64,000 nucleotides of DNA from a virus. The notes beneath the pieces are model-generated. The model ran no database searches, had not been told where the DNA came from, and saw only the letters and a program-made list of their open reading frames with translations. Below are positions 1-64,000 of this stretch, piece by piece. The stretch is taken from positions 1 through 64,000 of IMG/VR virus record IMGVR_UViG_3300010158_000053; one strand, given 5' to 3'. Numbering within the stretch: the stretch's first letter is position 1; each line of letters starts with the position of its first letter. Made by a program: the position numbers and the translations under genes.

Positions 1-1718
1 ACACCTTGCTGACCTTGACTCATTCTGTGTAGAGTATTCAGTTCGTCCATTAATGCTTTGCCTGCTTGTTGAACATCACTAGTATGTTTCATAACTTCAT
101 ATGCAGTATCAACTGCGGCTAACATTTGTTCTTTGCTAGGACTCCAACCCTTACCTGTCTTGGCAAAATAGTTCATCATTGCCGGCAGGGTCTTTATTAA
201 ATGTGCTCGATAATCTTCTGGATCATCCTGTTGACCTTCCGCCACACCTTTCTTTGCCTTGACAGGTTTTTGTAAACCCTGTTTGATCAGTTCCATTAAA
301 TTCATAGCATCTTTCTCGCTTATAGTTCCTGGCAAACCTTGCATAAATGTTTGCAAGTCACCTGCTACCGCTGCGGCTCTCATTTTGGTTCCACTCATTC
401 CACTAACATCGTCCGAATCTGGATCACGCTCGCCTGCTGATACCACTCTAAGCATGGCGTACTGATATTCTTTACCGTTGTAATCATTTAACAATTTTTC
501 AAAATTTGCTACACGATCTGAACCAGCTACCATGATCAACTCTTGATACTTGCCATTCAAAACCTTAGCAGCTTCAATGGGAGTTCTAACAGTGGCATCA
601 CAGGCTACGAAATTAACACCAGGAAACATCTTGCGCAAATATGCAATTTTTTGTTCAACTGACAGGGGATTTGACTTGTGATCTTGTGTTTTTGACACAT
701 AAATTGCATGATCTGCGCCTTGTTGTTCTGCTATGTGCTTGACACTAGTGATCAACAATTCGTGCCCAATTGTAGGAGGTTGAAAACGTCCAAATGCAAA
801 TACAATTTTCTTGTTGCCGTTTTCCATTAGGCTTCTAAATATGGATCTATTTTCCTTAAATGTCTGTTGTATCTTGGCCAATGCTGCTTCTTTACCAGCA
901 CCTTTGGCGGTTCCTACTTCGCCACTCTTAACAGATATCATACTGGCAAATACACCCTTCATACGTTCACCGCTGCGGGGATTACGAATGTTGCGCTTGC
1001 ATTGTTGTAGTAAATCGTCAAAGCCAGCAGTTAAATCATACTGAAATAATAATTTTTGAACGTCATTAAAGTTTTTACTTGACCACAGTACTTCTCTATT
1101 GGCCTGTTTGAATGTACCTGGTTCATATGTTACCCTGCGCAGTTGTAATTCAACTCCACTTAGATTAAATTCGTATTCTTGATCTTGCGACAAAGGCTCT
1201 TTAATTTTAATACCCAACTTTTGAAACAATATGGCAGGGTCTGTTTCAATAGTGGCAATCTTGGTCAGTCCTAAAATCAATCCCTGTTCTTCAGCAGGCA
1301 TATCTAAAAAACTTTGTTTGAAACTTGCTTCTGCTGCATCTAATGCGACAATGTTATCAACCTGTGCGCTATACCCTAATGCATCATCGTGATAACGAAC
1401 GCTGACCAATTCACCTGCATTGTATGTTCTTTTACCTGCGTGTTTGGCACTGCTAAAAGGTACAATAACAGTTTCAGGCATCTTAGTAAAAAATGCCTGA
1501 AGTTCTTTTTTGATGGTCGCTTTGTCTTTGTCGCTTTGAATATGAACAACTAGGTCAATGTCACCAAAATCTTGTTTGTTAGGATTGCTATTATAACTTC
1601 CACTTGGAGTCATACTAACAAAGCCTGGAAACTTTGATAGTAGGTGTTGATACGATGCCAAGAATTGTTTAAAGTCTTGACGACTTTTTACTCTATCTGC
1701 TCCTGCTACGCCGCTCAT
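1..1718 (-). CDS. Nucleotidyltransferase / cytidylyltransferase-like fusion protein (partial)
   Basis: The reading frame opens with ATG at 1718 and runs off the left edge, so at least 572 residues are present and the C-terminus is missing. Residues about 38-60 carry a pol-beta-type nucleotidyltransferase signature, a GS turn followed by DIDLVVHI with a D-x-D metal pair at 53 and 55. From about residue 303 a second domain begins with the nucleotide-binding segment FAFGRFQPPTIGH, a TxGH variant of the HxGH motif of the cytidylyltransferase/NMN adenylyltransferase superfamily; SGTKMRAA near residue 444 resembles the ISSTxxR motif. Each domain is expected to transfer a nucleotidyl group, but the substrates are unknown. 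The start overlaps the stop of the upstream nucleotidyltransferase gene as TAATG, implying coupled translation. The domain reading is solid; the role is inferred only in general terms. Confidence 0.8.
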   Translation of the reverse strand, partial: MSGVAGADRVKSRQDFKQFLASYQHLLSKFPGFVSMTPSGSYNSNPNKQDFGDIDLVVHIQSDKDKATIKKELQAFFTKMPETVIVPFSSAKHAGKRTYNAGELVSVRYHDDALGYSAQVDNIVALDAAEASFKQSFLDMPAEEQGLILGLTKIATIETDPAILFQKLGIKIKEPLSQDQEYEFNLSGVELQLRRVTYEPGTFKQANREVLWSSKNFNDVQKLLFQYDLTAGFDDLLQQCKRNIRNPRSGERMKGVFASMISVKSGEVGTAKGAGKEAALAKIQQTFKENRSIFRSLMENGNKKIVFAFGRFQPPTIGHELLITSVKHIAEQQGADHAIYVSKTQDHKSNPLSVEQKIAYLRKMFPGVNFVACDATVRTPIEAAKVLNGKYQELIMVAGSDRVANFEKLLNDYNGKEYQYAMLRVVSAGERDPDSDDVSGMSGTKMRAAAVAGDLQTFMQGLPGTISEKDAMNLMELIKQGLQKPVKAKKGVAEGQQDDPEDYRAHLIKTLPAMMNYFAKTGKGWSPSKEQMLAAVDTAYEVMKHTSDVQQAGKALMDELNTLHRMSQGQQG

Positions 1719-2692
1719 TATTGTCTCACCTTTAATGCTGAATTGTCTGGGAGGAACTTGCCCGTTAGTCCCAATGCATCTTTACGTTTGCGCCATTCAT
1801 CTTGCATATCGTCTGGAATGTCTGCGCGAGTGCTGTCTAGGATTTTGAAGTAAATGTTTAACAATGTGCTGTATTCTTCAGGCTTCATTTTGGCTTTAAA
1901 TAGATTATGTAGTTTGTAATAATCTTCTGCATCTGCTTGGGTAATCTTAAATCCTAGTCGCTGACCTAATACCGCTAATGCACTGTCTGGATCGTGTGCA
2001 ATGATTTCGCCAGTGGATTTATCCTTGACTCCATTAACGTGATTAAAAGATAGTCCTGCTACTTGAAATGCAGCCAACATTAATTGTGTTCTATGTAGGC
2101 CCTTGATATTTGATTCTTTTGGATATGCTGCGGAATGATAACTAAACTTTAACCAATCTAAATTACCAATCATCCAATCAATTTGTACGCCACTTCCGAC
2201 GTGTTGTCCCTTGGCATCAATTTGTGGAAACAGTCCAAAGATGTTGCCATCAGTAACTTTCTTTTCATCACAATATAAACTAGGTGCGTGACTGTTGATA
2301 TGCAATGTTAACAATTTTAAGAACGCTTTCATACGACTTTGTTCTGGTGTGCTGCTACGGGCACGTTTTTGTAATGCTTCTGCTTCTGCTGCAACACCTG
2401 CTGGATCGATTCCCCAGGCTGCAATACTCGCATCACTCATTTCTTTGTCTAGTAACTCACTAGCACTAACACCTAAGTCAATGTCTCCGCTAACATCTTT
2501 CTTACCTACTGACCCTAGTGGAATAAAATGTTGGCTGTTAAATATGCCAGCCTTCTTTGGAAATATATGTTTTAATTCTGTAAAGTATGCAGCCAGCGTG
2601 GGCTCAATATCTTCACGTTTGATACTAGTAGTCTTACCTGCAAATACATTTCCGCCTTCCGTGAGGTAACTTAATAGTTCTGTTATTCTCAT
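1718..2692 (-). CDS. Pol-beta-type nucleotidyltransferase
   Basis: This 324-residue protein has the nucleotidyltransferase-fold signature GS (60-61) followed by SGDIDLGVS with the metal-binding pair D70 and D72. The rest does not match a family I can name. It is related in this motif to the N-terminal domain of the next gene, so the two may be a duplicated pair acting together. The N-terminus MRITELLSYLTE ends in L-T-E, the kind of site cut by T4-type prohead protease, and resembles the first residues of T4 Alt, so packaging in the capsid is possible but only inferred. The gene lies one base downstream of a 125-residue unknown gene. Confidence 0.7.
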   Translation of the reverse strand: MRITELLSYLTEGGNVFAGKTTSIKREDIEPTLAAYFTELKHIFPKKAGIFNSQHFIPLGSVGKKDVSGDIDLGVSASELLDKEMSDASIAAWGIDPAGVAAEAEALQKRARSSTPEQSRMKAFLKLLTLHINSHAPSLYCDEKKVTDGNIFGLFPQIDAKGQHVGSGVQIDWMIGNLDWLKFSYHSAAYPKESNIKGLHRTQLMLAAFQVAGLSFNHVNGVKDKSTGEIIAHDPDSALAVLGQRLGFKITQADAEDYYKLHNLFKAKMKPEEYSTLLNIYFKILDSTRADIPDDMQDEWRKRKDALGLTGKFLPDNSALKVRQ

Positions 2693-2693
2693 T

Positions 2694-3071
2694 TTATGCC
2701 CCTATCTTATAATGTTTGCCACTGGTGATATCTTCTCGATAGTGGTCGTATAATCGTTCACACATTTCTTTCATTAGTTCTTTGTCAAAGTTATTTTCAA
2801 AATGTCCAGGTAATTTTTTTTGATGATAAAATTCTTTGCAGCCTTTTTCAACCATTGGCATAAATTCTTTGGTCATTTCTTCTTTGTCCAAAGTTTTATT
2901 TTTATGTGATTTATGAATCTTTGTTGCAATTGGGTGGAAGAAATCCTTATGCAATTTATCGTGGTCAATAATAAACCAGAATAGGTCATTATTCATATTA
3001 TTGTCGTCCTTGTTTTTTGCCATCGTTTTGTTGATGTCAACACCCTTGCCAAAGAATTCTCTTAAAAACAT
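2694..3071 (-). CDS. Hypothetical charged protein, 125 aa
   Basis: I do not recognise this protein. It is rich in Lys, Asp, Glu and His and has no membrane segment. It reads as a soluble helical protein with a His/Asp-rich stretch around residues 33-55. A Shine-Dalgarno sequence (AAGGA) precedes the ATG, and a late-promoter-like AATAAATAC lies about 50 bases upstream at 3124-3132. It heads the run that leads into the two nucleotidyltransferase genes. Confidence 0.6.
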   Translation of the reverse strand: MFLREFFGKGVDINKTMAKNKDDNNMNNDLFWFIIDHDKLHKDFFHPIATKIHKSHKNKTLDKEEMTKEFMPMVEKGCKEFYHQKKLPGHFENNFDKELMKEMCERLYDHYREDITSGKHYKIGA

Positions 3072-3123
3072 ACTGGTTCCTTATTTCAATCGCAACTATA
3101 TATTACGATAGATATCCTATCGT

Positions 3124-3132
3124 GTATTTATT
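3124..3132 (-). promoter_or_regulatory. Late-promoter-like motif AATAAATAC
   Basis: Minus-strand AATAAATAC differs by one base from the T4 late-promoter octamer TATAAATA and lies upstream of the gene starting at 3071. The same nonamer recurs upstream of other genes in the window. The assignment rests on similarity alone. Confidence 0.4.
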
Positions 3133-3153
3133 CAACTTTAACCAAATAGTTAA

Positions 3154-3555
3154 TTAGTGATTATATAGAACGGATTGAACTGTACCGGCGTCTAATTCAA
3201 CGCGGCTTCTAACCCAGACAAAGTTGCCGTAGAAATTAAAAACGCTTACTGTAGAGGTATTTTGCTCCATTGCTTGGTAACTAGTCATACTAAAACTAGT
3301 GCCATCAACTGGGAACCAATCAGTATCTTGTGGAGCTGTGGCAAGAGTAGCTTGCATAGTGACCGTGCCAACAAATGTGTTATTGCAAGTATATTGTACG
3401 GTGTGTAAACCTACACTGGAACCATAGTATCCATCACCTTTTTCTTTTTGGCTAATGAATACTAGGGTATTTGTACCACTATTGGGGTATACAACAGCTA
3501 CGCTACTGGTACTGTTATATATGGGAAATTCTAAGCCGATACTGAGTGCTGACAT
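3154..3555 (-). CDS. Probable virion protein, 133 aa
   Basis: The protein is rich in Ser, Thr, Val, Gly and aromatic residues arranged like a beta-sandwich, typical of phage structural or fibre-associated proteins, with no catalytic motif that I recognise. I chose the ATG at 3555 (MSALSIGLEF) over an upstream TTG because AGGA lies seven bases before it and a late-promoter-like CATAAATAC sits about 22 bases upstream. The start overlaps the end of the preceding gene by about 25 bases. Virion location is inferred from composition and the promoter. Confidence 0.55.
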   Translation of the reverse strand: MSALSIGLEFPIYNSTSSVAVVYPNSGTNTLVFISQKEKGDGYYGSSVGLHTVQYTCNNTFVGTVTMQATLATAPQDTDWFPVDGTSFSMTSYQAMEQNTSTVSVFNFYGNFVWVRSRVELDAGTVQSVLYNH

Positions 3556-4247
3556 ACTTGTTCCTGATCTAGACAAGTATTTATGCTAGAACGCAGGATA
3601 AATTCCTCAACCTTGTGTACGTTATGACCCATGAATAATCCAATCATAGCCAGTGTGGACGAATCTTCCACTAGGATATATGGATTTTGCTGCCATCCCT
3701 GTATAAACCAATTAACCGTTGATCTAGGAATCTTAATTTTGTCACCGTAATTATGACTCCAAGATTCAAATTGAACTTTGGTATTTGCATTACATTCTGA
3801 TTTAAAGTAGACCTTATATCGATATTTCTGATGCGGTAAAGTATTTCGAATAACTTTTTTTGCACCGTTGTTAGTGATATAATCAAACTCCAAGTCACTT
3901 GCTGGTTCATATACTTCAGCTATATAAGGTGTCAGTTCTTTTATGATAGAATTGTAAAGTTCTTTATCTTTACAATATATACTAAAAATACTTTGCTCTG
4001 CTCTGATTTGTATTTCTTTGTCCAAGAATGGAATCAAGGACCTTGTGAATTTTAACAGGCGTGGTTTATCAACTTGTCTACGCTTGGCAGGCCACCCTAC
4101 AATACCGTTACTTTTATTGTGACAGAAGTTTAAAGTTTCCGCAACACTGGTCCGTTTGATTCTCCACGATCCTTCAACGTTGCACCTAATTTTATAAGGC
4201 CACTTGCCGTAAAACAATTTAGATGTTGCTTGCTTGTTGTATGTCAT
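3531..4247 (-). CDS. Hypothetical protein, 238 aa
   Basis: I do not recognise this protein. It is basic and mixed alpha/beta, with no signal or membrane segment. The ATG at 4247 is preceded by AAAGG seven bases away. The start overlaps the 3' end of the clpA-like gene by 29 bases and the end overlaps the next structural-type gene, so it is probably translated as part of the same message. Confidence 0.55.
   Translation of the reverse strand: MTYNKQATSKLFYGKWPYKIRCNVEGSWRIKRTSVAETLNFCHNKSNGIVGWPAKRRQVDKPRLLKFTRSLIPFLDKEIQIRAEQSIFSIYCKDKELYNSIIKELTPYIAEVYEPASDLEFDYITNNGAKKVIRNTLPHQKYRYKVYFKSECNANTKVQFESWSHNYGDKIKIPRSTVNWFIQGWQQNPYILVEDSSTLAMIGLFMGHNVHKVEEFILRSSINTCLDQEQVCQHSVSA
3577..3585 (-). 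promoter_or_regulatory. Late-promoter-like motif CATAAATAC
   Basis: Minus-strand CATAAATAC, matching the T4 late octamer at seven of eight positions, lies about 22 bases before the ATG at 3555 and inside the end of the upstream gene. Confidence 0.5.
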
Positions 4248-6489
4248 TTTTAACCTTTACTACTGGCAGGGGATCAATAAAGTTCAACTTTAATTTGTTA
4301 TCATCAAGTGTAATTTCAACTACCCCGCCATTAGTTAACTTACCAAATAAAATCTCTTTGCTTAATGGTTTCTTAATCATGTCATCAATAGTACGTTGTA
4401 ATGGACGTGCGCCCATTTTACTATCAAAGCCTTTATTAACTAGGTACTCTAATGCATCGTTAGTAGGTTTAACGTGAATGTTTTTATCCTTAACTAGTGC
4501 ATTGAGTTCACCGATAAACTTCTTAACAATAAGAATCATTGTGGTCTTGTCTAATTTGCCAAAGCGGATAACACCATCTAACCGATTGCGAAACTCTGGA
4601 GCAAAGAACTTGCTAACAGCATCTTTGGGATCACTGTCACGTTCCAAACTACCAAAACCCACTGCATTTTTTTCAGCATCAGCTGCACCCAAATTACTTG
4701 TCATAATGATAATAGCATTGCGACCATCTGCTTTCTTACCATTACTACCAGTTATAAATCCATTATCCATCAATTGCAACATAACAGTTAGCACATCTGG
4801 GTGAGCCTTTTCAACTTCGTCTAACAATAGAACACAGTTAGGATTCTCTTGCAAACTTGTAATCAGTTGTCCAGCATTGTCGTCAAAGCCAACATATCCT
4901 GGGGGAGCACCGATAAACTTGGCCACACTATGTTTCTCTTGGAACTCGCTCATATCAAAGCGAACAAGTTTTGTTCCCATATTAGATGCAAGTTGTTTAG
5001 CCGCTTCTGTTTTACCAACACCCGTGGGGCCAACAAATAGAAAACTACCAACTGGTTTGTTTAAAGATTTTAATCCAGACTGTGCAATAAACACCTTGTC
5101 CAACAAACTTTCAATAGCAGTTTCTTGGCCATATACTTTGGCCTTCATATTCTTTTCTAGGTTAGCTAAATTAGTATTGTCTTTATTGCTTAATTGTTCC
5201 AATGGAATGTTAGCAATCTTACTGATCTCAAACAAGATTTCAGCATGGTCAACTGTTCCACCTTCTTCGTCACGTACTTTAAAACGAGCACAGGCGCAGT
5301 CAATCAAATCAATTGCCTTGTCAGGTAACTTCTTATCAGTCATATATTTGACACTGTACTTAACTGAGTCAATGATTGCTTGATTAGTAATCTTAACACC
5401 GTGATGTTTTTCGTAATACTTTTTAAGACCTTTCATAATCTTAACAGCAGTTGCTTCATTGGGCTCGTCAATAGTGACACGTTGGAAACGGCGCATCAAT
5501 GCACGATCTTTTTCAAAGTGTTTACGATATTCTTCCCACGTTGTACTGGCAATAACTTTGATCTTGCCGCGGCCCAATGTTGATTTAAGCATATTAGCCA
5601 TATCATTGCTGCCGCCGCCACTAGTACCAGCACCATTCATCATATGTGCTTCGTCAATAAACAGAATACAGTTGCCTTTCTTTTCAAGGCCACCAATAAC
5701 TGCTTTCAATCGTTCTTCAAAATCACCACGATATTTACTGCCTGCCAACAATGCACTGATATCCAAACTATAAACAGTATGTTCTTGGATAAATTTAGGT
5801 ACAGTATTTTCTACAATTTTGCGAGCAAGGCCTTCTGCAATAGCAGTCTTACCAACACCTGGATCACCAATCAAAATTGCATTAGCTTTTGTACGGCGAG
5901 CCAATACCAATTCAATTTCTTCAATCTCTTTATCTCGACCAATAACTGGGTCAATTTTTTTACTCTTAGCTTTGGCAGTTAAATCAGTACAGAATTGAGT
6001 AATCATTCGAGCAATTTGGGGATTAACATTCTTTTCTTCTTCAACAACTTCTTCACGTGCCGATTCTTTGTTTAAGAATGTAATAAACTTATCTTTATCA
6101 ATGTTGGCTTTGTTAATAAAGAAGTTTGCGTGACTTTTCTTTTCACTAAACATACTGATAAAACAATCAACAGGTTCAATAATCTGACGTCCGCTGAATA
6201 GTACTTGGGTAAACGCACGATTCAACATACGATCCAGTATATCAGTTTTCTTAGGTTTTTCTACGTCAGGATTTACAATGTCACCTAATTCGTTTTCAAT
6301 ATATAATTCAACGTCTTGCTTTAGCTGAGTAATATCGGCACCAAAAGAAGTTAATATAGCTGTGAATGATTCATTGTTCAGCATACTATACAAAAAATGC
6401 TCCAGTGTAATGTACTCGTGGTTATTAACACCAGCTACATTAATTGCATTTTCAAAGATTTGTTCCAGATCTTTATTTGGTTCCAACAT
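4219..6489 (-). CDS. clpA: ClpA-like AAA+ unfoldase
   Basis: At 756 residues the protein is nearly the length of E. coli ClpA (758). It has an N-terminal Clp-N double repeat (about 1-150), a first AAA+ module with Walker A GDPGVGKT at 208-215 and Walker B LFIDEAH near 277-282, and a second module with GPTGVGKT at 487-494 and LLLDEVE near 555-560. It lacks the long middle domain of ClpB. A VGF tripeptide at 610-612 lies where ClpA and ClpX carry the IGF/IGL loop that docks on ClpP, so it should be able to form a protease with ClpP. The phage encodes its own ClpP at 37.2 kb and a tmRNA at 63.5 kb whose tag ends in LAA, a classic ClpA substrate. The gene follows the deformylase gene directly. 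No ClpS adaptor gene is seen. Pairing with the phage ClpP is inferred. Confidence 0.92.
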
Positions 6490-6989
6490 TATTTAAATTT
6501 CCTATTTTTAAGTTTCTTAACTGCCATAGCCCATTTTAAGGGGCTAATCCTATCTTTAAACACAATGCCTTCTAAATGATCCAATTCGTGAAGAAAGCAT
6601 TTACAATTATATCCGTCAAATTCTGATTCTTGCCATTCACCTTTACTATTTTGCCACCGAGCCTTAATTGCTGTGGGACGTTTAATATTAACATAGATAC
6701 CGGGAAAACTCAAACATCCTTCTTCCAAATCTTCGATAGTATCAGTTGTTGCTACTACGATTGGATTGAAAAATGCCTGTGCCAATTCAGGAGTTGCCTT
6801 GTGTCCCATAACAAAGACACGCAAAGGCAGTCCAACTTGTGTTGCTGCAAGTCCAATCCCATCATTAGCCAACATAGTTTCTATGAGCTCCTGTTCTAAT
6901 TTAACTGGATCTAAGACACAATTCTCAAAATCAAATTCTTCAGTTTTTTCTCGAAGCATATTATCAGGAAATTTTACAATGTTTAACAT
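6489..6989 (-). CDS. def: Peptide deformylase
   Basis: The enzyme removes the formyl group from the initiator methionine of new proteins. All three family motifs are present: GIGLAATQ (44-51), EGCLS (90-94) with the metal-binding Cys, and HELDH (134-138) with the two metal-binding His and catalytic Glu. At 166 residues it is full length, whereas many marine phage deformylases are shorter. The stop overlaps the first base of the clpA-like gene, and a dnaJ-like gene lies just upstream, so protein maturation, folding and degradation enzymes appear to share one operon. Confidence 0.95.
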   Translation of the reverse strand: MLNIVKFPDNMLREKTEEFDFENCVLDPVKLEQELIETMLANDGIGLAATQVGLPLRVFVMGHKATPELAQAFFNPIVVATTDTIEDLEEGCLSFPGIYVNIKRPTAIKARWQNSKGEWQESEFDGYNCKCFLHELDHLEGIVFKDRISPLKWAMAVKKLKNRKFK

Positions 6990-6997
6990 AGTTTTAT

Positions 6998-7831
6998 TTA
7001 AATGGTTAGTTGTTTCAACAGTTCTTTTTGCGTATCTGTAAAGTTGGTTGGTATAGTGATATTAATGCTTAATAGCATACGACCTTTAAATCTATTATCA
7101 TTTACTTTGGGCATTCCATAACCAGCAGCCGCAAGTATTTGTCCGTGCTGTGTACCTGGCGGAATTTTGATATCTAATAGTGCACCGTTTATGGCGGATA
7201 TTTGAACAGTCTTGCCTAGTATTGCATCAATACAATTAACGTCTATTGTGCGAACTAAGTCATCGCCTTGTCTACCAAAGGTGTGATGTTGTTGTACTTG
7301 TACAGTTAGATGTATATCACCTCTAGGAGCATTGGGCACACTATCATCGCCCATACCTGCCAGTCGCAATGTCATCCCGTCACTAATGCCCGCAGGAATT
7401 TTAATTTCTAAAACTTGATCTCGGCCAGTTGGTAGTTGAAGATTGGCAATCATATCCTTACCGTTAAATGCTTCTTCCAAAGTAATAACAGTTTGGATAT
7501 TCAATATTCTATTTCTGGCCTGTTGCTGTGGCCTCTGCCCAAACATATTTCCAAAAGGATGCCCGCCACCGCCAAACATTTGTCCAAAGATATCTTCAAA
7601 GCCTGGGGGCATTCCGCCACCAAACCCGCCATTGAATTGTGGTTGAGGATTATCGTATTGTGCCCGCTTGTCCGGATCACTTAATGTGCGATATGCTTCC
7701 TCCACTTCTTGAAACTTTTTGGTATCCCCGCCTTTATCCGGATGATGCTGGCTAGCCAACTTACGATATGCACGTTTGATATCGTCTGGACTTGAATTTT
7801 TATTGACGCCTAAGGTATTGTAATGATCCAT
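6998..7831 (-). CDS. DnaJ/CbpA-like co-chaperone
   Basis: The N-terminal J-domain (about 1-68) contains the HPD tripeptide at 30-32 that stimulates Hsp70 ATPase activity. It is followed by a Gly/Phe-rich linker (about 75-105) and two beta-rich C-terminal client-binding domains. The Cys-rich zinc-finger region of DnaJ proper is absent, so this is a class B (CbpA-like) J-protein. No phage DnaK is seen, so it presumably acts with host DnaK. A strong sigma70 promoter inside a 13-bp inverted repeat precedes it; the leader carries no clear Shine-Dalgarno sequence. Deformylase and ClpA-like genes follow. Confidence 0.93.
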   Translation of the reverse strand: MDHYNTLGVNKNSSPDDIKRAYRKLASQHHPDKGGDTKKFQEVEEAYRTLSDPDKRAQYDNPQPQFNGGFGGGMPPGFEDIFGQMFGGGGHPFGNMFGQRPQQQARNRILNIQTVITLEEAFNGKDMIANLQLPTGRDQVLEIKIPAGISDGMTLRLAGMGDDSVPNAPRGDIHLTVQVQQHHTFGRQGDDLVRTIDVNCIDAILGKTVQISAINGALLDIKIPPGTQHGQILAAAGYGMPKVNDNRFKGRMLLSINITIPTNFTDTQKELLKQLTI

Positions 7832-7838
7832 AATAGAA

Positions 7839-7869
7839 AAAAGGTATAGTAAATTATACTATACCTTTT
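7839..7869 (-). terminator. 13-bp inverted repeat, terminator and possible operator
   Basis: Perfect 13-base arms (7839-7851 and 7857-7869) with a five-base loop are followed on the minus strand by a T-run. This would terminate transcription of the small exported-protein gene upstream. The same repeat encloses the -10 box of the dnaJ promoter, so it could also be an operator. Confidence 0.6.
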
Positions 7870-7881
7870 AACAGTAGTCAA
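7853..7881 (-). promoter_or_regulatory. Sigma70 promoter of the dnaJ-def-clpA run
   Basis: TTGACT (7876-7881) and TATAAT (7853-7858) are separated by 17 bases on the minus strand. The -10 lies in the centre of a perfect inverted repeat. Confidence 0.8.
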
Positions 7882-7887
7882 GTAAAA

Positions 7888-8094
7888 TTATTTCTTAACT
7901 GGAACTACATCGGAGCCTTCTAACTTTTTATGAACTTTGATTGTTTTGCAATCTTGTGCTGGTTTGCCAGTTTTTTTGTCCATCACAGGCTTGCCTGCTT
8001 TGTCCATTTTATCGTGGCATACTTGTTTTGTTTCTGCTTCAGCAAATGCGGTAGTTGCCAATGTAAATGCTAATAATGCTAATATTTTTTTCAT
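7888..8094 (-). CDS. Small exported lysine-rich protein, 68 aa
   Basis: A clear signal peptide (MKK, hydrophobic core, cleavage after AFA near residue 18) is followed by a short mature chain rich in Lys and Asp with two Cys residues that could form a disulphide in the periplasm. I do not recognise a family. It follows a 47-residue membrane protein and precedes the terminator-promoter element of the dnaJ operon. Its place at the end of the lysis and membrane cassette suggests an envelope role, which is inference. Confidence 0.65.
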   Translation of the reverse strand: MKKILALLAFTLATTAFAEAETKQVCHDKMDKAGKPVMDKKTGKPAQDCKTIKVHKKLEGSDVVPVKK

Positions 8095-8095
8095 G

Positions 8096-8239
8096 TTATC
8101 TCCAAAAGAATAGTAATGTTTTTAATTTGTCAATATACTTTTGCAAGTATTTTTCTTGAAAAGTTTTTGCATAAATTGGCTGTGGAAAATTCCATCCAAT
8201 AAATGCGCCAACCATAATCCAAAATAGTGTTTCTAACAT
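8096..8239 (-). CDS. Small membrane protein, 47 aa
   Basis: The frame starts at ATG 8239, after AAGGA with good spacing, and encodes one N-terminal membrane segment (LFWIMVGAFIGW) followed by a basic helical tail. It fits between the holin-like gene and the small exported-protein gene without disrupting either. The function is unknown; a helper of lysis is a guess from context. Confidence 0.6.
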   Translation of the reverse strand: MLETLFWIMVGAFIGWNFPQPIYAKTFQEKYLQKYIDKLKTLLFFWR

Positions 8240-8248
8240 AAGTGTTCC

Positions 8249-8884
8249 TTATAATACTGGATCTATTTGTGGAGCAGGAGCAGGTTTGCCCCCAAATCCT
8301 GTTACGACTGCTGGGGTTGTTGACGCCGCTGCAATTGGGGTCGTTCCCCAACTTGGTGCTGGTGCAACTGCTGCTCCGGTCGCTGGTGAACCAAAACCAC
8401 CGGAGTTGCCGAAGCCTCCTGCTGACGGAGTGCCAAATGCTGAAGTCCCGCCCCCAAATCCTGTTGTTGGTACCGTTGAGTTGCCATTGCCAAATCCTCC
8501 TGTACTCATGGTGTTACCGCCTAATGGCATACCACCGCTGCCAAAACCGCCACTCATAGCCCCGCTAGGTTGTGTAACAGTTTGAGTAGTCGCTGTTGGG
8601 TTAGCAGCAGTGCCTGCTAATTTTTCTTGTGTACGACCAAATGCACTGATACCTAATACTGCACCCATTGCAATGTGGAATAATCCAGCACCTTGAAGTG
8701 TTAACGGATTCCATTGTGTGATGGGCATATGCATTGTGGCCTGTAGCAGGCTCCATAAGACTGGAAATACTGCCATGTCTAATAGACAAATTAGCATATA
8801 CATCCACCCCATCATTGGACGCCATAGGTTTTGCATCCAATTAGGATCTTTTTTACTTTGTTCTTGTTCTTGTTCGTCTGCCAT
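8249..8884 (-). CDS. Putative 3TM-type holin
   Basis: The first about 100 residues contain hydrophobic segments (about 24-48 and 66-82) around a QWNPLTLQGAGLFHIAMGAVLGISA stretch, similar to the holin family with three membrane segments found in gene transfer agents and T4-like marine phages, with a FGRTQEK tail. A long low-complexity Gly/Pro/Ala/Thr-rich C-terminus (about 100-211) is unusual and may be cytoplasmic or periplasmic. Endolysin and spanin-type genes follow upstream in the same direction. The holin call rests on remembered family resemblance and context. Confidence 0.65.
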   Translation of the reverse strand: MADEQEQEQSKKDPNWMQNLWRPMMGWMYMLICLLDMAVFPVLWSLLQATMHMPITQWNPLTLQGAGLFHIAMGAVLGISAFGRTQEKLAGTAANPTATTQTVTQPSGAMSGGFGSGGMPLGGNTMSTGGFGNGNSTVPTTGFGGGTSAFGTPSAGGFGNSGGFGSPATGAAVAPAPSWGTTPIAAASTTPAVVTGFGGKPAPAPQIDPVL

Positions 8885-8897
8885 TTGTTGCTCCTAA

Positions 8898-9482
8898 TTA
8901 AAACCAAAGAAATAAACCGTTTAGGCTCAATACTAGGCCTAATCCTGCTACTACAAAACTACCCCAAAACAGCGGCATACTAACGGCAAGAATACTTGCG
9001 GATAGCAATACAATTGCCAACTGGTATGCTGTGCTGGCATATCCAATCCAAGGGCTGCGTGTTTTAGCATCTTCACGTTCTGCTTCTAATGTTTTTGCTT
9101 TGATTAATAAATCTTTCTTACCTTCTTTAGGTTCATTCTCATATTTGTCAATCTTAGCAGCCATTTCCGCAGCGCGGGCTTTGTCGCCATTGCGTTGTGC
9201 GTCATACAAGTTTTGTTCTGCTAGACTTTGTTTAATGCTTTTTGCTTGGTAGAAACTATAAGTGTCGTTGGCCTTAATAGTGTTATTAAGAACGGTGCTA
9301 CCCAACTTGCCACCATACCAAGAATTAATTGCTAGACATAGTGCAAAGATATTAATAACCATACCCGCTTTGTCTTTGATCTTTGCTTCACGTTCGCTAC
9401 GGCTACCTGCTGGTGGCTTTGGTGCGTCTGGGTCTTTTGGAGTTTTAGTGACCAACCCCAATACTGAATCTAATAATGCCAT
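8898..9482 (-). CDS. DUF4337-like membrane protein
   Basis: Three hydrophobic segments (about 42-56 and two near 148-194) flank a charged coiled-coil region. The YSFYQAKSIKQSLAEQ stretch resembles the conserved core of DUF4337 membrane proteins. Bacterial DUF4337 proteins have no assigned function. Lying between holin and endolysin genes, it could be part of the lysis system or a membrane modulator. Confidence 0.6.
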   Translation of the reverse strand: MALLDSVLGLVTKTPKDPDAPKPPAGSRSEREAKIKDKAGMVINIFALCLAINSWYGGKLGSTVLNNTIKANDTYSFYQAKSIKQSLAEQNLYDAQRNGDKARAAEMAAKIDKYENEPKEGKKDLLIKAKTLEAEREDAKTRSPWIGYASTAYQLAIVLLSASILAVSMPLFWGSFVVAGLGLVLSLNGLFLWF

Positions 9483-9485
9483 TTG

Positions 9486-10100
9486 TTATGCTCCTAAAAT
9501 GTATAATGCGTGTTGATAGTGTTTGATACGATCATCTAAACCAAGAGTACCACCGTTAATACGTTTGGTCATTGTTAAAATATCGCCCGAGTCTGCGTAT
9601 TGATTTAAATTGTTTGCTTCCCAGAACCAGCAAGCACTTTGTACACATCCTTCAAATGTTTTCAAATACTCACTGGCATCATCAATACTAATTTGTATGC
9701 TATCAGCAAACGCTTGATAGTTACTGCGTCCAGTTAATTGTATCAATCCACGACCACAGAATTTCCAGCCGTCGCCGCTTTCTTCTGGACCGTTACCCAT
9801 ACGCCCGCCGTATGCTCGATTGGCGATTGCTTCTTGATTGTGTGCATATTGTGCAGCATTTCCTGCATTAAAATATCTTGGCCAAACTTTGCAGAGACTT
9901 TCTGCTTTATAATTTAAGTTTTCTTTGATTGCTGTGAAACTGCCACTTTCGTGGGCACATTGAGCAAGAAATGCTGCAATACGTTGTGGTGTGTTAATTT
10001 CATAGTCTGGCAATGCTTGACTTAATGCATCAAACCAGTGATCCAGATAAGGATTTCCTGGTATAAGTTTTGATAGTTGTTCTTTTGTTAGTGTTGTCAT
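9486..10100 (-). CDS. GH19 chitinase-like endolysin
   Basis: The protein has the glycoside hydrolase 19 layout used by many phage endolysins: AHESGSF with the catalytic Glu near residue 52, the GRGLIQLTGRSNY block near 119-131, and a C-terminal NGGTLGLDDR segment. It should cut the glycan strands of peptidoglycan. There is no signal peptide, so it depends on the holin. At 204 residues it is a single-domain enzyme. It lies amid holin- and spanin-like genes. Confidence 0.9.
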   Translation of the reverse strand: MTTLTKEQLSKLIPGNPYLDHWFDALSQALPDYEINTPQRIAAFLAQCAHESGSFTAIKENLNYKAESLCKVWPRYFNAGNAAQYAHNQEAIANRAYGGRMGNGPEESGDGWKFCGRGLIQLTGRSNYQAFADSIQISIDDASEYLKTFEGCVQSACWFWEANNLNQYADSGDILTMTKRINGGTLGLDDRIKHYQHALYILGA

Positions 10101-10106
10101 AGTGTG

Positions 10107-10367
10107 TTATCCTGCTAAACTTGCTAAATTGATTAAACCATTTATAGCAGTATTTAACATTTCTAGGCGAGATAAATCGTTCATACTTTGGTTAATTCTT
10201 GCTTGGATAGCAAGATCTGCTATTGCTTGTTGATACTCATCTTTGCTAAGTTGTCCCTGCTTAAACATTTCTGTATATTGTTGGGCATTACTTGCTGCTT
10301 CTCGTATGGCAGGATCTGGACTTGCATATGCTTGTCCTAATAATTGTTGATTATGTTCTACAGTCAT
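10107..10367 (-). CDS. Hypothetical helical protein, 86 aa
   Basis: I do not recognise this short, Gln- and Ala-rich, largely helical protein. It ends in a weakly hydrophobic LINLASLAG tail. Its start overlaps the end of the upstream lipoprotein gene, so it belongs to the lysis cassette transcript. Confidence 0.55.
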   Translation of the reverse strand: MTVEHNQQLLGQAYASPDPAIREAASNAQQYTEMFKQGQLSKDEYQQAIADLAIQARINQSMNDLSRLEMLNTAINGLINLASLAG

Positions 10368-10765
10368 CTTGGTCTACTCCCTATAACTTTTTGCATTTTA
10401 TCAGCACTAGATTCAACAGCAGTGAATTTAATTTTACAAAATCCCGGACTTACTCGGGCTTTGCTATATTGATCAGCCAGGCCTTGCGCTAATGTATGTA
10501 AATCTTTGCTTGCACTTATGACATCGTCATTTCGTGGAACGTGTTCGCTGTATAAAACAAATAACTGTGTATCATTTGCCAATTTAACAGCATTTAGTTT
10601 ACTTTGATCGGCATCGTCGCACTGTGCTTTGAATAATTGGGCTTCGGCCCTAACATCTGTGATTAATTTGTATTCATTAGGATCATAGTGCGTCATTAGG
10701 TACGCATCTAATACAGTACATCCTGATAATAATGTTGCTACTATAATTGCTAAAAACTTATTCAT
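10364..10765 (-). CDS. Lipoprotein of the lysis cassette, 133 aa
   Basis: A signal sequence ends in the lipobox LSGC with the acylated Cys at residue 16, predicting an outer- or inner-membrane lipoprotein. The mature part is helical with two further Cys residues. It overlaps its neighbours by four bases on each side. It could be part of the spanin system, but the next lipoprotein gene fits the outer spanin better. Confidence 0.65.
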   Translation of the reverse strand: MNKFLAIIVATLLSGCTVLDAYLMTHYDPNEYKLITDVRAEAQLFKAQCDDADQSKLNAVKLANDTQLFVLYSEHVPRNDDVISASKDLHTLAQGLADQYSKARVSPGFCKIKFTAVESSADKMQKVIGSRPR

Positions 10766-11040
10766 TTGCTAACTTTATCAAAAATAGGTTTTTGTGTTTT
10801 ATACCACTCAATCCAATTATCAACTTTGATCTTACATTCGTAATATGATCCATAATTACTTGATACAACTGACATAACATCAGTAAGTTTATCAGTAGCA
10901 GGATCTACTAATGCTAGATCTGGACACGCTTCCAACAATTCTTGTGGCACTTCTGGAAATTTAGCCATTATTGGTACTGCATCATCCTTGCACCCTGCAA
11001 GAATAAACAACGGAAACAATAATATGATTAACTTTTTCAT
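10762..11040 (-). CDS. o-spanin-like (Rz1-type) lipoprotein
   Basis: The lipobox LAGC (Cys16) follows a short signal. The mature sequence PQELLEACPDL then NYGSYYECKIKVDNWIEWYK is the pattern seen in outer spanin lipoproteins of many myoviruses. With the coiled-coil membrane protein encoded just upstream it would form the complex that disrupts the outer membrane at the end of lysis. The gene overlaps both neighbours by four bases. Confidence 0.75.
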   Translation of the reverse strand: MKKLIILLFPLFILAGCKDDAVPIMAKFPEVPQELLEACPDLALVDPATDKLTDVMSVVSSNYGSYYECKIKVDNWIEWYKTQKPIFDKVSK

Positions 11041-11561
11041 TTATCGCCTTCTAGAGTTAATGGATTTTTTGCAGCCTTATTAAGTATTTTAGGCACAACT
11101 GGATCTAACTTGCATTCACTGTCAATTAGTTTTTCAACTTCTTTGATTTCCTGCTGTATAACAACTTGAGTATCGTGGATGATTTTCTTTTGTTTTACAA
11201 TTTTAGTCTTTATTACTACATTGGCTTCTTTTGATTGTGCTTCTGCTGCTACAACTTTTGCCTCGGCCTGTTTAACTTTTTCTTGCCATTTTATTTCAGT
11301 AGTATATCCACCATAACAGAACAATCCTGCAGATATCAAAACTACGCCACCAACTTCTGATAGTAAAGGATACTGTCCTAAAAATGGAATATATTTAAAT
11401 GGGAAACTTCTAAAGAATTTACTGCCGATATAACTGATTAGTCCGACATATATAAATGCGTAATAAATTTGAAGTAAAATACTATCCGGTATCAATCCAA
11501 TCACCCAATATATTTGATCCATATTACCACCTATCTTTTTGGATAACAACTGCTCGATCAC
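11037..11561 (-). CDS. Membrane-anchored coiled-coil protein, candidate i-spanin
   Basis: Two hydrophobic segments (about 15-45 and 72-90) precede a long Lys/Glu/Ala-rich coiled coil (about 93-150). One or more membrane anchors followed by a periplasmic coiled coil is the inner-spanin plan, and the o-spanin-like gene follows directly with overlapping codons. The start could instead be Met14 (MDQIYWVIG), which would reduce the overlap with the upstream gene. The role is inferred from layout and neighbours. Confidence 0.65.
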   Translation of the reverse strand: MIEQLLSKKIGGNMDQIYWVIGLIPDSILLQIYYAFIYVGLISYIGSKFFRSFPFKYIPFLGQYPLLSEVGGVVLISAGLFCYGGYTTEIKWQEKVKQAEAKVVAAEAQSKEANVVIKTKIVKQKKIIHDTQVVIQQEIKEVEKLIDSECKLDPVVPKILNKAAKNPLTLEGDK

Positions 11562-12324
11562 CGTTTCTAATTAGAAACTTATCGCCAATCTTATTAATAT
11601 CGTAATTTCCTAAATACTTGTGCAAAAACATTGTTTGACTTTGACTGCTTTCGTCTAAACTTAGCGCACCTGGTAGTGTTTGTTTTACATCTTCGTAATC
11701 ACCTATGCCAACAAACTTTGTTACAATGTCACCGCTATATGTTTTGCTGAATGTAAGTGTGTTGTCTGATTCTAAGGCAATGTCTACACTGCCTTGATCA
11801 AAGAATTCTTGTACATCAGTTGTTTTGATTTCTAGAATTTTGTTATCGTATTCTTCTGGAGTCATTGGAATATGTTCCAAAACAGATTTATCATCAAACT
11901 CGACACTATTGGGAGATTTTTGATATCTAAAACGCCAATCGTAATTGTCAGTTAACTGTCCAATGCCGTCTAGTAAATGTCTAAGGTTACGTGGAAGGTT
12001 TTTATTTCTTTCTAATTCAACAAACACTTGATATTGACCATCGTGTTCTTCGCCGGTACTCATATCAGCATCTAATACATATGTGTAACCTTTTTCAATA
12101 AACTCTACCAAGTCCATTGCTGGGTATTTTTCTTTGACACGAAAACCTAGTACAACAACATCACCGTCGTTGCCCATTTTACTCTTATACTGGTCTACAG
12201 TAAAAAGATCACTTACAAATTCTTTTAGATCACCGCTATGTAATCCTTCAGATAGATTACGCTTCTGGTATTGTTGTGTCATCTGTTTGTCCTGGTTCTT
12301 CTTGTGCAACTTCGCCTGTTTCAC
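11524..12324 (-). CDS. Hypothetical late protein, 266 aa or shorter
   Basis: I do not recognise a family. The protein is acidic and soluble. The listed start overlaps the upstream gene by 68 bases; Met15 (MTQQYQKRNL, position 12282) is a more likely start. It lies in a run behind a perfect TATAAATA late-promoter motif, so it may be virion-associated. Confidence 0.55.
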   Translation of the reverse strand: MKQAKLHKKNQDKQMTQQYQKRNLSEGLHSGDLKEFVSDLFTVDQYKSKMGNDGDVVVLGFRVKEKYPAMDLVEFIEKGYTYVLDADMSTGEEHDGQYQVFVELERNKNLPRNLRHLLDGIGQLTDNYDWRFRYQKSPNSVEFDDKSVLEHIPMTPEEYDNKILEIKTTDVQEFFDQGSVDIALESDNTLTFSKTYSGDIVTKFVGIGDYEDVKQTLPGALSLDESSQSQTMFLHKYLGNYDINKIGDKFLIRNGDRAVVIQKDRW

Positions 12325-12793
12325 TAGTGCCGTCTTGTTTATACTTCATCAACTCGGCCATTTGATTATGTGTTTGATTTTCTTTGCCAACGTAAATGTC
12401 TTGCATTAATTTCTTTGGCATAGTAATATCCACTACCCAAACAGGGTGTGCATCAATCTTGCCCTTTTTAGTACCAGGACGAAAATCTCCAGGAGTTTTA
12501 ATCTTGCGTGGTACCATAATGTGTTCACGCTTGTAAACTACTTGGCATCCATAATCGTATAGACGTTTAGCGCCTTCTGGGTCTGGCATATCTTCACGGT
12601 CCCACATAAAACTACATTTAACGCTGTAACGGCCTACATCGGGGCCAACACATAGTTCGCCATCTTCCCAGTTTTTAAAAACATAGATATCTAGTTCGTC
12701 AATAACTCTTTCAAAATCTTTAATGATTTTAAAAGCATCGTTATTTTCGCTTAGACTTTGTATGTTTTTAATAGTATCTACAATATCGTGCAT
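12257..12793 (-). CDS. Hypothetical late protein, 178 aa
   Basis: No family is recognised. The first 130 residues look like a compact mixed fold and the tail from about 150 is low-complexity (Thr, Glu, Gly, Asp). It is the first gene behind the perfect late-promoter octamer at 12814-12821, which suggests late expression and a possible virion or assembly role. Confidence 0.6.
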   Translation of the reverse strand: MHDIVDTIKNIQSLSENNDAFKIIKDFERVIDELDIYVFKNWEDGELCVGPDVGRYSVKCSFMWDREDMPDPEGAKRLYDYGCQVVYKREHIMVPRKIKTPGDFRPGTKKGKIDAHPVWVVDITMPKKLMQDIYVGKENQTHNQMAELMKYKQDGTSETGEVAQEEPGQTDDTTIPEA

Positions 12794-12813
12794 AGTGGTT
12801 CTCTTTATTCAAT

Positions 12814-12821
12814 TATTTATA
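12814..12821 (-). promoter_or_regulatory. Late-promoter octamer TATAAATA
   Basis: The minus-strand octamer is identical to the T4 late-promoter consensus and sits about 21 bases before the ATG at 12793. It is the best example in the window and supports a T4-type late transcription system, whose sigma-like factor and sliding clamp would be encoded elsewhere. Confidence 0.7.
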
Positions 12822-12938
12822 TAGATTAAGATTTAAAATTGATCAAACTGTTGACAGCGTTTTGACCCCTTTTGGGCTGGTTTTTGAATAGGAGTGTAAA
12901 TATCTATGCAGGTCGATCTTCAATAATGGAGGCATAAT

Positions 12939-13703
12939 TTGTCCAGAGCAAACAAAAGACGAAGCGAAAAAGATCAGGTACATCGAGATCCGCGATTGTT
13001 ACCTGACGCAAATACTAACTTGATTCAGATCAAACCGTATTTGAAAAGAAATAAGCAGGTATCTATAGTTCCGCGCAATCTAGCGCAGGAACAATACTTA
13101 GAACTGCTAAAAAATCCCAAGAAATTCATTGTATTTGCCATCGGGCCAGCAGGCACGGGTAAAACAATGTTGGGTGTACAGATGGCTATTAAACTATACA
13201 AAGAGGGGGTGATTAATAAAATTATCATTACAAGGCCAGCTGTAAGTGTTGATGAGGATCACGGGTTCTTACCAGGGACGCTAAATGAAAAAATGGCACC
13301 GTGGACTAGGCCTATTATGGATGTGTTTGAGGAATACTACCATCCAAAAGAAATTGCAGAAATGCTAGATGACGGTGTGATTGAAATTAGTCCACTTGCA
13401 TATATGCGTGGACGCACTTTTAAAAATGCATTTGTCGTTGCAGATGAAATGCAGAATGCTACACCCAGTCAGATGAAAATGTTACTTACCCGTTTAGGCG
13501 ATGGAAGCCGTATGGTAGTAACTGGAGACTTAAACCAAGCTGATCGTCCTAGAGAGAATGGACTGCTAGAATTTTGTAATTTATACGGCCGAGGAGGTGA
13601 TTATCGTATGATTGCTATGGCACAGTTTGGAACGGAACACGTTGAACGTCATCCAGTTGTCAGAGAAATATTAAAAATCTATGAGGAAGATACAGACGAA
13701 TAA
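12939..13703 (+). CDS. phoH: PhoH-like ATPase
   Basis: The single P-loop NTPase domain has Walker A GPAGTGKT at 69-76, the PhoH-specific ITRPAVSVDEDHGFLPG block and Walker B-like VVADEMQNA. PhoH proteins are RNA-linked NTPases with unclear cellular roles and are very common in phages. The start is TTG at 12939, chosen because GGAGG lies seven bases upstream and no in-frame ATG gives a better context. It is one of only two plus-strand genes and ends in a strong terminator. Confidence 0.93.
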   Translation: MSRANKRRSEKDQVHRDPRLLPDANTNLIQIKPYLKRNKQVSIVPRNLAQEQYLELLKNPKKFIVFAIGPAGTGKTMLGVQMAIKLYKEGVINKIIITRPAVSVDEDHGFLPGTLNEKMAPWTRPIMDVFEEYYHPKEIAEMLDDGVIEISPLAYMRGRTFKNAFVVADEMQNATPSQMKMLLTRLGDGSRMVVTGDLNQADRPRENGLLEFCNLYGRGGDYRMIAMAQFGTEHVERHPVVREILKIYEEDTDE

Positions 13704-13730
13704 TATACCAACCTAATTTTTTACAATAGG

Positions 13731-13775
13731 AAACCGCGTAGTAAACGACCTGCATCGACTACGCGGTTTTGTTTT
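13731..13775 (+). terminator. Rho-independent terminator after phoH
   Basis: Perfect 12-base arms (13731-13742 and 13758-13769) with a 15-base loop are followed by TTTTGTTTT on the plus strand. It ends the phoH transcript; the minus-strand side lacks a comparable T-run. Confidence 0.85.
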
Positions 13776-14697
13776 ATTGTAAACGAGCCAATTTTACCAT
13801 AACTGCTGCAAGATTGATTTCACTATCAGCACAAATAGTATGATCAACCAAGCCCTGCTTGATAATCAATACAGCACTGTCTTTCTGTTCTTCAGTGGTA
13901 CCAAAGTATTCTAAATGGTCATACATCCAACGATAGATGTCTTCCATTTCTTCTGGCCTTGCAGATGCGCATACCAATTTACGTGCCTGTGCAATTTGGC
14001 CCTTCTTAAACAAATCTACCATTTCTAATTTATAGTCAGCCGTTGAATCAGACTCTTCGGGAATAGTCAACTTTCCACCCACGCTATTCATTTGCACATT
14101 GTTGATACACTTGCGCAAATCAGGGTAAGTGGCATTCACATATGTGTCTAATGTATCGAGATCGAAGTCAATGTTTTCATCGACCAAAATAGTTGCTACC
14201 CTTGTTGTAAATTCCGTCAAATCGGTACGCTCAATATGGAAACCTTGGCAACGACTATGCAATGCTGGAATAATACGATTCTTGTAATTACAAGTTAGGA
14301 TAAATCTCACACTATTGGAATATTCTTCCATAAGATTACGCAATGCTGGTTGTACTGATTGGGCATTCAAAAAGTCGGCTTCGTCAATAAGAACAATCTT
14401 AAATTCACCAAAGGGCATTGTTTGACAAAATCCAATTAGTTTGTCAACCCATTCAATTTTACGACCTTCCTTACTACCATTAGCGTACAGTACATCGCTA
14501 TCTTCGACACCCAGTTTATTGATAAGGATTTTAGCAAGGGTAGTTTTGCCAACTCCGGCAGTACCGCTAAACAATAAATGCGGAATCATTCCATCGGCAA
14601 TCCAAGATTCAATTTGCTTCTTTTGATTGCTATCTTTAAAAACGTATCCGTCGAAAGTATCAGGACGGTATTTTTCTACCCAAAGTTCTTTTGCCAT
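13774..14697 (-). CDS. Clamp-loader ATPase subunit (RFC small subunit / T4 gp44-like)
   Basis: This AAA+ protein has the RFC-box start ELWVEKYRP (4-12), Walker A GTAGVGKT (45-52), DEAD-box Walker B VLIDEADF near 101-108 and the SRC arginine-finger motif near 149. It should load the phage sliding clamp on DNA for replication and late transcription. At 307 residues it is the usual length. The clamp and small accessory subunit are not in the window, although the small downstream genes could include an accessory factor. Confidence 0.93.
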   Translation of the reverse strand: MAKELWVEKYRPDTFDGYVFKDSNQKKQIESWIADGMIPHLLFSGTAGVGKTTLAKILINKLGVEDSDVLYANGSKEGRKIEWVDKLIGFCQTMPFGEFKIVLIDEADFLNAQSVQPALRNLMEEYSNSVRFILTCNYKNRIIPALHSRCQGFHIERTDLTEFTTRVATILVDENIDFDLDTLDTYVNATYPDLRKCINNVQMNSVGGKLTIPEESDSTADYKLEMVDLFKKGQIAQARKLVCASARPEEMEDIYRWMYDHLEYFGTTEEQKDSAVLIIKQGLVDHTICADSEINLAAVMVKLARLQ

Positions 14698-14698
14698 T

Positions 14699-14911
14699 TT
14701 AAATTACCTTTCCTAATACTTTATAAATTAATTGATCCACTAGATCATCATAGTCTTGTCCATTACGTCGACGCAGCCAAATTGCCTCGACTATTTCTTT
14801 AGCATCACCCTCATACTCTACAGGCAATCCGCCTCGATGCTCTAATTCTTCAATTAGATCAGCAGTATCAAAATCTGCTAGATCTACTTCAACTTCTGTA
14901 GTAACATACAT
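14699..14911 (-). CDS. Hypothetical acidic protein, 70 aa
   Basis: The acidic first half (DLADFDTADLIEELEHRG) resembles short helix-turn-helix segments of small phage proteins seen next to replication genes. I cannot name it. It lies between the clamp-loader gene and a 63-residue gene with overlapping codons. Confidence 0.55.
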   Translation of the reverse strand: MYVTTEVEVDLADFDTADLIEELEHRGGLPVEYEGDAKEIVEAIWLRRRNGQDYDDLVDQLIYKVLGKVI

Positions 14912-15102
14912 TATACAAAATCCTTATACATTAGTTTGGCGCCTTCTTCACCTAATTCATTTAGTAATATTTCGTGAGTGCGTTGCATCATAGCACAGGC
15001 CATCATTAGCAAATCTTGTCTGTCATCACACATTAAAATTTGCTGCTCTACTGGTGCCATCAGTTCTGACATTCGCTTTTTAGTTGCTTCTTTATCAATC
15101 AT
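14911..15102 (-). CDS. Hypothetical helical protein, 63 aa
   Basis: A small, Met-rich helical protein of unknown function. Its ATG overlaps the TGA of the upstream membrane-protein gene (ATGA), and its stop overlaps the start of the next gene, so it is part of one translated run. Confidence 0.55.
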   Translation of the reverse strand: MIDKEATKKRMSELMAPVEQQILMCDDRQDLLMMACAMMQRTHEILLNELGEEGAKLMYKDFV

Positions 15103-15275
15103 ACCATTTCCTCAACAATTCCTAATACTTCTGCCATTATAAAACAAATACCTGCCATTAGCAAGTTTCCTGTAATCAAACAACCACCTGCTACAATACG
15201 TACAGCACTCTTTACAAGGCTAACATAAAAATGACCCTTGCTTGTATCTTTAGGTTGTATTTCAAAATTATCCAC
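15099..15275 (-). CDS. Small membrane protein, 58 aa (GTG start)
   Basis: A GTG at 15275 with GGAGA upstream opens a 58-codon frame with two hydrophobic stretches (about 24-40 and 42-56). It overlaps its neighbours by a few bases on both sides, as is normal here. The function is unknown. Confidence 0.6.
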   Translation of the reverse strand: MDNFEIQPKDTSKGHFYVSLVKSAVRIVAGGCLITGNLLMAGICFIMAEVLGIVEEMV

Positions 15276-15561
15276 GTAGGCTCTCCATTGTAATAATTTT
15301 TGCTAGACTGTGGCCAAGATCCTCATCGTGACTGACAATGTGCAGTTGATTTTGACTTCGATCCTTCTGACGATCATATGTACGAGTTTCGACAATAGTT
15401 CCACCGTTGGCACGATAGATACTTAGGCGAAGTGGTTCCGAACTTAGACTATCGCTATCTGATGCTATGGCAAGTCCTCTAGGATTTTTGCGATTTGAAG
15501 CCATAGATTCTATGTCATTGCTATTAAGCCAATTTTGAAGTCGTCTTTTCAACCAGTTCAT
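15268..15561 (-). CDS. Hypothetical protein, 97 aa
   Basis: A basic N-terminus (MNWLKRRLQNWL) precedes a beta-rich region. I do not recognise the family. It overlaps by four bases the cytidylyltransferase gene upstream. Confidence 0.5.
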   Translation of the reverse strand: MNWLKRRLQNWLNSNDIESMASNRKNPRGLAIASDSDSLSSEPLRLSIYRANGGTIVETRTYDRQKDRSQNQLHIVSHDEDLGHSLAKIITMESLRG

Positions 15562-16022
15562 TTCTTTTTTCCTTCTGCTTCTGCTACACGTTTGCGTAGG
15601 CTGCTACTACTAAAGGAATGATCTCGCCCGTTATAAACAATTTCAATCCCACGCTTGAGACAAATTTCACGTCCTGTAAACTCTTTGTCTTTATACTCTA
15701 CACCTAATATTCTAACGTCAACAGGCAAAATAAGCAAGAGATCTTCTAGATCTTTTTCTGTCTGATAGACTACTACTTCGTCCACATTACGATTTGTGCT
15801 GACCTGTATTTGTCGTTCTACAATACTTTGAATTGGCGGATTTTTACTATCAGGACGATCGATGGTTGGATCTGTTTGTAATGCTGCAATTAAATAATCG
15901 CAATGGTTCTTTGCTTCGGCCAACATAGCCACGTGCCCTGCGTGGAATAAGTCAAATGAGCTAAACACTACACCAACTTTCAATCCATCTTGTTTTAGTT
16001 GTTTTATTTTATTGAATATCAT
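15558..16022 (-). CDS. Cytidylyltransferase-like protein (TagD/RfaE-C type)
   Basis: The single nucleotidyltransferase domain has FDLFHAGH (HxGH) at about 23-30, the TIDRPD substrate loop and a C-terminal SSSLRKR motif equivalent to ISSTxxR. Proteins of this type activate glycerol-phosphate or sugar-phosphates as CDP or ADP derivatives. A clear paralogue lies at 35779-36267 next to sugar-nucleotide genes, so a role in glycan building for either host surface or virion is plausible. The exact substrate is unknown. Confidence 0.85.
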   Translation of the reverse strand: MIFNKIKQLKQDGLKVGVVFSSFDLFHAGHVAMLAEAKNHCDYLIAALQTDPTIDRPDSKNPPIQSIVERQIQVSTNRNVDEVVVYQTEKDLEDLLLILPVDVRILGVEYKDKEFTGREICLKRGIEIVYNGRDHSFSSSSLRKRVAEAEGKKK

Positions 16023-16257
16023 TTTTGAGTATTTTAATTATTTTTCTCTGCTCTTGTTCTTTGAGCCATTCCAATTCAGTCGTGCCAAATTCTGGACAAC
16101 GACGAATAGCGTCATCTAGTATTTCTTTTATTTGATATAGGTCTTGTTTAGTGCACCAGCCGTTGAATCCGTCAGTATATGGGCTACTGACAGAATATAC
16201 TGCTGCATTTATTTGTTGGACGATGTTGGCAACATCTAATGATTTTTTAAATCCCAT
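16009..16257 (-). CDS. Hypothetical protein from a predicted leaderless mRNA, 82 aa
   Basis: I place the start at ATG 16257 (MGFKKSLDVAN). A longer frame from a GTG at 16272 would run through the promoter -10 box. The -10 TATATT ends only five bases before the ATG, so transcription should begin at or next to the start codon and no Shine-Dalgarno sequence exists. The protein is soluble and unrecognised, with a WCTKQDLYQIKEILDDAIRRCP helix in the middle. Confidence 0.6.
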   Translation of the reverse strand: MGFKKSLDVANIVQQINAAVYSVSSPYTDGFNGWCTKQDLYQIKEILDDAIRRCPEFGTTELEWLKEQEQRKIIKILKNDIQ

Positions 16258-16262
16258 ACTAT

Positions 16263-16291
16263 AATATAGCACGGGATTTAAAATGTGTCAA
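16263..16291 (-). promoter_or_regulatory. Sigma70 promoter, leaderless configuration
   Basis: TTGACA (16286-16291) and TATATT (16263-16268) are 17 bases apart on the minus strand, and the -10 is five bases from the ATG at 16257. Confidence 0.7.
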
Positions 16292-16294
16292 CAG

Positions 16295-16636
16295 TTATTT
16301 AGGAACGCCAGTAATTTCATTACCTGGTTTTTCATCCGATACCATCATAATAGCATCGTTGTCGGCCAATTGAATTTTTGTAATTGTGCCATCTTCGTTT
16401 TCATATTCGGCTGCACGACTCCAACGACCGTGTTCTAATAGAATCCATTCTCCTACTTTGACTTCTGTTTGTTCTGGACCCACTGCCCAAACTCGACCCC
16501 ACCGTGGTTTGATACCATCAGCTTTGCCATTATCACTTTTTAAGATAATTCCGCCTTTGGTAATTTCTTCACCAAACTCCATATCGGAGAATAATACGCG
16601 ATCGCGTAATGGTGTAAGTGTTCCTGTTACTTTCAT
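16295..16636 (-). CDS. GroES-like co-chaperonin (T4 gp31 type)
   Basis: The chain TPLRDRVLFSDMEFGEEITKG with the mobile-loop-like segment and the IKPRWGRVWAVGPEQ block match the phage branch of Cpn10/gp31 proteins common in cyanophages and other T4-like phages. It should cap the host GroEL chamber and help fold the capsid protein. At 113 residues it is longer than host GroES (about 97). No GroEL is encoded here. A small unknown gene overlaps just upstream. Confidence 0.85.
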   Translation of the reverse strand: MKVTGTLTPLRDRVLFSDMEFGEEITKGGIILKSDNGKADGIKPRWGRVWAVGPEQTEVKVGEWILLEHGRWSRAAEYENEDGTITKIQLADNDAIMMVSDEKPGNEITGVPK

Positions 16637-16893
16637 AGTTCGCCTTGTGCTTTCTTTTTATCAACTTGTGGTTTAATTCCCACAGGCCCGCTTGCTGGGA
16701 CGGCACGTGCCTTTGTATTTGCTTCGTGATAAGTTGCAGCCATATCTTCACGGCGTTCGATGATTTGTCCGTTTGGACCAAGTTTATCACCTCGAGCATT
16801 GAACCTAGCATTACCCACAGCCTGCGTTGTTTCATTTTGACGCATCAACTTTTCCATGTCGATTTGCTTACCTCTCATTGACATATGAGCCAT
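16633..16893 (-). CDS. Conserved phage-type hypothetical protein, 86 aa
   Basis: The first half (MSMRGKQIDMEKLMRQNE, then AVGNARFNARGDKLGPNG) is a pattern I associate with small proteins of T4-like environmental phages, but no function is known. It is basic, polar and probably disordered. It overlaps the groES-like gene by four bases. Confidence 0.6.
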   Translation of the reverse strand: MAHMSMRGKQIDMEKLMRQNETTQAVGNARFNARGDKLGPNGQIIERREDMAATYHEANTKARAVPASGPVGIKPQVDKKKAQGEL

Positions 16894-16903
16894 ATCATTC
16901 TCC

Positions 16904-17458
16904 TTATTTTAAAAATTCTGTTATATCTAAGTCGTATCGAAGACTATCAATTTTATGTATACCAATTAAGTATAGCACATAACTGGCAACACTACTACCT
17001 CTTCCAACACCCCAAAGGATTTTGTTCTCCCTCATTGTGTCAACTAAGTATTTACAATAGTACAAAACCTCTAACATATTATGTTGAATAAACAATTCTA
17101 ACTCTTGAGTTACCCTAGCAGTTTGCTCAGATGTAGTACATTTATCATACAGTTCGTTAATAAGATTGGGACAATATTGTTTGGGCATAAACCAACTAAG
17201 TTGATTCTCCTCATCAAACATTTCAACACTGTCAAATTTGCCGTATTTGAGAATATCTAATTGTGGTATGCGATCGGCATTGATCAATCTAGCATTATTA
17301 TACAATTCAACATTATTAACATATACGCCTTCGAGACTACTGATCTTACCTGTGTATAATGCTTCAAATGCTTCTTGTTCTGTTAATGTGATTTCACCGT
17401 ATTCATTTTTTATCACTGCGTCCGCCCTTAATAACTCGAGGTTCGAATTTAGGGCCAT
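16904..17458 (-). CDS. DnaE-like fragment, DNA polymerase III alpha relative without catalytic core
   Basis: The C-terminal part WGVGRGSSVASYVLYLIG followed by IDSLRYDL..TEFL matches the part of bacterial DNA polymerase III alpha subunits (GPGRGSAAGSLVAYLLG... IDPL..) that forms the phosphate-binding GS motif of the palm. The protein stops just before the PDFDxDF segment that holds the first two catalytic aspartates, so it cannot polymerise. It may bind nucleotides or compete with host polymerase. The ATG at 17458 overlaps the upstream gene by 56 bases; a GTG at about 17413 may be the true start. The resemblance is by eye. Confidence 0.6.
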   Translation of the reverse strand: MALNSNLELLRADAVIKNEYGEITLTEQEAFEALYTGKISSLEGVYVNNVELYNNARLINADRIPQLDILKYGKFDSVEMFDEENQLSWFMPKQYCPNLINELYDKCTTSEQTARVTQELELFIQHNMLEVLYYCKYLVDTMRENKILWGVGRGSSVASYVLYLIGIHKIDSLRYDLDITEFLK

Positions 17459-17957
17459 CGCTTAGGTCTAGATCATCCCAGGTCAAATCAATGCCTGTAC
17501 CTGTATCTAAATTATCCATATTCCACCAATTGTGATCGCCTGCTAAATCTAATCCAGTTTCTTCTGGATCTCGTATACAGTATTGTACGTGATCACCTAT
17601 TGCACTGTCAATAGTAATGAAACCAATTTCAAAATATTTGTGAGTAATAATTTGAAATTTTCTCATTAACACACTGCCTACAAAGTAGTCATATGGTTCT
17701 GTAGGAAATTGTACCAAGTTGGTATCAACATTTTGCAATGAGTCGGATAAAAAATGAGTTTGGTTTAATACAATACTGTTGTTCAGACAAGTATCAACAA
17801 ACGTTCTCAATCTTCTAAATCCCAGTGCAAGTGTTGGCGGATCGGCAGGTTCAATTCCTATACTAATATTATAATGATTGGGAATTACAATGGTGTTGGT
17901 AATTAGTGTACATATAAAACTAGTGGGCCAAACATATGGTTCTAAATCAATCAACAT
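17403..17957 (-). CDS. Hypothetical structural-type protein, 184 aa
   Basis: No family is recognised. The protein is rich in aromatic, Thr, Ile and Asp residues with a strongly acidic C-terminal third and a basic last ten residues. It lies between virion-type genes, so a structural or assembly role is possible. Confidence 0.5.
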   Translation of the reverse strand: MLIDLEPYVWPTSFICTLITNTIVIPNHYNISIGIEPADPPTLALGFRRLRTFVDTCLNNSIVLNQTHFLSDSLQNVDTNLVQFPTEPYDYFVGSVLMRKFQIITHKYFEIGFITIDSAIGDHVQYCIRDPEETGLDLAGDHNWWNMDNLDTGTGIDLTWDDLDLSDGPKFEPRVIKGGRSDKK

Positions 17958-18192
17958 TAATTAAATCGTCCAATCCACTGTCTTGATTATTTTTGTTTAG
18001 TGCTTTTAAAGAAGCCATTTGTCTTTGCTGTTGTTCAGTTTTGAATGCGTCTAAATTAAGAGCAATCTGTTGGGCAGCACTTCCTTGACCCAGACGCATT
18101 GCAATATAATATTTTTTTGTAAGTTCAAATATTTTATTCTCTAGGTCTTCAGTTTTTAATTTACTTAAATTTCCCAATAGAGGATTAAACAT
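17947..18192 (-). CDS. Conserved T4-like phage hypothetical protein, 81 aa
   Basis: The start MFNPLLGNLSKLK and the helical TKKYYIAMRLGQG core resemble a small protein common near structural genes in T4-like phages. The whole chain looks alpha-helical. It overlaps by one base the stop of the fibre gene upstream and could be a chaperone or small virion protein; this is inference. Confidence 0.6.
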   Translation of the reverse strand: MFNPLLGNLSKLKTEDLENKIFELTKKYYIAMRLGQGSAAQQIALNLDAFKTEQQQRQMASLKALNKNNQDSGLDDLINVD

Positions 18193-19220
18193 TAGACAAC
18201 TTTCATAATGTATGCAAGTGCGTAGAATGGTGGCAAGTTGGCATATGTAGTATCAGTACCAGCATTTGCTATACTAATATTAGTATTAGCAATACCAGTT
18301 TCAAACCCCCCGGGCCCAGTTGCTATGAACTGTACTGATCCACCATTTGCTGTTGGGTTAGTAGTAGCATTGCCAGCAGCATTTAGTGAGTGATTGTGTC
18401 CATTATCATTTACTCCGTGTGTATGAATTGGTAATGAACTAGCAGCACTACCGCCAGTACTTAACGGGGTAGACGTTACATTAGATGTTGGAACCCCATT
18501 GTAATCAGCATTGGCGCCAATAACAAACATATTTGTTAAATTTGGAGTACCATTAGTGCCATCGCATAATGCCCATCCATTTGGAATAGTTGCAATTGTG
18601 CCATACCACAAGGTAATCATACCATATGGTAATGCAGTTTCGATTGCTGAAGCAACTTGTTTAGGGTTAACTGCTATATAGTCAGTTGGAAACAATGGGT
18701 TGGTAAAAAACCCCTCATAAATTCCCTGTGTAATATTTTGGTCGGCATATACAACAGAATTGACTGCGTCAACTTGTACAACATTAAATGTTAAAGTAGA
18801 TTGGGCGCCAGTTAATGTAAATGTGCCACCCACTTGAATATTTTGAACGTGCCCGTTAACTGTAAGTTTTTCACCAGTAGTATTAGCAATAACACTTGCA
18901 GTTAATACATTTGGAAATACCGCAATTTTTCCAGACATTCCATCGGCACTGACCAATAGTGTATTGTCGCTACCGGTTGTAATAACAGCAGTTCCACCAA
19001 TATTCAAAGATGTATTTGCAGTAATATAAGTACCAGTTACGTTTGGAGCGTTAACATCCAAAGTAACATCGGCTAAAGTTCCAATATAACTGTTCATTGC
19101 ACCCAATGCAACTTGAATGTTATTAAAATTATTTCTAAAACCCTGTGTGTTATTATCTACCCCAGGTACAGGGAAGTTTGGGTCTATGTTTGCAATAAAG
19201 GTGCTGGCTGTGCTTGACAC
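18192..19220 (-). CDS. Tail fibre protein with tail-collar domain
   Basis: The first two thirds are a repetitive Asn/Thr/Val-rich beta region. The C-terminal third begins with GMITLWYGTIATIPNGWALCDG, the phage tail-collar domain found in short tail fibres and related adhesins, and ends in a His/Asn-rich region with HTHGVNDNGHNH, likely metal-binding as in T4 gp12. The start is GTG at 19220 with GGAG eight bases upstream. It should contact the host surface. Confidence 0.88.
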   Translation of the reverse strand: MSSTASTFIANIDPNFPVPGVDNNTQGFRNNFNNIQVALGAMNSYIGTLADVTLDVNAPNVTGTYITANTSLNIGGTAVITTGSDNTLLVSADGMSGKIAVFPNVLTASVIANTTGEKLTVNGHVQNIQVGGTFTLTGAQSTLTFNVVQVDAVNSVVYADQNITQGIYEGFFTNPLFPTDYIAVNPKQVASAIETALPYGMITLWYGTIATIPNGWALCDGTNGTPNLTNMFVIGANADYNGVPTSNVTSTPLSTGGSAASSLPIHTHGVNDNGHNHSLNAAGNATTNPTANGGSVQFIATGPGGFETGIANTNISIANAGTDTTYANLPPFYALAYIMKVV

Positions 19221-19241
19221 TGATTAATCTCCAATTTGTAT

Positions 19242-19249
19242 TATTTATG
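19242..19249 (-). promoter_or_regulatory. Late-promoter-like CATAAATA
   Basis: Minus-strand CATAAATA lies about 22 bases before the GTG start at 19220 and overlaps the stop region of the collagen-like fibre gene. It matches the T4 late octamer at seven of eight positions. Confidence 0.5.
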
Positions 19250-22001
19250 GTTGTATATTTGAACCAATATTTTTCTTAATTTCGTCTACTTCAGCTTTTA
19301 ATTCTTTAATAGATTCAATCAATAGTCCTATCATATTACCGTAAGCAACAGTCAACGTTCCAGTTTCGTCATCAAGTTTAACAACAGCTTCTGGTAAAAC
19401 TTTTTCTACATCCTGCGCAATTACACCAGTTTGTCTTATTCCACTGTCTATTCTGGTATAAGTTACTCCTCGTAGTTCACAAAGTTTAGACAATGCGTCT
19501 GTAATAACCTGAATATTATCTTTTAATCTAGCATCAGAATACGCAGTGACATTACCAGAAGAAGTAATGTCCCCGCCGACGCTCAATCCAGCAGTATGTA
19601 ATATATAGGTGGAGCCATCATAGTACAAATATCTATCTTGAGCTGAATTAAGATAGATAACGCCCGTAGTTCCGCCACTGCGGTATGCGGTAATATCCCC
19701 TTGAACAGTTAAATTGCCATATAATGACATATTAGCACCGTCCGTAGAAGCAAATCCAGCAACACTACCGGCGGAATTATATAACACTTGTCCGTTTGTT
19801 CCACCAATTGGACCTGCACCGCCGCCAGCGCCCTGAAAGCCTTGACGACCCTGAGCACCTTGACGACCTTGAGCACCTTGGACACCTTGAGCACCTGCCG
19901 TTCCTTGTACACCTTGTGAGCCTACGCCGTTAACTCCTTGAATGCCTTGGTATCCTTGAGCACCCTGTGTTCCTTGAACACCTTGAGAACCTGCCGTTCC
20001 TTGTAATCCCTGAGCACCCACTGCTCCTTGATAGCCTTGAACACCAAGGGCGCCTTGATATCCTTGTGCTCCTTGAAGTCCCTGAGTACCAATTGCCCCT
20101 TGTATACCCTGTGTTCCTTGAACGCCTTGACTTCCTTGATATCCCTGACTTCCTTGATATCCTTGGTTTCCTTGGAAACCAACAGTTCCTTGACTACCAG
20201 TAAAACCTTGACTTCCTTGATATCCCTGACTTCCTTGATATCCTTGAGGTCCTTGGAATCCAATAGTTCCTTGACTACCAGTAAAACCTTGACTTCCTTG
20301 AGCACCCACCGTACCTTGGAATCCCTGTGCTCCTTGCACTCCCCTGGAACCCTGTGTCCCGTCTAACCCTTGATATCCCTGGGCACCTTGGGCACCTTGG
20401 AATCCTTGTGGTCCTTGAAACCCTTGAGCACCCTGACTTCCTTGATATCCAACTGATCCTTGAGCTCCCGTACTGCCCTGTTTTCCCTGTGCTCCTTGAG
20501 CACCTTGATAACCCTGACTTCCTTGATAACCCTGACTTCCTTGATATCCTTGAGGTCCTTGGAAACCAGCAGGTCCTTGCGGACCATTTTGATAAGGTCC
20601 TAACGGTCCTTGAAACCCTTGGGCACCCTGTATGCCTTGGGCACCCTGTATGCCTTGGTCGCCCTGAATACCTTGACTTCCTTGGATTCCTTGACTTCCT
20701 TGAAAACCTGCGCCGCCTTGGATACCTTGTGGTCCCTGTGCACCACGGGTGCCTTGAACACCCTGTGTTCCTTGAAAGCCTTGAGAACCTTGTGTTCCTT
20801 GAATACCTTGTGCTCCTTGGAATCCCCTAGAACCTTGTGTTCCTTGAACGCCTTGACTTCCCTGTGCTCCTTGTAATCCCTGTGCACCTTGTGCTCCTTG
20901 AAATCCCTGTGCTCCTTGTAATCCCTGTGCACCTTGTGCTCCTTGAAATCCCTGTGCACCTTGAGCGCCTGTTGAACCCTGTGTTCCTTGAAATCCCTGT
21001 GATCCTTGACGGCCGGCAGGACCTTGAGGGCCGCTTTGATAAGGCCCCAAAGGTCCTTGAGCGCCACTAACACCTTGTGCGCCTCGAGATCCCTGAATGC
21101 CCTGACTTCCTTGTGCGCCTATTACGCCCTGAAGTCCCTGAGCACCAATTGCTCCTTGTATACCTTGTGCCCCTTGAACGCCTTGATATCCTTGATATCC
21201 CTGGGCTCCTTGTATACCTTGGGCTCCTTGTGCTCCTTGAACACCGTCTGATCCTCGATATCCTTGAACACCTTGAATTCCTTGAACACCCTGCACACCT
21301 TGAGAACCACGTGCACCAGGAGATCCGGTGATAGCAAATACCCATAACCCGCCAACATCTGGATACGGCCCTCCATTGCCACCTATAATAGAAACATCTA
21401 ATATTAAAATATTTCCACTAAAAGATGTGATTATACCTTCTAAATAATTTGTTGGTACTGTACTATAAAATGCTCTTACATATTGCCCTACTGTAAATGC
21501 AGTATTTGATGAACTTAGGTTAGTTACAAATGTTTTTTGACTTAGACTAATTAAATTTGGAGTATTTGATGTTAATCCTGCATAACCTAAACCAAGAGAA
21601 CCTTGGGAACCTTGAACTCCGTGATCTCCCTGAACGCCCTGATTTCCAATAGCGCCCTGACGACCTTGACTTCCCTGTGATCCTGCACCTCCTTGAATAC
21701 CTTGACTTCCTTGTGCTCCTTGAACACCCTGATTTCCTTGTATACCTAGTGATCCTTGCGATCCTGGTGTTCCTTGAACGCCTTGATATCCCTGACTACC
21801 CTGGGTTCCCTGTACACCTTGATATCCTTGTGATCCTTGACTTCCTTGTGGACCAACTTGTGTGTATCCTAAAATTAATTCTTGTGCTTGAGGCACTGTA
21901 ATATAAAGATCGGTCCCTGAATCTTGTACAACAAAGTAAGTTGTGCCAGAATTAGCAAAGGTTAAATGCGGCAGGGATATAAGATTTGGGCGAGTGGTCA
22001 T
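19245..22001 (-). CDS. Collagen-like tail fibre with C-terminal S74 intramolecular chaperone
   Basis: After about 50 residues of head domain the protein is dominated by Gly-X-Gln triplets (GAQGFQG, GYQGSQG and similar), interrupted by a globular insert near residues 150-225. Gln rather than hydroxyproline fills the third position, as expected for a bacterial or phage triple helix. Near the C-terminus SDARLKDNI starts a Peptidase_S74 chaperone domain (about residue 825 to the end), which trimerises and usually cuts itself off before that Ser. The last 30 residues form a coiled coil. A late-promoter-like motif precedes it. It is presumably a receptor-binding fibre. Confidence 0.93.
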   Translation of the reverse strand: MTTRPNLISLPHLTFANSGTTYFVVQDSGTDLYITVPQAQELILGYTQVGPQGSQGSQGYQGVQGTQGSQGYQGVQGTPGSQGSLGIQGNQGVQGAQGSQGIQGGAGSQGSQGRQGAIGNQGVQGDHGVQGSQGSLGLGYAGLTSNTPNLISLSQKTFVTNLSSSNTAFTVGQYVRAFYSTVPTNYLEGIITSFSGNILILDVSIIGGNGGPYPDVGGLWVFAITGSPGARGSQGVQGVQGIQGVQGYRGSDGVQGAQGAQGIQGAQGYQGYQGVQGAQGIQGAIGAQGLQGVIGAQGSQGIQGSRGAQGVSGAQGPLGPYQSGPQGPAGRQGSQGFQGTQGSTGAQGAQGFQGAQGAQGLQGAQGFQGAQGAQGLQGAQGSQGVQGTQGSRGFQGAQGIQGTQGSQGFQGTQGVQGTRGAQGPQGIQGGAGFQGSQGIQGSQGIQGDQGIQGAQGIQGAQGFQGPLGPYQNGPQGPAGFQGPQGYQGSQGYQGSQGYQGAQGAQGKQGSTGAQGSVGYQGSQGAQGFQGPQGFQGAQGAQGYQGLDGTQGSRGVQGAQGFQGTVGAQGSQGFTGSQGTIGFQGPQGYQGSQGYQGSQGFTGSQGTVGFQGNQGYQGSQGYQGSQGVQGTQGIQGAIGTQGLQGAQGYQGALGVQGYQGAVGAQGLQGTAGSQGVQGTQGAQGYQGIQGVNGVGSQGVQGTAGAQGVQGAQGRQGAQGRQGFQGAGGGAGPIGGTNGQVLYNSAGSVAGFASTDGANMSLYGNLTVQGDITAYRSGGTTGVIYLNSAQDRYLYYDGSTYILHTAGLSVGGDITSSGNVTAYSDARLKDNIQVITDALSKLCELRGVTYTRIDSGIRQTGVIAQDVEKVLPEAVVKLDDETGTLTVAYGNMIGLLIESIKELKAEVDEIKKNIGSNIQP
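19800..21850 (-). repeat. Coding tandem repeats for collagen-like triplets
   Basis: Hundreds of bases of degenerate nine-base units coding for Gly-X-Gln fill this part of the fibre gene. They produce long open frames in other frames on both strands, which are artefacts. Such repeats are prone to length change by slippage. Confidence 0.9.
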
Positions 22002-22031
22002 AAATTGGGTAACCTAATTAATTTTGATATT

Positions 22032-22040
22032 GTATTTATT
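22032..22040 (-). promoter_or_regulatory. Late-promoter-like AATAAATAC
   Basis: Minus-strand AATAAATAC lies about 30 bases before the start of the collagen-like fibre gene at 22001, the same nonamer as at 3124 and 48286. Confidence 0.45.
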
Positions 22041-22057
22041 AAATTTTAAAAACTAGG

Positions 22058-25000
22058 TTAAATTGTTTTCCTTGGAAATATTAAGGATACTGGTTCTATA
22101 GTTTTGGTAGCTAATGTACTTTCTATCGTAATACGATCTATATAAAACTCAAAATGGTTAAAATCAAAAGTTTTAAGTTTATTAACAATCCTAAAACCTT
22201 TTCCAGGCAATGCATAACATAGTACCACAATATTTAACCATCCTAAGCCAAGGGCAGTTGCAGTTTTTACAAACAGTGGTGCAACTTCGGGGTTTACAGT
22301 AGCAACTGATTCCAAATTTTTCCTCATATTTTGAATACTACTAGGATATAATGATGGCTTAGGGGCGCTGGGGAACCACGGGCCAATATTGGCACCACCG
22401 CCGCCATCTGGAAAGGTAACCGTAACACCACTATTAGTTGACGTGGTAGCAACCAATGGCAGTGGTTTTATTTCAGAACTAATATTATCTAATGAATCCA
22501 CTATTTCAACATATACTAAATCATAAATTGGGTTTCCTGCATTGTCTAAGGTAGTAAGTGATTTAATATTTCCATAGTTAAATGATCTATTATAAAAATT
22601 ACGTTCTAATGCAGGTGCATAACTTGCAGCACTTATAAATTTTTGTATGCCATATTCTAAATACATTTTAAGATCTTTCTGCACCCCAAAATTGGGGTCA
22701 TTAGCTCGATACAATAACTTGGGTGGAAACATATCGGTATTTGTAATAAAATTATTGTATTCGTTTCGTTTTTCAATACTTAGTAATGGTTTTACATATA
22801 TGTTTGTATAGGGCGTAGCTGCGTCTATTACGGTTAGTTTGAATGTGCGCAGATTTAATTCAAAAGGAAAATTAATAGTATCAGGTTTAACTGAATTGAA
22901 CCCGTATGGTGCTGGACTAGCAATAATAGTAGCAGTATATACTCCGCTGGAAATAGGAGTACCAATTATATTTCCATCAGGGTATAGGGTTAATCCGTCG
23001 GGTAATTTACCAGAATCAATCCCATATTGTAATGGATATATATTTGAAGTTTGTGTACTTTCTACTTTTAATGTACTGGGCGTTCCATTTATAATTGTTC
23101 CCAAATCTTCGGGTGTGATCCAATTTATTTTATCAAAATCTTTATGTACTATTGTCAATGTAAATGTATTTTTGGCAATAGTGCTTACCCCAGTGCGTGA
23201 ATTTTTTTTGGTTGCAATTATACTTACGGGATAAGTTACCAAATAATCAGTTTGTGTGGAAACATATCCATACAAAAAACCTGTACTGGAATCTAAATTC
23301 AACCCAGATGGTAGGACAGTATTTGTACCAGTAGTATAAGTTATAGGACCAAGTATTGGGTATGGATCATATGCAGTTACTGGAATATATTGATTTTCTC
23401 GATCGCTAAAAACGCCTAAAAACGATGGATTTGCAAATATAGGAGTAATAATTTGATTTAAATTGCTATATACATTCTGCACTTGCATAATAAATGTTTG
23501 AGTACTGGAATAATTGTTGTTACTAGCTGTTACTGAAAATGTATATCTATCAAGTGTACCTGGGTTAGTGTCAGTTGACAAATATCCAGATAAAACGCCA
23601 TTTGATGATATAGTTAATCCTCTAGGTAACGTATTATAATTAGATGATAATTTATAAGTAATTGGATAATTTGTAGGGGCAATTGTAGGTGGGGTAGCAA
23701 TTAATGGAATATTAACATATTCTTGATCAATAAAAATATTATTGTCAACTGTTCTTAATTCAAATGGATTAGTCCCATATGACCAAATTGGGGCACTTAC
23801 AGCATTAACATCAATAATAAACGTACTATCTATTATTGTTTGTAAAATAGATGCTCTAACTACAAATTTATGTCTTTCTAAATTAATTACTGGTGTTGGC
23901 GTTCCAGAAATATATCCATTTGATTGAAATGTAAGACCTGGCGGCAATGTACCTGCTAATAATTTATATGTGGCATTGATGTCCGAGGCCTCCACTATAG
24001 TACTGGTGAATACCCCACTAGTTGCGGTAGTTAAGAGACCCGGATTTGTAAACCATTGAAATTTGTTGGTATGTGCAGATGCGTAAATTGATAGGGTATA
24101 ATTGTTGTATACTGTAAAATGATTGGGGGAATTACTGTCTGTAATTGCAATAGTAAACTGATATAAACCTGCCCTAGTTGGAATACCACTTATAACATTT
24201 GAATTTAATGTAATTCCTGGGGGTAACGATCCTTTGATTACTGCTGTACTGTATGGGGCCAACCCTCCAGATGCAGATAAGGTTATTGGCGGATATGATG
24301 TATTAACTACTCCCTTTGTTAATTCTCCTGAGCTTGGTAATGCAACAATTACAGGAACTGCAACATTTAAAAATACTGTAGAGCTGTTTGAATGTCCGGA
24401 AACATTTGATACATAATATTTAAAACTATCAAAACCTTGATATTGAGGATCTGGCACATAAGATATGTTTGTACCAAAAATATTTACTGTACCGTGTGAC
24501 GGGGAGACACTGATACCAATGTTTGTATAAATTCCATCTACAATTAAATTAATTGGAGTATTGAAGGAATTAAATGCAACAGTTTGACTTGAAATGGATG
24601 TAGTTGGAATTCCAGGAAGCACTGTTATTAATATTGTGCTAATATTTGAAGTTCCATAAGAATTAGATGCAGTAAATTGTAGATAGTCTGCCCCGTAATA
24701 ACTATACCGCGGTGTATATACTAATTCTTGGCCTAAAATTGTAGCAATGCCGTAGTTGGGCGCAGACACAATATTAAACGATGTTGGATTATTGATAGAT
24801 CTTAATTGTATAATATTGTTACTTGAATTTGATAATACCGTTACTTCTGAAGTTAATGTAACTGGGACTTCTGGTGTAGGGGATACTACACGTATTAATA
24901 TGTTACTAAAAGATGAATTTCCTGCTGGACTAACTGCCGAATAAGTAAAATTATCAAAACCTGAAAAATTTAAGTCTGGAGTATAGTAAAGATGTTTGCC

Positions 25001-26299
25001 TAATGAAACTGATATTGTACCGTTTGAAGGATTGGTTGTAGAAATAGATGTATATACACCAGTAATATTAGTAGTGATTAAATTATTAGTAGAGTTAATT
25101 AATACAGTTTGGTCTACGGGATAAGATATTGGTGGGGTTAAACTATCTAGTAAACTTGTACCAATGGGAGGACCTAACCCGGTGACGGCGTCCCAACCTG
25201 CTGTACCAGCATATCCACTAGTAATTTGATCGTTGTTTGTTCCTACAGTAATATCAAAGAACGATCCAGTACTAGCATAGAATATCGCATTATATTCAGC
25301 ACTGGATCGCTGTATTCCTGTTAATTTTTGCATACGGGCAAGTATACCTGCAACTGTGGGGCTTGCTAAACTAGTCCCCCCGTATCCTGTCACACTGCCA
25401 TTAAAATACAAAGAATATGCATTCATTGGTGCAGAAATATCTGGCACACCACGCATTGATAAAACGGTTGGATTGCCAGTTACGCCGTTAATAATAGGTG
25501 TATAATATAATCCAGCTTGCCAACTAGGTCGTGAAAATAATGCACTAACACCACCACCACCGCCCCAGCCGTTACCAAAACTGGGATCTCTATTATCATC
25601 TGTTTCATTTGCTCGAGTATTATCTGGATTCAAATATAAATGTGTGCCGCCAATGGATATTGCGTTAGGGCTTGAAGCTGGATACATCGTCTCTAATGTT
25701 GGATATCCATCAAGTGTTGATCCCCAATCGCCAGAAGCTACACATACTGCAATTTTATTTTCAGCCGCCGTGGCAAGTGTAGATTCTAAAAACGTAGCAT
25801 CAGTTGTACACCAGCTAATAGTAAGTATGTGATTTCCGTCGCTGATTGCACGGGCAACTACATTTCGCCACCCAATGTAGCTATTCTGTCCTATATAAAT
25901 TGTAATATCAGCAGCTGGCACCATGGTAGCCACGCAAAAGATATCTACGGTATTTTCTCCGCTGTAATTTATATTACTATAAAAATTTCCACTACTGCCA
26001 TCTACTAACACCTGTTTAATGGTTGGAGCAACAACTGTTGAATTAATAAGTCCAGCAGTTCGTAAATCTGCAAATGATTTATTAAGATCACTTTGTAGGA
26101 AGCCGCCCCCTAAGCTAATAATGGCAACTTTGATTCCTGCACCATCACTTGCAGGTATCCCATAGGCAGTAGCAATCTGTGGCGGGGTCACTGTTCCTGC
26201 AGATGGTATTGCTGTGGGCATCAATCCCGTTGCATTATCTACTAGGTCTATTTTTTTTAATGAAGACGGTACGGCCTTAGTTGTTTCTGAATTAGACAT
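22058..26299 (-). CDS. Tail fibre/adhesin with N-terminal sedolisin (S53) peptidase
   Basis: Residues about 40-390 match the sedolisin serine-carboxyl peptidase family: E115 and D119 in GENTVD (E-x3-D), the oxyanion-hole Asp191 in SGDWGS, the nucleophile Ser310 in GYGGTSLASP, and a calcium-site-like WDAVTGLG segment near 368. The usual large propeptide is missing; only about 40 residues precede the domain. The remaining roughly 1000 residues are repeated Ig/cadherin-like modules, including He_PIG-type stretches such as LPPGITLNSNVISGIP. The enzyme could digest surface proteins or its own fibre. It lies beside two other fibre genes. The peptidase call is strong; virion location is inferred. 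Confidence 0.85.
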   Translation of the reverse strand: MSNSETTKAVPSSLKKIDLVDNATGLMPTAIPSAGTVTPPQIATAYGIPASDGAGIKVAIISLGGGFLQSDLNKSFADLRTAGLINSTVVAPTIKQVLVDGSSGNFYSNINYSGENTVDIFCVATMVPAADITIYIGQNSYIGWRNVVARAISDGNHILTISWCTTDATFLESTLATAAENKIAVCVASGDWGSTLDGYPTLETMYPASSPNAISIGGTHLYLNPDNTRANETDDNRDPSFGNGWGGGGGVSALFSRPSWQAGLYYTPIINGVTGNPTVLSMRGVPDISAPMNAYSLYFNGSVTGYGGTSLASPTVAGILARMQKLTGIQRSSAEYNAIFYASTGSFFDITVGTNNDQITSGYAGTAGWDAVTGLGPPIGTSLLDSLTPPISYPVDQTVLINSTNNLITTNITGVYTSISTTNPSNGTISVSLGKHLYYTPDLNFSGFDNFTYSAVSPAGNSSFSNILIRVVSPTPEVPVTLTSEVTVLSNSSNNIIQLRSINNPTSFNIVSAPNYGIATILGQELVYTPRYSYYGADYLQFTASNSYGTSNISTILITVLPGIPTTSISSQTVAFNSFNTPINLIVDGIYTNIGISVSPSHGTVNIFGTNISYVPDPQYQGFDSFKYYVSNVSGHSNSSTVFLNVAVPVIVALPSSGELTKGVVNTSYPPITLSASGGLAPYSTAVIKGSLPPGITLNSNVISGIPTRAGLYQFTIAITDSNSPNHFTVYNNYTLSIYASAHTNKFQWFTNPGLLTTATSGVFTSTIVEASDINATYKLLAGTLPPGLTFQSNGYISGTPTPVINLERHKFVVRASILQTIIDSTFIIDVNAVSAPIWSYGTNPFELRTVDNNIFIDQEYVNIPLIATPPTIAPTNYPITYKLSSNYNTLPRGLTISSNGVLSGYLSTDTNPGTLDRYTFSVTASNNNYSSTQTFIMQVQNVYSNLNQIITPIFANPSFLGVFSDRENQYIPVTAYDPYPILGPITYTTGTNTVLPSGLNLDSSTGFLYGYVSTQTDYLVTYPVSIIATKKNSRTGVSTIAKNTFTLTIVHKDFDKINWITPEDLGTIINGTPSTLKVESTQTSNIYPLQYGIDSGKLPDGLTLYPDGNIIGTPISSGVYTATIIASPAPYGFNSVKPDTINFPFELNLRTFKLTVIDAATPYTNIYVKPLLSIEKRNEYNNFITNTDMFPPKLLYRANDPNFGVQKDLKMYLEYGIQKFISAASYAPALERNFYNRSFNYGNIKSLTTLDNAGNPIYDLVYVEIVDSLDNISSEIKPLPLVATTSTNSGVTVTFPDGGGGANIGPWFPSAPKPSLYPSSIQNMRKNLESVATVNPEVAPLFVKTATALGLGWLNIVVLCYALPGKGFRIVNKLKTFDFNHFEFYIDRITIESTLATKTIEPVSLIFPRKTI

Positions 26300-26354
26300 T
26301 TTTCAAATGGTGTTCCATAGGTATAGATGTATTTACCTAAAGAACTTACTGAAT

Positions 26355-26579
26355 TTAATGTAGAGTTTTGTTTTCTAATTCATGTATATTATCTATGCCA
26401 AATATACTTAAAATCATTAATACTTCTTCTGGGGGGTCTTCCATCAAATGTTCGGGAATCATAAAACTTTTTAATTCCCCATCTGGTCCCAATACAAATC
26501 CAAAATCATCAGGACCGTAATCATTTTCCTCATCGTATTCTTCAATTGTTACGACGGCTTCGACATTGTTGTTGGACAT
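26355..26579 (-). CDS. Hypothetical acidic protein, 74 aa
   Basis: A strongly acidic small protein (EEYDEENDYGPDDFG) of unknown function, with a Shine-Dalgarno-like AGGA before the ATG at 26579. It lies between the sedolisin fibre and superoxide dismutase genes. Confidence 0.55.
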   Translation of the reverse strand: MSNNNVEAVVTIEEYDEENDYGPDDFGFVLGPDGELKSFMIPEHLMEDPPEEVLMILSIFGIDNIHELENKTLH

Positions 26580-26611
26580 ACATCCTCCATTTATGATGTT
26601 AATTTGTATCT

Positions 26612-27163
26612 TTAAACGCTTTCCATTTTTACGTTTATTCTATCCCAATCCATAATTTTCCAAATATTTTCCAAATATTTTTCCTTGTGGCTTTGATAAT
26701 CTAGTGCCCAGGCGTGTTCCCACCAATCTACTAATATCAGTATATCATTTTTGATTTCGTGATTAACAATAGTTTTGATTTTGCCATCTGTACTCAAATA
26801 AACCCATCCGCTGCCCTGTATTTTCATTGCAACATCTTTAAAATCATCTTTGAATTTATCCCAACTTTTGAAATTTTTATCGATAAATTCTAAAATTGTA
26901 CCTGTAGGTTTGTTATTTCCTTTAGGAGGTCTTAATTGTGGAAAATATATGCTGTGTAAAAAGGCACCTGCTTCGTTAAAATCTGCATCACCTTCGCCCG
27001 CATTAAATCTGTCTACATATCCTTTGTATAATTGACCAAAATGATATTCAATAGTTTGTTTACTTTGACTGCGACCTAAACCGCCTTTGGGATATGGCAA
27101 CGACACTTGTACCAATTTCTTTTTTGGAGTCGACTCGTTTAATAATTTGATAAAATTGTACAT
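26612..27163 (-). CDS. sod: Fe/Mn superoxide dismutase with capsid-targeting-like N-terminus
   Basis: The protein should convert superoxide to hydrogen peroxide. It has the SOD helical hairpin (SKQTIEYHFGQLY with metal His near 41), AGAFLHSIYFPQL with the second His, GSGWVYLS, and the DWWEHAW block with the remaining Asp and His ligands. The Fe-or-Mn choice cannot be read by eye. The first ten residues, MYNFIKLLNE, look like the ten-residue T4 capsid-targeting sequence MKTYQEFIAE and end in a fitting prohead-protease site (L-N-E), so the enzyme may be packed in the head and injected. No Shine-Dalgarno sequence is evident. Confidence 0.88.
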   Translation of the reverse strand: MYNFIKLLNESTPKKKLVQVSLPYPKGGLGRSQSKQTIEYHFGQLYKGYVDRFNAGEGDADFNEAGAFLHSIYFPQLRPPKGNNKPTGTILEFIDKNFKSWDKFKDDFKDVAMKIQGSGWVYLSTDGKIKTIVNHEIKNDILILVDWWEHAWALDYQSHKEKYLENIWKIMDWDRINVKMESV

Positions 27164-27342
27164 ATAAATATTAGTGTCAAGTGGTTAACAGGGCATCCAA
27201 GGACCCCTAATTGCGAACTTTCCCTGTCTTTGCGCAATACAGCCAATGTGGTTTAAAGGTAAATTGGCACTTGACTTCAGTTTTTGCATATAGATATTTA
27301 TCGGTAGTTAAATATATGTACATTTTAAAAGGAATCCATATC

Positions 27343-27723
27343 ATGGAATTTATTGTTGGTCTTATTTTTATCGCGCTTGTAAGTTGGTATTTGGTATCTC
27401 GTAAGAAGACAGTTGTTGAACAAACACCTGCACCTTACAAAGTTCCTGAGCCTGCTCCAGTAGTTGTTGAAACACCTGAACCTGTAGTAGAAGCAACTCC
27501 AGTTGTTGAAATTGCACCAGTTGTTGAAGCAACTCCTGATCCAGTTGTTGAAGTGGCACCTGCCAAAAAACCACGTAAACCACGTGCCCCTAAAGCAGAA
27601 CCTGTTGCTAAACCAGTTAAGGCTGCTAAAGTTGTTAAGGCTTCGGCTGCTAAATCTACTAAAGTACCTGCGGCAACTAAAGCAACACCTGCTGCTAAAA
27701 AGCCACGTGCTAAAAAATCTTAA
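27343..27723 (+). CDS. Membrane-anchored Pro/Ala/Lys-rich protein
   Basis: One N-terminal membrane helix (MEFIVGLIFIALVSWYLV) is followed by Pro/Val/Glu repeats (about 25-75) and then a Lys/Ala/Pro-rich tail resembling histone H1 or bacterial nucleoid proteins. I chose ATG 27343, preceded by AAAAGGA, over an upstream start. The basic tail could bind DNA or peptidoglycan; a membrane tether for DNA is a guess. It is one of only two plus-strand genes and ends at a two-way terminator. Confidence 0.7.
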   Translation: MEFIVGLIFIALVSWYLVSRKKTVVEQTPAPYKVPEPAPVVVETPEPVVEATPVVEIAPVVEATPDPVVEVAPAKKPRKPRAPKAEPVAKPVKAAKVVKASAAKSTKVPAATKATPAAKKPRAKKS

Positions 27724-27736
27724 TTGATTACGCTCA

Positions 27737-27767
27737 AAACAAAGCCCCAGTTAATGGGGCTTTGTTT
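27737..27767. terminator. Bidirectional terminator between convergent genes
   Basis: Perfect 12-base arms (27737-27748 and 27756-27767) with AAAC/GTTT ends and a seven-base loop lie between the plus-strand membrane-protein gene and the convergent glycosyltransferase gene. Confidence 0.85.
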
Positions 27768-27770
27768 TGA

Positions 27771-29051
27771 TTAAATTTTTAACGATCCTGGAAATCTTTC
27801 TCCATCATCTTTAATTGCTACTAACCAAGCACTAGTTACACAGCTTTTCATATTCTCCATCCATTCGTTGGGAAAATAAGTTTCTCTTCGATATTCTTGG
27901 AATCTAATTGTGGTATTGTCAATAAAATTAGCCATATATGCATCTGTATAATATAAGAAGCAATTTTCATTCCAATAGCTAACGTGCGTGGGATCTTGGA
28001 ATGCTCCACGACCATCTGTACTAGGTACTTCAATGAATGCCCACCCGCCGTGTGCCAATACACGATGTATTTCACTCATAATTTTAGTTTTGTCGTACAA
28101 ATGTTCAATAATGTGACTAGCGTTCAGTACTCCAACTGAATTGTCAGGTAACGGAATCCCGTCATTCAAGTCTGCTTTCATATCCGCAGTATCTCGTAAA
28201 TCAATAGAGAAATATTCAGGATATGGATTTAACCCTCCTCCAATATCTACTTTCATTAGGCCCTTTAGATCTGCATCACGCTCGGCCAATTTGCGAGCGT
28301 ATTGATTAAACAGTTCTTTGGTTCTAACTTGGATTTCTGCGTTACGTTCTGTCATAGATGTATTAACACCTGTAACTCGATAAATGTACAATACCTTGGG
28401 AATATGGACAGTTTTAGTTATTAAGTATGTCCTAATACATAAGTCGTGATCTTCACAGACAAATGCGTTTTCATCATATCCGCCAGCTTCAAAATAGGCA
28501 GTTGTTCTCCAAGATCTAACGTGATCGGGGGCAAACCAAATATAACAAAAACTTTGACTTGTTGGTTTAAAACTATTCATAGAATATAATTCACGATCTC
28601 TAAAATTATATTTGGTGTAAGTCCATCCATTTTCTTTAATATATGGTATAAAATCTTTATTCATGTCTAGCGTGGCATTGTCACTATAGACGAACCCAAC
28701 TTCATCATCTTGGTACGCTATGTTTAATTCTGCCAAACAATCAGGTGTTAACATATCGTCGTGATCAACTTCAACTAAAACATCGCCAGTGGCCTCCAAA
28801 CAAGCCATTTTTTTAGCCATACCAATATTTTTAATTGGAATTCTAGTATCAACTACCTTAACTTTATTATTGCTGCGTATTGTTTCTGGAATATGTGCAG
28901 GGAGACATTTGTTATTAGTTAAAATAATCCATTCCCAGTTATTGTAAGTTTGTGCTAGTAGAGAATCATACAGTTCTATTAAAAACGGAATGTTTTCAGG
29001 ACTATGCTCGCCTGTGATAATGCTATATTTTAATTGTTTCATTTTAATCAA
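27771..29051 (-). CDS. Glycosyltransferase family 2 / methyltransferase fusion
   Basis: The N-terminal half is a GT-A family 2 glycosyltransferase: YSIITGEHSPENIPFL start, nucleotide-binding region, and DxD-like VEVDHDDML near 93-101. From about residue 265 a class I SAM-dependent methyltransferase follows (VDIGGGLNPYPEYFSIDL, then LPDNSVGVLNASHIIEHL). The protein could build and cap a glycan. It overlaps the 1002-residue multi-domain gene upstream by eight bases. The target, whether virion glycoprotein, host surface glycan or DNA base, is unknown. Confidence 0.85.
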   Translation of the reverse strand: MIKMKQLKYSIITGEHSPENIPFLIELYDSLLAQTYNNWEWIILTNNKCLPAHIPETIRSNNKVKVVDTRIPIKNIGMAKKMACLEATGDVLVEVDHDDMLTPDCLAELNIAYQDDEVGFVYSDNATLDMNKDFIPYIKENGWTYTKYNFRDRELYSMNSFKPTSQSFCYIWFAPDHVRSWRTTAYFEAGGYDENAFVCEDHDLCIRTYLITKTVHIPKVLYIYRVTGVNTSMTERNAEIQVRTKELFNQYARKLAERDADLKGLMKVDIGGGLNPYPEYFSIDLRDTADMKADLNDGIPLPDNSVGVLNASHIIEHLYDKTKIMSEIHRVLAHGGWAFIEVPSTDGRGAFQDPTHVSYWNENCFLYYTDAYMANFIDNTTIRFQEYRRETYFPNEWMENMKSCVTSAWLVAIKDDGERFPGSLKI

Positions 29052-32000
29052 AGAAGAATAAGTGAGTTAGACGACCAGTGTCGTTGTTTTGTCCAAAGTA
29101 AGTTCCTGCTGAATGAATGTTTTGTGCATCCATTATAACAAGTCTATTATACAGGTTTCCTGCGTCCGCCACAACTTCAAATTTTGTAGCATCTAAAAAT
29201 CCCCCACTAAATGCATCATTGATATTTGGATCATTCATATGTGCGGCTTGATTGATTTTTGAACGCATTAATCTTGTTCCGCTTTCAATAGGAGCATTAG
29301 GTGTCAAATAAATCATAGCAGCCCACTTTTGTAAATCGTGATGATAAACTTGTGGGTCATTTGCTGTGGTTATTTGAAAACAACCGTTAGGCATAGATTG
29401 ATCAAATTTAACAATTTTTTGTCCTATAATATTTTCAAATGCTTCCACAATGCCTGGTGGATGGTAATGCTGCGTAGATCTCTTTCCCTTGTACCATTTA
29501 ATATCTTCCTTAAATTCTACATTCAAAGCAAATTCTCTAATCTGATCTGGATTTGAATAAAAGTTGTCTACTACAAACAATTTTTTATCTAATTGTGTAT
29601 TAATCATAAATGGATTTAATTTTTGTGGTAAGTTTGATTTTGCAATATCATGGAGTGATTGCACATAATTTCCAGTGTCAACATAAGCGTTAGAATTAAT
29701 CATTAGATGGTATGTAGGAAACGGATTCTTTCTATTTGGATCAACTAATCTAGTTGTAATTTCTAGCATCTTATCATATTGTTGTTGTTGATTATAAATC
29801 TCTGCCAACGCAACTAAATGATCATTGCGCTCAGGCGCAAATTGTTCGCTTAATATTAAATTTTCAATAGCACTATCAATATCGCCAATAAACTTTTGAT
29901 CAGAGCTTAAAAATATCAATGCCATATAGGCCATTTCGTGAATACCGTTAGCAGTTTTGGTATTACTAAAATCGTGAGTGGTGTTCAAATATTCAGTAAA
30001 ATAATAGATACAACGTCTAGAAAATTCTATCTGTTGTGAACTACCTAGAGGAAACGATCCTTGACGAGCATCATGATAACTCTTGCCAATATACCAAAAG
30101 TGATACAAGTCAGTTAATATAGAATTTTCCTTGATCATCTTTTCTTCAAGAATCAATGCATCGCTAATAAATTTAGTAGGGTTGCTCCAACTTTGTCCTT
30201 GTGGAAATCCAATTTGTCTAATTTTATTAGGTAAATCATATCTTTGAAAATTTTCGCCAATACCTTCAATAGGGCAATAGCTTGTTTCGTGACAGGGATC
30301 GTGGTTAAATCTCCAGGGCATATGTGCATTCCACATCCAAGCACGATAATAAATTGAGCTACCTGTAATAGCAGTAATATGGAAAGAATGGATTGACAAA
30401 TCTTCAAATGGTGTCCAATCCATGTCTTCGTCAACCTCTAATACTTCGTCACAGTCCATTTTTAAGATCCAATCACACCCATGATTGGTATTTTGTGTGT
30501 ACTGCATCAAATGATCTCGGTTCCATCCAAATCCTTGCCAACCCTCTTCAACATTGTATAATATACCAGGAATATTTTTATCAGCAAAGAATTCTCGAAC
30601 AATTTCGTCGGTACCGTCAGTTGAACCATTATTTTGTATTACATAATAGTCTATATATTTGTAGCAAGATTCGAGCATTCTTTTTATAACAGTTGCTTCG
30701 TTCCTAAACATTGTATTCATTACAATTTTAGGTTTTTTGCTCAATGTTTTTTTCTTAATAACTATTGCCAAATCATCAAATCGGCCTTTGAGGTGCCTAT
30801 AATCTTCTACAACATAATCGTAATTTTTAGGTATAGAGTTTATAATAAGTTGAAGATTTTCAGTACTTGTAATATCTTCAATAATTAAAACACCATTGTC
30901 AGTCAGCGTATCTAAATATAATTCAACACATTTTATTTGACTTTCCACTGTATGTGGCCCGTCATCAATAATAACATCAAATCCTTGGGGATATAAATCT
31001 TTAATTTGATTTTTTACTTCTATGTGATATGCATCAGTGATAATATATCTAGTTTTGGTAAAATCTAAATTTTGTCTATTTTTAATAGATAATTTATTTT
31101 CTATATCAACTAAACAAAAATCAAAATTAGGTAGTAAATTACTCCATAAAACTGAAGATCCACCACCCCAAACGCCAATCTCCAGTAGCGTGCCTTTCTT
31201 ATCTATATAATTGTTAAGATATTTCCCATATAGTTTATCATAAGAATGCCAGTCTGCTTTATCTGTGCCGTTTTCTAAATTATTTCCCCAACCATTAATT
31301 TGAAATTTATTAAGTATTTCTACAATTTTATCTTCACAGTTAGTTTGTATTGTTTGATTATCTGTCATTTCTTGTTTTATATAAAATTCTTTTGGGTAAT
31401 TAAAATTGTAATATTCTACGCAATTAAAATTAAATTGTGAATGAGCGCGGGGATTACCAGTCCCTATCCATTTCTCACTTTGCCACCGTGCTAGACCGTT
31501 AGTGTTGTCGTATAAAAAGTTTGTATCTAATGTAGAAATATACTGGCTATTTGCCCACCAAAAATTGCCTGCGTAAAATAATCCAGGTATTACAATATCG
31601 TTGTGGTAAGACGTATCCAGCAATTCTACACTTGTACAATCGTATTCATTGAGATATTGTACACTATCTTTCCAGTTTACTATATTAAAATATTCTAAAT
31701 ATTTTCTCCAAGCAATAACATTATCGTTAAAAGGAGAATTTATACCGTGTGTAACACCCTTGCTATGAAAAAACAAAATCTTATAATCACGATTTTCTTG
31801 GCTAAAATTCCACAAAGATTCTAAGGTGTTGGCTTCCAACACATGATCTGAATTATATTTAATTCTCGATTTATTAAAAACTTTTGGTAATGGTAAATTG
31901 CCATTGATGCCTATGTGAATAAATTCACAAGCATCATACAATCCGTTGGCAACGAGAAGATTCATATGCTCTAAATACAGTTCCTCCCAATTTCCCAATT

Positions 32001-32052
32001 GGCCCAAATGATAAAATATTGCTATTTTAGGCAAATTAATTTTTATATTCAT
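29044..32052 (-). CDS. Four-domain glycan enzyme: GT-like, CmcI-type methyltransferase, GT2, 2OG-oxygenase-like
   Basis: Residues about 1-230 resemble a glycosyltransferase-like region (FFHSKGVTHG, PGLFYAGNFWWAN). Residues about 265-435 match the cephalosporin-hydroxylase/CmcI methyltransferase fold (LLEIGVWGGGSSVLW, DVIIDDGPHT). Residues about 440-560 begin a family 2 glycosyltransferase (NNGSTDGTDEI, LKMDCDE). A helical, TPR-like stretch follows, and from about 815 the C-terminus resembles DUF6445, a 2-oxoglutarate/Fe(II) oxygenase-like domain (HHD, later NIHSAG). Such a fusion could assemble, methylate and oxidise one glycan. Domain limits are by eye. Confidence 0.8.
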   Translation of the reverse strand: MNIKINLPKIAIFYHLGQLGNWEELYLEHMNLLVANGLYDACEFIHIGINGNLPLPKVFNKSRIKYNSDHVLEANTLESLWNFSQENRDYKILFFHSKGVTHGINSPFNDNVIAWRKYLEYFNIVNWKDSVQYLNEYDCTSVELLDTSYHNDIVIPGLFYAGNFWWANSQYISTLDTNFLYDNTNGLARWQSEKWIGTGNPRAHSQFNFNCVEYYNFNYPKEFYIKQEMTDNQTIQTNCEDKIVEILNKFQINGWGNNLENGTDKADWHSYDKLYGKYLNNYIDKKGTLLEIGVWGGGSSVLWSNLLPNFDFCLVDIENKLSIKNRQNLDFTKTRYIITDAYHIEVKNQIKDLYPQGFDVIIDDGPHTVESQIKCVELYLDTLTDNGVLIIEDITSTENLQLIINSIPKNYDYVVEDYRHLKGRFDDLAIVIKKKTLSKKPKIVMNTMFRNEATVIKRMLESCYKYIDYYVIQNNGSTDGTDEIVREFFADKNIPGILYNVEEGWQGFGWNRDHLMQYTQNTNHGCDWILKMDCDEVLEVDEDMDWTPFEDLSIHSFHITAITGSSIYYRAWMWNAHMPWRFNHDPCHETSYCPIEGIGENFQRYDLPNKIRQIGFPQGQSWSNPTKFISDALILEEKMIKENSILTDLYHFWYIGKSYHDARQGSFPLGSSQQIEFSRRCIYYFTEYLNTTHDFSNTKTANGIHEMAYMALIFLSSDQKFIGDIDSAIENLILSEQFAPERNDHLVALAEIYNQQQQYDKMLEITTRLVDPNRKNPFPTYHLMINSNAYVDTGNYVQSLHDIAKSNLPQKLNPFMINTQLDKKLFVVDNFYSNPDQIREFALNVEFKEDIKWYKGKRSTQHYHPPGIVEAFENIIGQKIVKFDQSMPNGCFQITTANDPQVYHHDLQKWAAMIYLTPNAPIESGTRLMRSKINQAAHMNDPNINDAFSGGFLDATKFEVVADAGNLYNRLVIMDAQNIHSAGTYFGQNNDTGRLTHLFFFD

Positions 32053-32657
32053 TGATTAATTTTTGGAAAAGAAACTCTAGTATCATTAACTAATTTGGTT
32101 AGCATTCTAGATGGGTGTAAATTTTCGTAGGCTTGATCTTTGATAAAAACAGAATTCCAATCAACCCAGCCTCCCTCGTTTACATTGGCATTATAGATAT
32201 ATGTTTCTAGCATTTTTACAGGAATTTTATTATATCGTCCCCAAGTTTCTAAACCTTGGCCTGCATCAGGATTAAATCTCCAACAATCAACGGGCCAAGC
32301 ATGGTATGGCCAAACTGATGGTGCGCTGCAATACATTATACCTGTTGGTTTTAAAATACGTAAACATTCCATAAATGTTAACCAAAACATTGAAGAATGT
32401 TCAAAACACGACGATGTTATTAACACATCAAATGTGTTATCTGCAAAAGGATATACAAACGGATCTGACAATACAACATCCACGCCGTTGCCTGCTGCAA
32501 AATCCACCCCAACATATTCAACAACATTTGGTGTAATATGATCTTTCAAAGAACCATTTACATTTTGTGATCCAATTTCAACTACTGAAATATTTCCTAA
32601 ACGGGCGCAGTATGTATCAAAAAAGAGTTTTGCTGCTTTGTATGCGGAATCGTGCAT
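32049..32657 (-). CDS. SAM-dependent methyltransferase
   Basis: The Rossmann methyltransferase motifs are visible: VVEIGSQNVNGS near 25, YVGVDFAAG near 50 and FDVLITSSCFEH near 78-89, followed by PTGIMYCSAPSVWPYHAWPVD. It belongs to the methyltransferase type found next to phage glycosyltransferases. It overlaps the 1002-residue gene by four bases and probably acts in the same pathway. Confidence 0.82.
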   Translation of the reverse strand: MHDSAYKAAKLFFDTYCARLGNISVVEIGSQNVNGSLKDHITPNVVEYVGVDFAAGNGVDVVLSDPFVYPFADNTFDVLITSSCFEHSSMFWLTFMECLRILKPTGIMYCSAPSVWPYHAWPVDCWRFNPDAGQGLETWGRYNKIPVKMLETYIYNANVNEGGWVDWNSVFIKDQAYENLHPSRMLTKLVNDTRVSFPKINQ

Positions 32658-32702
32658 TCTGTTCTTTCCTAAATTTAAATATATTTTTATTAATATACTT
32701 GT

Positions 32703-33719
32703 TTATCTTTTTAACTGATCGGCCAATGCAAAACTGGCAATGTTTTTTCCTTTAGATTCGCACATAATATCAAACTTATCATTAAATGATAAAGCCCAAT
32801 CATTTACAGATTTATTCCAATAAAAATCACTGTGTGCCCTAAGTTTTTGTTTTTTGTAGCCTTGTGCAAGTAATGCAGAATGATCTGGCATTACAATAGT
32901 GTCATGACCCACGAGGTAATCTTCACGGCTAACAGAATAGTGCATAGTAGGCCGGATACCACGCCAAGACTGAATAACCCGATCGACACGAGCGTCCACG
33001 GGCGAAATGTAATCGCCTGTTTTGATCCAATTGTGATGCACATCCAAAACGATAGGCACCAAGTCACTAATAGAAAGACAATCATCTAATCCCCAAGCAT
33101 TTTCTTCATTTTCAATTGTGATGCAATTTCTTGCTTCATTACTAAGTCGGTCATATGCGGCACGAATACCATCTGGACCCAACTTGCCAGAAATGTGTAC
33201 ATTAATTTTAAAATCTTGAAACGTTTTACCGTAGCCCATCCACCGTGCCATACTAGCGTGGTATTCAAATTCTTCTATTGAACGTTGTACAATACCCGGA
33301 TTGACGCTTGCTAGAACAACAAACTGGCCTGGATGCATACTAAGCCTGACATCATTGGCACGAGCAATATCACCCACTACTGCAAAGTTACGCTCGAGAT
33401 AATCAATAACATCTGGACGTAACCAAAAATAACTCCAATTAGCGTGGGTATAAGCAGGTAGAATATCACTGCTTATACGCACCATACGCAAATGTGGGTC
33501 TAATGTGGAAACTCGTTCAACCAACTTACGAACAGATTCAATGTTTTGGACCATAAGATCCCAGAGTTTTTGTTCAGCAACATCTTTAGTTTGTCTGTCA
33601 AGCCAGGTGATTGTAGTGCCGCCTGTAGTATATTGTTTGGCATCGTCGTTAGCACCAACACCGTCAACTTGATCTGGACGATCAATCCACTTACACGCAA
33701 AACCAATACGTTTAATCAT
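32703..33719 (-). CDS. uvsE: UV-damage endonuclease (UvdE/UvsE)
   Basis: The TIM-barrel UVDE family signature is clear: IKRIGFACKWI at the start, RISSDILPAYTH, LSMHPGQFVVL, ITIENEENAWGLDD and LDVHHNWI, which supply the metal ligands. The enzyme nicks DNA 5' to UV photoproducts. I use ATG 33719; a longer frame from 33794 would overlap the upstream small gene. The start overlaps that gene's stop. Confidence 0.93.
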   Translation of the reverse strand: MIKRIGFACKWIDRPDQVDGVGANDDAKQYTTGGTTITWLDRQTKDVAEQKLWDLMVQNIESVRKLVERVSTLDPHLRMVRISSDILPAYTHANWSYFWLRPDVIDYLERNFAVVGDIARANDVRLSMHPGQFVVLASVNPGIVQRSIEEFEYHASMARWMGYGKTFQDFKINVHISGKLGPDGIRAAYDRLSNEARNCITIENEENAWGLDDCLSISDLVPIVLDVHHNWIKTGDYISPVDARVDRVIQSWRGIRPTMHYSVSREDYLVGHDTIVMPDHSALLAQGYKKQKLRAHSDFYWNKSVNDWALSFNDKFDIMCESKGKNIASFALADQLKR

Positions 33720-33882
33720 TAATAACTTTCTGAATAGACCATGAACCGTCTTTGTTGTCAACCCATTCCAATGTATCGGCTTCTTTCCAACCAACTTGAT
33801 CTAATAGTTCTTGAGGTAATGGCAGTACTAGATCACCGCTGCCATCATCTGCCTCTTCAACAGTTACCGTCCATTGGGTCAT
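33712..33882 (-). CDS. Small AbrB/MazE-like protein, 56 aa
   Basis: The sequence pattern LVLPLPQELLDQVGWKEADTL then GSWSIQK matches the swapped-hairpin AbrB/MazE fold often seen as a lone small protein in phages. It may bind DNA or act as an antitoxin-like protein. ATG at 33882; overlaps neighbours at both ends (ATGA upstream). Confidence 0.65.
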   Translation of the reverse strand: MTQWTVTVEEADDGSGDLVLPLPQELLDQVGWKEADTLEWVDNKDGSWSIQKVIND

Positions 33883-34055
33883 TGTAGTCGAATGTCGTTA
33901 AGTTTTAAATTAATGAAAACAATGACTGCATCAAATGTAGCCCAAAAATAACTTCCATTAGTTAAGTTGTCAATACACGATAGAGACAACCAACCAATAA
34001 TAAACCAAGTAATTGCATCTTGATTTCGAACATACCAATTACGAAATTCGCTCAT
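33879..34055 (-). CDS. Small membrane protein, 58 aa
   Basis: The frame starts at ATG 34055 after GGAGT and encodes one or two hydrophobic stretches (ITWFIIGWLSLSCI and FDAVIVFINL). Its TGA overlaps the ATG of the AbrB-like gene. The function is unknown. Confidence 0.6.
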   Translation of the reverse strand: MSEFRNWYVRNQDAITWFIIGWLSLSCIDNLTNGSYFWATFDAVIVFINLKLNDIRLQ

Positions 34056-34079
34056 AATAACTCCTTGTAAAACACTATT

Positions 34080-35006
34080 TTACACTATTTTACGGAAATA
34101 GTCAATCGTATCAACTAGACCATTTGCCAATATCACTGATGGTTCCCAATTCAATATCATCTTAGCCTTGGTAATATCAGGTTTCCGTTGTTTTGGATCA
34201 TCTTGTGGTAGTGGCAAGTAAATGATTTTACTGGCACTATTAGTCATCTCAATAACAGTTTCGGCCAGTTCTTTGATAGTAAATTCTCCAGGATTGCCAA
34301 TATTAATTGGACCGTGTTCATTACTGGCCATAAGTGACATCATACCATCCAAATTATCTTCAAAATAACAAAAACTACGAGTTTGACCACCATCGCCGTA
34401 AATTGTGATATCTTCCCCGCGTAGGGCTTGAACGATAAAATTACTAACTACTCGTCCATCGCCTATGGCCATTCTTGGACCGTAGGTATTGAAGATACGC
34501 ATAATCTTTACATCAACATTGTGTTTACGATGGTAATCCATAAACAGGGTTTCAGCAGCACGTTTGCCTTCATCGTAGCAACTACGAATGCCGATTGGAT
34601 TTACATTGCCCCAATATTCTTCTGGTTGCGGATGTACAGTAGGATCGCCGTAACATTCGCTGGTACTGGCCTGTAAAATCCTAGCACCAGTTCGTTTGGC
34701 CAGACCCAACATATTGAACGCACCGATGACACTAGTCTTCATTGTCTGTATTGGATCGTGCTGATAATGTTGTGGACTTGCGGGACAGGCTAAATTGTAA
34801 ATTTCATCTACTTCAACATATAGTGGGATACAAATATCTTGACGAATAATTTCAAAATTTTTGCAGTCAAGTAAATGTTCGATATTTTTTTTGCTGCCTG
34901 TAAAATAATTGTCCACACAAAGAACGTGATGACCTTGTGCAACTAATCTATCACACAGGTGGCTACCAAGAAATCCAGCACCACCAGTTACTAGGATTTT
35001 TTTCAT
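34080..35006 (-). CDS. UDP-glucuronate decarboxylase-like epimerase (UXS family)
   Basis: An extended short-chain dehydrogenase with the NAD motif TGGAGFLGS (7-15), the UXS hallmark [21 protein letters not shown] and the SYK/YxxxK-type active site (SCYDEGK). It probably converts UDP-glucuronate to UDP-xylose or a related sugar nucleotide. Its four-base overlap with an RmlD-like gene, followed by a cytidylyltransferase gene, marks a sugar-nucleotide operon feeding the phage's glycosyltransferases. Confidence 0.9.
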
Positions 35007-35782
35007 AGTTTGCTGATTGCTTCTTTCAAAGCATCTGCAATTGGACGAATTGGAAACACCGCCTGTAATTTATCCGTTGATAAAATACAGTTACTTCGCG
35101 GAGCAACAACTGCATTAACAAATTCATCTTCAGTGAAGAATTCTTTTTCAATGCCCATCATACTGACAATTTCTTGAGCATTACTAAATCCAGGATTACA
35201 TACATTGTAAATTCCTGTAGGTATAGTTTGATCAACTGCCATCTTTACTGCAACGGCAGCAACATCCGGCATATAACTCAAACTGTTATCGTAACTGATC
35301 AATTTGTTGTACTTCTTCATTTTGGTCAAGAAGTTTTTAGGATGTTCGTAATCACCAAATGGCATACGAATACGCAACAAATAACTCTTGTGCATAAATG
35401 GCTCAAGCATTTTCTGACCAAGTGATTTTGATCCGCTATAAAAACTTCCATTATCAAAATTGAAGTTAGGCTCGTCTAGTTCAGTAAAATGTTTATCATA
35501 CCCTGTATAAACACACCCACTGCTGATATGCACAATAGGAATATTAGGATTTGCCAATTCAAGTTGTACTGGCCAAATCACATTGCCACTAATTGTGTCT
35601 TGTTTGTAAATTTCACAAGCATCAACATTAGGTGCGCCAGTATATCCAGCAGCATTGATAATGACAGTTGTATCTTCAGGAAGTGCGTCCGTGTGACTAA
35701 TCCAATTATACGATCGTCGTTGATTGAAAAGTTCGTGGGAAATGTGATTGGCTACATAACCGTGTCCAATAAGAGTAATCAT
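35003..35782 (-). CDS. RmlD-like NAD(P)-dependent sugar-nucleotide reductase
   Basis: The Rossmann start [12 protein letters not shown] is followed by [24 protein letters not shown] and the active-site-type YSGSKSLGQ (Y-x3-K), as in dTDP-4-dehydrorhamnose reductases. At 259 residues it is slightly short. It would reduce a 4-keto sugar nucleotide. Neighbouring genes overlap on both sides. Confidence 0.82.
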
Positions 35783-36267
35783 TCTGGTGCCTTTATAAGT
35801 TCAGGTGAGTGTTGTGGTAAGTCGGCTTCTTTATTGCTGCCTATTTTTTTAGCATTTTCAAGTCTTGCTGTTCTTTCACGAAGTTCGCTAGAACCATAAA
35901 TGTGATCGCGCTTGTGATAATGTAATTCAATACCATTGTTCATACACCATTGCTTGCCGGTAAAGTCTCTATTCAAATATTCATCACTTAAAAAACGAAT
36001 GTGAATAGTTTGTGTTTGCAATAGTTGTAGTAGATCAAATTCAGTTTCATAAACTAAAATTTCATCTACATACTTACAGGCTTGCAATTGTACATAACGT
36101 TCATATGAACTTTGTACTGGTTTATTTTTAACACCAGGTCGATCAATAGTTGGATCAATTTGTAATGCAACTATCAAATAGTCACAAAGTTGTTTTTCCA
36201 TTTTGAGCATAGTAACGTGCCCTGCGTGTAATAAATCAAAACTGCTACAGTTAAAACCAATTTTCAT
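35779..36267 (-). CDS. Cytidylyltransferase-like protein, second copy
   Basis: This is a paralogue of the protein at 15558-16022, with FDLLHAGH, the TIDRPG loop and a C-terminal GSSELRER motif. It probably activates a sugar- or polyol-phosphate for the adjacent sugar-nucleotide enzymes. The C-terminus carries an extra basic, probably disordered tail. The start overlaps a 48-residue gene. Confidence 0.85.
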   Translation of the reverse strand: MKIGFNCSSFDLLHAGHVTMLKMEKQLCDYLIVALQIDPTIDRPGVKNKPVQSSYERYVQLQACKYVDEILVYETEFDLLQLLQTQTIHIRFLSDEYLNRDFTGKQWCMNNGIELHYHKRDHIYGSSELRERTARLENAKKIGSNKEADLPQHSPELIKAPE

Positions 36268-36410
36268 TTGTTATCCTTTTTATTTTCTTCTATTCCGTAT
36301 TGGCGATACAACCAAGCAATAAAATTTTCAATGTCTAATTTTGGCCCCACTTCTGTACCATAAACTTTATATGCCAATGTTACTTTTTCTAACCATTCTT
36401 TATCTAACAT
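36264..36410 (-). CDS. Hypothetical protein, 48 aa
   Basis: A small basic helical protein starting at ATG 36410, with no recognisable family. Its TGA overlaps the next ATG (ATGA), supporting real translation. Confidence 0.6.
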   Translation of the reverse strand: MLDKEWLEKVTLAYKVYGTEVGPKLDIENFIAWLYRQYGIEENKKDNK

Positions 36411-36413
36411 AGA

Positions 36414-36896
36414 TCAATCCTGAAATTCATTGTCCTCGCGGTGTCCTTGACGACCGGCCATATTGCTATCAGTTTCACGAACTTCTACTTTACAGCACCA
36501 AACACGTTGGGCTTCTTCACTACCACAGTTGGGTAAAAAGATTGTGTTTACATATTCATACAAGAAGTCAGCAAGTCCTTCGCAGCCAGTCTTTTCAACT
36601 TCTGTAATTTTAGCAAGTTTCAAACGACCAAGTTCCAACAAGTGTTCACGCATTGGATCATCTTGTGCGACCAACAAAGTATGATCAAACCACTCTTCAA
36701 GATTTGCCTTAAGTGGTTTCAACCCGCCAAAGTCTGTACACCAGTTTCTAGCATCAAGTGTATCACACTCAAATTCAAAGTGGAAACTCATTGCGTAACC
36801 GTGAATTAGATTACAGTGACTTTGGGCACGCCATTGACGATATGCAACGGGGCCGATTTGCTTGTATGTTTTTGTACTGAAATATTTCTTTGCCAT
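36414..36896 (-). CDS. 6-pyruvoyl-tetrahydropterin synthase / QueD-like protein
   Basis: The PTPS/QueD fold is indicated by SHCNLIHGY (zinc region), WCTDFGGLKP, WFDHTLL (catalytic Asp-His) and VEVRETDSNMA. The usual second zinc ligand in the HGHNY motif is replaced, reading HGYAM, so metal binding or specificity may differ. With the GTP cyclohydrolase I gene at 46.5 kb it would supply the first two steps towards 7-deazaguanine or pterins. QueE and QueC are not in the window. Confidence 0.8.
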   Translation of the reverse strand: MAKKYFSTKTYKQIGPVAYRQWRAQSHCNLIHGYAMSFHFEFECDTLDARNWCTDFGGLKPLKANLEEWFDHTLLVAQDDPMREHLLELGRLKLAKITEVEKTGCEGLADFLYEYVNTIFLPNCGSEEAQRVWCCKVEVRETDSNMAGRQGHREDNEFQD

Positions 36897-36914
36897 TATG
36901 TTCTCCTATGTATA

Positions 36915-36943
36915 ATTATAGCATAGGCGGCAGAGTTTGTATA
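36915..36943 (-). promoter_or_regulatory. Sigma70-like promoter of the queD-like gene
   Basis: TATAAT (36915-36920) is preceded 17 bases away by TATACA (36938-36943), a 4/6 match to the -35 box. AGGAG precedes the ATG. Confidence 0.5.
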
Positions 36944-36972
36944 CCGGGATGAACGCCGAAGGCCGGTTAACA

Positions 36973-37155
36973 CTATTTAAGTGTCTGTAATTCGTCTTTA
37001 ACTTTTTTGAGTTCTACGGAAATTTCTTCTATCATTGTTATTTCTATTCGATGACTGGAAATTACTTTTATCAGTGTATATATGAATAAAACCCAGCCTA
37101 CAAATCCTCCCAGGAATAGTAATGTTAGTATTAAATAATATTCCTGTATTGACAT
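36973..37155 (-). CDS. Small membrane protein with coiled-coil tail, 60 aa
   Basis: One membrane helix (about 7-32) is followed by a charged helical tail (EEISVELKKVKDELQ). The function is unknown. It lies between clpP and the queD-like gene. Confidence 0.6.
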   Translation of the reverse strand: MSIQEYYLILTLLFLGGFVGWVLFIYTLIKVISSHRIEITMIEEISVELKKVKDELQTLK

Positions 37156-37214
37156 AGTTATTTCCTAAAGTACATAATTATTTACTGTACTTTAGGATCA
37201 AGTTTAGTTATTGG

Positions 37215-37838
37215 TTAACGGCTTTGAACAACCTTATCGGCCAACCCGTATGCAACTGCTTCTTCAGCACTCAAGAATGTATCAAACTTCATAGTAGAAA
37301 ACATTTCTTCATAAGTTTTGCCAGCAGTATTGTGTTTGACATATAGTTCAGTTAAGCGTTTGTTAATACGTTGACTTTCTTCAAAACTACGTTTGGCATC
37401 TTCAAATTGCAGTTCTTGAACGTGTACACTGCCACTTGTACCACGTGTACCTGAACTAACACGATGTACCATTGTGCGTGATTCAGGCAATACAAATCGT
37501 TTACCGGCAGCACCTGCATTGGCAAGGAACGAGCCCATACTAGCGGCCTGTCCCATAACATAAGTACATACATCCGGTTTAACAAATTGCATTACATCAT
37601 AAACGCTAAGTCCAGCAGTAACTAATCCACCGGGGCTGTTAATGTACAAGTGAATGTCCTTTTCGCTGTCGGCACTTTCCAAATGTAGCAATTGTGCAAC
37701 TACAATGTTAGCACTATGATCATCAACTGGACCATTTAGGAAAACAATGCGCTCATTAAGCAAGCGACTAAAAATATCAAAAGCACGTTCGCCTTGACCG
37801 GTCTTCTCGACCACCATTGGGATTAGGTTATTATACAT
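37215..37838 (-). CDS. clpP: ClpP protease
   Basis: The full catalytic triad is present: Ser100 in GQAASMGS, His125 in RTMVHR and Asp186 in [10 protein letters not shown]. The handle helix and INSPGG oxyanion motif are also conserved. At 207 residues it is the length of bacterial ClpP, with a short N-terminal segment. It should form the tetradecameric peptidase barrel that ClpA or ClpX feeds. The phage's ClpA-like protein carries a ClpP-docking loop, so a phage ClpAP protease is likely. Confidence 0.95.
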
Positions 37839-37851
37839 TATTTTTCCTTTG

Positions 37852-38091
37852 TTAATCTGTTAGTTGATTTTTAAATACTTCAAGTTGATCGATAAGATTT
37901 TGACAGCCTGATTTGGTCATAGTAAGTGTACTATATCCCATTTTCAAAGTCATATGTGTACATTCAGCAGTCATACCAATACTGTAAATGGAATCTGGTG
38001 TATGCTCTTCTTTGGCAGGTTCAATATATGGCACTGGCGCCGGAAACTTAACCACGTTACTGTAGTCAGGCTTTTTAAACCAATCAAACAT
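37852..38091 (-). CDS. Hypothetical protein, 79 aa
   Basis: Unrecognised small protein with a basic Pro-rich N-terminus and a Met/Thr-rich centre. It overlaps the upstream gene by one base and precedes clpP; whether it is a ClpP partner cannot be told from the sequence. Confidence 0.55.
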
Positions 38092-38516
38092 TATTGATAT
38101 TCCTTATCCATCTTAATATTAGACAACCCAGCAACTACTTGGAAATTATCCCAAGCAATCTTTGCGGCTGGATTATGTTCCAACTCACTGTCGGGCAAGC
38201 AGGTCTCCAACCAATACTCACTTCGGCGTAACGGATGTGCTCCAAACTTGCGGGGCTGATGAAACTTGCCTTGTTCCCACAAGTCAATACTAACTTGTCG
38301 AAACTTTGCTTCATCTTCAGGATTGTAAAAATCGTAATCTCTCCATTCGGCCGCACTCATCCCACCTTGGCAATATCCCGCCCAGATCCCACTCCACTGT
38401 TCGTCATTGTTAGGATCAAAGTTTGTACGGGCAATAACAACCAATACATCTTGCATATCCACTCGACCTTCAACAATGTCACGGATACAACGGCTGTAAC
38501 TAAGTCCAATTTTCAT
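38091..38516 (-). CDS. Hypothetical protein, 141 aa
   Basis: Unrecognised soluble protein, rich in Trp, Tyr and acidic residues (WSGIWAGYCQGGMSAAEW). Overlaps the upstream RHH-type gene by four bases. Confidence 0.55.
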   Translation of the reverse strand: MKIGLSYSRCIRDIVEGRVDMQDVLVVIARTNFDPNNDEQWSGIWAGYCQGGMSAAEWRDYDFYNPEDEAKFRQVSIDLWEQGKFHQPRKFGAHPLRRSEYWLETCLPDSELEHNPAAKIAWDNFQVVAGLSNIKMDKEYQ

Positions 38517-39070
38517 TCTGCATCTTTCAATAAACGAGCCTTGACACCTTCTGGATCACGCTCAAATTCTACCAACATTTCGCGCAATGCGTTATTGATG
38601 TACTCGTTAAGAGTAATATTTTGGCGGTGTGCGTTCAATGCTGCCTCCAACAATAGATCATTAGGGAGATCCAAAGGCACACTAATACAAGTGTCATAGT
38701 CCTCACCTGCCATAATGGCTTGCGCCTTTTCAATAAAGTCTTCTACAACTTCCAAATCCACATAGTCAACATCGTCCCACGCTTGATTGGCTAGAACACT
38801 TTTATGTTCAGCTTCCTTACGATGCTTTTCACGCTTGGTTTCCGCAATCATACGATATGCACGATCATTGGTATAGTCGTGTACGCACACTTCATATACC
38901 TTTTGGGTCTTTGTGCTGAAAATAATATCAAAACTGTATCCACCTGCGCCGTGAACACCATTCCAACTGCTTAGAATATAAGCATTTGGGCCGTAGCAAG
39001 TCCAACCATAAACACTACCTTCAGTGATTTTATAGTCTACCAATTCCATCCATTCTTTCATTGTGAGCAT
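38513..39070 (-). CDS. Protein with C-terminal ribbon-helix-helix-like segment
   Basis: Residues about 135-175 (SVPLDLPNDLLLEAALNAHRQNITLNEYINNALREML) have the strand-helix-helix pattern of HicB/Arc-like DNA-binding proteins, split here only for description. The N-terminal part is an unknown globular domain. It may be a transcriptional regulator. It is followed by a run of unknown genes. Confidence 0.6.
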   Translation of the reverse strand: MLTMKEWMELVDYKITEGSVYGWTCYGPNAYILSSWNGVHGAGGYSFDIIFSTKTQKVYEVCVHDYTNDRAYRMIAETKREKHRKEAEHKSVLANQAWDDVDYVDLEVVEDFIEKAQAIMAGEDYDTCISVPLDLPNDLLLEAALNAHRQNITLNEYINNALREMLVEFERDPEGVKARLLKDAE

Positions 39071-39071
39071 T

Positions 39072-39323
39072 TTATTTTCCTTCAGGGTAAAAATGTTGTT
39101 TAATTAATTGTACAGCAGATTCCTTGGTGCAGTCAACCACACTCTTATCAAAAGTTGTAATTGAACAATGTTTACTGGATTGTTCAATTAGTTCAATGCA
39201 CTGTTGAATAATGATGTCGCCAAATTTAATAATTGCTTCTTGATCATACTTGTCCATTTTGTCCCAACAGCCACTGGCCGTTAGGCCAGCACTGTATAGT
39301 TGACTATCGAACTTGTCGTTCAT
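39072..39323 (-). CDS. Hypothetical protein, 83 aa, distant member of the MNER family
   Basis: The C-terminal pattern (FGDIIIQQCIELI ... AVQLIKQHFY) is like that of the small paralogues at 48826-49140 and 56902-57141. The function is unknown. Confidence 0.6.
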   Translation of the reverse strand: MNDKFDSQLYSAGLTASGCWDKMDKYDQEAIIKFGDIIIQQCIELIEQSSKHCSITTFDKSVVDCTKESAVQLIKQHFYPEGK

Positions 39324-40531
39324 TTGTACACCTTCAACAGTACAATGTCTTCAGACATACGACCATTCATAACAGTTTCCATTGCTTTGATCTTACCAAA
39401 CCAAGTGTCAACTCTGCGTTGAGTGTTCTGCTCTTTGAACTCTTTAATCTGTTCAGCAGGCTTACGCAAAGTCTTTTGCATACTCTTTTCGGTAAACTCT
39501 GTAATGGTAGTACCCTTAACACTCAATCCTGCGCTAGTTTTAGCAACATAAATGCCTAACTTACGAGTCTTAGTATTGAACACTACTGCACTTTGAGCAC
39601 CAATCAAACCCACTACTGGGACGCTAACAATGCCCAACTTGTCGTCAACTGTTTTAAACTTGACCTTAGCAACCAACTTGTCTGCTGGCACAATCTTCTT
39701 AGCACGTGGCTTCTTCATCACTTTGGCTTCTGCGGCAATCTGCTCGCAAGCCTGTGCAATGCTTTCGTAAAACTCAATCAATTTTTTAACGTTCTTACGA
39801 CTGACGTGCTTGTAGCCTTCACGCAATTGATCGTCAGCATTGCCACTAGCCAGTTCCTGCAACTCCGACAAACCACGAGCAAAGAAACTCTTGATATAGC
39901 GAGCCTGTGCAGCCTTGGCACCCTTGCCACGCAAAAGGCTAACAATTTTGATATCTTTAGGATCAAATGCTTCGGGATCTGTAATCCAACTGTCAATTGC
40001 CGCATCAAGTTCGTCGCTCATAGTAACTGCTTGATCACGGATGCGGTCTTGGATAGTAACAGTTGGAACAACTGCCTTAACAGTTTTGTCCACTACCACT
40101 TCTTCAATATCGTATTTGCCTTGTTCTACAGCCTTTGCAATTTCACCTTTAAGCCAATCTGCAGAATCAGCATTGTTGTTCCAACCTTGCTTAACAGTGG
40201 GCATACCTTTGAGCAAACAGGCAGCAATAGCACCCATTGTCAAATTACAACGCCAGTCTTTAGTTTTCTTAAATTCTTGGATTTGTTCGCGGCTGTAATC
40301 ATTACGGCCCATCCAGTCAATGACCTTAGGTTTAAGGTCCTTTGCGGAACTTTCCAATCTGTAATACTTCATTGCTTCACGAAAGTGAGCAGCAAATTCA
40401 GTTGGGCTCATATCAACAGCACCATCCCATTTGGGACTGTAATCACGTTTAGCATTTTCGCGAATGCTAACACTTGTAATCTTTTCTTTCTTTGCTTTGG
40501 GCTTAATCTTAATGCCTGCTACAACTGCCAT
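39320..40531 (-). CDS. Hypothetical basic protein, 403 aa
   Basis: The protein is lysine-rich, helical in the first 280 residues and beta-rich at the C-terminus. I do not recognise a family. It has a strong sigma70 promoter of its own and follows a region with DnaA boxes, so a DNA-linked role is conceivable but unproven. Confidence 0.6.
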   Translation of the reverse strand: MAVVAGIKIKPKAKKEKITSVSIRENAKRDYSPKWDGAVDMSPTEFAAHFREAMKYYRLESSAKDLKPKVIDWMGRNDYSREQIQEFKKTKDWRCNLTMGAIAACLLKGMPTVKQGWNNNADSADWLKGEIAKAVEQGKYDIEEVVVDKTVKAVVPTVTIQDRIRDQAVTMSDELDAAIDSWITDPEAFDPKDIKIVSLLRGKGAKAAQARYIKSFFARGLSELQELASGNADDQLREGYKHVSRKNVKKLIEFYESIAQACEQIAAEAKVMKKPRAKKIVPADKLVAKVKFKTVDDKLGIVSVPVVGLIGAQSAVVFNTKTRKLGIYVAKTSAGLSVKGTTITEFTEKSMQKTLRKPAEQIKEFKEQNTQRRVDTWFGKIKAMETVMNGRMSEDIVLLKVYK

Positions 40532-40560
40532 GGAAAACTCCTAATTTGTGCAATGTAGTT

Positions 40561-40589
40561 ATTATAATGTCTGACTAAAGGAAAGTCAA
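40561..40589 (-). promoter_or_regulatory. Sigma70 promoter of the 403-aa protein gene
   Basis: TTGACT (40584-40589) and TATAAT (40561-40566) are separated by 17 bases; AGGAG precedes the ATG. Confidence 0.8.
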
Positions 40590-40619
40590 GTGAAGTTTTG
40601 ATATTTCTATCAAAAATTG

Positions 40620-40720
40620 GTGTGGATAACCTGTGGATAACTTCTAGCCCCTATAAGCCCCTACAGCAGATATTGTAGTTATGTGGTGCTTTAACTAAAT
40701 TACGCCTGCTGTAGGGGCTA
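40620..40720. other. Two DnaA boxes and a 14-bp inverted repeat: candidate replication origin
   Basis: The plus strand contains TGTGGATAA at 40621-40629 and 40632-40640, both perfect complements of the DnaA-box consensus TTATCCACA, with an 11-base period. A 14-base perfect inverted repeat follows (40656-40669 with 40706-40719), enclosing an AT-rich 36-base loop. This lies in the longest gene-free gap of the window. Binding of host DnaA is inferred from the match alone. Confidence 0.5.
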
Positions 40721-40722
40721 TA

Positions 40723-40740
40723 AATGCCCCGTAGGGCATT
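40723..40740 (-). terminator. Hairpin at the end of the 190-aa protein gene
   Basis: Seven-base arms (40723-40729 and 40734-40740) with a four-base loop overlap the stop codon of the upstream gene. The T-run after it is weak, so termination is uncertain. Confidence 0.4.
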
Positions 40741-41311
40741 ATTCTTCGTCCCACTCCACTGCAATCCAGCCTAGTTTTTTCAAATCTTCCCGGATTTCGT
40801 CAGTAACAAAACCTTCGCCCACAAACTTGTTTACCAATTCTTGGTGGGCAAGTTGTTCAGGAGTAAATGCCGCCAGTTCTTCTGGAGTGAGGTTTTCACC
40901 TCGAATGCCGCTACAGTACCAATTAATGTAGTCACCACATTCACGCATATCGGCAACAATACCGCCACTGCGACGCCAACTGCAACTCCAGCGTTGGTTC
41001 TTTAGAATTGGCATTGTATCCAATTTGATAAACTGCATATTGCACATTGCCGCATATAAGTTTTGGGCATAAGATTCTGATTCTTTTGCCTTATCACAAA
41101 TCCATTTGGTACTACGGAGATCATACTCCATATTATCTTTTTGCCATTTAGGATCTACAAGATTTTCTTCATCCTGTTCACGCCAAGTTTTATACATATT
41201 AACATAGTCGGGATTGGGTAATTTTCCTGCTTCCTCACAACGTTTTACATACCCCTCCATTTGAAAAGTATGACGCTCGGGACTGCTATTTATTTTGGAA
41301 TCGGTACTCAC
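40739..41311 (-). CDS. Hypothetical protein, 190 aa
   Basis: Unrecognised protein rich in Trp, Cys and Glu with a central MRECGDYINWYCSG segment. No signal or membrane segment. It overlaps the following small frame upstream and is probably co-transcribed with it. Confidence 0.55.
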   Translation of the reverse strand: MSTDSKINSSPERHTFQMEGYVKRCEEAGKLPNPDYVNMYKTWREQDEENLVDPKWQKDNMEYDLRSTKWICDKAKESESYAQNLYAAMCNMQFIKLDTMPILKNQRWSCSWRRSGGIVADMRECGDYINWYCSGIRGENLTPEELAAFTPEQLAHQELVNKFVGEGFVTDEIREDLKKLGWIAVEWDEE

Positions 41312-41435
41312 GCTTTAACCACCATTTGTATTTTTGAAAATATTCGATAGAGTCATAGGTTAACTTTTGCCCATAACTTTCTAACTCATCAATATGCTCA
41401 TACCATTTAGACTGGCACCAAGATCTAAAAGTCAT
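41286..41435 (-). CDS. Hypothetical protein, 49 aa
   Basis: ATG 41435 overlaps the TGA of the upstream gene (ATGA). The product is small, aromatic and basic (KYKWWLKREYRF). It overlaps the next gene by 26 bases. Function unknown. Confidence 0.55.
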   Translation of the reverse strand: MTFRSWCQSKWYEHIDELESYGQKLTYDSIEYFQKYKWWLKREYRFQNK

Positions 41436-41671
41436 TGTAAATTTCTCGGTGTTTCAATATTGGAGAAAGATTTCATTATCTTTTGAGCAAGTTCTGGATC
41501 TTCTTCAATCAAATCATCGATGTCAACTGATCGTGATTGATTTAAAATTTCGCCAGATGCGACCATACGAGTAATCTCTTCCATTAGTTCATCAAGTTCT
41601 TCCTGGGTGCCATCAAAATCATCAAAGCAGCCGGGTGCAAATTCTAATTTAAGTTTCTTTTCTTCAGTCAT
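41432..41671 (-). CDS. Conserved phage-type acidic protein, 79 aa
   Basis: The segment LEFAPGCFDDFDGTQEELDEL is a pattern I have seen in small proteins of T4-like phages, without known function. Strongly acidic and helical. Confidence 0.6.
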   Translation of the reverse strand: MTEEKKLKLEFAPGCFDDFDGTQEELDELMEEITRMVASGEILNQSRSVDIDDLIEEDPELAQKIMKSFSNIETPRNLQ

Positions 41672-41684
41672 TTACTTCTTTCAA

Positions 41685-42530
41685 TTAAGTCCATAGTGCA
41701 TCGCGCACTTTAATCAAACGAATCATCATTTGCTCATCTTCTTTTTCGTAAGCCGCTTCAATCTTTCTTAGTTCCTTATGTGCCTGTGTTCCGGCCTTTT
41801 TAAGTGCAGGACTCTTATCGCCACTAAAATTTAATTTGCCACCATTTGCCAAGCGGCTAAGCTCACAGTAGGCAGTCCAACCACTAGCATCGTATGGGTC
41901 TGGGCGATTGCGGTAAGTTTCAGTCCACCATACATATAGTTCTTTAAGTTCTTTGGCACGTAATGCTTGACCAGTTGGGCGTCCGTAGTTTTTGTCACCT
42001 TCTTCTACACCCATATCGTTGCCAAGTGTAAGTGTCATTGCCCAGTCAAGATGATCTAATCCTGCTTGTGGACAACGCCAAGTGCGCCAACGCCACCAAC
42101 CCGTTGCCCAGAAGGGAGGGTTGTATTTGGCACGGTCTTCTTTGCTGCCCCAGGCAATATGACTCCACGCTGATTCTATTTCAATAAAATCAACCAACTC
42201 ATTGAATAAGCAAGGCAAAAAGCGGTTCCCCACGTCTTGCCACTGGCCAGGTTTAATATCCCGGGGATGAGCGGTAAGACTATGAGTACGGCTAACCCAA
42301 CGGTTGTTAATGTAATATTTTGCATCGTAAATCTTTCTAACAGGCCACGTTACAAAGTCTTGCAAATGGCTAAGCCCTTCTTCGGCCAACCAGTAGCGGA
42401 AGTTATGTTTCATTTGGGCAGTGGTAGTCCACTCGTCCCACTGCTCGCTGGTACCCATACTGAGTTTTTTAGTGCCGCGTACCCAGTCTGCAAAGGGAGT
42501 ACAACTCCAATAATTTGAATGATGTGCCAT
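41685..42530 (-). CDS. Hypothetical Trp-rich protein, 281 aa
   Basis: Over 5 percent of residues are Trp, with repeated aromatic clusters (WATGWWRWRTWRCP). No motif I can name. It has its own sigma70 promoter in an 11-bp inverted repeat, suggesting early or middle expression. Confidence 0.6.
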   Translation of the reverse strand: MAHHSNYWSCTPFADWVRGTKKLSMGTSEQWDEWTTTAQMKHNFRYWLAEEGLSHLQDFVTWPVRKIYDAKYYINNRWVSRTHSLTAHPRDIKPGQWQDVGNRFLPCLFNELVDFIEIESAWSHIAWGSKEDRAKYNPPFWATGWWRWRTWRCPQAGLDHLDWAMTLTLGNDMGVEEGDKNYGRPTGQALRAKELKELYVWWTETYRNRPDPYDASGWTAYCELSRLANGGKLNFSGDKSPALKKAGTQAHKELRKIEAAYEKEDEQMMIRLIKVRDALWT

Positions 42531-42538
42531 AATGTAAA

Positions 42539-42577
42539 AATCCTGTTTATGTATTTAATTGTACGCTAAACAGGATT
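42539..42577 (-). terminator. 11-bp inverted repeat around a promoter, likely terminator/operator
   Basis: Arms at 42539-42549 and 42567-42577 are perfect complements and are followed by a T-run on the minus strand. The -10 box lies in the loop, the same layout as at 7839-7869. Confidence 0.55.
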
Positions 42578-42586
42578 GTGTGTCAA
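42558..42586 (-). promoter_or_regulatory. Sigma70 promoter of the Trp-rich protein gene
   Basis: TTGACA (42581-42586) and TACAAT (42558-42563) with a 17-base spacer on the minus strand. Confidence 0.75.
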
Positions 42587-42950
42587 TTACTTTTTAAGGA
42601 ATTGCGATAGTTCAGGCGGTTGCCAACCAAGAGGTTTCAAAACCTTCCCATCTTCCCGTTTACGAACTTTGCCAGTTTCTTTATCAATCTTGTCAAAGTT
42701 AGTACGCATTACTTCTTTCCAAGCACCTTCAGCATCAAAGCCTGCACTATGTATTGCTCCAATAGTAACAACCAAAATGTCGATGAGTGCGTCTAATACT
42801 TCAATATCATCGTTGTCCCAATGCTTGCTTCAGTTCTTTATGTTCTTCTTCAATAAGAGCACAGTACATATCAAACTGCGATCCTGGAGGACCGTCTACT
42901 GTTTGGTCGCAAGCCCGCATAAACTTTTCTTGATCTCTAAACGGATTCAT
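42587..42950 (-). pseudogene. MazG/HisE-like NTP pyrophosphohydrolase, frameshifted
   Basis: Two overlapping frames together give one all-helical pyrophosphohydrolase-like protein. The first (42807-42950) contains EEEHKELKQAL, which is the E-x2-E metal motif region; it stops at TGA. The second, with no good start, continues as DNDDIEVLDALIDILVVTIGA (motif E..D) and ends as KREDGKVLKPLGWQPPEL. A one-base shift near 42810-42826 joins them. This is a natural indel, an assembly error or programmed +1 frameshifting at the CGA-TGA end of the first frame. An intact enzyme would cleave dNTPs or (p)ppGpp. Confidence 0.65.
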
Positions 42951-42951
42951 A

Positions 42952-43137
42952 TTACTCTACTACCTTTAATTGTTTTTCGTTATAGATGTGCAATGCACCT
43001 GCAATTTCAGCAACAGTACATTCGACTACTACTCTGCGTTCGTTTGATAATGTATCAAACACTGATACAACAACACCTGGCCATTTGTATCCGCTAACTT
43101 TTTCTACCTTGTCGCCCACTTTTAATTGTGTTTCCAT
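42952..43137 (-). CDS. KOW-like small protein, 61 aa
   Basis: The pattern VGDKVEKVSGYKWPGVVVSVF resembles KOW/SH3-like beta barrels common as lone small phage proteins. Function unknown. Directly upstream of the MazG-like gene. Confidence 0.6.
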   Translation of the reverse strand: METQLKVGDKVEKVSGYKWPGVVVSVFDTLSNERRVVVECTVAEIAGALHIYNEKQLKVVE

Positions 43138-43139
43138 TT

Positions 43140-43370
43140 TTATCTTCCTGTTGTTGATCTACTAATTGTTGGTCCTGTGGTATTGAAATCAATACCGGCC
43201 ATTTTTCCTTCGTATAGTTTACCATTCCAAATCATATTCAATTTAACTGATTTGTTCAAGACAACTATTAAGTTTTTCTTTTCTTTGAATTCCAGCACTT
43301 CAGCCTCCACTGACTTACTGCTGTTATCCTGCTTGACTACACACTTGTCACCGTAACGAACAACTTCCAT
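43140..43370 (-). CDS. Hypothetical beta-rich protein, 76 aa
   Basis: Small basic beta-type protein (EVLEFKEKKNLIVVLNKSVKLNM) related in style to its KOW-like neighbour. Function unknown. Confidence 0.6.
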   Translation of the reverse strand: MEVVRYGDKCVVKQDNSSKSVEAEVLEFKEKKNLIVVLNKSVKLNMIWNGKLYEGKMAGIDFNTTGPTISRSTTGR

Positions 43371-43379
43371 TTGACACCT

Positions 43380-44348
43380 TTATTTTAAAAAGACATTGTT
43401 AAATTGCTGCATAACTATCTCGGGTTTGAATTGTTCTACCCGTTTAGTCCAATCCTCTGATTTAGCTAGTTCTTCAATACGAGTTAGTTTATTAAGTATT
43501 GTGTTTTCATTATACAGTAGTCCTGAATTTTCTAAAACTTTTGTATGATGCAAATCATTTCCGCCTTCCCAAGACAACACAGGTTTATTAAGACTCAGTG
43601 CTTCAACAACAGAAAGACCAAAACTTTCGCCATCTATTCGAGCGTGTATCATTGCATCCCAAGTATCGATTACATTAGCTTTATCTTGTAAATCTTGAAT
43701 CTCATTAAAGAATCTAACATTAGGATGGTCAATCCAAGGTTCAGTTCCAACAAATAAAAATACAAACTTATCAGTAGCATTTACTAGATCAGCAATGGCT
43801 TTTTTAACAAATGGTAAATCAAAAGTATTTTTTCCGCCATGCCTTCCAAAAATAAATTGGTCAGGTCTAATACCTAATTGTTCACGATAGTTGTCGTTTG
43901 GTTCTGGCAAGTCTACAATATGCGGTACCCAAGGCAGTGATGCAACGCCTGACCGTTGTGTCATGGTTTTGGCCAACCATTCGGATACATACGCATATTT
44001 GTCTCCGTGCGGTTCGTAATTTTGAAATACAGAGTGTACTCCAGTTTTACAATTATTAGGCAAAAACTCAATGTTTCCACTTCTTAAAAAATAAGAAAAA
44101 TCAACTGCTTCTTTTTCAATTATACGTTGCAAATCTTCAACACCCTGATGTCCAATAATTTGGAACTCTGATTCTAATCGCTCACGAACACCGAGATCAG
44201 TTCCTAAATATCCATCAGGACGTTGTGTAGCATCATAACAAATAATACTTTCATTTCCTAATATTTCTTGATTATATCGAGCGTATGCAACAGTTGCTAC
44301 TGTGGTGCCACGAGTATCAAGTTGGTTGTTATGAAATAAAACTTTCAT
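43380..44348 (-). CDS. GT-B glycosyltransferase (family 4-like)
   Basis: The C-terminal nucleotide-sugar site is recognisable: ARIDGESFGLSVVEALSLNKPVLSW (E-x7-E pattern near 240-262). The N-terminal half is the acceptor domain. At 322 residues it is typical for short phage glycosyltransferases. The acceptor is unknown; virion, host surface or DNA are all possible. Confidence 0.82.
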   Translation of the reverse strand: MKVLFHNNQLDTRGTTVATVAYARYNQEILGNESIICYDATQRPDGYLGTDLGVRERLESEFQIIGHQGVEDLQRIIEKEAVDFSYFLRSGNIEFLPNNCKTGVHSVFQNYEPHGDKYAYVSEWLAKTMTQRSGVASLPWVPHIVDLPEPNDNYREQLGIRPDQFIFGRHGGKNTFDLPFVKKAIADLVNATDKFVFLFVGTEPWIDHPNVRFFNEIQDLQDKANVIDTWDAMIHARIDGESFGLSVVEALSLNKPVLSWEGGNDLHHTKVLENSGLLYNENTILNKLTRIEELAKSEDWTKRVEQFKPEIVMQQFNNVFLK

Positions 44349-44641
44349 TTAACTTGTCCCCATTTTAGATAAAACTCACTTAACTTTTTCTTTTCTAATT
44401 CTGCTACAATAGCATACTGATAACCGTATGTCAAATGATCCACGTTCCTATGCCATTCGGGTTTATCAATAGCGTGTTGCATGACAAACTGACCCTGTTC
44501 ACTCTTTTCCCATTTGTGCAAAGGTTCGGCAGCATACAGATCTGGATCTTCTACATCACTTAATCGAAAACGATGGACGACAACTTTATGAATTTCTTTC
44601 ACATTATGGTTGTCATCAACTGTATACCTTACTGATCCCAT
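44345..44641 (-). CDS. Conserved phage-type hypothetical protein, 98 aa
   Basis: The protein has a pattern (VHRFRLSDVEDPDLYAAEPL ... WQ/KW) recurring in T4-like phages near structural or regulatory genes. No known function. Overlaps its neighbours at both ends. Confidence 0.6.
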   Translation of the reverse strand: MGSVRYTVDDNHNVKEIHKVVVHRFRLSDVEDPDLYAAEPLHKWEKSEQGQFVMQHAIDKPEWHRNVDHLTYGYQYAIVAELEKKKLSEFYLKWGQVK

Positions 44642-44925
44642 GACAAATGAAACAATGTTATAAACTTTTCAGCATCTTTACTATGTTTAAAATCCCATAT
44701 ATCAAAACTCATTCGATTAACATCAGGCCAACTCTTTAATTTTTCAGCAGCCCACTCAACTATGTCATTAAGTTTAGTAGTAGTCCAAGTGGTATCATCA
44801 TCGGACTCTTCTACAAATTGTAAACGATAACCCGTGGCACGTTGGTGTAGTGTAGGTTTAATCACCGATTCCCTGTATGTCCAACTTCGAACTACTTTAT
44901 CTAAATCGTCAAAGGCTGCAATCAA
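44629..44925 (-). CDS. Hypothetical protein, 98 aa
   Basis: Unrecognised soluble protein with several Trp residues. It overlaps the next gene by 13 bases and the upstream gene by four. Confidence 0.55.
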   Translation of the reverse strand: MIAAFDDLDKVVRSWTYRESVIKPTLHQRATGYRLQFVEESDDDTTWTTTKLNDIVEWAAEKLKSWPDVNRMSFDIWDFKHSKDAEKFITLFHLSWDQ

Positions 44926-45374
44926 AGTTTCTTCTTCCGTGGATAATGTCTGCGCTTGGGTTTATCCATTACCAACGGAGTGTGTTCAGTACTTTGTTTT
45001 GATTTTTCAAGAGCGGCGTGAATGTCATCGTCACTAATTCCATCGTCTTCCGCATCTGTGTCAAGTACGGGATCGTCATCAAATACAAAACCCACAGTAC
45101 TAGCAAATTTGATAGTGGACTCAATGCTGCCAATATTTCTCAAAGAGCCAACTGGACCAAGTTCATCTTGACTAATATTATGCCAAGTTCTAATTTCCAA
45201 TAGAGGTTCGATATGCGAGGGAATTTCGATAACATAGTGATTGCCAACTGTATAACCAGCATCAGTTAAATCCACGACTTTGATTACGCGGCCTTTACTA
45301 GGTTTTAAATTGCTTCTATTGATACCGTATATCCAAACGTTATCGCCCACTTTGTAGGATTTTTTAACTGTCAT
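44922..45374 (-). CDS. Hypothetical protein with KOW-like N-terminus, 150 aa
   Basis: The first about 80 residues (VGDNVWIYG ... GRVIKVVDL) have an SH3/KOW-like beta pattern; the C-terminal half is acidic and then basic, ending KRRHYPRKKKL. Function unknown. Confidence 0.55.
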   Translation of the reverse strand: MTVKKSYKVGDNVWIYGINRSNLKPSKGRVIKVVDLTDAGYTVGNHYVIEIPSHIEPLLEIRTWHNISQDELGPVGSLRNIGSIESTIKFASTVGFVFDDDPVLDTDAEDDGISDDDIHAALEKSKQSTEHTPLVMDKPKRRHYPRKKKL

Positions 45375-45377
45375 ATT

Positions 45378-45551
45378 TTAATCGGCCTCTGATACAGAGA
45401 CCTTACCTTTGTTTTCAAGAAGGTCTTTGACAAATTTGATAGCTTTGCTATCTCGGTCATAGACATATTCTTGATCTTCGTCCTCGTCAGTTCGAAGAGT
45501 GACGATTACGCCATTCTTCACTTTACGAATCTCTATGCTTTCGAACAACAT
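45378..45551 (-). CDS. Hypothetical protein, 57 aa
   Basis: I choose ATG 45551 (MLFESIEIRKV), preceded by AAAGGGACA, rather than an upstream start. Small acidic protein with a repeat-like beta start and helical end; unknown. Confidence 0.6.
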   Translation of the reverse strand: MLFESIEIRKVKNGVIVTLRTDEDEDQEYVYDRDSKAIKFVKDLLENKGKVSVSEAD

Positions 45552-45567
45552 TATGTGTCCCTTTCGT

Positions 45568-46290
45568 TTATTTTGGAACTGATAAATTGTAGTTAAAGTG
45601 GAAAATACCAATGTGTGCTACTTCTCTGCTCAGCTCTTGATCGCACCAAATTTCATATCCTGCCTTTTGTGCCTGTTGGCAGAAGAATATGTCCTCACCA
45701 ATTTCAAGATTAAGTGCTGGCACATATTCTTGTAGATAATGCGGTTGAGGAATCTTTTCGTAAACTTCACGTTTGCACATTACTAGTCCGTGGGGTAATA
45801 CATCAATCAGTTCCATTGCAGGACTGTTGTCAGTTGTTTGAAATTCTGTGAACTGACCACTTGATCCCATCATACCTGTAAAGTTAGGATTGGGGAAACG
45901 ACGACGACGATAGTTAGCACCAACGATTGGCTTGTTACGAGCCAACAAACGCATAGGCGCATCAATGGGGAATTTCATATCACTGTCTACCCAGAAAATA
46001 TGGTCAAAGTCACTCTTTAAAAAGATATCAACTAAGTTACGACGGGCAATGGTAATAACTGAGCCAATGTTAAATGCACAATTGATTTTAATACCATTAG
46101 CAACCATATTGGCTGCGGCCATTGCTAGATGTTGCGCAAATTCAGCATTGACCATTTCCATTGCTGGAACTGCAATCATAACACTTGGCGGTTTACCTCC
46201 TGGTTGTTTTGCAGTCATAGGCGTCAACGGTGAGGTGGTTTTTGGAACCATCGACGGCCGTTGGGGAATATTAAGTTTTGTTTTTTTCAT
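45568..46290 (-). CDS. Glycosyltransferase-like GT-A protein
   Basis: A basic Pro/Thr-rich N-terminus precedes a GT-A-type fold: VMIAVPAMEMVNAEFAQHL, IARRNLVDIFL, and the DxD motif in FWVDSDMKFP. The C-terminal GEDIFFCQQA segment matches acceptor-site residues. Probably transfers a sugar; substrate unknown. Confidence 0.78.
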   Translation of the reverse strand: MKKTKLNIPQRPSMVPKTTSPLTPMTAKQPGGKPPSVMIAVPAMEMVNAEFAQHLAMAAANMVANGIKINCAFNIGSVITIARRNLVDIFLKSDFDHIFWVDSDMKFPIDAPMRLLARNKPIVGANYRRRRFPNPNFTGMMGSSGQFTEFQTTDNSPAMELIDVLPHGLVMCKREVYEKIPQPHYLQEYVPALNLEIGEDIFFCQQAQKAGYEIWCDQELSREVAHIGIFHFNYNLSVPK

Positions 46291-46300
46291 GTTTTACCTT

Positions 46301-46495
46301 TTAATTGTCCAAATCCATTGCAAGTGCTTCTTTAATCACTGCAAATAGTTCTTCCTCAGTACTGCAAAGGACTTTACAGTTCTTCCAATCATTTTCACTA
46401 TCGCGGCCGCCGACTTCAATCATAAAGCCATTGTCGTAACGATTGACAGTAAATGATTCATTTACCTTAGTTAGTTTACCTAGTTGTTTTGCCAT
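46301..46495 (-). CDS. Hypothetical protein, 64 aa
   Basis: Small protein (TVNRYDNGFMIEVGGRDSENDW) of a type repeated in T4-like phages; beta strands then a helix. Function unknown. Follows folE and precedes a glycosyltransferase gene. Confidence 0.6.
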   Translation of the reverse strand: MAKQLGKLTKVNESFTVNRYDNGFMIEVGGRDSENDWKNCKVLCSTEEELFAVIKEALAMDLDN

Positions 46496-46510
46496 TTTAA
46501 TTTCCTTGTG

Positions 46511-47230
46511 TTATCGTGGTGCAAACTCTTGTTGTAGTTTGATATTATCAAAAAACTCTTTTTTAGTGCCTTGGTCATTTTTAAATGCACCTTTGAGCAC
46601 TGTTGTCTGTGTTAAACTAGAATGTGCCATAATTCCTCTATTCTCACAGCAGCCATGAGTAGCCTGTATGTAGACTGCTACGTCTTCACTGTCAGTTGCT
46701 TGTGAGATTTCTTTAGCAATGTCATTACATAGTTCTTCTTGGAGGGTGCCTCTTCGGGCACACCATTGGGCGATTCTTGTGTATTTGGACAATCCAATGA
46801 GTTTCTGGGCGGCGAGTATTCCGATGTAGGCCACACCAGTAACAGGCTGATGATGGTGACTGCACATACTACGAAGCTCACTCCTAACCACCAACATACC
46901 TTCATAGCGATCTTCGCTGTCGTTAGGAAATGCTGTACAATCTGGTCCTGATTCATATCGTCCTGCCATTATTTCGTTATAGTACATTTTAGCAAGACGC
47001 TTCGCAGTACCACGCGAGTTAGGATCGTTTTCTCGATCAATTAACAATGTATCTAATACTTGTTCAAATGCTACTGTCGCTTCTTTGATCAGTTCATCTT
47101 TTTCAACATCGCTAACATATTCACTAATGTTATCACCTGCCCAGAAACGTTTATTATCACGTTTCATTCTTTCTCGGATAACCTGGGCAAGAGGTCTTCC
47201 GTCTTCTTTTCTATAATAGAGCTGGGTCAT
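46511..47230 (-). CDS. folE: GTP cyclohydrolase I
   Basis: The enzyme converts GTP to dihydroneopterin triphosphate. Zinc ligands are visible: Cys and His in RSMCSHHHQPVTGVAYIG and a Cys in THGCCENRG. The GLSKYTRIAQWCARR block is also typical. At 239 residues it is full length. With the PTPS/QueD-like gene at 36.4 kb it suggests a 7-deazaguanine or pterin route that is completed by the host or by genes outside the window. It has its own sigma70 promoter and an AGGA ribosome site. Confidence 0.93.
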   Translation of the reverse strand: MTQLYYRKEDGRPLAQVIRERMKRDNKRFWAGDNISEYVSDVEKDELIKEATVAFEQVLDTLLIDRENDPNSRGTAKRLAKMYYNEIMAGRYESGPDCTAFPNDSEDRYEGMLVVRSELRSMCSHHHQPVTGVAYIGILAAQKLIGLSKYTRIAQWCARRGTLQEELCNDIAKEISQATDSEDVAVYIQATHGCCENRGIMAHSSLTQTTVLKGAFKNDQGTKKEFFDNIKLQQEFAPR

Positions 47231-47248
47231 ATATTATTCCTATAGTTT

Positions 47249-47277
47249 ATAATATAGTATTATTTAGGTTTTGTCAA
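47249..47277 (-). promoter_or_regulatory. Sigma70 promoter of folE
   Basis: TTGACA (47272-47277) and TATTAT (47249-47254) with a 17-base spacer. Confidence 0.75.
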
Positions 47278-47281
47278 GCAA

Positions 47282-47518
47282 TTAAACATCATCTTTACTC
47301 AATCCCATAAACAGCAATTCACGTTCTGTAATATATGCAACTGGTTTTATCCAACCATGCCCAATGCATTCTTGTAATATATCTCGATAATTTTCTGGAC
47401 ATCGCTGACTTATTTCAAATCCTGCTCGGGGAGCAGTAATTAATCCGTCACTGATACGGAAATTCCTGTCACCTGGTTTAAGGCTTCGAATAGTGCTTCG
47501 TTTAGATATAAATGTCAT
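47282..47518 (-). CDS. Hypothetical protein from a predicted leaderless mRNA, 78 aa
   Basis: A basic small protein (MTFISKRSTIRSLKPG) I do not recognise. TATAAT lies exactly six bases before the ATG, with no room for a ribosome-binding site, so the transcript should start at the start codon. Confidence 0.6.
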   Translation of the reverse strand: MTFISKRSTIRSLKPGDRNFRISDGLITAPRAGFEISQRCPENYRDILQECIGHGWIKPVAYITERELLFMGLSKDDV

Positions 47519-47524
47519 AACACT

Positions 47525-47553
47525 ATTATAGCATAGTGTTATTTAAAGGTCAA
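47525..47553 (-). promoter_or_regulatory. Sigma70 promoter, leaderless configuration, in a palindrome
   Basis: TTGACC (47548-47553) and TATAAT (47525-47530) are 17 bases apart. A 10-base inverted repeat with a six-base loop overlaps the -10. The -35 overlaps the stop codon of the upstream SprT-like gene. Confidence 0.75.
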
Positions 47554-48266
47554 TGACAGATCCAGTCGCGACTCTTGAAAGGCTTTCCCTCTATTGCTCG
47601 GGGAAGATAGCGTATTACTTTTTTCTTTACTCTTTTTATAATTTCGTGATTGTGGTCGTGCCCAAATGCTTTCAAATACATTTTCCAACTGCCGCCATTT
47701 TTTCTGCATTTGCTCAAATCCAAATCTAAATGTTTGATCACAAGTCTTTGATCACTTTTATACTTTTCCAAAAGTTCGCAAGCAATGTTAAATCCATATG
47801 CATCAATCTCATCCGTACAACCTAAATAGGCTTGTTCTTCACGCAGTTTAGTAGATGCCGCTGTACTAGCATAATTGGGCAAAGATTTAAATCCACGACG
47901 ACGATATTGTCTCATATGGATGATTTCGTGTAGTAGTGTGTCAGCAATGGTGCCACAAATACCTTTAAATCGTTTTTTGGTTATTTTGAAATCATCGTGA
48001 ATGGGATGATAGACAAATGTTATTTCTATACATTTCTTATCTTCTTCATCGTAGTCGCTATAATATGCGCCGCCCACAAATGTGATATGAGATTTAATTT
48101 TCTCATCCCAACTTATAGAAGTTTTAACGGGATATGTTCTTTTGAGATAGTTGGTAACTGTTTTGTGGAATTCGTAAGCCGAAATTGTCTTATCAGTAAT
48201 GCGTGGTGCAAGACTGTATAGCCCTTCTATAATTTTAGCACGTTCTAGGTTACTCCAATCAAACAT
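47550..48266 (-). CDS. SprT-like zinc metalloprotease
   Basis: The HExxH zinc motif appears as LLHEIIHMRQ near residues 116-125, as in the SprT/Spartan-like family. Such proteins can cleave DNA-bound proteins. It has a late-promoter-like AATAAATAC upstream, so a late or virion role is possible. The rest of the chain is basic. Confidence 0.72.
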   Translation of the reverse strand: MFDWSNLERAKIIEGLYSLAPRITDKTISAYEFHKTVTNYLKRTYPVKTSISWDEKIKSHITFVGGAYYSDYDEEDKKCIEITFVYHPIHDDFKITKKRFKGICGTIADTLLHEIIHMRQYRRRGFKSLPNYASTAASTKLREEQAYLGCTDEIDAYGFNIACELLEKYKSDQRLVIKHLDLDLSKCRKNGGSWKMYLKAFGHDHNHEIIKRVKKKVIRYLPRAIEGKPFKSRDWICH

Positions 48267-48285
48267 AGTCTCCCCTTTAACATTA

Positions 48286-48294
48286 GTATTTATT
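48286..48294 (-). promoter_or_regulatory. Late-promoter-like AATAAATAC
   Basis: Minus-strand AATAAATAC lies about 20 bases before the SprT-like gene start, with GGGGAG as ribosome site between. Confidence 0.5.
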
Positions 48295-48333
48295 ATAATA
48301 AACTATAAATGATTGTGATGTCAAATGGAGCGA

Positions 48334-48642
48334 CTAACTTTTCAATAGGAGTCTCTCAATTTCATCTGCTGCTTCTTCCAATAAATCAGCAATACGATCT
48401 GATTTTCCCTCTTCTACGCTTTTTCTGCCAGGAATTTGTCTACGAATTTCTGCCCGTTTTCTCAAACGAAACACTAGACTTTGTTCACTTACGGGCAAAT
48501 GACTTTCATCTTTAACCATAAGTTCCTCAAAACGATCAAATTCTTCGTGAAGTTCGGGTGTCTTTATCTTTACTGGACCGCACACGTGAGCCCAGTCGCC
48601 AGTGCCATTATCACTGTATCCACATTTTTCACACTTAATCAT
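48334..48642 (-). CDS. Zinc-ribbon-like hypothetical protein, 102 aa
   Basis: The N-terminus has CEKCGY and a later HVCGP, a possible zinc site. The C-terminal GKSDRIADLLEEAADEIERL helix is a common phage element of unknown role. Confidence 0.6.
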   Translation of the reverse strand: MIKCEKCGYSDNGTGDWAHVCGPVKIKTPELHEEFDRFEELMVKDESHLPVSEQSLVFRLRKRAEIRRQIPGRKSVEEGKSDRIADLLEEAADEIERLLLKS

Positions 48643-48833
48643 TTCGTTTTCTCATCATAACAGGCGAAACACACTGCATCATACTTTGGTCCCATACAGG
48701 GATAGATAGCACCACGGCAATACTTACAAAGTATAAATGCTTGTGTAACTATATACCCTCGTGGTGGAGCATACAAGGGTTCAAATACTTGTTCACGCTC
48801 TGTATAGCCAATTAGTTCCGGTTCTTCACTCAT
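48639..48833 (-). CDS. Zinc-binding-type hypothetical protein, 64 aa
   Basis: I choose ATG 48833 (MSEEPELIGY), giving a small overlap with the upstream gene. Two CxxC pairs (CKYC, CFAC) suggest a zinc site. Function unknown. Confidence 0.6.
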   Translation of the reverse strand: MSEEPELIGYTEREQVFEPLYAPPRGYIVTQAFILCKYCRGAIYPCMGPKYDAVCFACYDEKTK

Positions 48834-49140
48834 CCCGTTTCTCCGCTTGTTGTTGCTCACACCAAGCAATCGTTCTGTCCAACATCTCTATTGTAATCTT
48901 GTCTGGATCAATTCCAAAATGTTGTTTAATCTTGGCCTCGTTGCGTTTAACTTCTTCAAATGCCAAATCACTTGTGCGGCATTCTTCAGTCCACAATGCC
49001 GCACAGCATTCACTAATCAACAACTCGGCGAATATTTCTAGTCTAGATCGCTCTACTTTGCCGGTATCTTCATCCGTCAAGTCACCTAGTAAAATACTTA
49101 CGCCTGCCTGTTCAGCAAGTTTTTTAATTCGTTCGTTCAT
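48826..49140 (-). CDS. MNER-family small phage protein, 104 aa
   Basis: Starts MNERIKKLAEQAG and carries a central FAELLISECCAAL helix and a ...KIKQHFGID end. It is paralogous to 56902-57141 and more distantly to 39072-39323. Function unknown; the short helical design suggests a binding protein. Confidence 0.65.
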   Translation of the reverse strand: MNERIKKLAEQAGVSILLGDLTDEDTGKVERSRLEIFAELLISECCAALWTEECRTSDLAFEEVKRNEAKIKQHFGIDPDKITIEMLDRTIAWCEQQQAEKRDE

Positions 49141-50048
49141 ACCATCTCCAAATAGTTACGCACCCAGGCTAGGCGTGCTTGTTCATCCATTGCAGTATAT
49201 TCTACTATATTAGCACGTATCGCGTCAACTAGTGGATAGTATTCTTCATCGAGGTTTTTCTTGATGTCGGCTTCCATATTCACTAACTTGTCAGTGCGAG
49301 GATTACGAGCAACCCACTTGCTGGTCAAGTAGTATGGACTCTTGATCTTAAACGCTTGACCGTTCACAGTATAGGCCACAAATCCTTCGTGGCGAACCTT
49401 TTTAGACTCTGCTACCAACTCACCCACAGTCATGTGATAAGATTCTACTGCATAACACTTTAACGTATCTTCAGCAAATATCCGCCACACCTCATCACAA
49501 CCAAAGCCGTGAACTCGAGAGTTCCAGGCATTTTCACGCCAGCCTAAGAAATACATCCCAGTCTTTTCTACAATGATATGTGGGTCGCTTGGATGCACAC
49601 ATTCAAACATCAAAGTATGACCTCGAGCACCCAGCACTGCCATTTGCCAGTCAGCCCAGCAGGAGTGCTTCAGCATCATTTCTTTAGCATAGTCAACATA
49701 GTCGTTAGCAGTGGAACCAGTGGTGCTCACTAGGATATCGTTGTTATGCCAAGTCATTGCCACCATAAATCCGTTGACCTTACGATAAGCAGTTACAGGA
49801 GTATCATCAGTCAACACAGGAGCATTGGCTTCTACGCGGAAATTATAGATCTTTGTAAATGGCCGTGATACTACATTGAAGTCAGCATCCACAATTGTGC
49901 CGCGACATTCTTCAAGAAAGTCATTCCACAAGTCATCGTAGAAGACTCGCTTGGAATACTTTAGCACATAGATACCATCGCCAGCAGGCTTCATACTGAC
50001 CAACCGTGGGTTAGCCAATACAAACTCTTTCAATTCATCTTTGTTCAT
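49137..50048 (-). CDS. T4-like RNA ligase
   Basis: Nucleotidyltransferase motifs are visible in order: motif I K90 in YRKVNGF, ECRGTIVD upstream, FECVHPSDPHIIVE (IIIa), HEGFVAY (IV) and FKIKSPYY (V). Motif I reads KVNG instead of the usual KxDG, as in some phage RNA ligases. At 303 residues it resembles single-turnover sealing enzymes that repair cleaved tRNA. A second ligase, a kinase and a phosphoesterase are encoded nearby. Confidence 0.85.
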   Translation of the reverse strand: MNKDELKEFVLANPRLVSMKPAGDGIYVLKYSKRVFYDDLWNDFLEECRGTIVDADFNVVSRPFTKIYNFRVEANAPVLTDDTPVTAYRKVNGFMVAMTWHNNDILVSTTGSTANDYVDYAKEMMLKHSCWADWQMAVLGARGHTLMFECVHPSDPHIIVEKTGMYFLGWRENAWNSRVHGFGCDEVWRIFAEDTLKCYAVESYHMTVGELVAESKKVRHEGFVAYTVNGQAFKIKSPYYLTSKWVARNPRTDKLVNMEADIKKNLDEEYYPLVDAIRANIVEYTAMDEQARLAWVRNYLEMV

Positions 50049-50049
50049 T

Positions 50050-50337
50050 TTAAATCCTTACTGGCTTCACGCCATCAAAACCCCATTCACTGTCTGCGTC
50101 ATCGTATGCGATATTGTAATCTGCATATCCTGGATGAGCACTGTCGTTTTTGTAATACTCGTGCTCATAGTTACCAGCACGATCCTTATCGTCTTTATTG
50201 TAACCGTAACTGTCGTAACCTTCAGGATCATACTGGACATATTCTTCAGATGGTTTGTCTGATCCTGAATATTTTGTCCACCATTCCTGATCATTCATGT
50301 ACGCACGGTTTACGGTTGGGCTGTATTTTCCACGCAT
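50050..50337 (-). CDS. Hypothetical Tyr/Asp-rich protein, 95 aa
   Basis: Disordered, Tyr/Asp-rich protein (YEHEYYKNDSAHPGYADY). Unrecognised; phage-typical in style. Confidence 0.55.
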   Translation of the reverse strand: MRGKYSPTVNRAYMNDQEWWTKYSGSDKPSEEYVQYDPEGYDSYGYNKDDKDRAGNYEHEYYKNDSAHPGYADYNIAYDDADSEWGFDGVKPVRI

Positions 50338-50338
50338 A

Positions 50339-50536
50339 TTATTCTCCTACAAATTCGCGAACCCACTCAAAACGAGTTTTGCTGGCCTTGACCCATTTAA
50401 ATTGTTCACGACGACGGTTGATCTTGTCAAAGTCAAAGCAGATAAAGATCCAGCCCTTGTCCTCGGAGAACATAACTGATTCTTGTACCTTGACAATTTG
50501 TACAATCTTATCTTTGAATTTTGCTACAATCATCAT
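50339..50536 (-). CDS. Hypothetical protein, 65 aa
   Basis: Small beta-type basic protein with several Trp and Phe residues; unknown. Its sigma70 promoter carries the shared ACAC initial transcribed motif. Confidence 0.6.
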   Translation of the reverse strand: MMIVAKFKDKIVQIVKVQESVMFSEDKGWIFICFDFDKINRRREQFKWVKASKTRFEWVREFVGE

Positions 50537-50569
50537 ATACTACTCCAATTAGTTACTTGCTATGAGTGT

Positions 50570-50598
50570 ATTATAGCAGAGTTTTAATGGAGTGTCAA
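50570..50598 (-). promoter_or_regulatory. Sigma70 promoter with shared leader motif
   Basis: TTGACA (50593-50598) and TATAAT (50570-50575) with a 17-base spacer. The transcript start reads ACACTCATAGCAAGT, shared with other promoters here. GGAG precedes the ATG. Confidence 0.8.
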
Positions 50599-50831
50599 CC
50601 TTGTTTTAGCATCCAAACCAATACTTGATTTTGGTCCAAAAGAGCTACATCTTTGGAATGTTTTTCAACTGGGCGACTGGTAGCACCGCCATTCCAAATC
50701 TTTATCTTAATTCGACCTCGTCCGGAATTGGCGGGATACTCTTTTCCCAAACTTTTGACACGGTAGATGTTGCTGTAAAATACAACAAAGTCATCTACCT
50801 TGATCTCACGGTCGATCATATCAGTGATCAT
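50595..50831 (-). CDS. KOW-like hypothetical protein, 78 aa
   Basis: The first half (REIKVDDFVVFYSNIYRVKSLG) resembles small SH3/KOW-like proteins found repeatedly in this phage. Function unknown. Confidence 0.6.
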   Translation of the reverse strand: MITDMIDREIKVDDFVVFYSNIYRVKSLGKEYPANSGRGRIKIKIWNGGATSRPVEKHSKDVALLDQNQVLVWMLKQG

Positions 50832-50832
50832 A

Positions 50833-51378
50833 TTAGTGATGCCCTTTGATTTGGCCTTTTAGGGCCTGTGCAACAGCATCATCCATCGAGATCGCAATCA
50901 TACCAGTTGCATCCATACCTACATCAAGGACTCTGTAGTGCTCGATTCCACTAACACCTCCATGAAGATGACCGTGTAAGTGAACAGAGCCACGATGTTG
51001 TTGATCAAATTCCTGAATTGGATAATGAAACATACATACAACAGTGCCATCATAGACCAATCGCAGGTATTGGTGTACTTCCTTAAAACACTTGCGGAAT
51101 GTGGGATCGTTCAGTGTCTTACGGTCGTGATTACCTTCAACTAAGATCTTAGTGCCGTTACAGCGGTTCATAAATTCTGCTGCCTTTTGAGCAGGCAAGA
51201 ATGCCACATCACCCAATATGTACACTGTATCTTCAGGAGCAATCAGGTCGTTCCATTCCTTGACCATTTGCTCGTTCATATAGTCTACGTCATTACGAAA
51301 CCTTGCCCGCGATACAGGACAAAAGGACATAATGTTCTTATGTCCAAAATGTAAATCACTTGTTACCCAAGTATTCAT
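50833..51378 (-). CDS. Calcineurin-like metallophosphoesterase
   Basis: The family motifs are complete: SDLHFGH, LGDVAF, EGNHDRK, CMFHYPI and LHGHLHGG. The enzyme hydrolyses phosphoesters; lying directly between small genes and an RNA ligase gene suggests processing of RNA ends such as 2',3'-cyclic or 3'-phosphates, which is inference. Confidence 0.9.
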   Translation of the reverse strand: MNTWVTSDLHFGHKNIMSFCPVSRARFRNDVDYMNEQMVKEWNDLIAPEDTVYILGDVAFLPAQKAAEFMNRCNGTKILVEGNHDRKTLNDPTFRKCFKEVHQYLRLVYDGTVVCMFHYPIQEFDQQHRGSVHLHGHLHGGVSGIEHYRVLDVGMDATGMIAISMDDAVAQALKGQIKGHH

Positions 51379-52397
51379 TATTCACCACTCTTTAATAAAA
51401 ATTTGTTAGAAATTGCCTTGAAGCTCACAGACTTTTCGTTACACTTGAACACCAGTCCTTCACGCTCTTGCTTGGGATTCAATTCTGAATTACCTTCAGC
51501 GTACTTCAACAGATTTTCAATAGTTTCGCCGCCGCCCAAACGATCATTAGAGATCAAAATAGGGCAGTGATTCAACTTGTGTTCAGTTACAAACGCCACT
51601 CGTTCAGCAGGAGTGTAGTAACGACCTGCATCAATGTCATAAATGTCGTAAACATAAAAGTCTTGATCACGCATTTGGTACTTGTTACCTTGAATGCCGT
51701 TTCCAATCAGTTCACCTTGGACTGCAATGTTACCACCTGCAATCTTCAACTTTTCTTCTAAGTCGTGCCGGATAGCGGCACGCCACAATGAATTATCAAC
51801 ATTACGCTTGAGGTCAAGGTTGCGTGAGCAAACACCAACTTCACCATCAATAACATAAACAGTCATTGAAGACCCATCGAGTTTCTCTGTAATTTCCCAA
51901 GATAGATTTTCAGTCTTCCACTCCGCCAACTCTGCTGACAAGTTTTGAATACGCTCTTGGTCAGTCTTCGGAATCACTGAAGGGAACATACCTTTGACTT
52001 CACCTGCAAGTTCTGCGGGGATGGGTGCTTCATACTTGGTGATGCCAAGCAGTTCAGAAACATCCATACCTTCGTAAATCTCACCAACCTTGTCTAGAAC
52101 AGTGTATCGGTCCAATAGAAGGCCCTGTGACAGTTGACCACGCAACTTTACAGTACGCAGACGTTCACCCTTGACTTCATTGAAAACACGTGGAAAGTTT
52201 CCTTTTGATAGAAATGGTGCAATGTTATGTGGAATCCAAGAATCAATTTCGCAGTACACAGCCAGATCACCAGCAGTGTATTCACCCTTCTTTACCACGC
52301 AGGTCCATCCACCTACGATAGCGCATTCAATTGCATCAGCGCCTTCAATAGGACGCAGTGCATCAATCTTACGGATAGTTGCCATTTTACGAGTCAT
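51378..52397 (-). CDS. RNA ligase, DRB0094/Rnl5-like
   Basis: An N-terminal OB-fold-like region (IRKIDALRPIEGAD ... VYCEIDSWIP) is followed by the ligase core: motif I EKLDGSS with K172, REGLVFK (IV) and SFKAISNK (V). This order is that of the Deinococcus DRB0094 family, which seals nicks with a 3'-OH RNA strand. At 339 residues it matches. One base overlaps the phosphoesterase gene, suggesting joint repair of RNA breaks. Confidence 0.88.
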   Translation of the reverse strand: MTRKMATIRKIDALRPIEGADAIECAIVGGWTCVVKKGEYTAGDLAVYCEIDSWIPHNIAPFLSKGNFPRVFNEVKGERLRTVKLRGQLSQGLLLDRYTVLDKVGEIYEGMDVSELLGITKYEAPIPAELAGEVKGMFPSVIPKTDQERIQNLSAELAEWKTENLSWEITEKLDGSSMTVYVIDGEVGVCSRNLDLKRNVDNSLWRAAIRHDLEEKLKIAGGNIAVQGELIGNGIQGNKYQMRDQDFYVYDIYDIDAGRYYTPAERVAFVTEHKLNHCPILISNDRLGGGETIENLLKYAEGNSELNPKQEREGLVFKCNEKSVSFKAISNKFLLKSGE

Positions 52398-52409
52398 TTT
52401 AAACTCCTT

Positions 52410-53084
52410 TTACCAAAGTAAATCAAAATTACCAGCCAATACCTTTTTAACACTGGCTGTACGATCTGTTAAGTGATCCTTGACAACATCATCTTGGAAA
52501 CGGTAAGTACGAATTTTATCACCACGCATACCCGACCCAACCTGTTGCCGCCTATCACTTGCTATGTGTGTATTATAACTGGTTTTAGTCAGTTTGTCAA
52601 CTCTTTGCTGTATATCTGTCCTAGCTTGATCCAAACTGTTTTGACGACTACGGCACTGTGCAGTGGCCACTTCTCCAGTGGGAATATGAGTTATTCGGCA
52701 GGAATTTTGGTGCTTGTTACGGTGCTGACCTCCAGCACCAGTGCCGCTGTACCACTCGATTTTTAAATCAGTTTCTGGTATAGCCACAACTCTTGGACGA
52801 TCAGTGTCATCTATGATGGCCACGGTCACTGTGCTGGTATGAACACGTCCTTTCCTTTCGGTGGGTGGAACACGCTGTATGCGATGTCCTCCAGGTTCAT
52901 TCTTTAAGCCGGATAGGTCAGTGCCCTGTACTTCTAAATGAAGTTCGCCTTGGTACTCACCTATCAGGCGGGTAGTTCAGCCCCGGCTTTGTGCAAACTT
53001 GATATAGGCTTGTGCCAGATCTCGTACAAACAGTTTACTATCTTCGCCACCTTCGGCAGCTCTAATCTCAATAATCTTCTTCAT
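52410..53084 (-). CDS. RF1-like peptide chain release factor with in-frame UGA
   Basis: Starting at ATG 53084 the frame gives 224 codons of a release factor lacking the N-terminal domain 1: KKIIEIRAAEGGEDSK, then HRIQRVPPTERKGRVHTS with a PPT tripeptide at 73-75 (the PxT of RF1-type factors, which read UAA/UAG), then GTGAGGQHRNK with GGQ at 118-120. Codon 36 (52977-52979) is UGA, at a site where RF1 has Trp and RF2 Phe (ARRW, SRGF), so a single TGG-to-TGA change would explain it. It could be a mutation, sequencing error, natural suppression or autoregulation like prfB. Other genes here stop normally at TGA. Confidence 0.75.
52572..52600 (-). promoter_or_regulatory. Sigma70 promoter inside the release-factor gene
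   Basis: TTGACA (52595-52600) and TATAAT (52572-52577) with a 17-base spacer lie within the coding sequence. The start of the transcript reads ACACACATAGCAAGT, shared with two or three other promoters. It would express the RNA ligase and phosphoesterase genes downstream. Confidence 0.7.
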
Positions 53085-53319
53085 TTTCAATTACCCTTTC
53101 ATTTCTTTTTGATGCGCCTATTCGGCTGGTTTTGTTCCAATCGTATTTAACACCATCTGGACAAACACCATCACGAATACTGTCTACACCAAACATACCT
53201 ACAATTTCAAAGTCTTGACCTTTGATAGTCACAAACTCATTCATGTGCTTGGCAAGATTCATCGCCTCAGTCAGTGTTAAAACTTTGAATGTTTCTTCTT
53301 TACCAATCACTTCAAACAT
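53068..53319 (-). CDS. Hypothetical protein, 83 aa
   Basis: Small mixed protein (FVTIKGQDFEIVGMFGVDSIRDG) of unknown function, ending in an acidic tail. Its last 17 bases overlap the release-factor start. Confidence 0.55.
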   Translation of the reverse strand: MFEVIGKEETFKVLTLTEAMNLAKHMNEFVTIKGQDFEIVGMFGVDSIRDGVCPDGVKYDWNKTSRIGASKRNERVIENEEDY

Positions 53320-53328
53320 TTATTACTT

Positions 53329-54213
53329 TCATCTTGAATAATTATTATTCCTAATATTTTGATCTATTTCATTTAATACGTGATCTAAATGTGCCAACGC
53401 TTGGTGATAGTTTTGGATCCAACACATTGCCGCAAATCTGCGTGTCATATAATGACCACGTTTGAGATTTTCTTTTTGTAAATTCTCAATATACCAAATA
53501 CATTCTTCTTCTGTAAAAAACAAGGGTATGTTTTCCCAACCGTGAAATCCAAAACTAAAGTTCAATCCTGTAAGTAATTCAGTACTAAACTTCAATGACA
53601 GATCAAGCGGGGCAAATTTAATACCGTGTGCTTTTTCCAAATACTCCCTGTATCGAACAGAGATACTCCAATCTTCACAACGTTGATAATTCTTATCTGA
53701 AATGAATACACTGATCTCAGGATCCTGTAGTGCAGTAATAAGTTTCTTACTACGCAGACTACAGCCACCACCACCATTGTACCATCCATTGGGCGAACTA
53801 TCATAGACTTCGTGTTGTATCAAACTATTGGCCAATGGATACCACTTTTTATGAGTAGGAGATCCAATGTAGTCATAATCCAAGAACTCGTCAGTCCATT
53901 CATCTTGATTGACGCAAAACCCATCATACTGAATACTGATCACGTGTTCAGTGTTGATATATGGGCCCATATGCTTAAACAAGAAGTCACAGTATATATC
54001 CAATGTTAGCGGTACTGGCTTCATCGTAGTCGTATCATACGGTGCGATGGAAGTTGCAATATCGTGATAGGTGTGTTGATACTTCAAATTGGGCAGGACC
54101 CGATCTGAAAATACCAACACTTCATCAAACTTCTTTGCCTCACAGCTTTTATTGATAGAAAACTCTGTAAGCTCGTGATTGATATTGCTAACACTCATCA
54201 ATGAGATACTCAT
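53329..54213 (-). CDS. DUF5672-like glycosyltransferase
   Basis: The core VISIQYDGFCVNQDEWTDEF, YDYIGSP and NGGGGCSLRSKKL are typical of DUF5672, a GT-A-like family. It should transfer a sugar. It overlaps the phosphatase gene by one base. Confidence 0.8.
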   Translation of the reverse strand: MSISLMSVSNINHELTEFSINKSCEAKKFDEVLVFSDRVLPNLKYQHTYHDIATSIAPYDTTTMKPVPLTLDIYCDFLFKHMGPYINTEHVISIQYDGFCVNQDEWTDEFLDYDYIGSPTHKKWYPLANSLIQHEVYDSSPNGWYNGGGGCSLRSKKLITALQDPEISVFISDKNYQRCEDWSISVRYREYLEKAHGIKFAPLDLSLKFSTELLTGLNFSFGFHGWENIPLFFTEEECIWYIENLQKENLKRGHYMTRRFAAMCWIQNYHQALAHLDHVLNEIDQNIRNNNYSR

Positions 54214-54776
54214 TAGATATCGCCTTCTCGTTCTCTACGAGCTTTTCTTTCTTTGGCCAATGTGAAAACTTTTTCATTATCATTGGCCCAGTCGATTTCC
54301 TTAGGGAGAATGATCCCAAACTCAGTTGTTACACCGTTGATAGTGTGGGGCTCATTCTCATCATAGGTCCAACCCAAGTGCTTCATCATACGATGTTTGA
54401 CACACAGGTTAGGGCTACGGAAAACTTCAGTGTCATCAAAGCCCATCATAACACCAACTTCACAAACTGCACCACTACGACAAACACCTGCGTGGCAATG
54501 AACGATAACGTTCATATGGTTAGCCAATGCGTGTTGCAACAGTTGAGCCAACTCAGCAGCCTGTTTGTGACTGCATCGCATTGACTCATCCAAGCATTTG
54601 TCATTTTCTTCAATGTCCAAAAATTTAAATTGATGGACTTCCTTAAAGGTATACAAGGGGGCGGGATATTCCATATCTGGATCGCATATCTGGATCAACA
54701 TAGAGTTCTCACCTGGGTTAATATGTAACCCTCGTTTAATGTCGCTCAGTGCAACATTTTGTATCCACGGCATTAC
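54213..54776 (-). CDS. Dual-specificity/tyrosine phosphatase-like protein
   Basis: The catalytic loop HCHAGVCRSG (HC-x5-R) is intact, with a DxD-type acid residue likely upstream. The family removes phosphate from Tyr/Ser/Thr or from nucleotides and RNA. I choose ATG 54776, which overlaps the upstream stop as TAATG. Phage substrates are unknown; RNA-end or protein phosphate removal are both possible. Confidence 0.85.
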   Translation of the reverse strand, partial: VMPWIQNVALSDIKRGLHINPGENSMLIQICDPDMEYPAPLYTFKEVHQFKFLDIEENDKCLDESMRCSHKQAAELAQLLQHALANHMNVIVHCHAGVCRSGAVCEVGVMMGFDDTEVFRSPNLCVKHRMMKHLGWTYDENEPHTINGVTTEFGIILPKEIDWANDNEKVFTLAKERKARREREGDI

Positions 54777-55087
54777 TGCAAATCCCAAATCTTTCCACCA
54801 GCATCACGGTAATAGTCGTCGTTAGCATCCACGGCGGTTTCTTCTTTGTCCACTGGATCAATTACATACCATTGTGCACTACCCGACTTTTGATAAGAAT
54901 TAATAACACCAACTGTGGCAACCAACGGAGCAGGTTGCTCAGTAGTTGTGGTAGTAGTTGTAACGGTAGTATGCGTTACTTCTTCATCGTCAAAATCATT
55001 ATACATCACAGGCTCACTCCTTCGAATAACGGCCACAATAATAGCCACAAAAAACAATAAGAAAAACAAAACAATAAGAAAACTCAT
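54773..55087 (-). CDS. Single-pass membrane protein, 104 aa
   Basis: An N-terminal membrane helix (about 3-21) is followed by a Thr-rich linker (TTVTTTTTTTEQ) and an acidic domain. Function unknown. Next to a Gly-rich exported protein gene. Confidence 0.6.
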   Translation of the reverse strand: MSFLIVLFFLLFFVAIIVAVIRRSEPVMYNDFDDEEVTHTTVTTTTTTTEQPAPLVATVGVINSYQKSGSAQWYVIDPVDKEETAVDANDDYYRDAGGKIWDLQ

Positions 55088-55789
55088 TTATAGAACTCCA
55101 ATAATAAAAATAAACAGCAAAACACAACCAATACCAAGGAAAATCATAAGCACGATTTCGCCAACACTAGGACCAGGTTTTTCAACATAGACAACTTGTT
55201 GAGCGGGTTGTGAACTTTGATACTGCAAAGCATCTGCAGGAGCAGCCTGTGCTACCATAGCACCATTTTGCATAGGAACAAATTGTCCATTTTGGTATGT
55301 GCCAACTTGATAACCTTGCTGGTTAACTACTCGACCATCTGGGTAAAGCAATGCATTACCATTATAACCACCACCTGAATAAACAACAGTGTTATGAGGA
55401 TGCATCATATTACCAATAATCAAACCAGTCAATAGTCCGTTACTGTAGCCAAACCCCATACCCATACCGCCGTACATCATAGGTGCACCTGCATAACCAC
55501 CGCCAGTAGTCCTACGTGTCATTGTGGTAGTTGATGTAGTTGTAGTAGTCTGCCTTGGAGCAGCGGCAGGGGGCGCACTAAAACTGCCTTTATTGGCAGT
55601 AGGTGGCGCAACTGGCCGGGGCGCGGCTGAAGGAGCACTGAAACTACCTTTAGATCCGCCTGAACTAACTGAACTATGTCCACCGCCTGAACTAGCGTGG
55701 CCACCTCCTCCACCTCCTCCACCTGGCTTGGCATCGACTGCACAGGCAAAAGCCAAACTAATTGCCAATACTGCAAGAAACTTTTTCAT
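55088..55789 (-). CDS. Exported Gly/Pro/Thr-rich membrane protein, 233 aa
   Basis: A signal peptide (MKKFLAVLAISLAFACAVDA) precedes a Gly/Ser/Pro-rich region, a Met/Gly-rich hydrophobic stretch (about 105-130) and a C-terminal membrane helix (about 210-233). It probably sits in the inner membrane facing the periplasm. Its promoter is strong. Possible envelope modifier; no family recognised. Confidence 0.65.
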   Translation of the reverse strand: MKKFLAVLAISLAFACAVDAKPGGGGGGGGHASSGGGHSSVSSGGSKGSFSAPSAAPRPVAPPTANKGSFSAPPAAAPRQTTTTTSTTTMTRRTTGGGYAGAPMMYGGMGMGFGYSNGLLTGLIIGNMMHPHNTVVYSGGGYNGNALLYPDGRVVNQQGYQVGTYQNGQFVPMQNGAMVAQAAPADALQYQSSQPAQQVVYVEKPGPSVGEIVLMIFLGIGCVLLFIFIIGVL

Positions 55790-55817
55790 AAAAACCTCAT
55801 TAAGTTAAGATAAACTA

Positions 55818-55846
55818 ATTATACAGTAATCTTGAACAAATGTCAA
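55818..55846 (-). promoter_or_regulatory. Sigma70 promoter of the Gly-rich exported protein gene
   Basis: TTGACA (55841-55846) and TATAAT (55818-55823) with a 17-base spacer. Confidence 0.8.
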
Positions 55847-56112
55847 GACTTCATATTCATTTTAAGCAAGTAAAGAGTTACTTCAGGACCTTCTACAATG
55901 ACCACATCTTGTGGATATTTGTTGGCACCAGTATACCATTTACTGTGAGCACCAACTTCCCAAACTTTAACCATTTTGTTATTAAGTTTTTTAATGGTAC
56001 CAAACTCCAAATTATTGTGGTAAGGATAGCAAACAGCATCACCAACCTTGATAATACGGCCCAATTTGTCCTTATGTTCAATTGGTGCTTTTACAGTTTT
56101 AGCAGTGCTCAT
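55843..56112 (-). CDS. Hypothetical KOW-like protein, 89 aa
   Basis: The centre (GRIIKVGDAVCYPYHNNLEFGTIKKL) again has the SH3/KOW-like pattern. Function unknown. The promoter for the next gene begins inside its end. Confidence 0.6.
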   Translation of the reverse strand: MSTAKTVKAPIEHKDKLGRIIKVGDAVCYPYHNNLEFGTIKKLNNKMVKVWEVGAHSKWYTGANKYPQDVVIVEGPEVTLYLLKMNMKS

Positions 56113-56258
56113 ACAGCAGTTTCCCTTGAGTCAGTTTCAAACTTTACTTCTACAATATGATATTTTGAATATGGATATTGTACCACCAACCATTCCAACA
56201 AGCCTGGTTCGTAGGGAAGATTTACTGATTCATCATAATTGGTAATATACCGAATCAT
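56109..56258 (-). CDS. Hypothetical protein, 49 aa
   Basis: ATG 56258; TGA overlaps the next ATG (ATGA). Small acidic-aromatic protein, unknown. Confidence 0.6.
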   Translation of the reverse strand: MIRYITNYDESVNLPYEPGLLEWLVVQYPYSKYHIVEVKFETDSRETAV

Positions 56259-56719
56259 GATGCATACCAAATTTCTTTGAAGCCTTCATCTAATTCAGGT
56301 TCGTCCCAACCTGCAATCATTGATTGCATAACGTGCTTGGGGATATTCTTACCCGGGCGGCTTGCCAAACGACGATTCAATTCTTCTTCATCAGGTGTTT
56401 TAAACACCACTGCAATATGTTCATAGTCAGGCAACATATTAAACTTGCGAGTACGACTAGCAATGCTAGTGCTAGTTTGGTCCCAGATGATATCCTTGCC
56501 TGCTTCACGGGCCTTGACAACATCGTCTGCCATCAACTTTACAGCAATGGGCATAAAGTCTTTGAACACTTCGTTATAGGTCTTACCTTCAAGTTCAGCT
56601 TGTCGTTCCACGTGATGGTCAGTAGAAATGTATGCACAATCTTTAGCCCATTCTTGATTAGCAACCCAAGTGCTTTTACCTGCACCTGGCACACCAATCA
56701 ATTGATAACACTTAGGCAT
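56255..56719 (-). CDS. P-loop polynucleotide kinase-like protein
   Basis: Walker A GVPGAGKST (9-17), a Walker B-like DIIWDQT and the arginine-rich RRLASRP lid match the AAA_33/T4 PseT 5'-kinase family. It lacks the 3'-phosphatase half of T4 Pnk. It probably phosphorylates 5'-OH ends of RNA for the two ligases; the encoded phosphoesterase and phosphatase could treat 3' ends. Confidence 0.85.
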   Translation of the reverse strand: MPKCYQLIGVPGAGKSTWVANQEWAKDCAYISTDHHVERQAELEGKTYNEVFKDFMPIAVKLMADDVVKAREAGKDIIWDQTSTSIASRTRKFNMLPDYEHIAVVFKTPDEEELNRRLASRPGKNIPKHVMQSMIAGWDEPELDEGFKEIWYAS

Positions 56720-56740
56720 TTTCTAAATCCTTAATTTGTT

Positions 56741-56902
56741 TCATTCTTCAACTCCAAAATGTTCTTTAATTCTACGGTTAATCTCTGTTAATACTTCTTC
56801 AGTAACATCTTTAACCTCGCCTGTTAGAACACAATGTTCGTGTTCCCAAGTGCAGATTGTTTTACTTTTTCCATCTTGCTCAACCACAACCGATAGTTTC
56901 AT
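56741..56902 (-). CDS. Hypothetical protein, 53 aa
   Basis: Starts at ATG 56902 overlapping the upstream TAA (TAATG). It ends in INRRIKEHFGVEE, similar to the MNER-family C-terminus. Function unknown. Confidence 0.6.
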   Translation of the reverse strand: MKLSVVVEQDGKSKTICTWEHEHCVLTGEVKDVTEEVLTEINRRIKEHFGVEE

Positions 56903-57141
56903 TACTGTACTCCAAAATGTTGTTTCACTGCTTCTGCGAATCGTTCACTGGGTTTGTAGTTAAGATTGGCAGGATCACGCTGAGATAAACATACACGGGC
57001 ACATTCCCTGACAATCAACTCGGCGAACTTTGCCAACTTATCTTTTTCTGTTACAACACCCGGACCATTTTGACCTTCAACTAAATTATTAGGCGGGTTG
57101 AATCCAGCCTGTAGAGCAAGTTGTCGAATTCGTTCGTTCAT
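56902..57141 (-). CDS. MNER-family small phage protein, 79 aa
   Basis: Starts MNERIRQLALQAG, has KFAELIVRECARVC and ends AVKQHFGVQ; clearly paralogous to 48826-49140. Function unknown. Four-base overlap with the upstream gene. Confidence 0.65.
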   Translation of the reverse strand: MNERIRQLALQAGFNPPNNLVEGQNGPGVVTEKDKLAKFAELIVRECARVCLSQRDPANLNYKPSERFAEAVKQHFGVQ

Positions 57142-57386
57142 AGTTCAATCTCACCAGATGCAACTAATTCATTTACGGCATCATTGAATTCACTTTCAAT
57201 ATCCCAATATGCTTCTGCACGTTCGATATCCTTCTTGCGTTTACGAACAGCAGTACCTTGTTGATAAACAAGCCAAACGTGTTCTTCACAATAACTACGA
57301 CCTTCAACTGTTGGCTTGCAACAGGCCGAGGCCATTTTAGTACTATTGCCAAGCCAAGTGCATTGGGTAATTTCAGTATCATTCAT
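57138..57386 (-). CDS. GcrA-C-like zinc-binding protein, 82 aa
   Basis: The segment CTWLGNSTKMAS then YCEEHVWLVYQ recalls the C-terminal zinc-binding part of GcrA-like proteins. I choose ATG 57386 (MNDTEITQ). It may be a regulator, but the resemblance is weak. Confidence 0.5.
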   Translation of the reverse strand: MNDTEITQCTWLGNSTKMASACCKPTVEGRSYCEEHVWLVYQQGTAVRKRKKDIERAEAYWDIESEFNDAVNELVASGEIEL

Positions 57387-57687
57387 TTTCGGTATCATCT
57401 TTCTTTAAAATTTTATTAAGTTCATCGATAGAATGAACATTGCCTGCACCCACGGAATCCATAAAGTCTTTAAGACTTATCAATTTATCACGTGACATAC
57501 TGAGCATATTGTTAGTACCACGCATTTCGCCTTCCACACCTGAAATGTATTCAAATACTAACAGTAGTACAAATACTGCCCACCAGCGAGTATCGTCCCA
57601 ATGCAAATCTAAGGTAGTCAATATCCAAAAGATAGTGGAAAGTACCACCAGTCTTTGCATTGTTCGACCAGTTAGTAAGTCCCACAT
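57379..57687 (-). CDS. Membrane protein, 102 aa
   Basis: Two hydrophobic helices (about 12-28 and 34-50) then a soluble helical tail. Function unknown. Lies directly after an AAA+ ATPase gene. Confidence 0.6.
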   Translation of the reverse strand: MWDLLTGRTMQRLVVLSTIFWILTTLDLHWDDTRWWAVFVLLLVFEYISGVEGEMRGTNNMLSMSRDKLISLKDFMDSVGAGNVHSIDELNKILKKDDTENE

Positions 57688-57688
57688 A

Positions 57689-58561
57689 TTAGCCTCGTTT
57701 CATACAAGTTGTACGGGCCATTGCCTGCCAATTGCTGGGAAAGCTCTTACGCAAATCTGCCAACTTAAGAACCATACGCAAACTAAGTTCACGCAATTTA
57801 GTTTGGTTAGTTACAATGAAATCAACCAGTTCATCACGCACAATGTCGATGTTATCAAAATCATATTTTTCCAACATACCATCGGAGATAATTTGTTTGA
57901 TACGCAGGATCTTTTCACGGGTAGTATCCATCTGCAAATCAATGTAGTGGCAACGTGACTCAAGTGCGTCCAAGTGGTCACGTAGTTTCTTGGAGCGAAC
58001 GTGTTCAAACTTAATGTTGGTAATGAAAATTGCCGCACCTTTAAACTCAAAGCGATCTGGAATACCTTCGCTACGCAAAATACGGCTGTCAGTATTCCAA
58101 CTAATAAAGCGACGTGAACTAGAGTCCAATGCACCTTTCAAAATATTCAAACTAAGGTCTTCTTGCAAAATGCTGTCACAGTCATCAAACACGACCACGT
58201 TACCGTGTGCGCTGAATTCGTACAGTTTAGCATACAGACCAATTGCACTCATTGCACCTTTAACAACTTCGTACTTGGGTTTCTTTTCAGCCAACTTATT
58301 AAACAAGTCTGCTTTTTCCAGCACAGTTTCAACACCAAACGACTTACCAACGCCTGGAGGGCCACTAACAATCATAGCACGAACATTGCCTTCTTTCACG
58401 GCACGTGTCATACTGTCCAAGATCTCAAACCGTTCACGCAGACGATCCATAATTTGTTCATCTGTTTCCTGTGCAACTTCTGCTTCACGAGCTTTGATAG
58501 CTTCTGTATCAAACTCGAGAATGTTAGAAACTGCTGACGGTTTAGTGTTTGCTTTTGCCAT
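57689..58561 (-). CDS. AAA+ ATPase, 290 aa
   Basis: Walker A SGPPGVGKS near 68-76 and Walker B VVVFDDCD near 122-129 identify an AAA+ protein; IFITNIKFEHV matches sensor 1. The C-terminal half is helical. It resembles single-domain ATPases of T4-like phages of unknown role, perhaps in DNA or protein remodelling. Confidence 0.85.
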   Translation of the reverse strand: MAKANTKPSAVSNILEFDTEAIKAREAEVAQETDEQIMDRLRERFEILDSMTRAVKEGNVRAMIVSGPPGVGKSFGVETVLEKADLFNKLAEKKPKYEVVKGAMSAIGLYAKLYEFSAHGNVVVFDDCDSILQEDLSLNILKGALDSSSRRFISWNTDSRILRSEGIPDRFEFKGAAIFITNIKFEHVRSKKLRDHLDALESRCHYIDLQMDTTREKILRIKQIISDGMLEKYDFDNIDIVRDELVDFIVTNQTKLRELSLRMVLKLADLRKSFPSNWQAMARTTCMKRG

Positions 58562-58593
58562 TTAAAAACTCCTAAGTTGTTTAGTATGTGTGT

Positions 58594-58622
58594 ATTATAA
58601 CAAGAAATAAAACTGTTGTCAA
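58594..58622 (-). promoter_or_regulatory. Sigma70 promoter with shared leader motif
   Basis: TTGACA (58617-58622) and TATAAT (58594-58599) with a 17-base spacer. The transcript begins ACACACATAC. AGGAG precedes the AAA+ gene ATG. Confidence 0.8.
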
Positions 58623-58900
58623 CGGTTGACCTTATAATTTCCGCTCAAAAGAATCATTGAAATATCCGCTTCATTCTTGAGGTTGATCCAATATGGTCGT
58701 ACAGTTTCACCACGTGGTGGAGATCCAAAATTTGAACTCCACTGGCCTCGCTCTCGTTGCCATGAATATTGATGCCCGTAACGTTTTGTTAAAAACTGTT
58801 CAATTTCACCAGCACTTTTGCCCCAGGTAGTGAAACGTAAGGCGTGGGTAAAACCACTCTTGTATGCTGTGTATCTGCGATTAAGTTTAACAATTTTCAT
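58619..58900 (-). CDS. Hypothetical protein from a predicted leaderless mRNA, 93 aa
   Basis: A basic protein (YTAYKSGFTHALRFTTWGKS) I do not recognise. TATAAT lies six bases before the ATG, so the mRNA should be leaderless. Its end overlaps the next promoter. Confidence 0.6.
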   Translation of the reverse strand: MKIVKLNRRYTAYKSGFTHALRFTTWGKSAGEIEQFLTKRYGHQYSWQRERGQWSSNFGSPPRGETVRPYWINLKNEADISMILLSGNYKVNR

Positions 58901-58906
58901 AAGTGT

Positions 58907-58935
58907 ATTATAACAAAAATTGCCTCTCCAGTCAA
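58907..58935 (-). promoter_or_regulatory. Sigma70 promoter, leaderless configuration
   Basis: TTGACT (58930-58935) and TATAAT (58907-58912) with a 17-base spacer; six bases ACACTT separate the -10 from the ATG at 58900. Confidence 0.8.
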
Positions 58936-58950
58936 GAGATATTTTAATCT

Positions 58951-58973
58951 ACGCTCCGTCTGTTCCGGAGTGT
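58951..58973 (-). terminator. Possible terminator after the 359-aa AAA+ gene
   Basis: An eight-base stem (58951-58958 with 58966-58973, one G-U pair) with a seven-base loop lies in the gene-free gap 58901-59063. The following A/T tract is short. The rest of the gap holds no other feature I can see. Confidence 0.4.
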
Positions 58974-59063
58974 CACCACTAAGAGTTGTACTATTACTTG
59001 CCCAAGGATTTACCGCGGTACCTTGCGACTCATACTGAGATTTGTGGGTTGCTCGCTGTTCTA

Positions 59064-60143
59064 TTAAAAAGCATCCATATAGTAGTGATGTTTTTCTTGC
59101 ACCTTAACCAATGTCAACGCTTCACCATCTTTGTTCATAAAGATGAATGTACCTTTTTGTGGATCAATCTTTTGCAGATCACTGGGCTTGAACTCAGCCT
59201 GTTCCCACTCGTAGTAATCATCCTCATCTGGGCTCACTGCTGGAGTGATCACTTTGAAAGTGATATCAACATCGGCCTGTAGTGGATTGCCTTTCCATTG
59301 TTTGTTATCAATGTTGTCGTTCTCTACCAGCACACCTTTGACAGTCAGCGAAACATCGTACTTGTTACCACTGTCAAACTCTGGCTTGACGTTAAGCATA
59401 CGCAGGGCCGCTTCTGGAGGCTCATTGTAGCGATTCATTTCTTCAACCAAGGCCTTCAACATATCAAAGTTGAATTGACTGAACAGACTTGTGATAGAAC
59501 AGATGCGCTGAATGTGGCTCTTGTCATTCAAGTTATCTTCGCAGTATTCAATGATAAAGTCCTGTGTCAGACCTTTGTAGTCCAACATATAGAAGATGCG
59601 ACCTGGACGATTACGCATATGGCTATCAACACGCCATTTGTCGTTACAGGTAATAACAAACAATTTCTTGCTGGGGAATACGCCATCCAGCAGGGTCAGC
59701 ATTGCTTCTTGATCATTGGTGTCATAGACTTTTTCAAACTCATCAAACAATACCATACAAGGTTGTTCGATGTTTTGAATAAGTTGATTGAACTTGTCAC
59801 CAGTCCAAGGCTGATTGATAACAATGGTTGGAATACCTTGTGTAGCAGTTTGAATACTCAATGCCTTGGCCAGTAGGCTCTTACCAGAACCTTTCTCGCC
59901 AGTAAGCATCACGCCAGTACTTGCACTACGGCTCATAAAAGTATTGATGATGCGGTCACAGTTACTATTCAAGTCGCCGTAACGCTTGCCTTTGATTTCA
60001 AAAGAATCAATAGTTTCAAGGAACAAATTTCCCTGCATATCTGCTTTGATGGTATAGTTACCAGCAGGTAGTTGATCATGAAGATCCAACGCTTCTTTCG
60101 AAGATACTCGGAATGTATTACCGCTTTTTAGAAAATATGGCAT
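59064..60143 (-). CDS. AAA+ ATPase, 359 aa
   Basis: Walker A LTGEKGSGKS near 80-89, Walker B VLFDEFEK near 152-159 and sensor-like FVITCNDKW define an AAA+ ATPase. A beta-rich C-terminal extension (from about 265) is unusual. It is probably an early or middle protein with its own promoter in a terminator. The role is not known. Confidence 0.82.
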   Translation of the reverse strand: MPYFLKSGNTFRVSSKEALDLHDQLPAGNYTIKADMQGNLFLETIDSFEIKGKRYGDLNSNCDRIINTFMSRSASTGVMLTGEKGSGKSLLAKALSIQTATQGIPTIVINQPWTGDKFNQLIQNIEQPCMVLFDEFEKVYDTNDQEAMLTLLDGVFPSKKLFVITCNDKWRVDSHMRNRPGRIFYMLDYKGLTQDFIIEYCEDNLNDKSHIQRICSITSLFSQFNFDMLKALVEEMNRYNEPPEAALRMLNVKPEFDSGNKYDVSLTVKGVLVENDNIDNKQWKGNPLQADVDITFKVITPAVSPDEDDYYEWEQAEFKPSDLQKIDPQKGTFIFMNKDGEALTLVKVQEKHHYYMDAF

Positions 60144-60177
60144 CTGTGACTTTCTATGTGTGTTGTTGATATATAAA

Positions 60178-60206
60178 ATTATACGTTAAAAACAAGGGAC
60201 TGTCTA
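60178..60206 (-). promoter_or_regulatory. Sigma70 promoter embedded in a terminator
   Basis: TAGACA (60201-60206) lies in the loop of the terminator hairpin, and TATAAT (60178-60183) follows after 17 bases. The leader carries ACACACATAGAAAGT close to the ATG at 60143. Confidence 0.65.
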
Positions 60207-60215
60207 GTCCCTTGT
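60187..60215 (-). terminator. Rho-independent terminator after NAMPT gene
   Basis: Perfect 10-base arms (60192-60201 and 60206-60215) with a four-base loop are followed by a T-run on the minus strand. Confidence 0.9.
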
Positions 60216-60220
60216 ATAGT

Positions 60221-61615
60221 TTACTTCATACTATTTGCTCGAACTTCGTCAAAGGTAATTTCTTTGATCAGTCGACCATCACGGTAAACTTCTCCCAATG
60301 CTTCAGTCCATACAGTGCCCCGATCTGTCCAACCTTTTGGTTGTTCAACACTGGTTTGGAATTCACCACCGCTGGTCCACAAAGTTACACGACCTTTCTT
60401 GGACGCTTTGACCTTGTCAGTAACGGGGTCTTTGAACACATCAACCCATTCACCTTTAATCAGTGCCGCGCTACATTTCATCGCAAACTTTTGTGTATCA
60501 CGATCCAATTGCTGTAGCAATGCACCACCCATACCAAAAGCAATGTTGTCTGCACTCCAGCCACCAAAGTCAACAATCTTTGTAAGAATACTGCGAATGC
60601 TCAACTGGTTGATACCGTCACCCCAAAGTACACGAACATTGTTCAGTACTTTGTAGCCTTTGGCGTTTGTGGTATATCCAAATGTTTCGCCTAGGATTTG
60701 AAACATCTTTGGCAGTACTTCAACAGGATCGCCACTGTCAGGACGAATAACGACAGTAGCACCGCTGTCAATTACCTGTTGTTTCAACTCAGTGCCCCAC
60801 AAGCGGCAGGCTTGGTAAATGTCGTAACTGTCCGACACCACTGCCAACAATGCACCAGGCTTGCCAAATTGTTGAACCATATTGCTATAGGCTTTTACTT
60901 CGTCTGGACGACCCCAACTTGTGACAGTGCTGTGCTCTGCGGCAGGGATACTAAATCCAGCGATTTCAGCGCCGTAATACTCACGAGCATACAAAATGCC
61001 AGTGATAGTATCAGTGCCCATGAAGTTGACAAGGTGGGCGGCTCCGCCGATGCCAGCGGATTCCATGCTGCTAACGCCACGAGCACCAAAATCATGGAGC
61101 TTAAAACTAATAGATGTAGGATCACCAGATTTCTCCAAATAGTCTGTAATAATGTTTTTGATGTACTTACTTTGCGTTGACACAGTAGTACCGTACCAAA
61201 TAGCACGAAGCAAAGCAGTTTCCAACCAAGTAGTCAACCAGAAACATTTAGGATCGGTGTTTTCAATTGTCGCAAGTACGTTTGAGACTGGAACAACAGT
61301 GCCTTCGGGTACCGCTCTGATAACAACTGGCAAATATCCGTTGTGAGCGGTAAGAATGTACTCCCATCCTTCCCTGTTAAAGGGCTCGCCGTGAGCGGTG
61401 AGGATTTCGTCAGCGATGTCGATGTCAGCCTGGGTAATTGGGCTGAGTAGGTATTCCTTGATAAAAGCCTGTAGTCCGAAGAATACAGTTCTATCATAAC
61501 GGCCGCCTCGTGACTCAATGTACGAATATACATTGGTGGTTCCTAGTGGGTATTGTTTGAACATTGACACTTTATAACTGTCTGTGTTCAGGATAAGATT
61601 TTTAGATAATTTCAT
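60221..61615 (-). CDS. nadV: Nicotinamide phosphoribosyltransferase
   Basis: The enzyme makes NMN from nicotinamide and PRPP. Family hallmarks include TDSYKVSMFKQYP, GARGVSSMESAGIGG, IPAAEHSTV with the catalytic His, and VVIRPDSGDP with the catalytic Asp. At 464 residues it is full length. The NMN adenylyltransferase gene precedes it, giving a complete two-step NAD salvage route (the NARP2-type pathway reported in phages). Confidence 0.96.
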   Translation of the reverse strand: MKLSKNLILNTDSYKVSMFKQYPLGTTNVYSYIESRGGRYDRTVFFGLQAFIKEYLLSPITQADIDIADEILTAHGEPFNREGWEYILTAHNGYLPVVIRAVPEGTVVPVSNVLATIENTDPKCFWLTTWLETALLRAIWYGTTVSTQSKYIKNIITDYLEKSGDPTSISFKLHDFGARGVSSMESAGIGGAAHLVNFMGTDTITGILYAREYYGAEIAGFSIPAAEHSTVTSWGRPDEVKAYSNMVQQFGKPGALLAVVSDSYDIYQACRLWGTELKQQVIDSGATVVIRPDSGDPVEVLPKMFQILGETFGYTTNAKGYKVLNNVRVLWGDGINQLSIRSILTKIVDFGGWSADNIAFGMGGALLQQLDRDTQKFAMKCSAALIKGEWVDVFKDPVTDKVKASKKGRVTLWTSGGEFQTSVEQPKGWTDRGTVWTEALGEVYRDGRLIKEITFDEVRANSMK

Positions 61616-61656
61616 TTTAAAGTTCCTTTAAAGTTAAAAGCATTCGCGTCTATCGC

Positions 61657-62676
61657 TTATGCACCTACAAAATGCTGTAGGATTTCGTAATGGTCTTCAA
61701 AGCATTGATCCGACCGGACCTCTGCAATAGGCACCCATCTAGCCTTTTCTGCATCATCACTACCTTTGACTTTTGGAAGTTCGCCATCAGGTAGAACAAT
61801 GTGGAAAGCGTGTGTAATTATACGACCTCGTGGACTACGGTCAATTGCATCAAATACTCTGCTACGAACAATACTACCTTTAAGTACTGGAGCAGGAACC
61901 TTGATCTGTGTTTCTTCACGTAGTTCACGCAACATAGCGGCCTCAACACTTTTGTCTGTATTAGCATTGACATAACCGCCAGGCAGTGCCCAAAGGCCGC
62001 GACCTGGTTCAGCACGGCGTTTGATCATTAGTACGTGACCACTGCAAATGACCACAGCGTCGGCAGTACTAAAGATTGGAGGATACTTCAATCCAGCATA
62101 TTGCTTTTTGTGTTCAATAATGAATTCACGTTCACGGATCACTTGTTCGTACTCTGCGGTAAGTGAAAACGCCATTAAGAAATCAAAAGTACTCGGCGGT
62201 ACAACATTCTTAATAAAGTTCATATTGACATCACGTTTGAAATACAACTCGCGAATGTCAGTAGCATCAAGTGGTTCAAGCAGTTCTACTTCTTCAAAAC
62301 CCCATTGCGGGAACATATCTAAGTAAAACGAACTTGGATCTTTCTTGTGCCCAATAATACCAATGTTATCACCCGGTTTGGTATGTTTAGCAACCAATGC
62401 TTGAACACGAACTGCCCACGCTTGGTCATTGTAAATTGTATCTGGATTGGGTTCAACTTGAACCTGCAAGTCAAGTCCACTAGTTGCGTACTTGATCATT
62501 ACGCTACGTTCGTGAAAGGTAAAGGGATTCTTGTAAGTGCGTGGCTGATTAGCGCTGCCGCAAATAAAGATCAATTGTTTACATTTAGCAGTGGCTCTAT
62601 GTGCCAGCATCAAATGTGCTGTGTGAAACGGTTGAAAACGTCCGATTAGGACAAGGGTATCATATTGTTTAGACAT
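61657..62676 (-). CDS. nadM: Bifunctional NMN adenylyltransferase / Nudix hydrolase
   Basis: The N-terminal half has the adenylyltransferase motif GRFQPFHTAH (TxAH variant of HxGH) and a substrate loop RTYKNPFTF, as in NadM. The C-terminal half has a Nudix box GGYVNANTDKSVEAAMLRELREETQI. It converts NMN and ATP to NAD; the Nudix domain may hydrolyse ADP-ribose or similar. It precedes the NAMPT gene in an operon with its own promoter. Confidence 0.94.
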   Translation of the reverse strand: MSKQYDTLVLIGRFQPFHTAHLMLAHRATAKCKQLIFICGSANQPRTYKNPFTFHERSVMIKYATSGLDLQVQVEPNPDTIYNDQAWAVRVQALVAKHTKPGDNIGIIGHKKDPSSFYLDMFPQWGFEEVELLEPLDATDIRELYFKRDVNMNFIKNVVPPSTFDFLMAFSLTAEYEQVIREREFIIEHKKQYAGLKYPPIFSTADAVVICSGHVLMIKRRAEPGRGLWALPGGYVNANTDKSVEAAMLRELREETQIKVPAPVLKGSIVRSRVFDAIDRSPRGRIITHAFHIVLPDGELPKVKGSDDAEKARWVPIAEVRSDQCFEDHYEILQHFVGA

Positions 62677-62725
62677 TCAAAAATCCTTTGAATAATGTCG
62701 CTCGGAGTCTATCTCTTTGCTGTAT

Positions 62726-62734
62726 GTATTTATT
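62726..62734 (-). promoter_or_regulatory. Late-promoter-like AATAAATAC
   Basis: Minus-strand AATAAATAC overlaps the sigma70 -10 box of the NAD operon promoter, so the same site may work early and late. Confidence 0.4.
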
Positions 62735-62760
62735 ATACAGGAGAAATTATCTCCTGTAAA
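62732..62760 (-). promoter_or_regulatory. Sigma70-like promoter of the NAD salvage operon
   Basis: TTTACA (62755-62760) and TATAAT (62732-62737) with a 17-base spacer, entirely overlapping an eight-base hairpin. Confidence 0.65.
62737..62757 (-). terminator. Hairpin after the rubredoxin gene
   Basis: Eight-base arms (62737-62744 and 62750-62757) with a five-base loop. It could end the rubrerythrin-rubredoxin transcript; the T-run is poor. Confidence 0.45.
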
Positions 62761-62775
62761 GTGATTTGGTTATTT

Positions 62776-62910
62776 TTATACTACTATATCTTCGTAGTCT
62801 TCTTTACCTACACCACACTCTGGGCAGGTAAAATCATCTGGAAGTGTATCCCAAACGCCTTCAGTTTCCTCATCGTGAATGTGACCACAGACAATGCAAA
62901 CGTGTTCCAT
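62776..62910 (-). CDS. Rubredoxin
   Basis: The 44-residue protein has both iron-binding knuckles, CIVCGH (Cys5, Cys8) and CPECGVGK (Cys29, Cys32), with the conserved Trp20 and LPDDF between them. It is shorter than most rubredoxins (about 52) but complete in ligands. It would pass electrons to the rubrerythrin encoded just upstream; the ATG overlaps that gene's TAA (TAATG). Confidence 0.9.
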   Translation of the reverse strand: MEHVCIVCGHIHDEETEGVWDTLPDDFTCPECGVGKEDYEDIVV

Positions 62911-63359
62911 TATAGTTTCTCCAATACAGATTGATATGCGGCGGCGTGACGTTGCTCAACTTTTTGCAATGCTGCAAAGCGTTTTTCAGCTTTGGCCAAT
63001 ACAGCAGCAAATTGTTCAGCGTGTTCTTTACTTTCTTCAATTTGGTGATTGGCTTCAAAAGCGGCTTTGGTATTGCCTTCAAGTTCTGCTGCACGTTTGA
63101 AGTCTGGATACATTGTAGTAAACTCATATGTTTCACCTTCAATGGCTTTTTCCAAACATTCTCGAGTATTTGGTTTACCAATTAGTAATTCCAAATGACC
63201 CCAAGCGTGTAGCAACTCTTGGTCAGCAGTATGCTCAAAATGTCGTGCAACATCTTCGTAACCTTCTTCCCTTGCAATCTTTGCAAAGTAACGATACTTG
63301 ATGTGTGCTTGACTCTCACCCGCCAATGCGCTTTCAAGATTTTTAATTGTAATAGACAT
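62910..63359 (-). CDS. Rubrerythrin-like diiron peroxidase
   Basis: The ferritin-like four-helix protein has ligands in ALAGESQAH (E15), DQELLHAWGH (E48, H51), EGETYEF (E75) and IEESKEHAEQF near 107-117. It reduces hydrogen peroxide with electrons from rubredoxin. The usual fused C-terminal rubredoxin domain is missing and is supplied by the next gene instead. With the SOD it forms a superoxide-to-water pathway. GGAG lies before the ATG at 63359. Confidence 0.9.
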   Translation of the reverse strand: MSITIKNLESALAGESQAHIKYRYFAKIAREEGYEDVARHFEHTADQELLHAWGHLELLIGKPNTRECLEKAIEGETYEFTTMYPDFKRAAELEGNTKAAFEANHQIEESKEHAEQFAAVLAKAEKRFAALQKVEQRHAAAYQSVLEKL

Positions 63360-63380
63360 ACAGTCTCCTTGTAAAATAAT

Positions 63381-63409
63381 ATTGTACTTTTATTTACTAT
63401 AGGAATCAA
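63381..63409 (-). promoter_or_regulatory. Probable promoter of the rubrerythrin-rubredoxin operon
   Basis: TACAAT (63381-63386) with a weak -35 TTGATT (63404-63409), 17 bases apart. A TAAATA stretch lies in the spacer. Confidence 0.5.
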
Positions 63410-63459
63410 CCTAAAAATAGCATTTTTCAATTGAAAATTCCTATGACTTCTATAGTCAT

Positions 63460-63482
63460 AAAAATAGGCTCCGGAGAGCCTA
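63460..63482 (-). terminator. Terminator of the tmRNA gene
   Basis: Perfect seven-base arms (63465-63471 and 63476-63482) with a four-base loop are followed by five T on the minus strand. A second small hairpin lies just downstream. Confidence 0.85.
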
Positions 63483-63666
63483 CTTTGAGTTTCTGTTGCG
63501 AGGTATGTCTTACCCCAGGCTGCGTTTAGGCGGCCAATGCGTAAACTGAATCGTTTGCATTTATAGGTTTTGTGTCTTCGGCCGGGAAACCCCAACCCTA
63601 ACGGCTTCTACATTGCCGGACTGTCCATTTCATTACTCTTGACCCTGTCGAAACCATGGCAGGCCC
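63465..63666 (-). ncRNA. ssrA: Two-piece tmRNA, coding piece with tag reading frame
   Basis: The 5' end GGGCCTG (63666-63660) pairs perfectly over seven bases with CAGGTCC before the ACCA of the acceptor piece. The D-loop region GGTTTCGACAGGG is typical of tmRNA. The resume codon GCA starts a frame coding ANDSVYALAA then TAA (63514-63546), close to the host-type tag AANDENYALAA and ending in the LAA degron read by ClpA and ClpX. Downstream stems fit tmRNA pseudoknots and end at the terminator. A bound SmpB from the host is presumably needed. The exact 3' end is not known. Confidence 0.93.
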
Positions 63667-63679
63667 ATCATAAGAAAAC

Positions 63680-63877
63680 TTACTTTATAAAACGAGGAAT
63701 ACGAATTTCTGTACCAGCATATTGAAATGAATCTAACATTGGAACTAATGATTCAATATCACTAGCATTGTGTCGTTCCATCATCGTATGCTCACCATCT
63801 ATCAACATAAAGTACAACTTGGTTGTACCTTCGTCAACTTGCGGCTTGAAAATATATTCTAAATCTTGTAAAATCAT
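63680..63877 (-). CDS. Small protein encoded inside the tmRNA intervening segment, 65 aa
   Basis: ATG 63877 with AAGGA six bases upstream opens a 65-codon frame (MILQDLEYIFKPQVDEG...), ending at TAA 63680. It lies wholly in the 223-base segment between the CCA end of the acceptor piece (63890) and the mature 5' end of the coding piece (63666), which is normally cut out and discarded. The codon use and charge pattern look like a true small phage protein. I do not recognise a family. It would be translated from the tmRNA precursor before or instead of processing. Confidence 0.7.
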   Translation of the reverse strand: MILQDLEYIFKPQVDEGTTKLYFMLIDGEHTMMERHNASDIESLVPMLDSFQYAGTEIRIPRFIK

Positions 63878-63889
63878 CAAACTTCCTTA

Positions 63890-63954
63890 TGGTGGACCTG
63901 GCGGGAGTCGAACCCGCGTCCAGAATCCTTTTCAATCGACTTCATACAGTCTTA
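63890..63954 (-). ncRNA. ssrA: Two-piece tmRNA, acceptor piece
   Basis: The segment GACGCGGGTTCGACTCCCG is the tmRNA T-arm with the invariant TTCGA, followed by CAGGTCCACCA, which is the acceptor strand and encoded CCA. Upstream GACTGT and TTGA can pair with ACAGTC and TCAA of the coding piece to form helix P2. The acceptor piece comes first in the transcript, which defines a circularly permuted gene as known in alphaproteobacteria, cyanobacteria and some betaproteobacteria. The 5' end is placed from the promoter and is approximate. Confidence 0.93.
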
Positions 63955-63960
63955 ACTTAC

Positions 63961-63989
63961 AGTATATATTTATTTAATATCTATGTCAA
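63961..63989 (-). promoter_or_regulatory. Sigma70 promoter of the permuted tmRNA gene
   Basis: TTGACA (63984-63989) and TATACT (63961-63966) are separated by 17 bases on the minus strand and place the transcript start at about 63954, the start of the acceptor piece. Confidence 0.82.
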
Positions 63990-64000
63990 TCAAATTGGTA

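Follow-up and report, generated by a model that had tools for sequence, protein, structure and literature searches.

In many uncultured phages, the segment discarded from permuted tmRNA precursors appears to be a slot for real, interchangeable protein genes. The case that points to this is the intervening segment (IVS) at 63667-63889, minus strand, of the window, the 64,000-nucleotide stretch analysed here, which is part of the 76.7-kb virus record IMGVR_UViG_3300010158_000053. Tail-fibre, RNA-ligase and protease genes in the record mark its source as a tailed phage. A 65-codon frame that occupies nearly all of the IVS is very probably a genuine nested gene, and the reading favored here, with a probability of roughly 0.8, is that this cargo gene is read from the tmRNA precursor.

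The surrounding RNA is, on its sequence features, a member of the permuted (two-piece) tmRNA family. On the minus strand, ARAGORN detects a permuted tmRNA (tmRNA*) spanning 63435-63982, whose tag is ANDSVYALAA, and the Rfam model RF04321 (tmRNA_permuted) matches at 119 bits against a cut-off of 47. The acceptor piece, which supplies the tRNA-like 3' part, is encoded upstream of the coding piece; the stem GGGCCUG/CAGGUCC contains the G3:U70 alanine identity pair and continues into an encoded CCA (GGGCCUG/CAGGUCC-ACCA); and the tag frame (63526-63558 according to ARAGORN) reads ANDSVYALAA*, a hydrophobic degron and then a stop. The 76.7-kb record, possibly only a fragment, yielded no SmpB gene.

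The features follow one another along the minus strand. A promoter-like TTGACA-17-TATACT (63961-63989, 11 of 12 consensus matches) lies directly 5' of the acceptor piece (63890-63954, exact 5' end approximate), which comprises the T-arm, the acceptor 3' strand CAGGUCC and the encoded ACCA; similar or perfect promoters, equally spaced, recur in many related tmRNAs. Between the encoded CCA, whose last base is 63890, and the GGGCCUG that opens the coding piece at 63666 lie the 223 bases that are not part of the mature tmRNA. Inside this segment the Shine-Dalgarno sequence AAGGA (63884-63888) stands six bases 5' of the ATG at 63877, and the gene (63680-63877, product MILQDLEYIFKPQVDEGTTKLYFMLIDGEHTMMERHNASDIESLVPMLDSFQYAGTEIRIPRFIK) closes with a TAA at 63682-63680; where tables give 66 rather than 65 residues, the difference is a TTG directly before the ATG. 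The coding piece (63483-63666, 3' end approximate) is followed by an intrinsic terminator, the hairpin UAGGCUC-UCCG-GAGCCUA and then UUUUU (63460-63482). The initial annotation had described a frame nearly filling the IVS, a Shine-Dalgarno sequence immediately 3' of the CCA and a stop 13 bases ahead of the coding piece, and every one of these coordinates is exact. Its proposal that a single transcript provides both a stable RNA and an mRNA is supported by the same anatomy, in which a promoter precedes the acceptor piece and a hairpin and T-run follow the coding piece: the arrangement of the sequence places acceptor piece, ORF and coding piece in one transcription unit with one promoter and one terminator.

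Conservation, selection and predicted structure all argue that the frame is a gene. Frames spanning the window IVS at this length arise in 0-2 of 300 dinucleotide shuffles that keep the IVS ends. Scanning IMG/VR with the single 65-aa protein returned 14 relatives, and scanning with the alignment of those returned at least 56 loci, nearly all of which cover all 65 residues; relatives were not picked by position. The window and L004, both in-tmRNA copies, differ by 8.5 synonymous and 5.5 non-synonymous changes (dS 0.27, dN 0.036), and the resulting dN/dS of 0.13 indicates purifying selection. Across contexts the protein gives pS 0.62 and pN 0.15. AlphaFold2 predicts from a 38-sequence alignment a confident fold (mean pLDDT 95.4) in the order helix-helix-strand-strand-helix-strand-strand. 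The gene occupies the same tmRNA slot in L002 and L004, which are different, divergent phages, and in L003, which is identical to the window in all compared stretches, and dozens of other phages carry other genes in the same place. Two of the checks proposed with the initial annotation, a search of phage metagenomes for homologues in this position and a comparison of synonymous with non-synonymous change in relatives, have thus come out in favor of a nested gene. As to what the protein does, a Pfam search gave no match, PHROGs nothing significant and a search of INPHARED phages nothing useful; a PDB fold search with the model had no confident match (best E 0.1), and among viral models the fold resembles uncharacterised phage proteins only (best E 0.0014).

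Most relatives of the 65-aa protein are ordinary phage genes in small-gene clusters outside tmRNAs, often joined to the upstream gene by GGAGTTGAAGAATGA. Members of this kind (L021, L031 and L049, for example) start at a recurrent ...GGAGTTGAAGAATGA junction that ends the upstream gene, which suggests another modular small-gene array in these phages. In L011 and L012 the gene lies just 5' of a permuted tmRNA bearing another short IVS. L096 and L123, considered as remote family members inside IVSs, were set aside after a weak profile comparison (probability 60%, 23 columns), and a second ARAGORN call in L002, an unpermuted tmRNA with an odd tag and the same acceptor piece, was treated as false.

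Is the window an isolated case? IMG/VR was scanned for acceptor-piece and coding-piece sequences, with pairing of the IVS ends as a filter, and the extracted IVSs comprise 82 distinct sequences of 30-475 nt. Forty-eight of these reach at least 100 nt, and 41 of the 48 are spanned by one ORF starting no more than 24 nt from the CCA, against 2.8 expected from end-keeping shuffles. The only empty ones among the long IVSs are L168 plus L193 and L196 of cultured phages. Two successive genes fill the slots of L109, L130 and L131, and the slot gene of L145 has a delayed start, where the leader AUAAGGAAAUAU is present in three near-tandem copies ahead of the start codon. The acceptor search pattern contained UAAGG, so that ascertainment favored ORF-bearing IVSs; in the set defined by the coding-piece pattern, a frame is found in 47 of 57 IVSs. 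The slot proteins sort into some 30 unrelated groups (BLAST yields 35 clusters, in two of which the shared part is merely read-through into the tmRNA). One cargo is a thioredoxin with WCGPC (Pfam E 4e-21), in an identical IVS in three contigs, and another, in the 406-nt IVS of L146 (IMGVR_UViG_3300023179_000058), is a complete IscU-like iron-sulfur scaffold (NifU_N E 3e-55). A weak GNAT-like match and hydrophobic peptides of 22-26 residues are found as well.

Unrelated cargoes are fitted to the slot in much the same way. The leader, CCA followed by UAAGGA...AUG, is mostly common to them, and the stop UUAUGAU often so. In the coding-piece set, AGGA occurs within the first ten IVS bases of 38 of the 47 ORF-bearing IVSs and of 1 of the 10 ORF-less ones (Fisher p 4e-5). 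Among the 41 single-gene long slots, the conserved UUAUGAU end provides the stop, its UGA, for 21 genes, and 15 terminate earlier; the five whose frames enter the mature tmRNA are awkward for a clean cargo slot. In L070, L140, L143, L155, L181 and L079 the slot-gene frame extends 27-81 nt into the mature coding piece. Tags such as ANDxxxALAA are intact in most slot-bearing tmRNAs, which therefore look functional.

The cultured phages with permuted tmRNAs that were examined have short or ORF-less IVSs. In one of them, Stenotrophomonas phage vB_Sm_QDWS359 (L196), the CDS vBSmQDWS359_42 was rejected as an IVS gene, since it runs antisense across the permuted tmRNA, and this annotated hypothetical protein is a probable misannotation. 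The phage tmRNA motifs had no exact counterpart in two scans of bacterial and archaeal genomes. The ORF-less IVSs of L065 and L034 combine a long end helix with T-arm-like inserts (GGTTCGATTCC / GGTTCAATTCC), perhaps tRNA relics.

The ends of the IVS pair over about 10-13 bp and extend the acceptor stem outward, CCA and then UAAGGAAGUUU pairing with AAGUUUUCUUAU and then GAU-GGG. In the window the 5' strand AUAAGGAAGUUUG (63878-63890) and the 3' strand UAAGUUUUCUUAU (63670-63682), which contains the stop codon, match at 13 of 13 pairs. Helix positions 5-13 are 89% paired across loci, as against 66% (maximum 72%) when 3' strands are shuffled among loci and at most 59% when the strands are slid by one to three bases; end pairing was not a filter in these statistics. 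The helix covaries, and several of its types, among them AAGGAUAU/GUAUCUUU, AAAUAUAU/GUAUAUUU and AAGCAUGU/GUGUGCUU, are compensatory. Its 5' strand contains the Shine-Dalgarno sequence in most ORF-bearing slots, as it does in the window. Folding of the 502-nt window transcript gives the Shine-Dalgarno sequence an unpaired probability of 0.5-0.64 in the nascent RNA, 0.20 once the IVS end is made and 0.00 with the coding-piece strand present, and most of the 41 slots show the same drop. The Shine-Dalgarno sequence is thus predicted to be open in the nascent RNA and buried later. In the IVS folded alone the value is 0.04.

How could one RNA serve both purposes? The tmRNA precursor would itself be the message for the slot gene. 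As long as transcription of the 3' half continues, the Shine-Dalgarno sequence would be open and ribosomes could load; with the 3' strand of the IVS and the coding piece in place, the helix would close, bury the Shine-Dalgarno sequence and end loading. The same closure would align the two tmRNA halves, present the joined acceptor stem and expose its ends to RNase P and 3' processing, after which the IVS would be lost and the two-piece tmRNA would stay. Such a translational switch, confined to the nascent window, is about an even bet. Competition between processing and translation, which the initial annotation proposed, is plausible in this model and has a structural basis, because the helix holding the two tmRNA halves together also contains the Shine-Dalgarno sequence. 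A ribosome that terminates where the slot ends would cover the RNase P site, and the two processes should then be in competition. As the released IVS still buries the Shine-Dalgarno sequence, the gene may be little translated if processing is fast. Where a frame enters the coding piece, one may speculate that cleavage in mid-translation would yield a non-stop message, the tmRNA's own substrate. A more general model, in which the permuted tmRNA of water phages is a gene-cassette platform with cargo swapped at the tRNA-like ends, the assembly helix is the translational switch, and each transcript is briefly mRNA and then irreversibly rescue RNA, is offered tentatively and stands somewhat below even odds.

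The initial annotation had regarded an unrelated intervening segment in the same tmRNA as evidence against the gene. Such pairings do occur, in L063, L065 and L068 compared with the window and in other pairs, yet the conclusion drawn from them does not hold: the long unrelated IVSs are themselves coding and the non-coding ones are short. The protein is then replaceable cargo and not an intrinsic part of the tmRNA. Phages may exchange cargo through recombination within the conserved tmRNA parts that flank the slot. In five pairs at least 85% of the IVS is shared but under 80% of the coding piece, and in five the coding piece is shared and the cargo unrelated; these mismatches imply that cargo and tmRNA backbone recombine as a mosaic.

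Could the cassette be moving on its own account? An IVS with its tRNA-like ends might spread when the T-loop and the coding-piece GGUUUCGAC recombine, whether site-specifically or by homology, with cargo of little matter to the phage. Besides the five pairs whose IVS is alike and whose tmRNAs have diverged, a stretch of 283 bp from the T-arm to the start of the coding piece is identical between the window and L002, amid tmRNAs that are otherwise 65-84% alike and an unrelated upstream neighborhood. In L034 (IMGVR_UViG_3300014834_000367, 3950-4950) two gene cassettes bounded by tmRNA parts survive as a degraded tandem array, joined at a word they share, TTCGAC. The order is a degenerate acceptor piece, the 65-aa gene, the start of a coding piece that runs at TTCGAC into the end of a further acceptor piece, a second gene, the remnant of a further coding piece and finally a permuted tmRNA that is intact and carries no cargo. 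However, the slot proteins that were scanned include no recognisable recombinase or endonuclease, metabolic cargo such as thioredoxin and IscU looks useful, and the array is a single find (one exact pattern was scanned and one contig found, so arrays of this type are not put forward as common). Selfish mobility is unlikely as the whole account, and it is compatible with a cargo gene read from the precursor rather than exclusive of it.

A different possibility is that ORFs enter the IVS by recombination and are hardly translated there, the selection on them dating from life outside the tmRNA. The ordinary gene clusters that house most relatives of the 65-aa protein would fit this, as would the predicted burial of the Shine-Dalgarno sequence in both the finished precursor and the released IVS and the precedent of S23p in a 23S rRNA IVS (PMC4990558). 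The copies inside IVSs speak against it. A synonymous excess is seen between them in four comparisons (window and L004, L156 and L189, L069 and L118, L081 and L160), and ten in-slot families pooled give pS 0.121 and pN 0.038, with codon-position differences of 35/18/63; the ratio is not low in every in-slot family, as dN/dS is near 0.5-1.9, on few changes, in the L070/L140/L143/L155 and L166/L179 comparisons. Among the tiny membrane peptides, the lengths of the IVS step 84/87/90, and the extra base of an 88-nt form lies 5' of the ATG. Stop and Shine-Dalgarno sequence, moreover, fit the slot across unrelated cargoes. Silent carriage is accordingly quite improbable. A chance frame in an AT-rich spacer is refuted for the window gene by its relatives, its dN/dS, its fold and the excess of spanned long IVSs, although IVSs of 70-100 nt are fairly often spanned by chance (8.1 of 24 expected) and the small frames in IVSs below 100 nt include such cases.

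The permuted tmRNA family is known; the nested cargo slot appears to be new. Permuted tmRNAs of Alpha- and Betaproteobacteria, Cyanobacteria and some phages (RF04321) have acceptor piece, IVS and coding piece in the same order and IVS ends that pair, whereas the IVS of the window encodes a protein and supplies the ribosome-binding site for it. The paper on the 2025 tmRNA database (PMC11915505) describes 11,946 permuted sequences; the passages found there report a tRNA gene and a repeat as IVS contents and mention no protein gene in a permuted IVS. The Melnitz phage paper, a survey of phage two-piece tmRNAs, likewise mentions no protein gene in an IVS (PMC9004378), another merely lists phage tmRNAs (PMC4131195), and no earlier report of protein genes in permuted tmRNA IVSs was found in the open-access papers searched.

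The nearest precedent is the S23p ORF in a 23S rRNA IVS, also a gene within the discarded segment of a stable-RNA precursor, which in Coxiella is apparently untranslated in vivo (PMC4990558). That system involves one protein family and excision by RNase III, whereas the phage slot has many unrelated cargoes, a common Shine-Dalgarno and stop design, a tmRNA host and a home in phages; the window locus is a tmRNA rather than 23S rRNA, and its protein lacks a Pfam match. Group I introns with LAGLIDADG endonuclease genes, which occur in tmRNA genes according to the database paper (PMC11915505), also place a protein gene in a removed part of the precursor, but they lie in the T-loop and the window IVS lies between the CCA and the 5' strand of the acceptor stem; an Rfam scan of 55000-64000 detected no intron, and the 65-aa protein has no Pfam domain. 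Integron gene cassettes are alike in holding exchangeable, promoterless cargo at a fixed site by structured ends, with one array (L034) here, and unlike in that the tmRNA halves form the ends of the slot, which usually has one cargo gene.

The slot offers a possible use for the puzzling permutation of tmRNA, in that one stable-RNA promoter would also express a protein. If this is true, the transcript is bifunctional, the same base pairs switch it from messenger to stable RNA, dozens of natural variants are at hand for testing, and the expression of auxiliary genes is coupled to tmRNA maturation. Gene callers that mask RNA genes may overlook hidden phage auxiliary genes of this kind, thioredoxin and IscU among them.

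The surroundings of the window tmRNA have features of their own. More than 20 tRNA genes lie on its upstream side. This tRNA-rich region also contains, just beyond the window and 2 kb away from the tmRNA, a GOLLD RNA (RF02032, 202 bits; L016:2824-3288, or 65824-66288 of the record) that overlaps a tRNA-Lys gene. The term water phages used above comes from the author's reading of the collection and from this lake-derived GOLLD nearby, rather than from sample records. Adjoining the tmRNA, at 60221-63359 of the window, are genes that by eye encode a nicotinamide phosphoribosyltransferase, a NadM-Nudix protein, a rubredoxin and a rubrerythrin, which on this reading by eye would give the phage functions in NAD salvage and oxidative stress.
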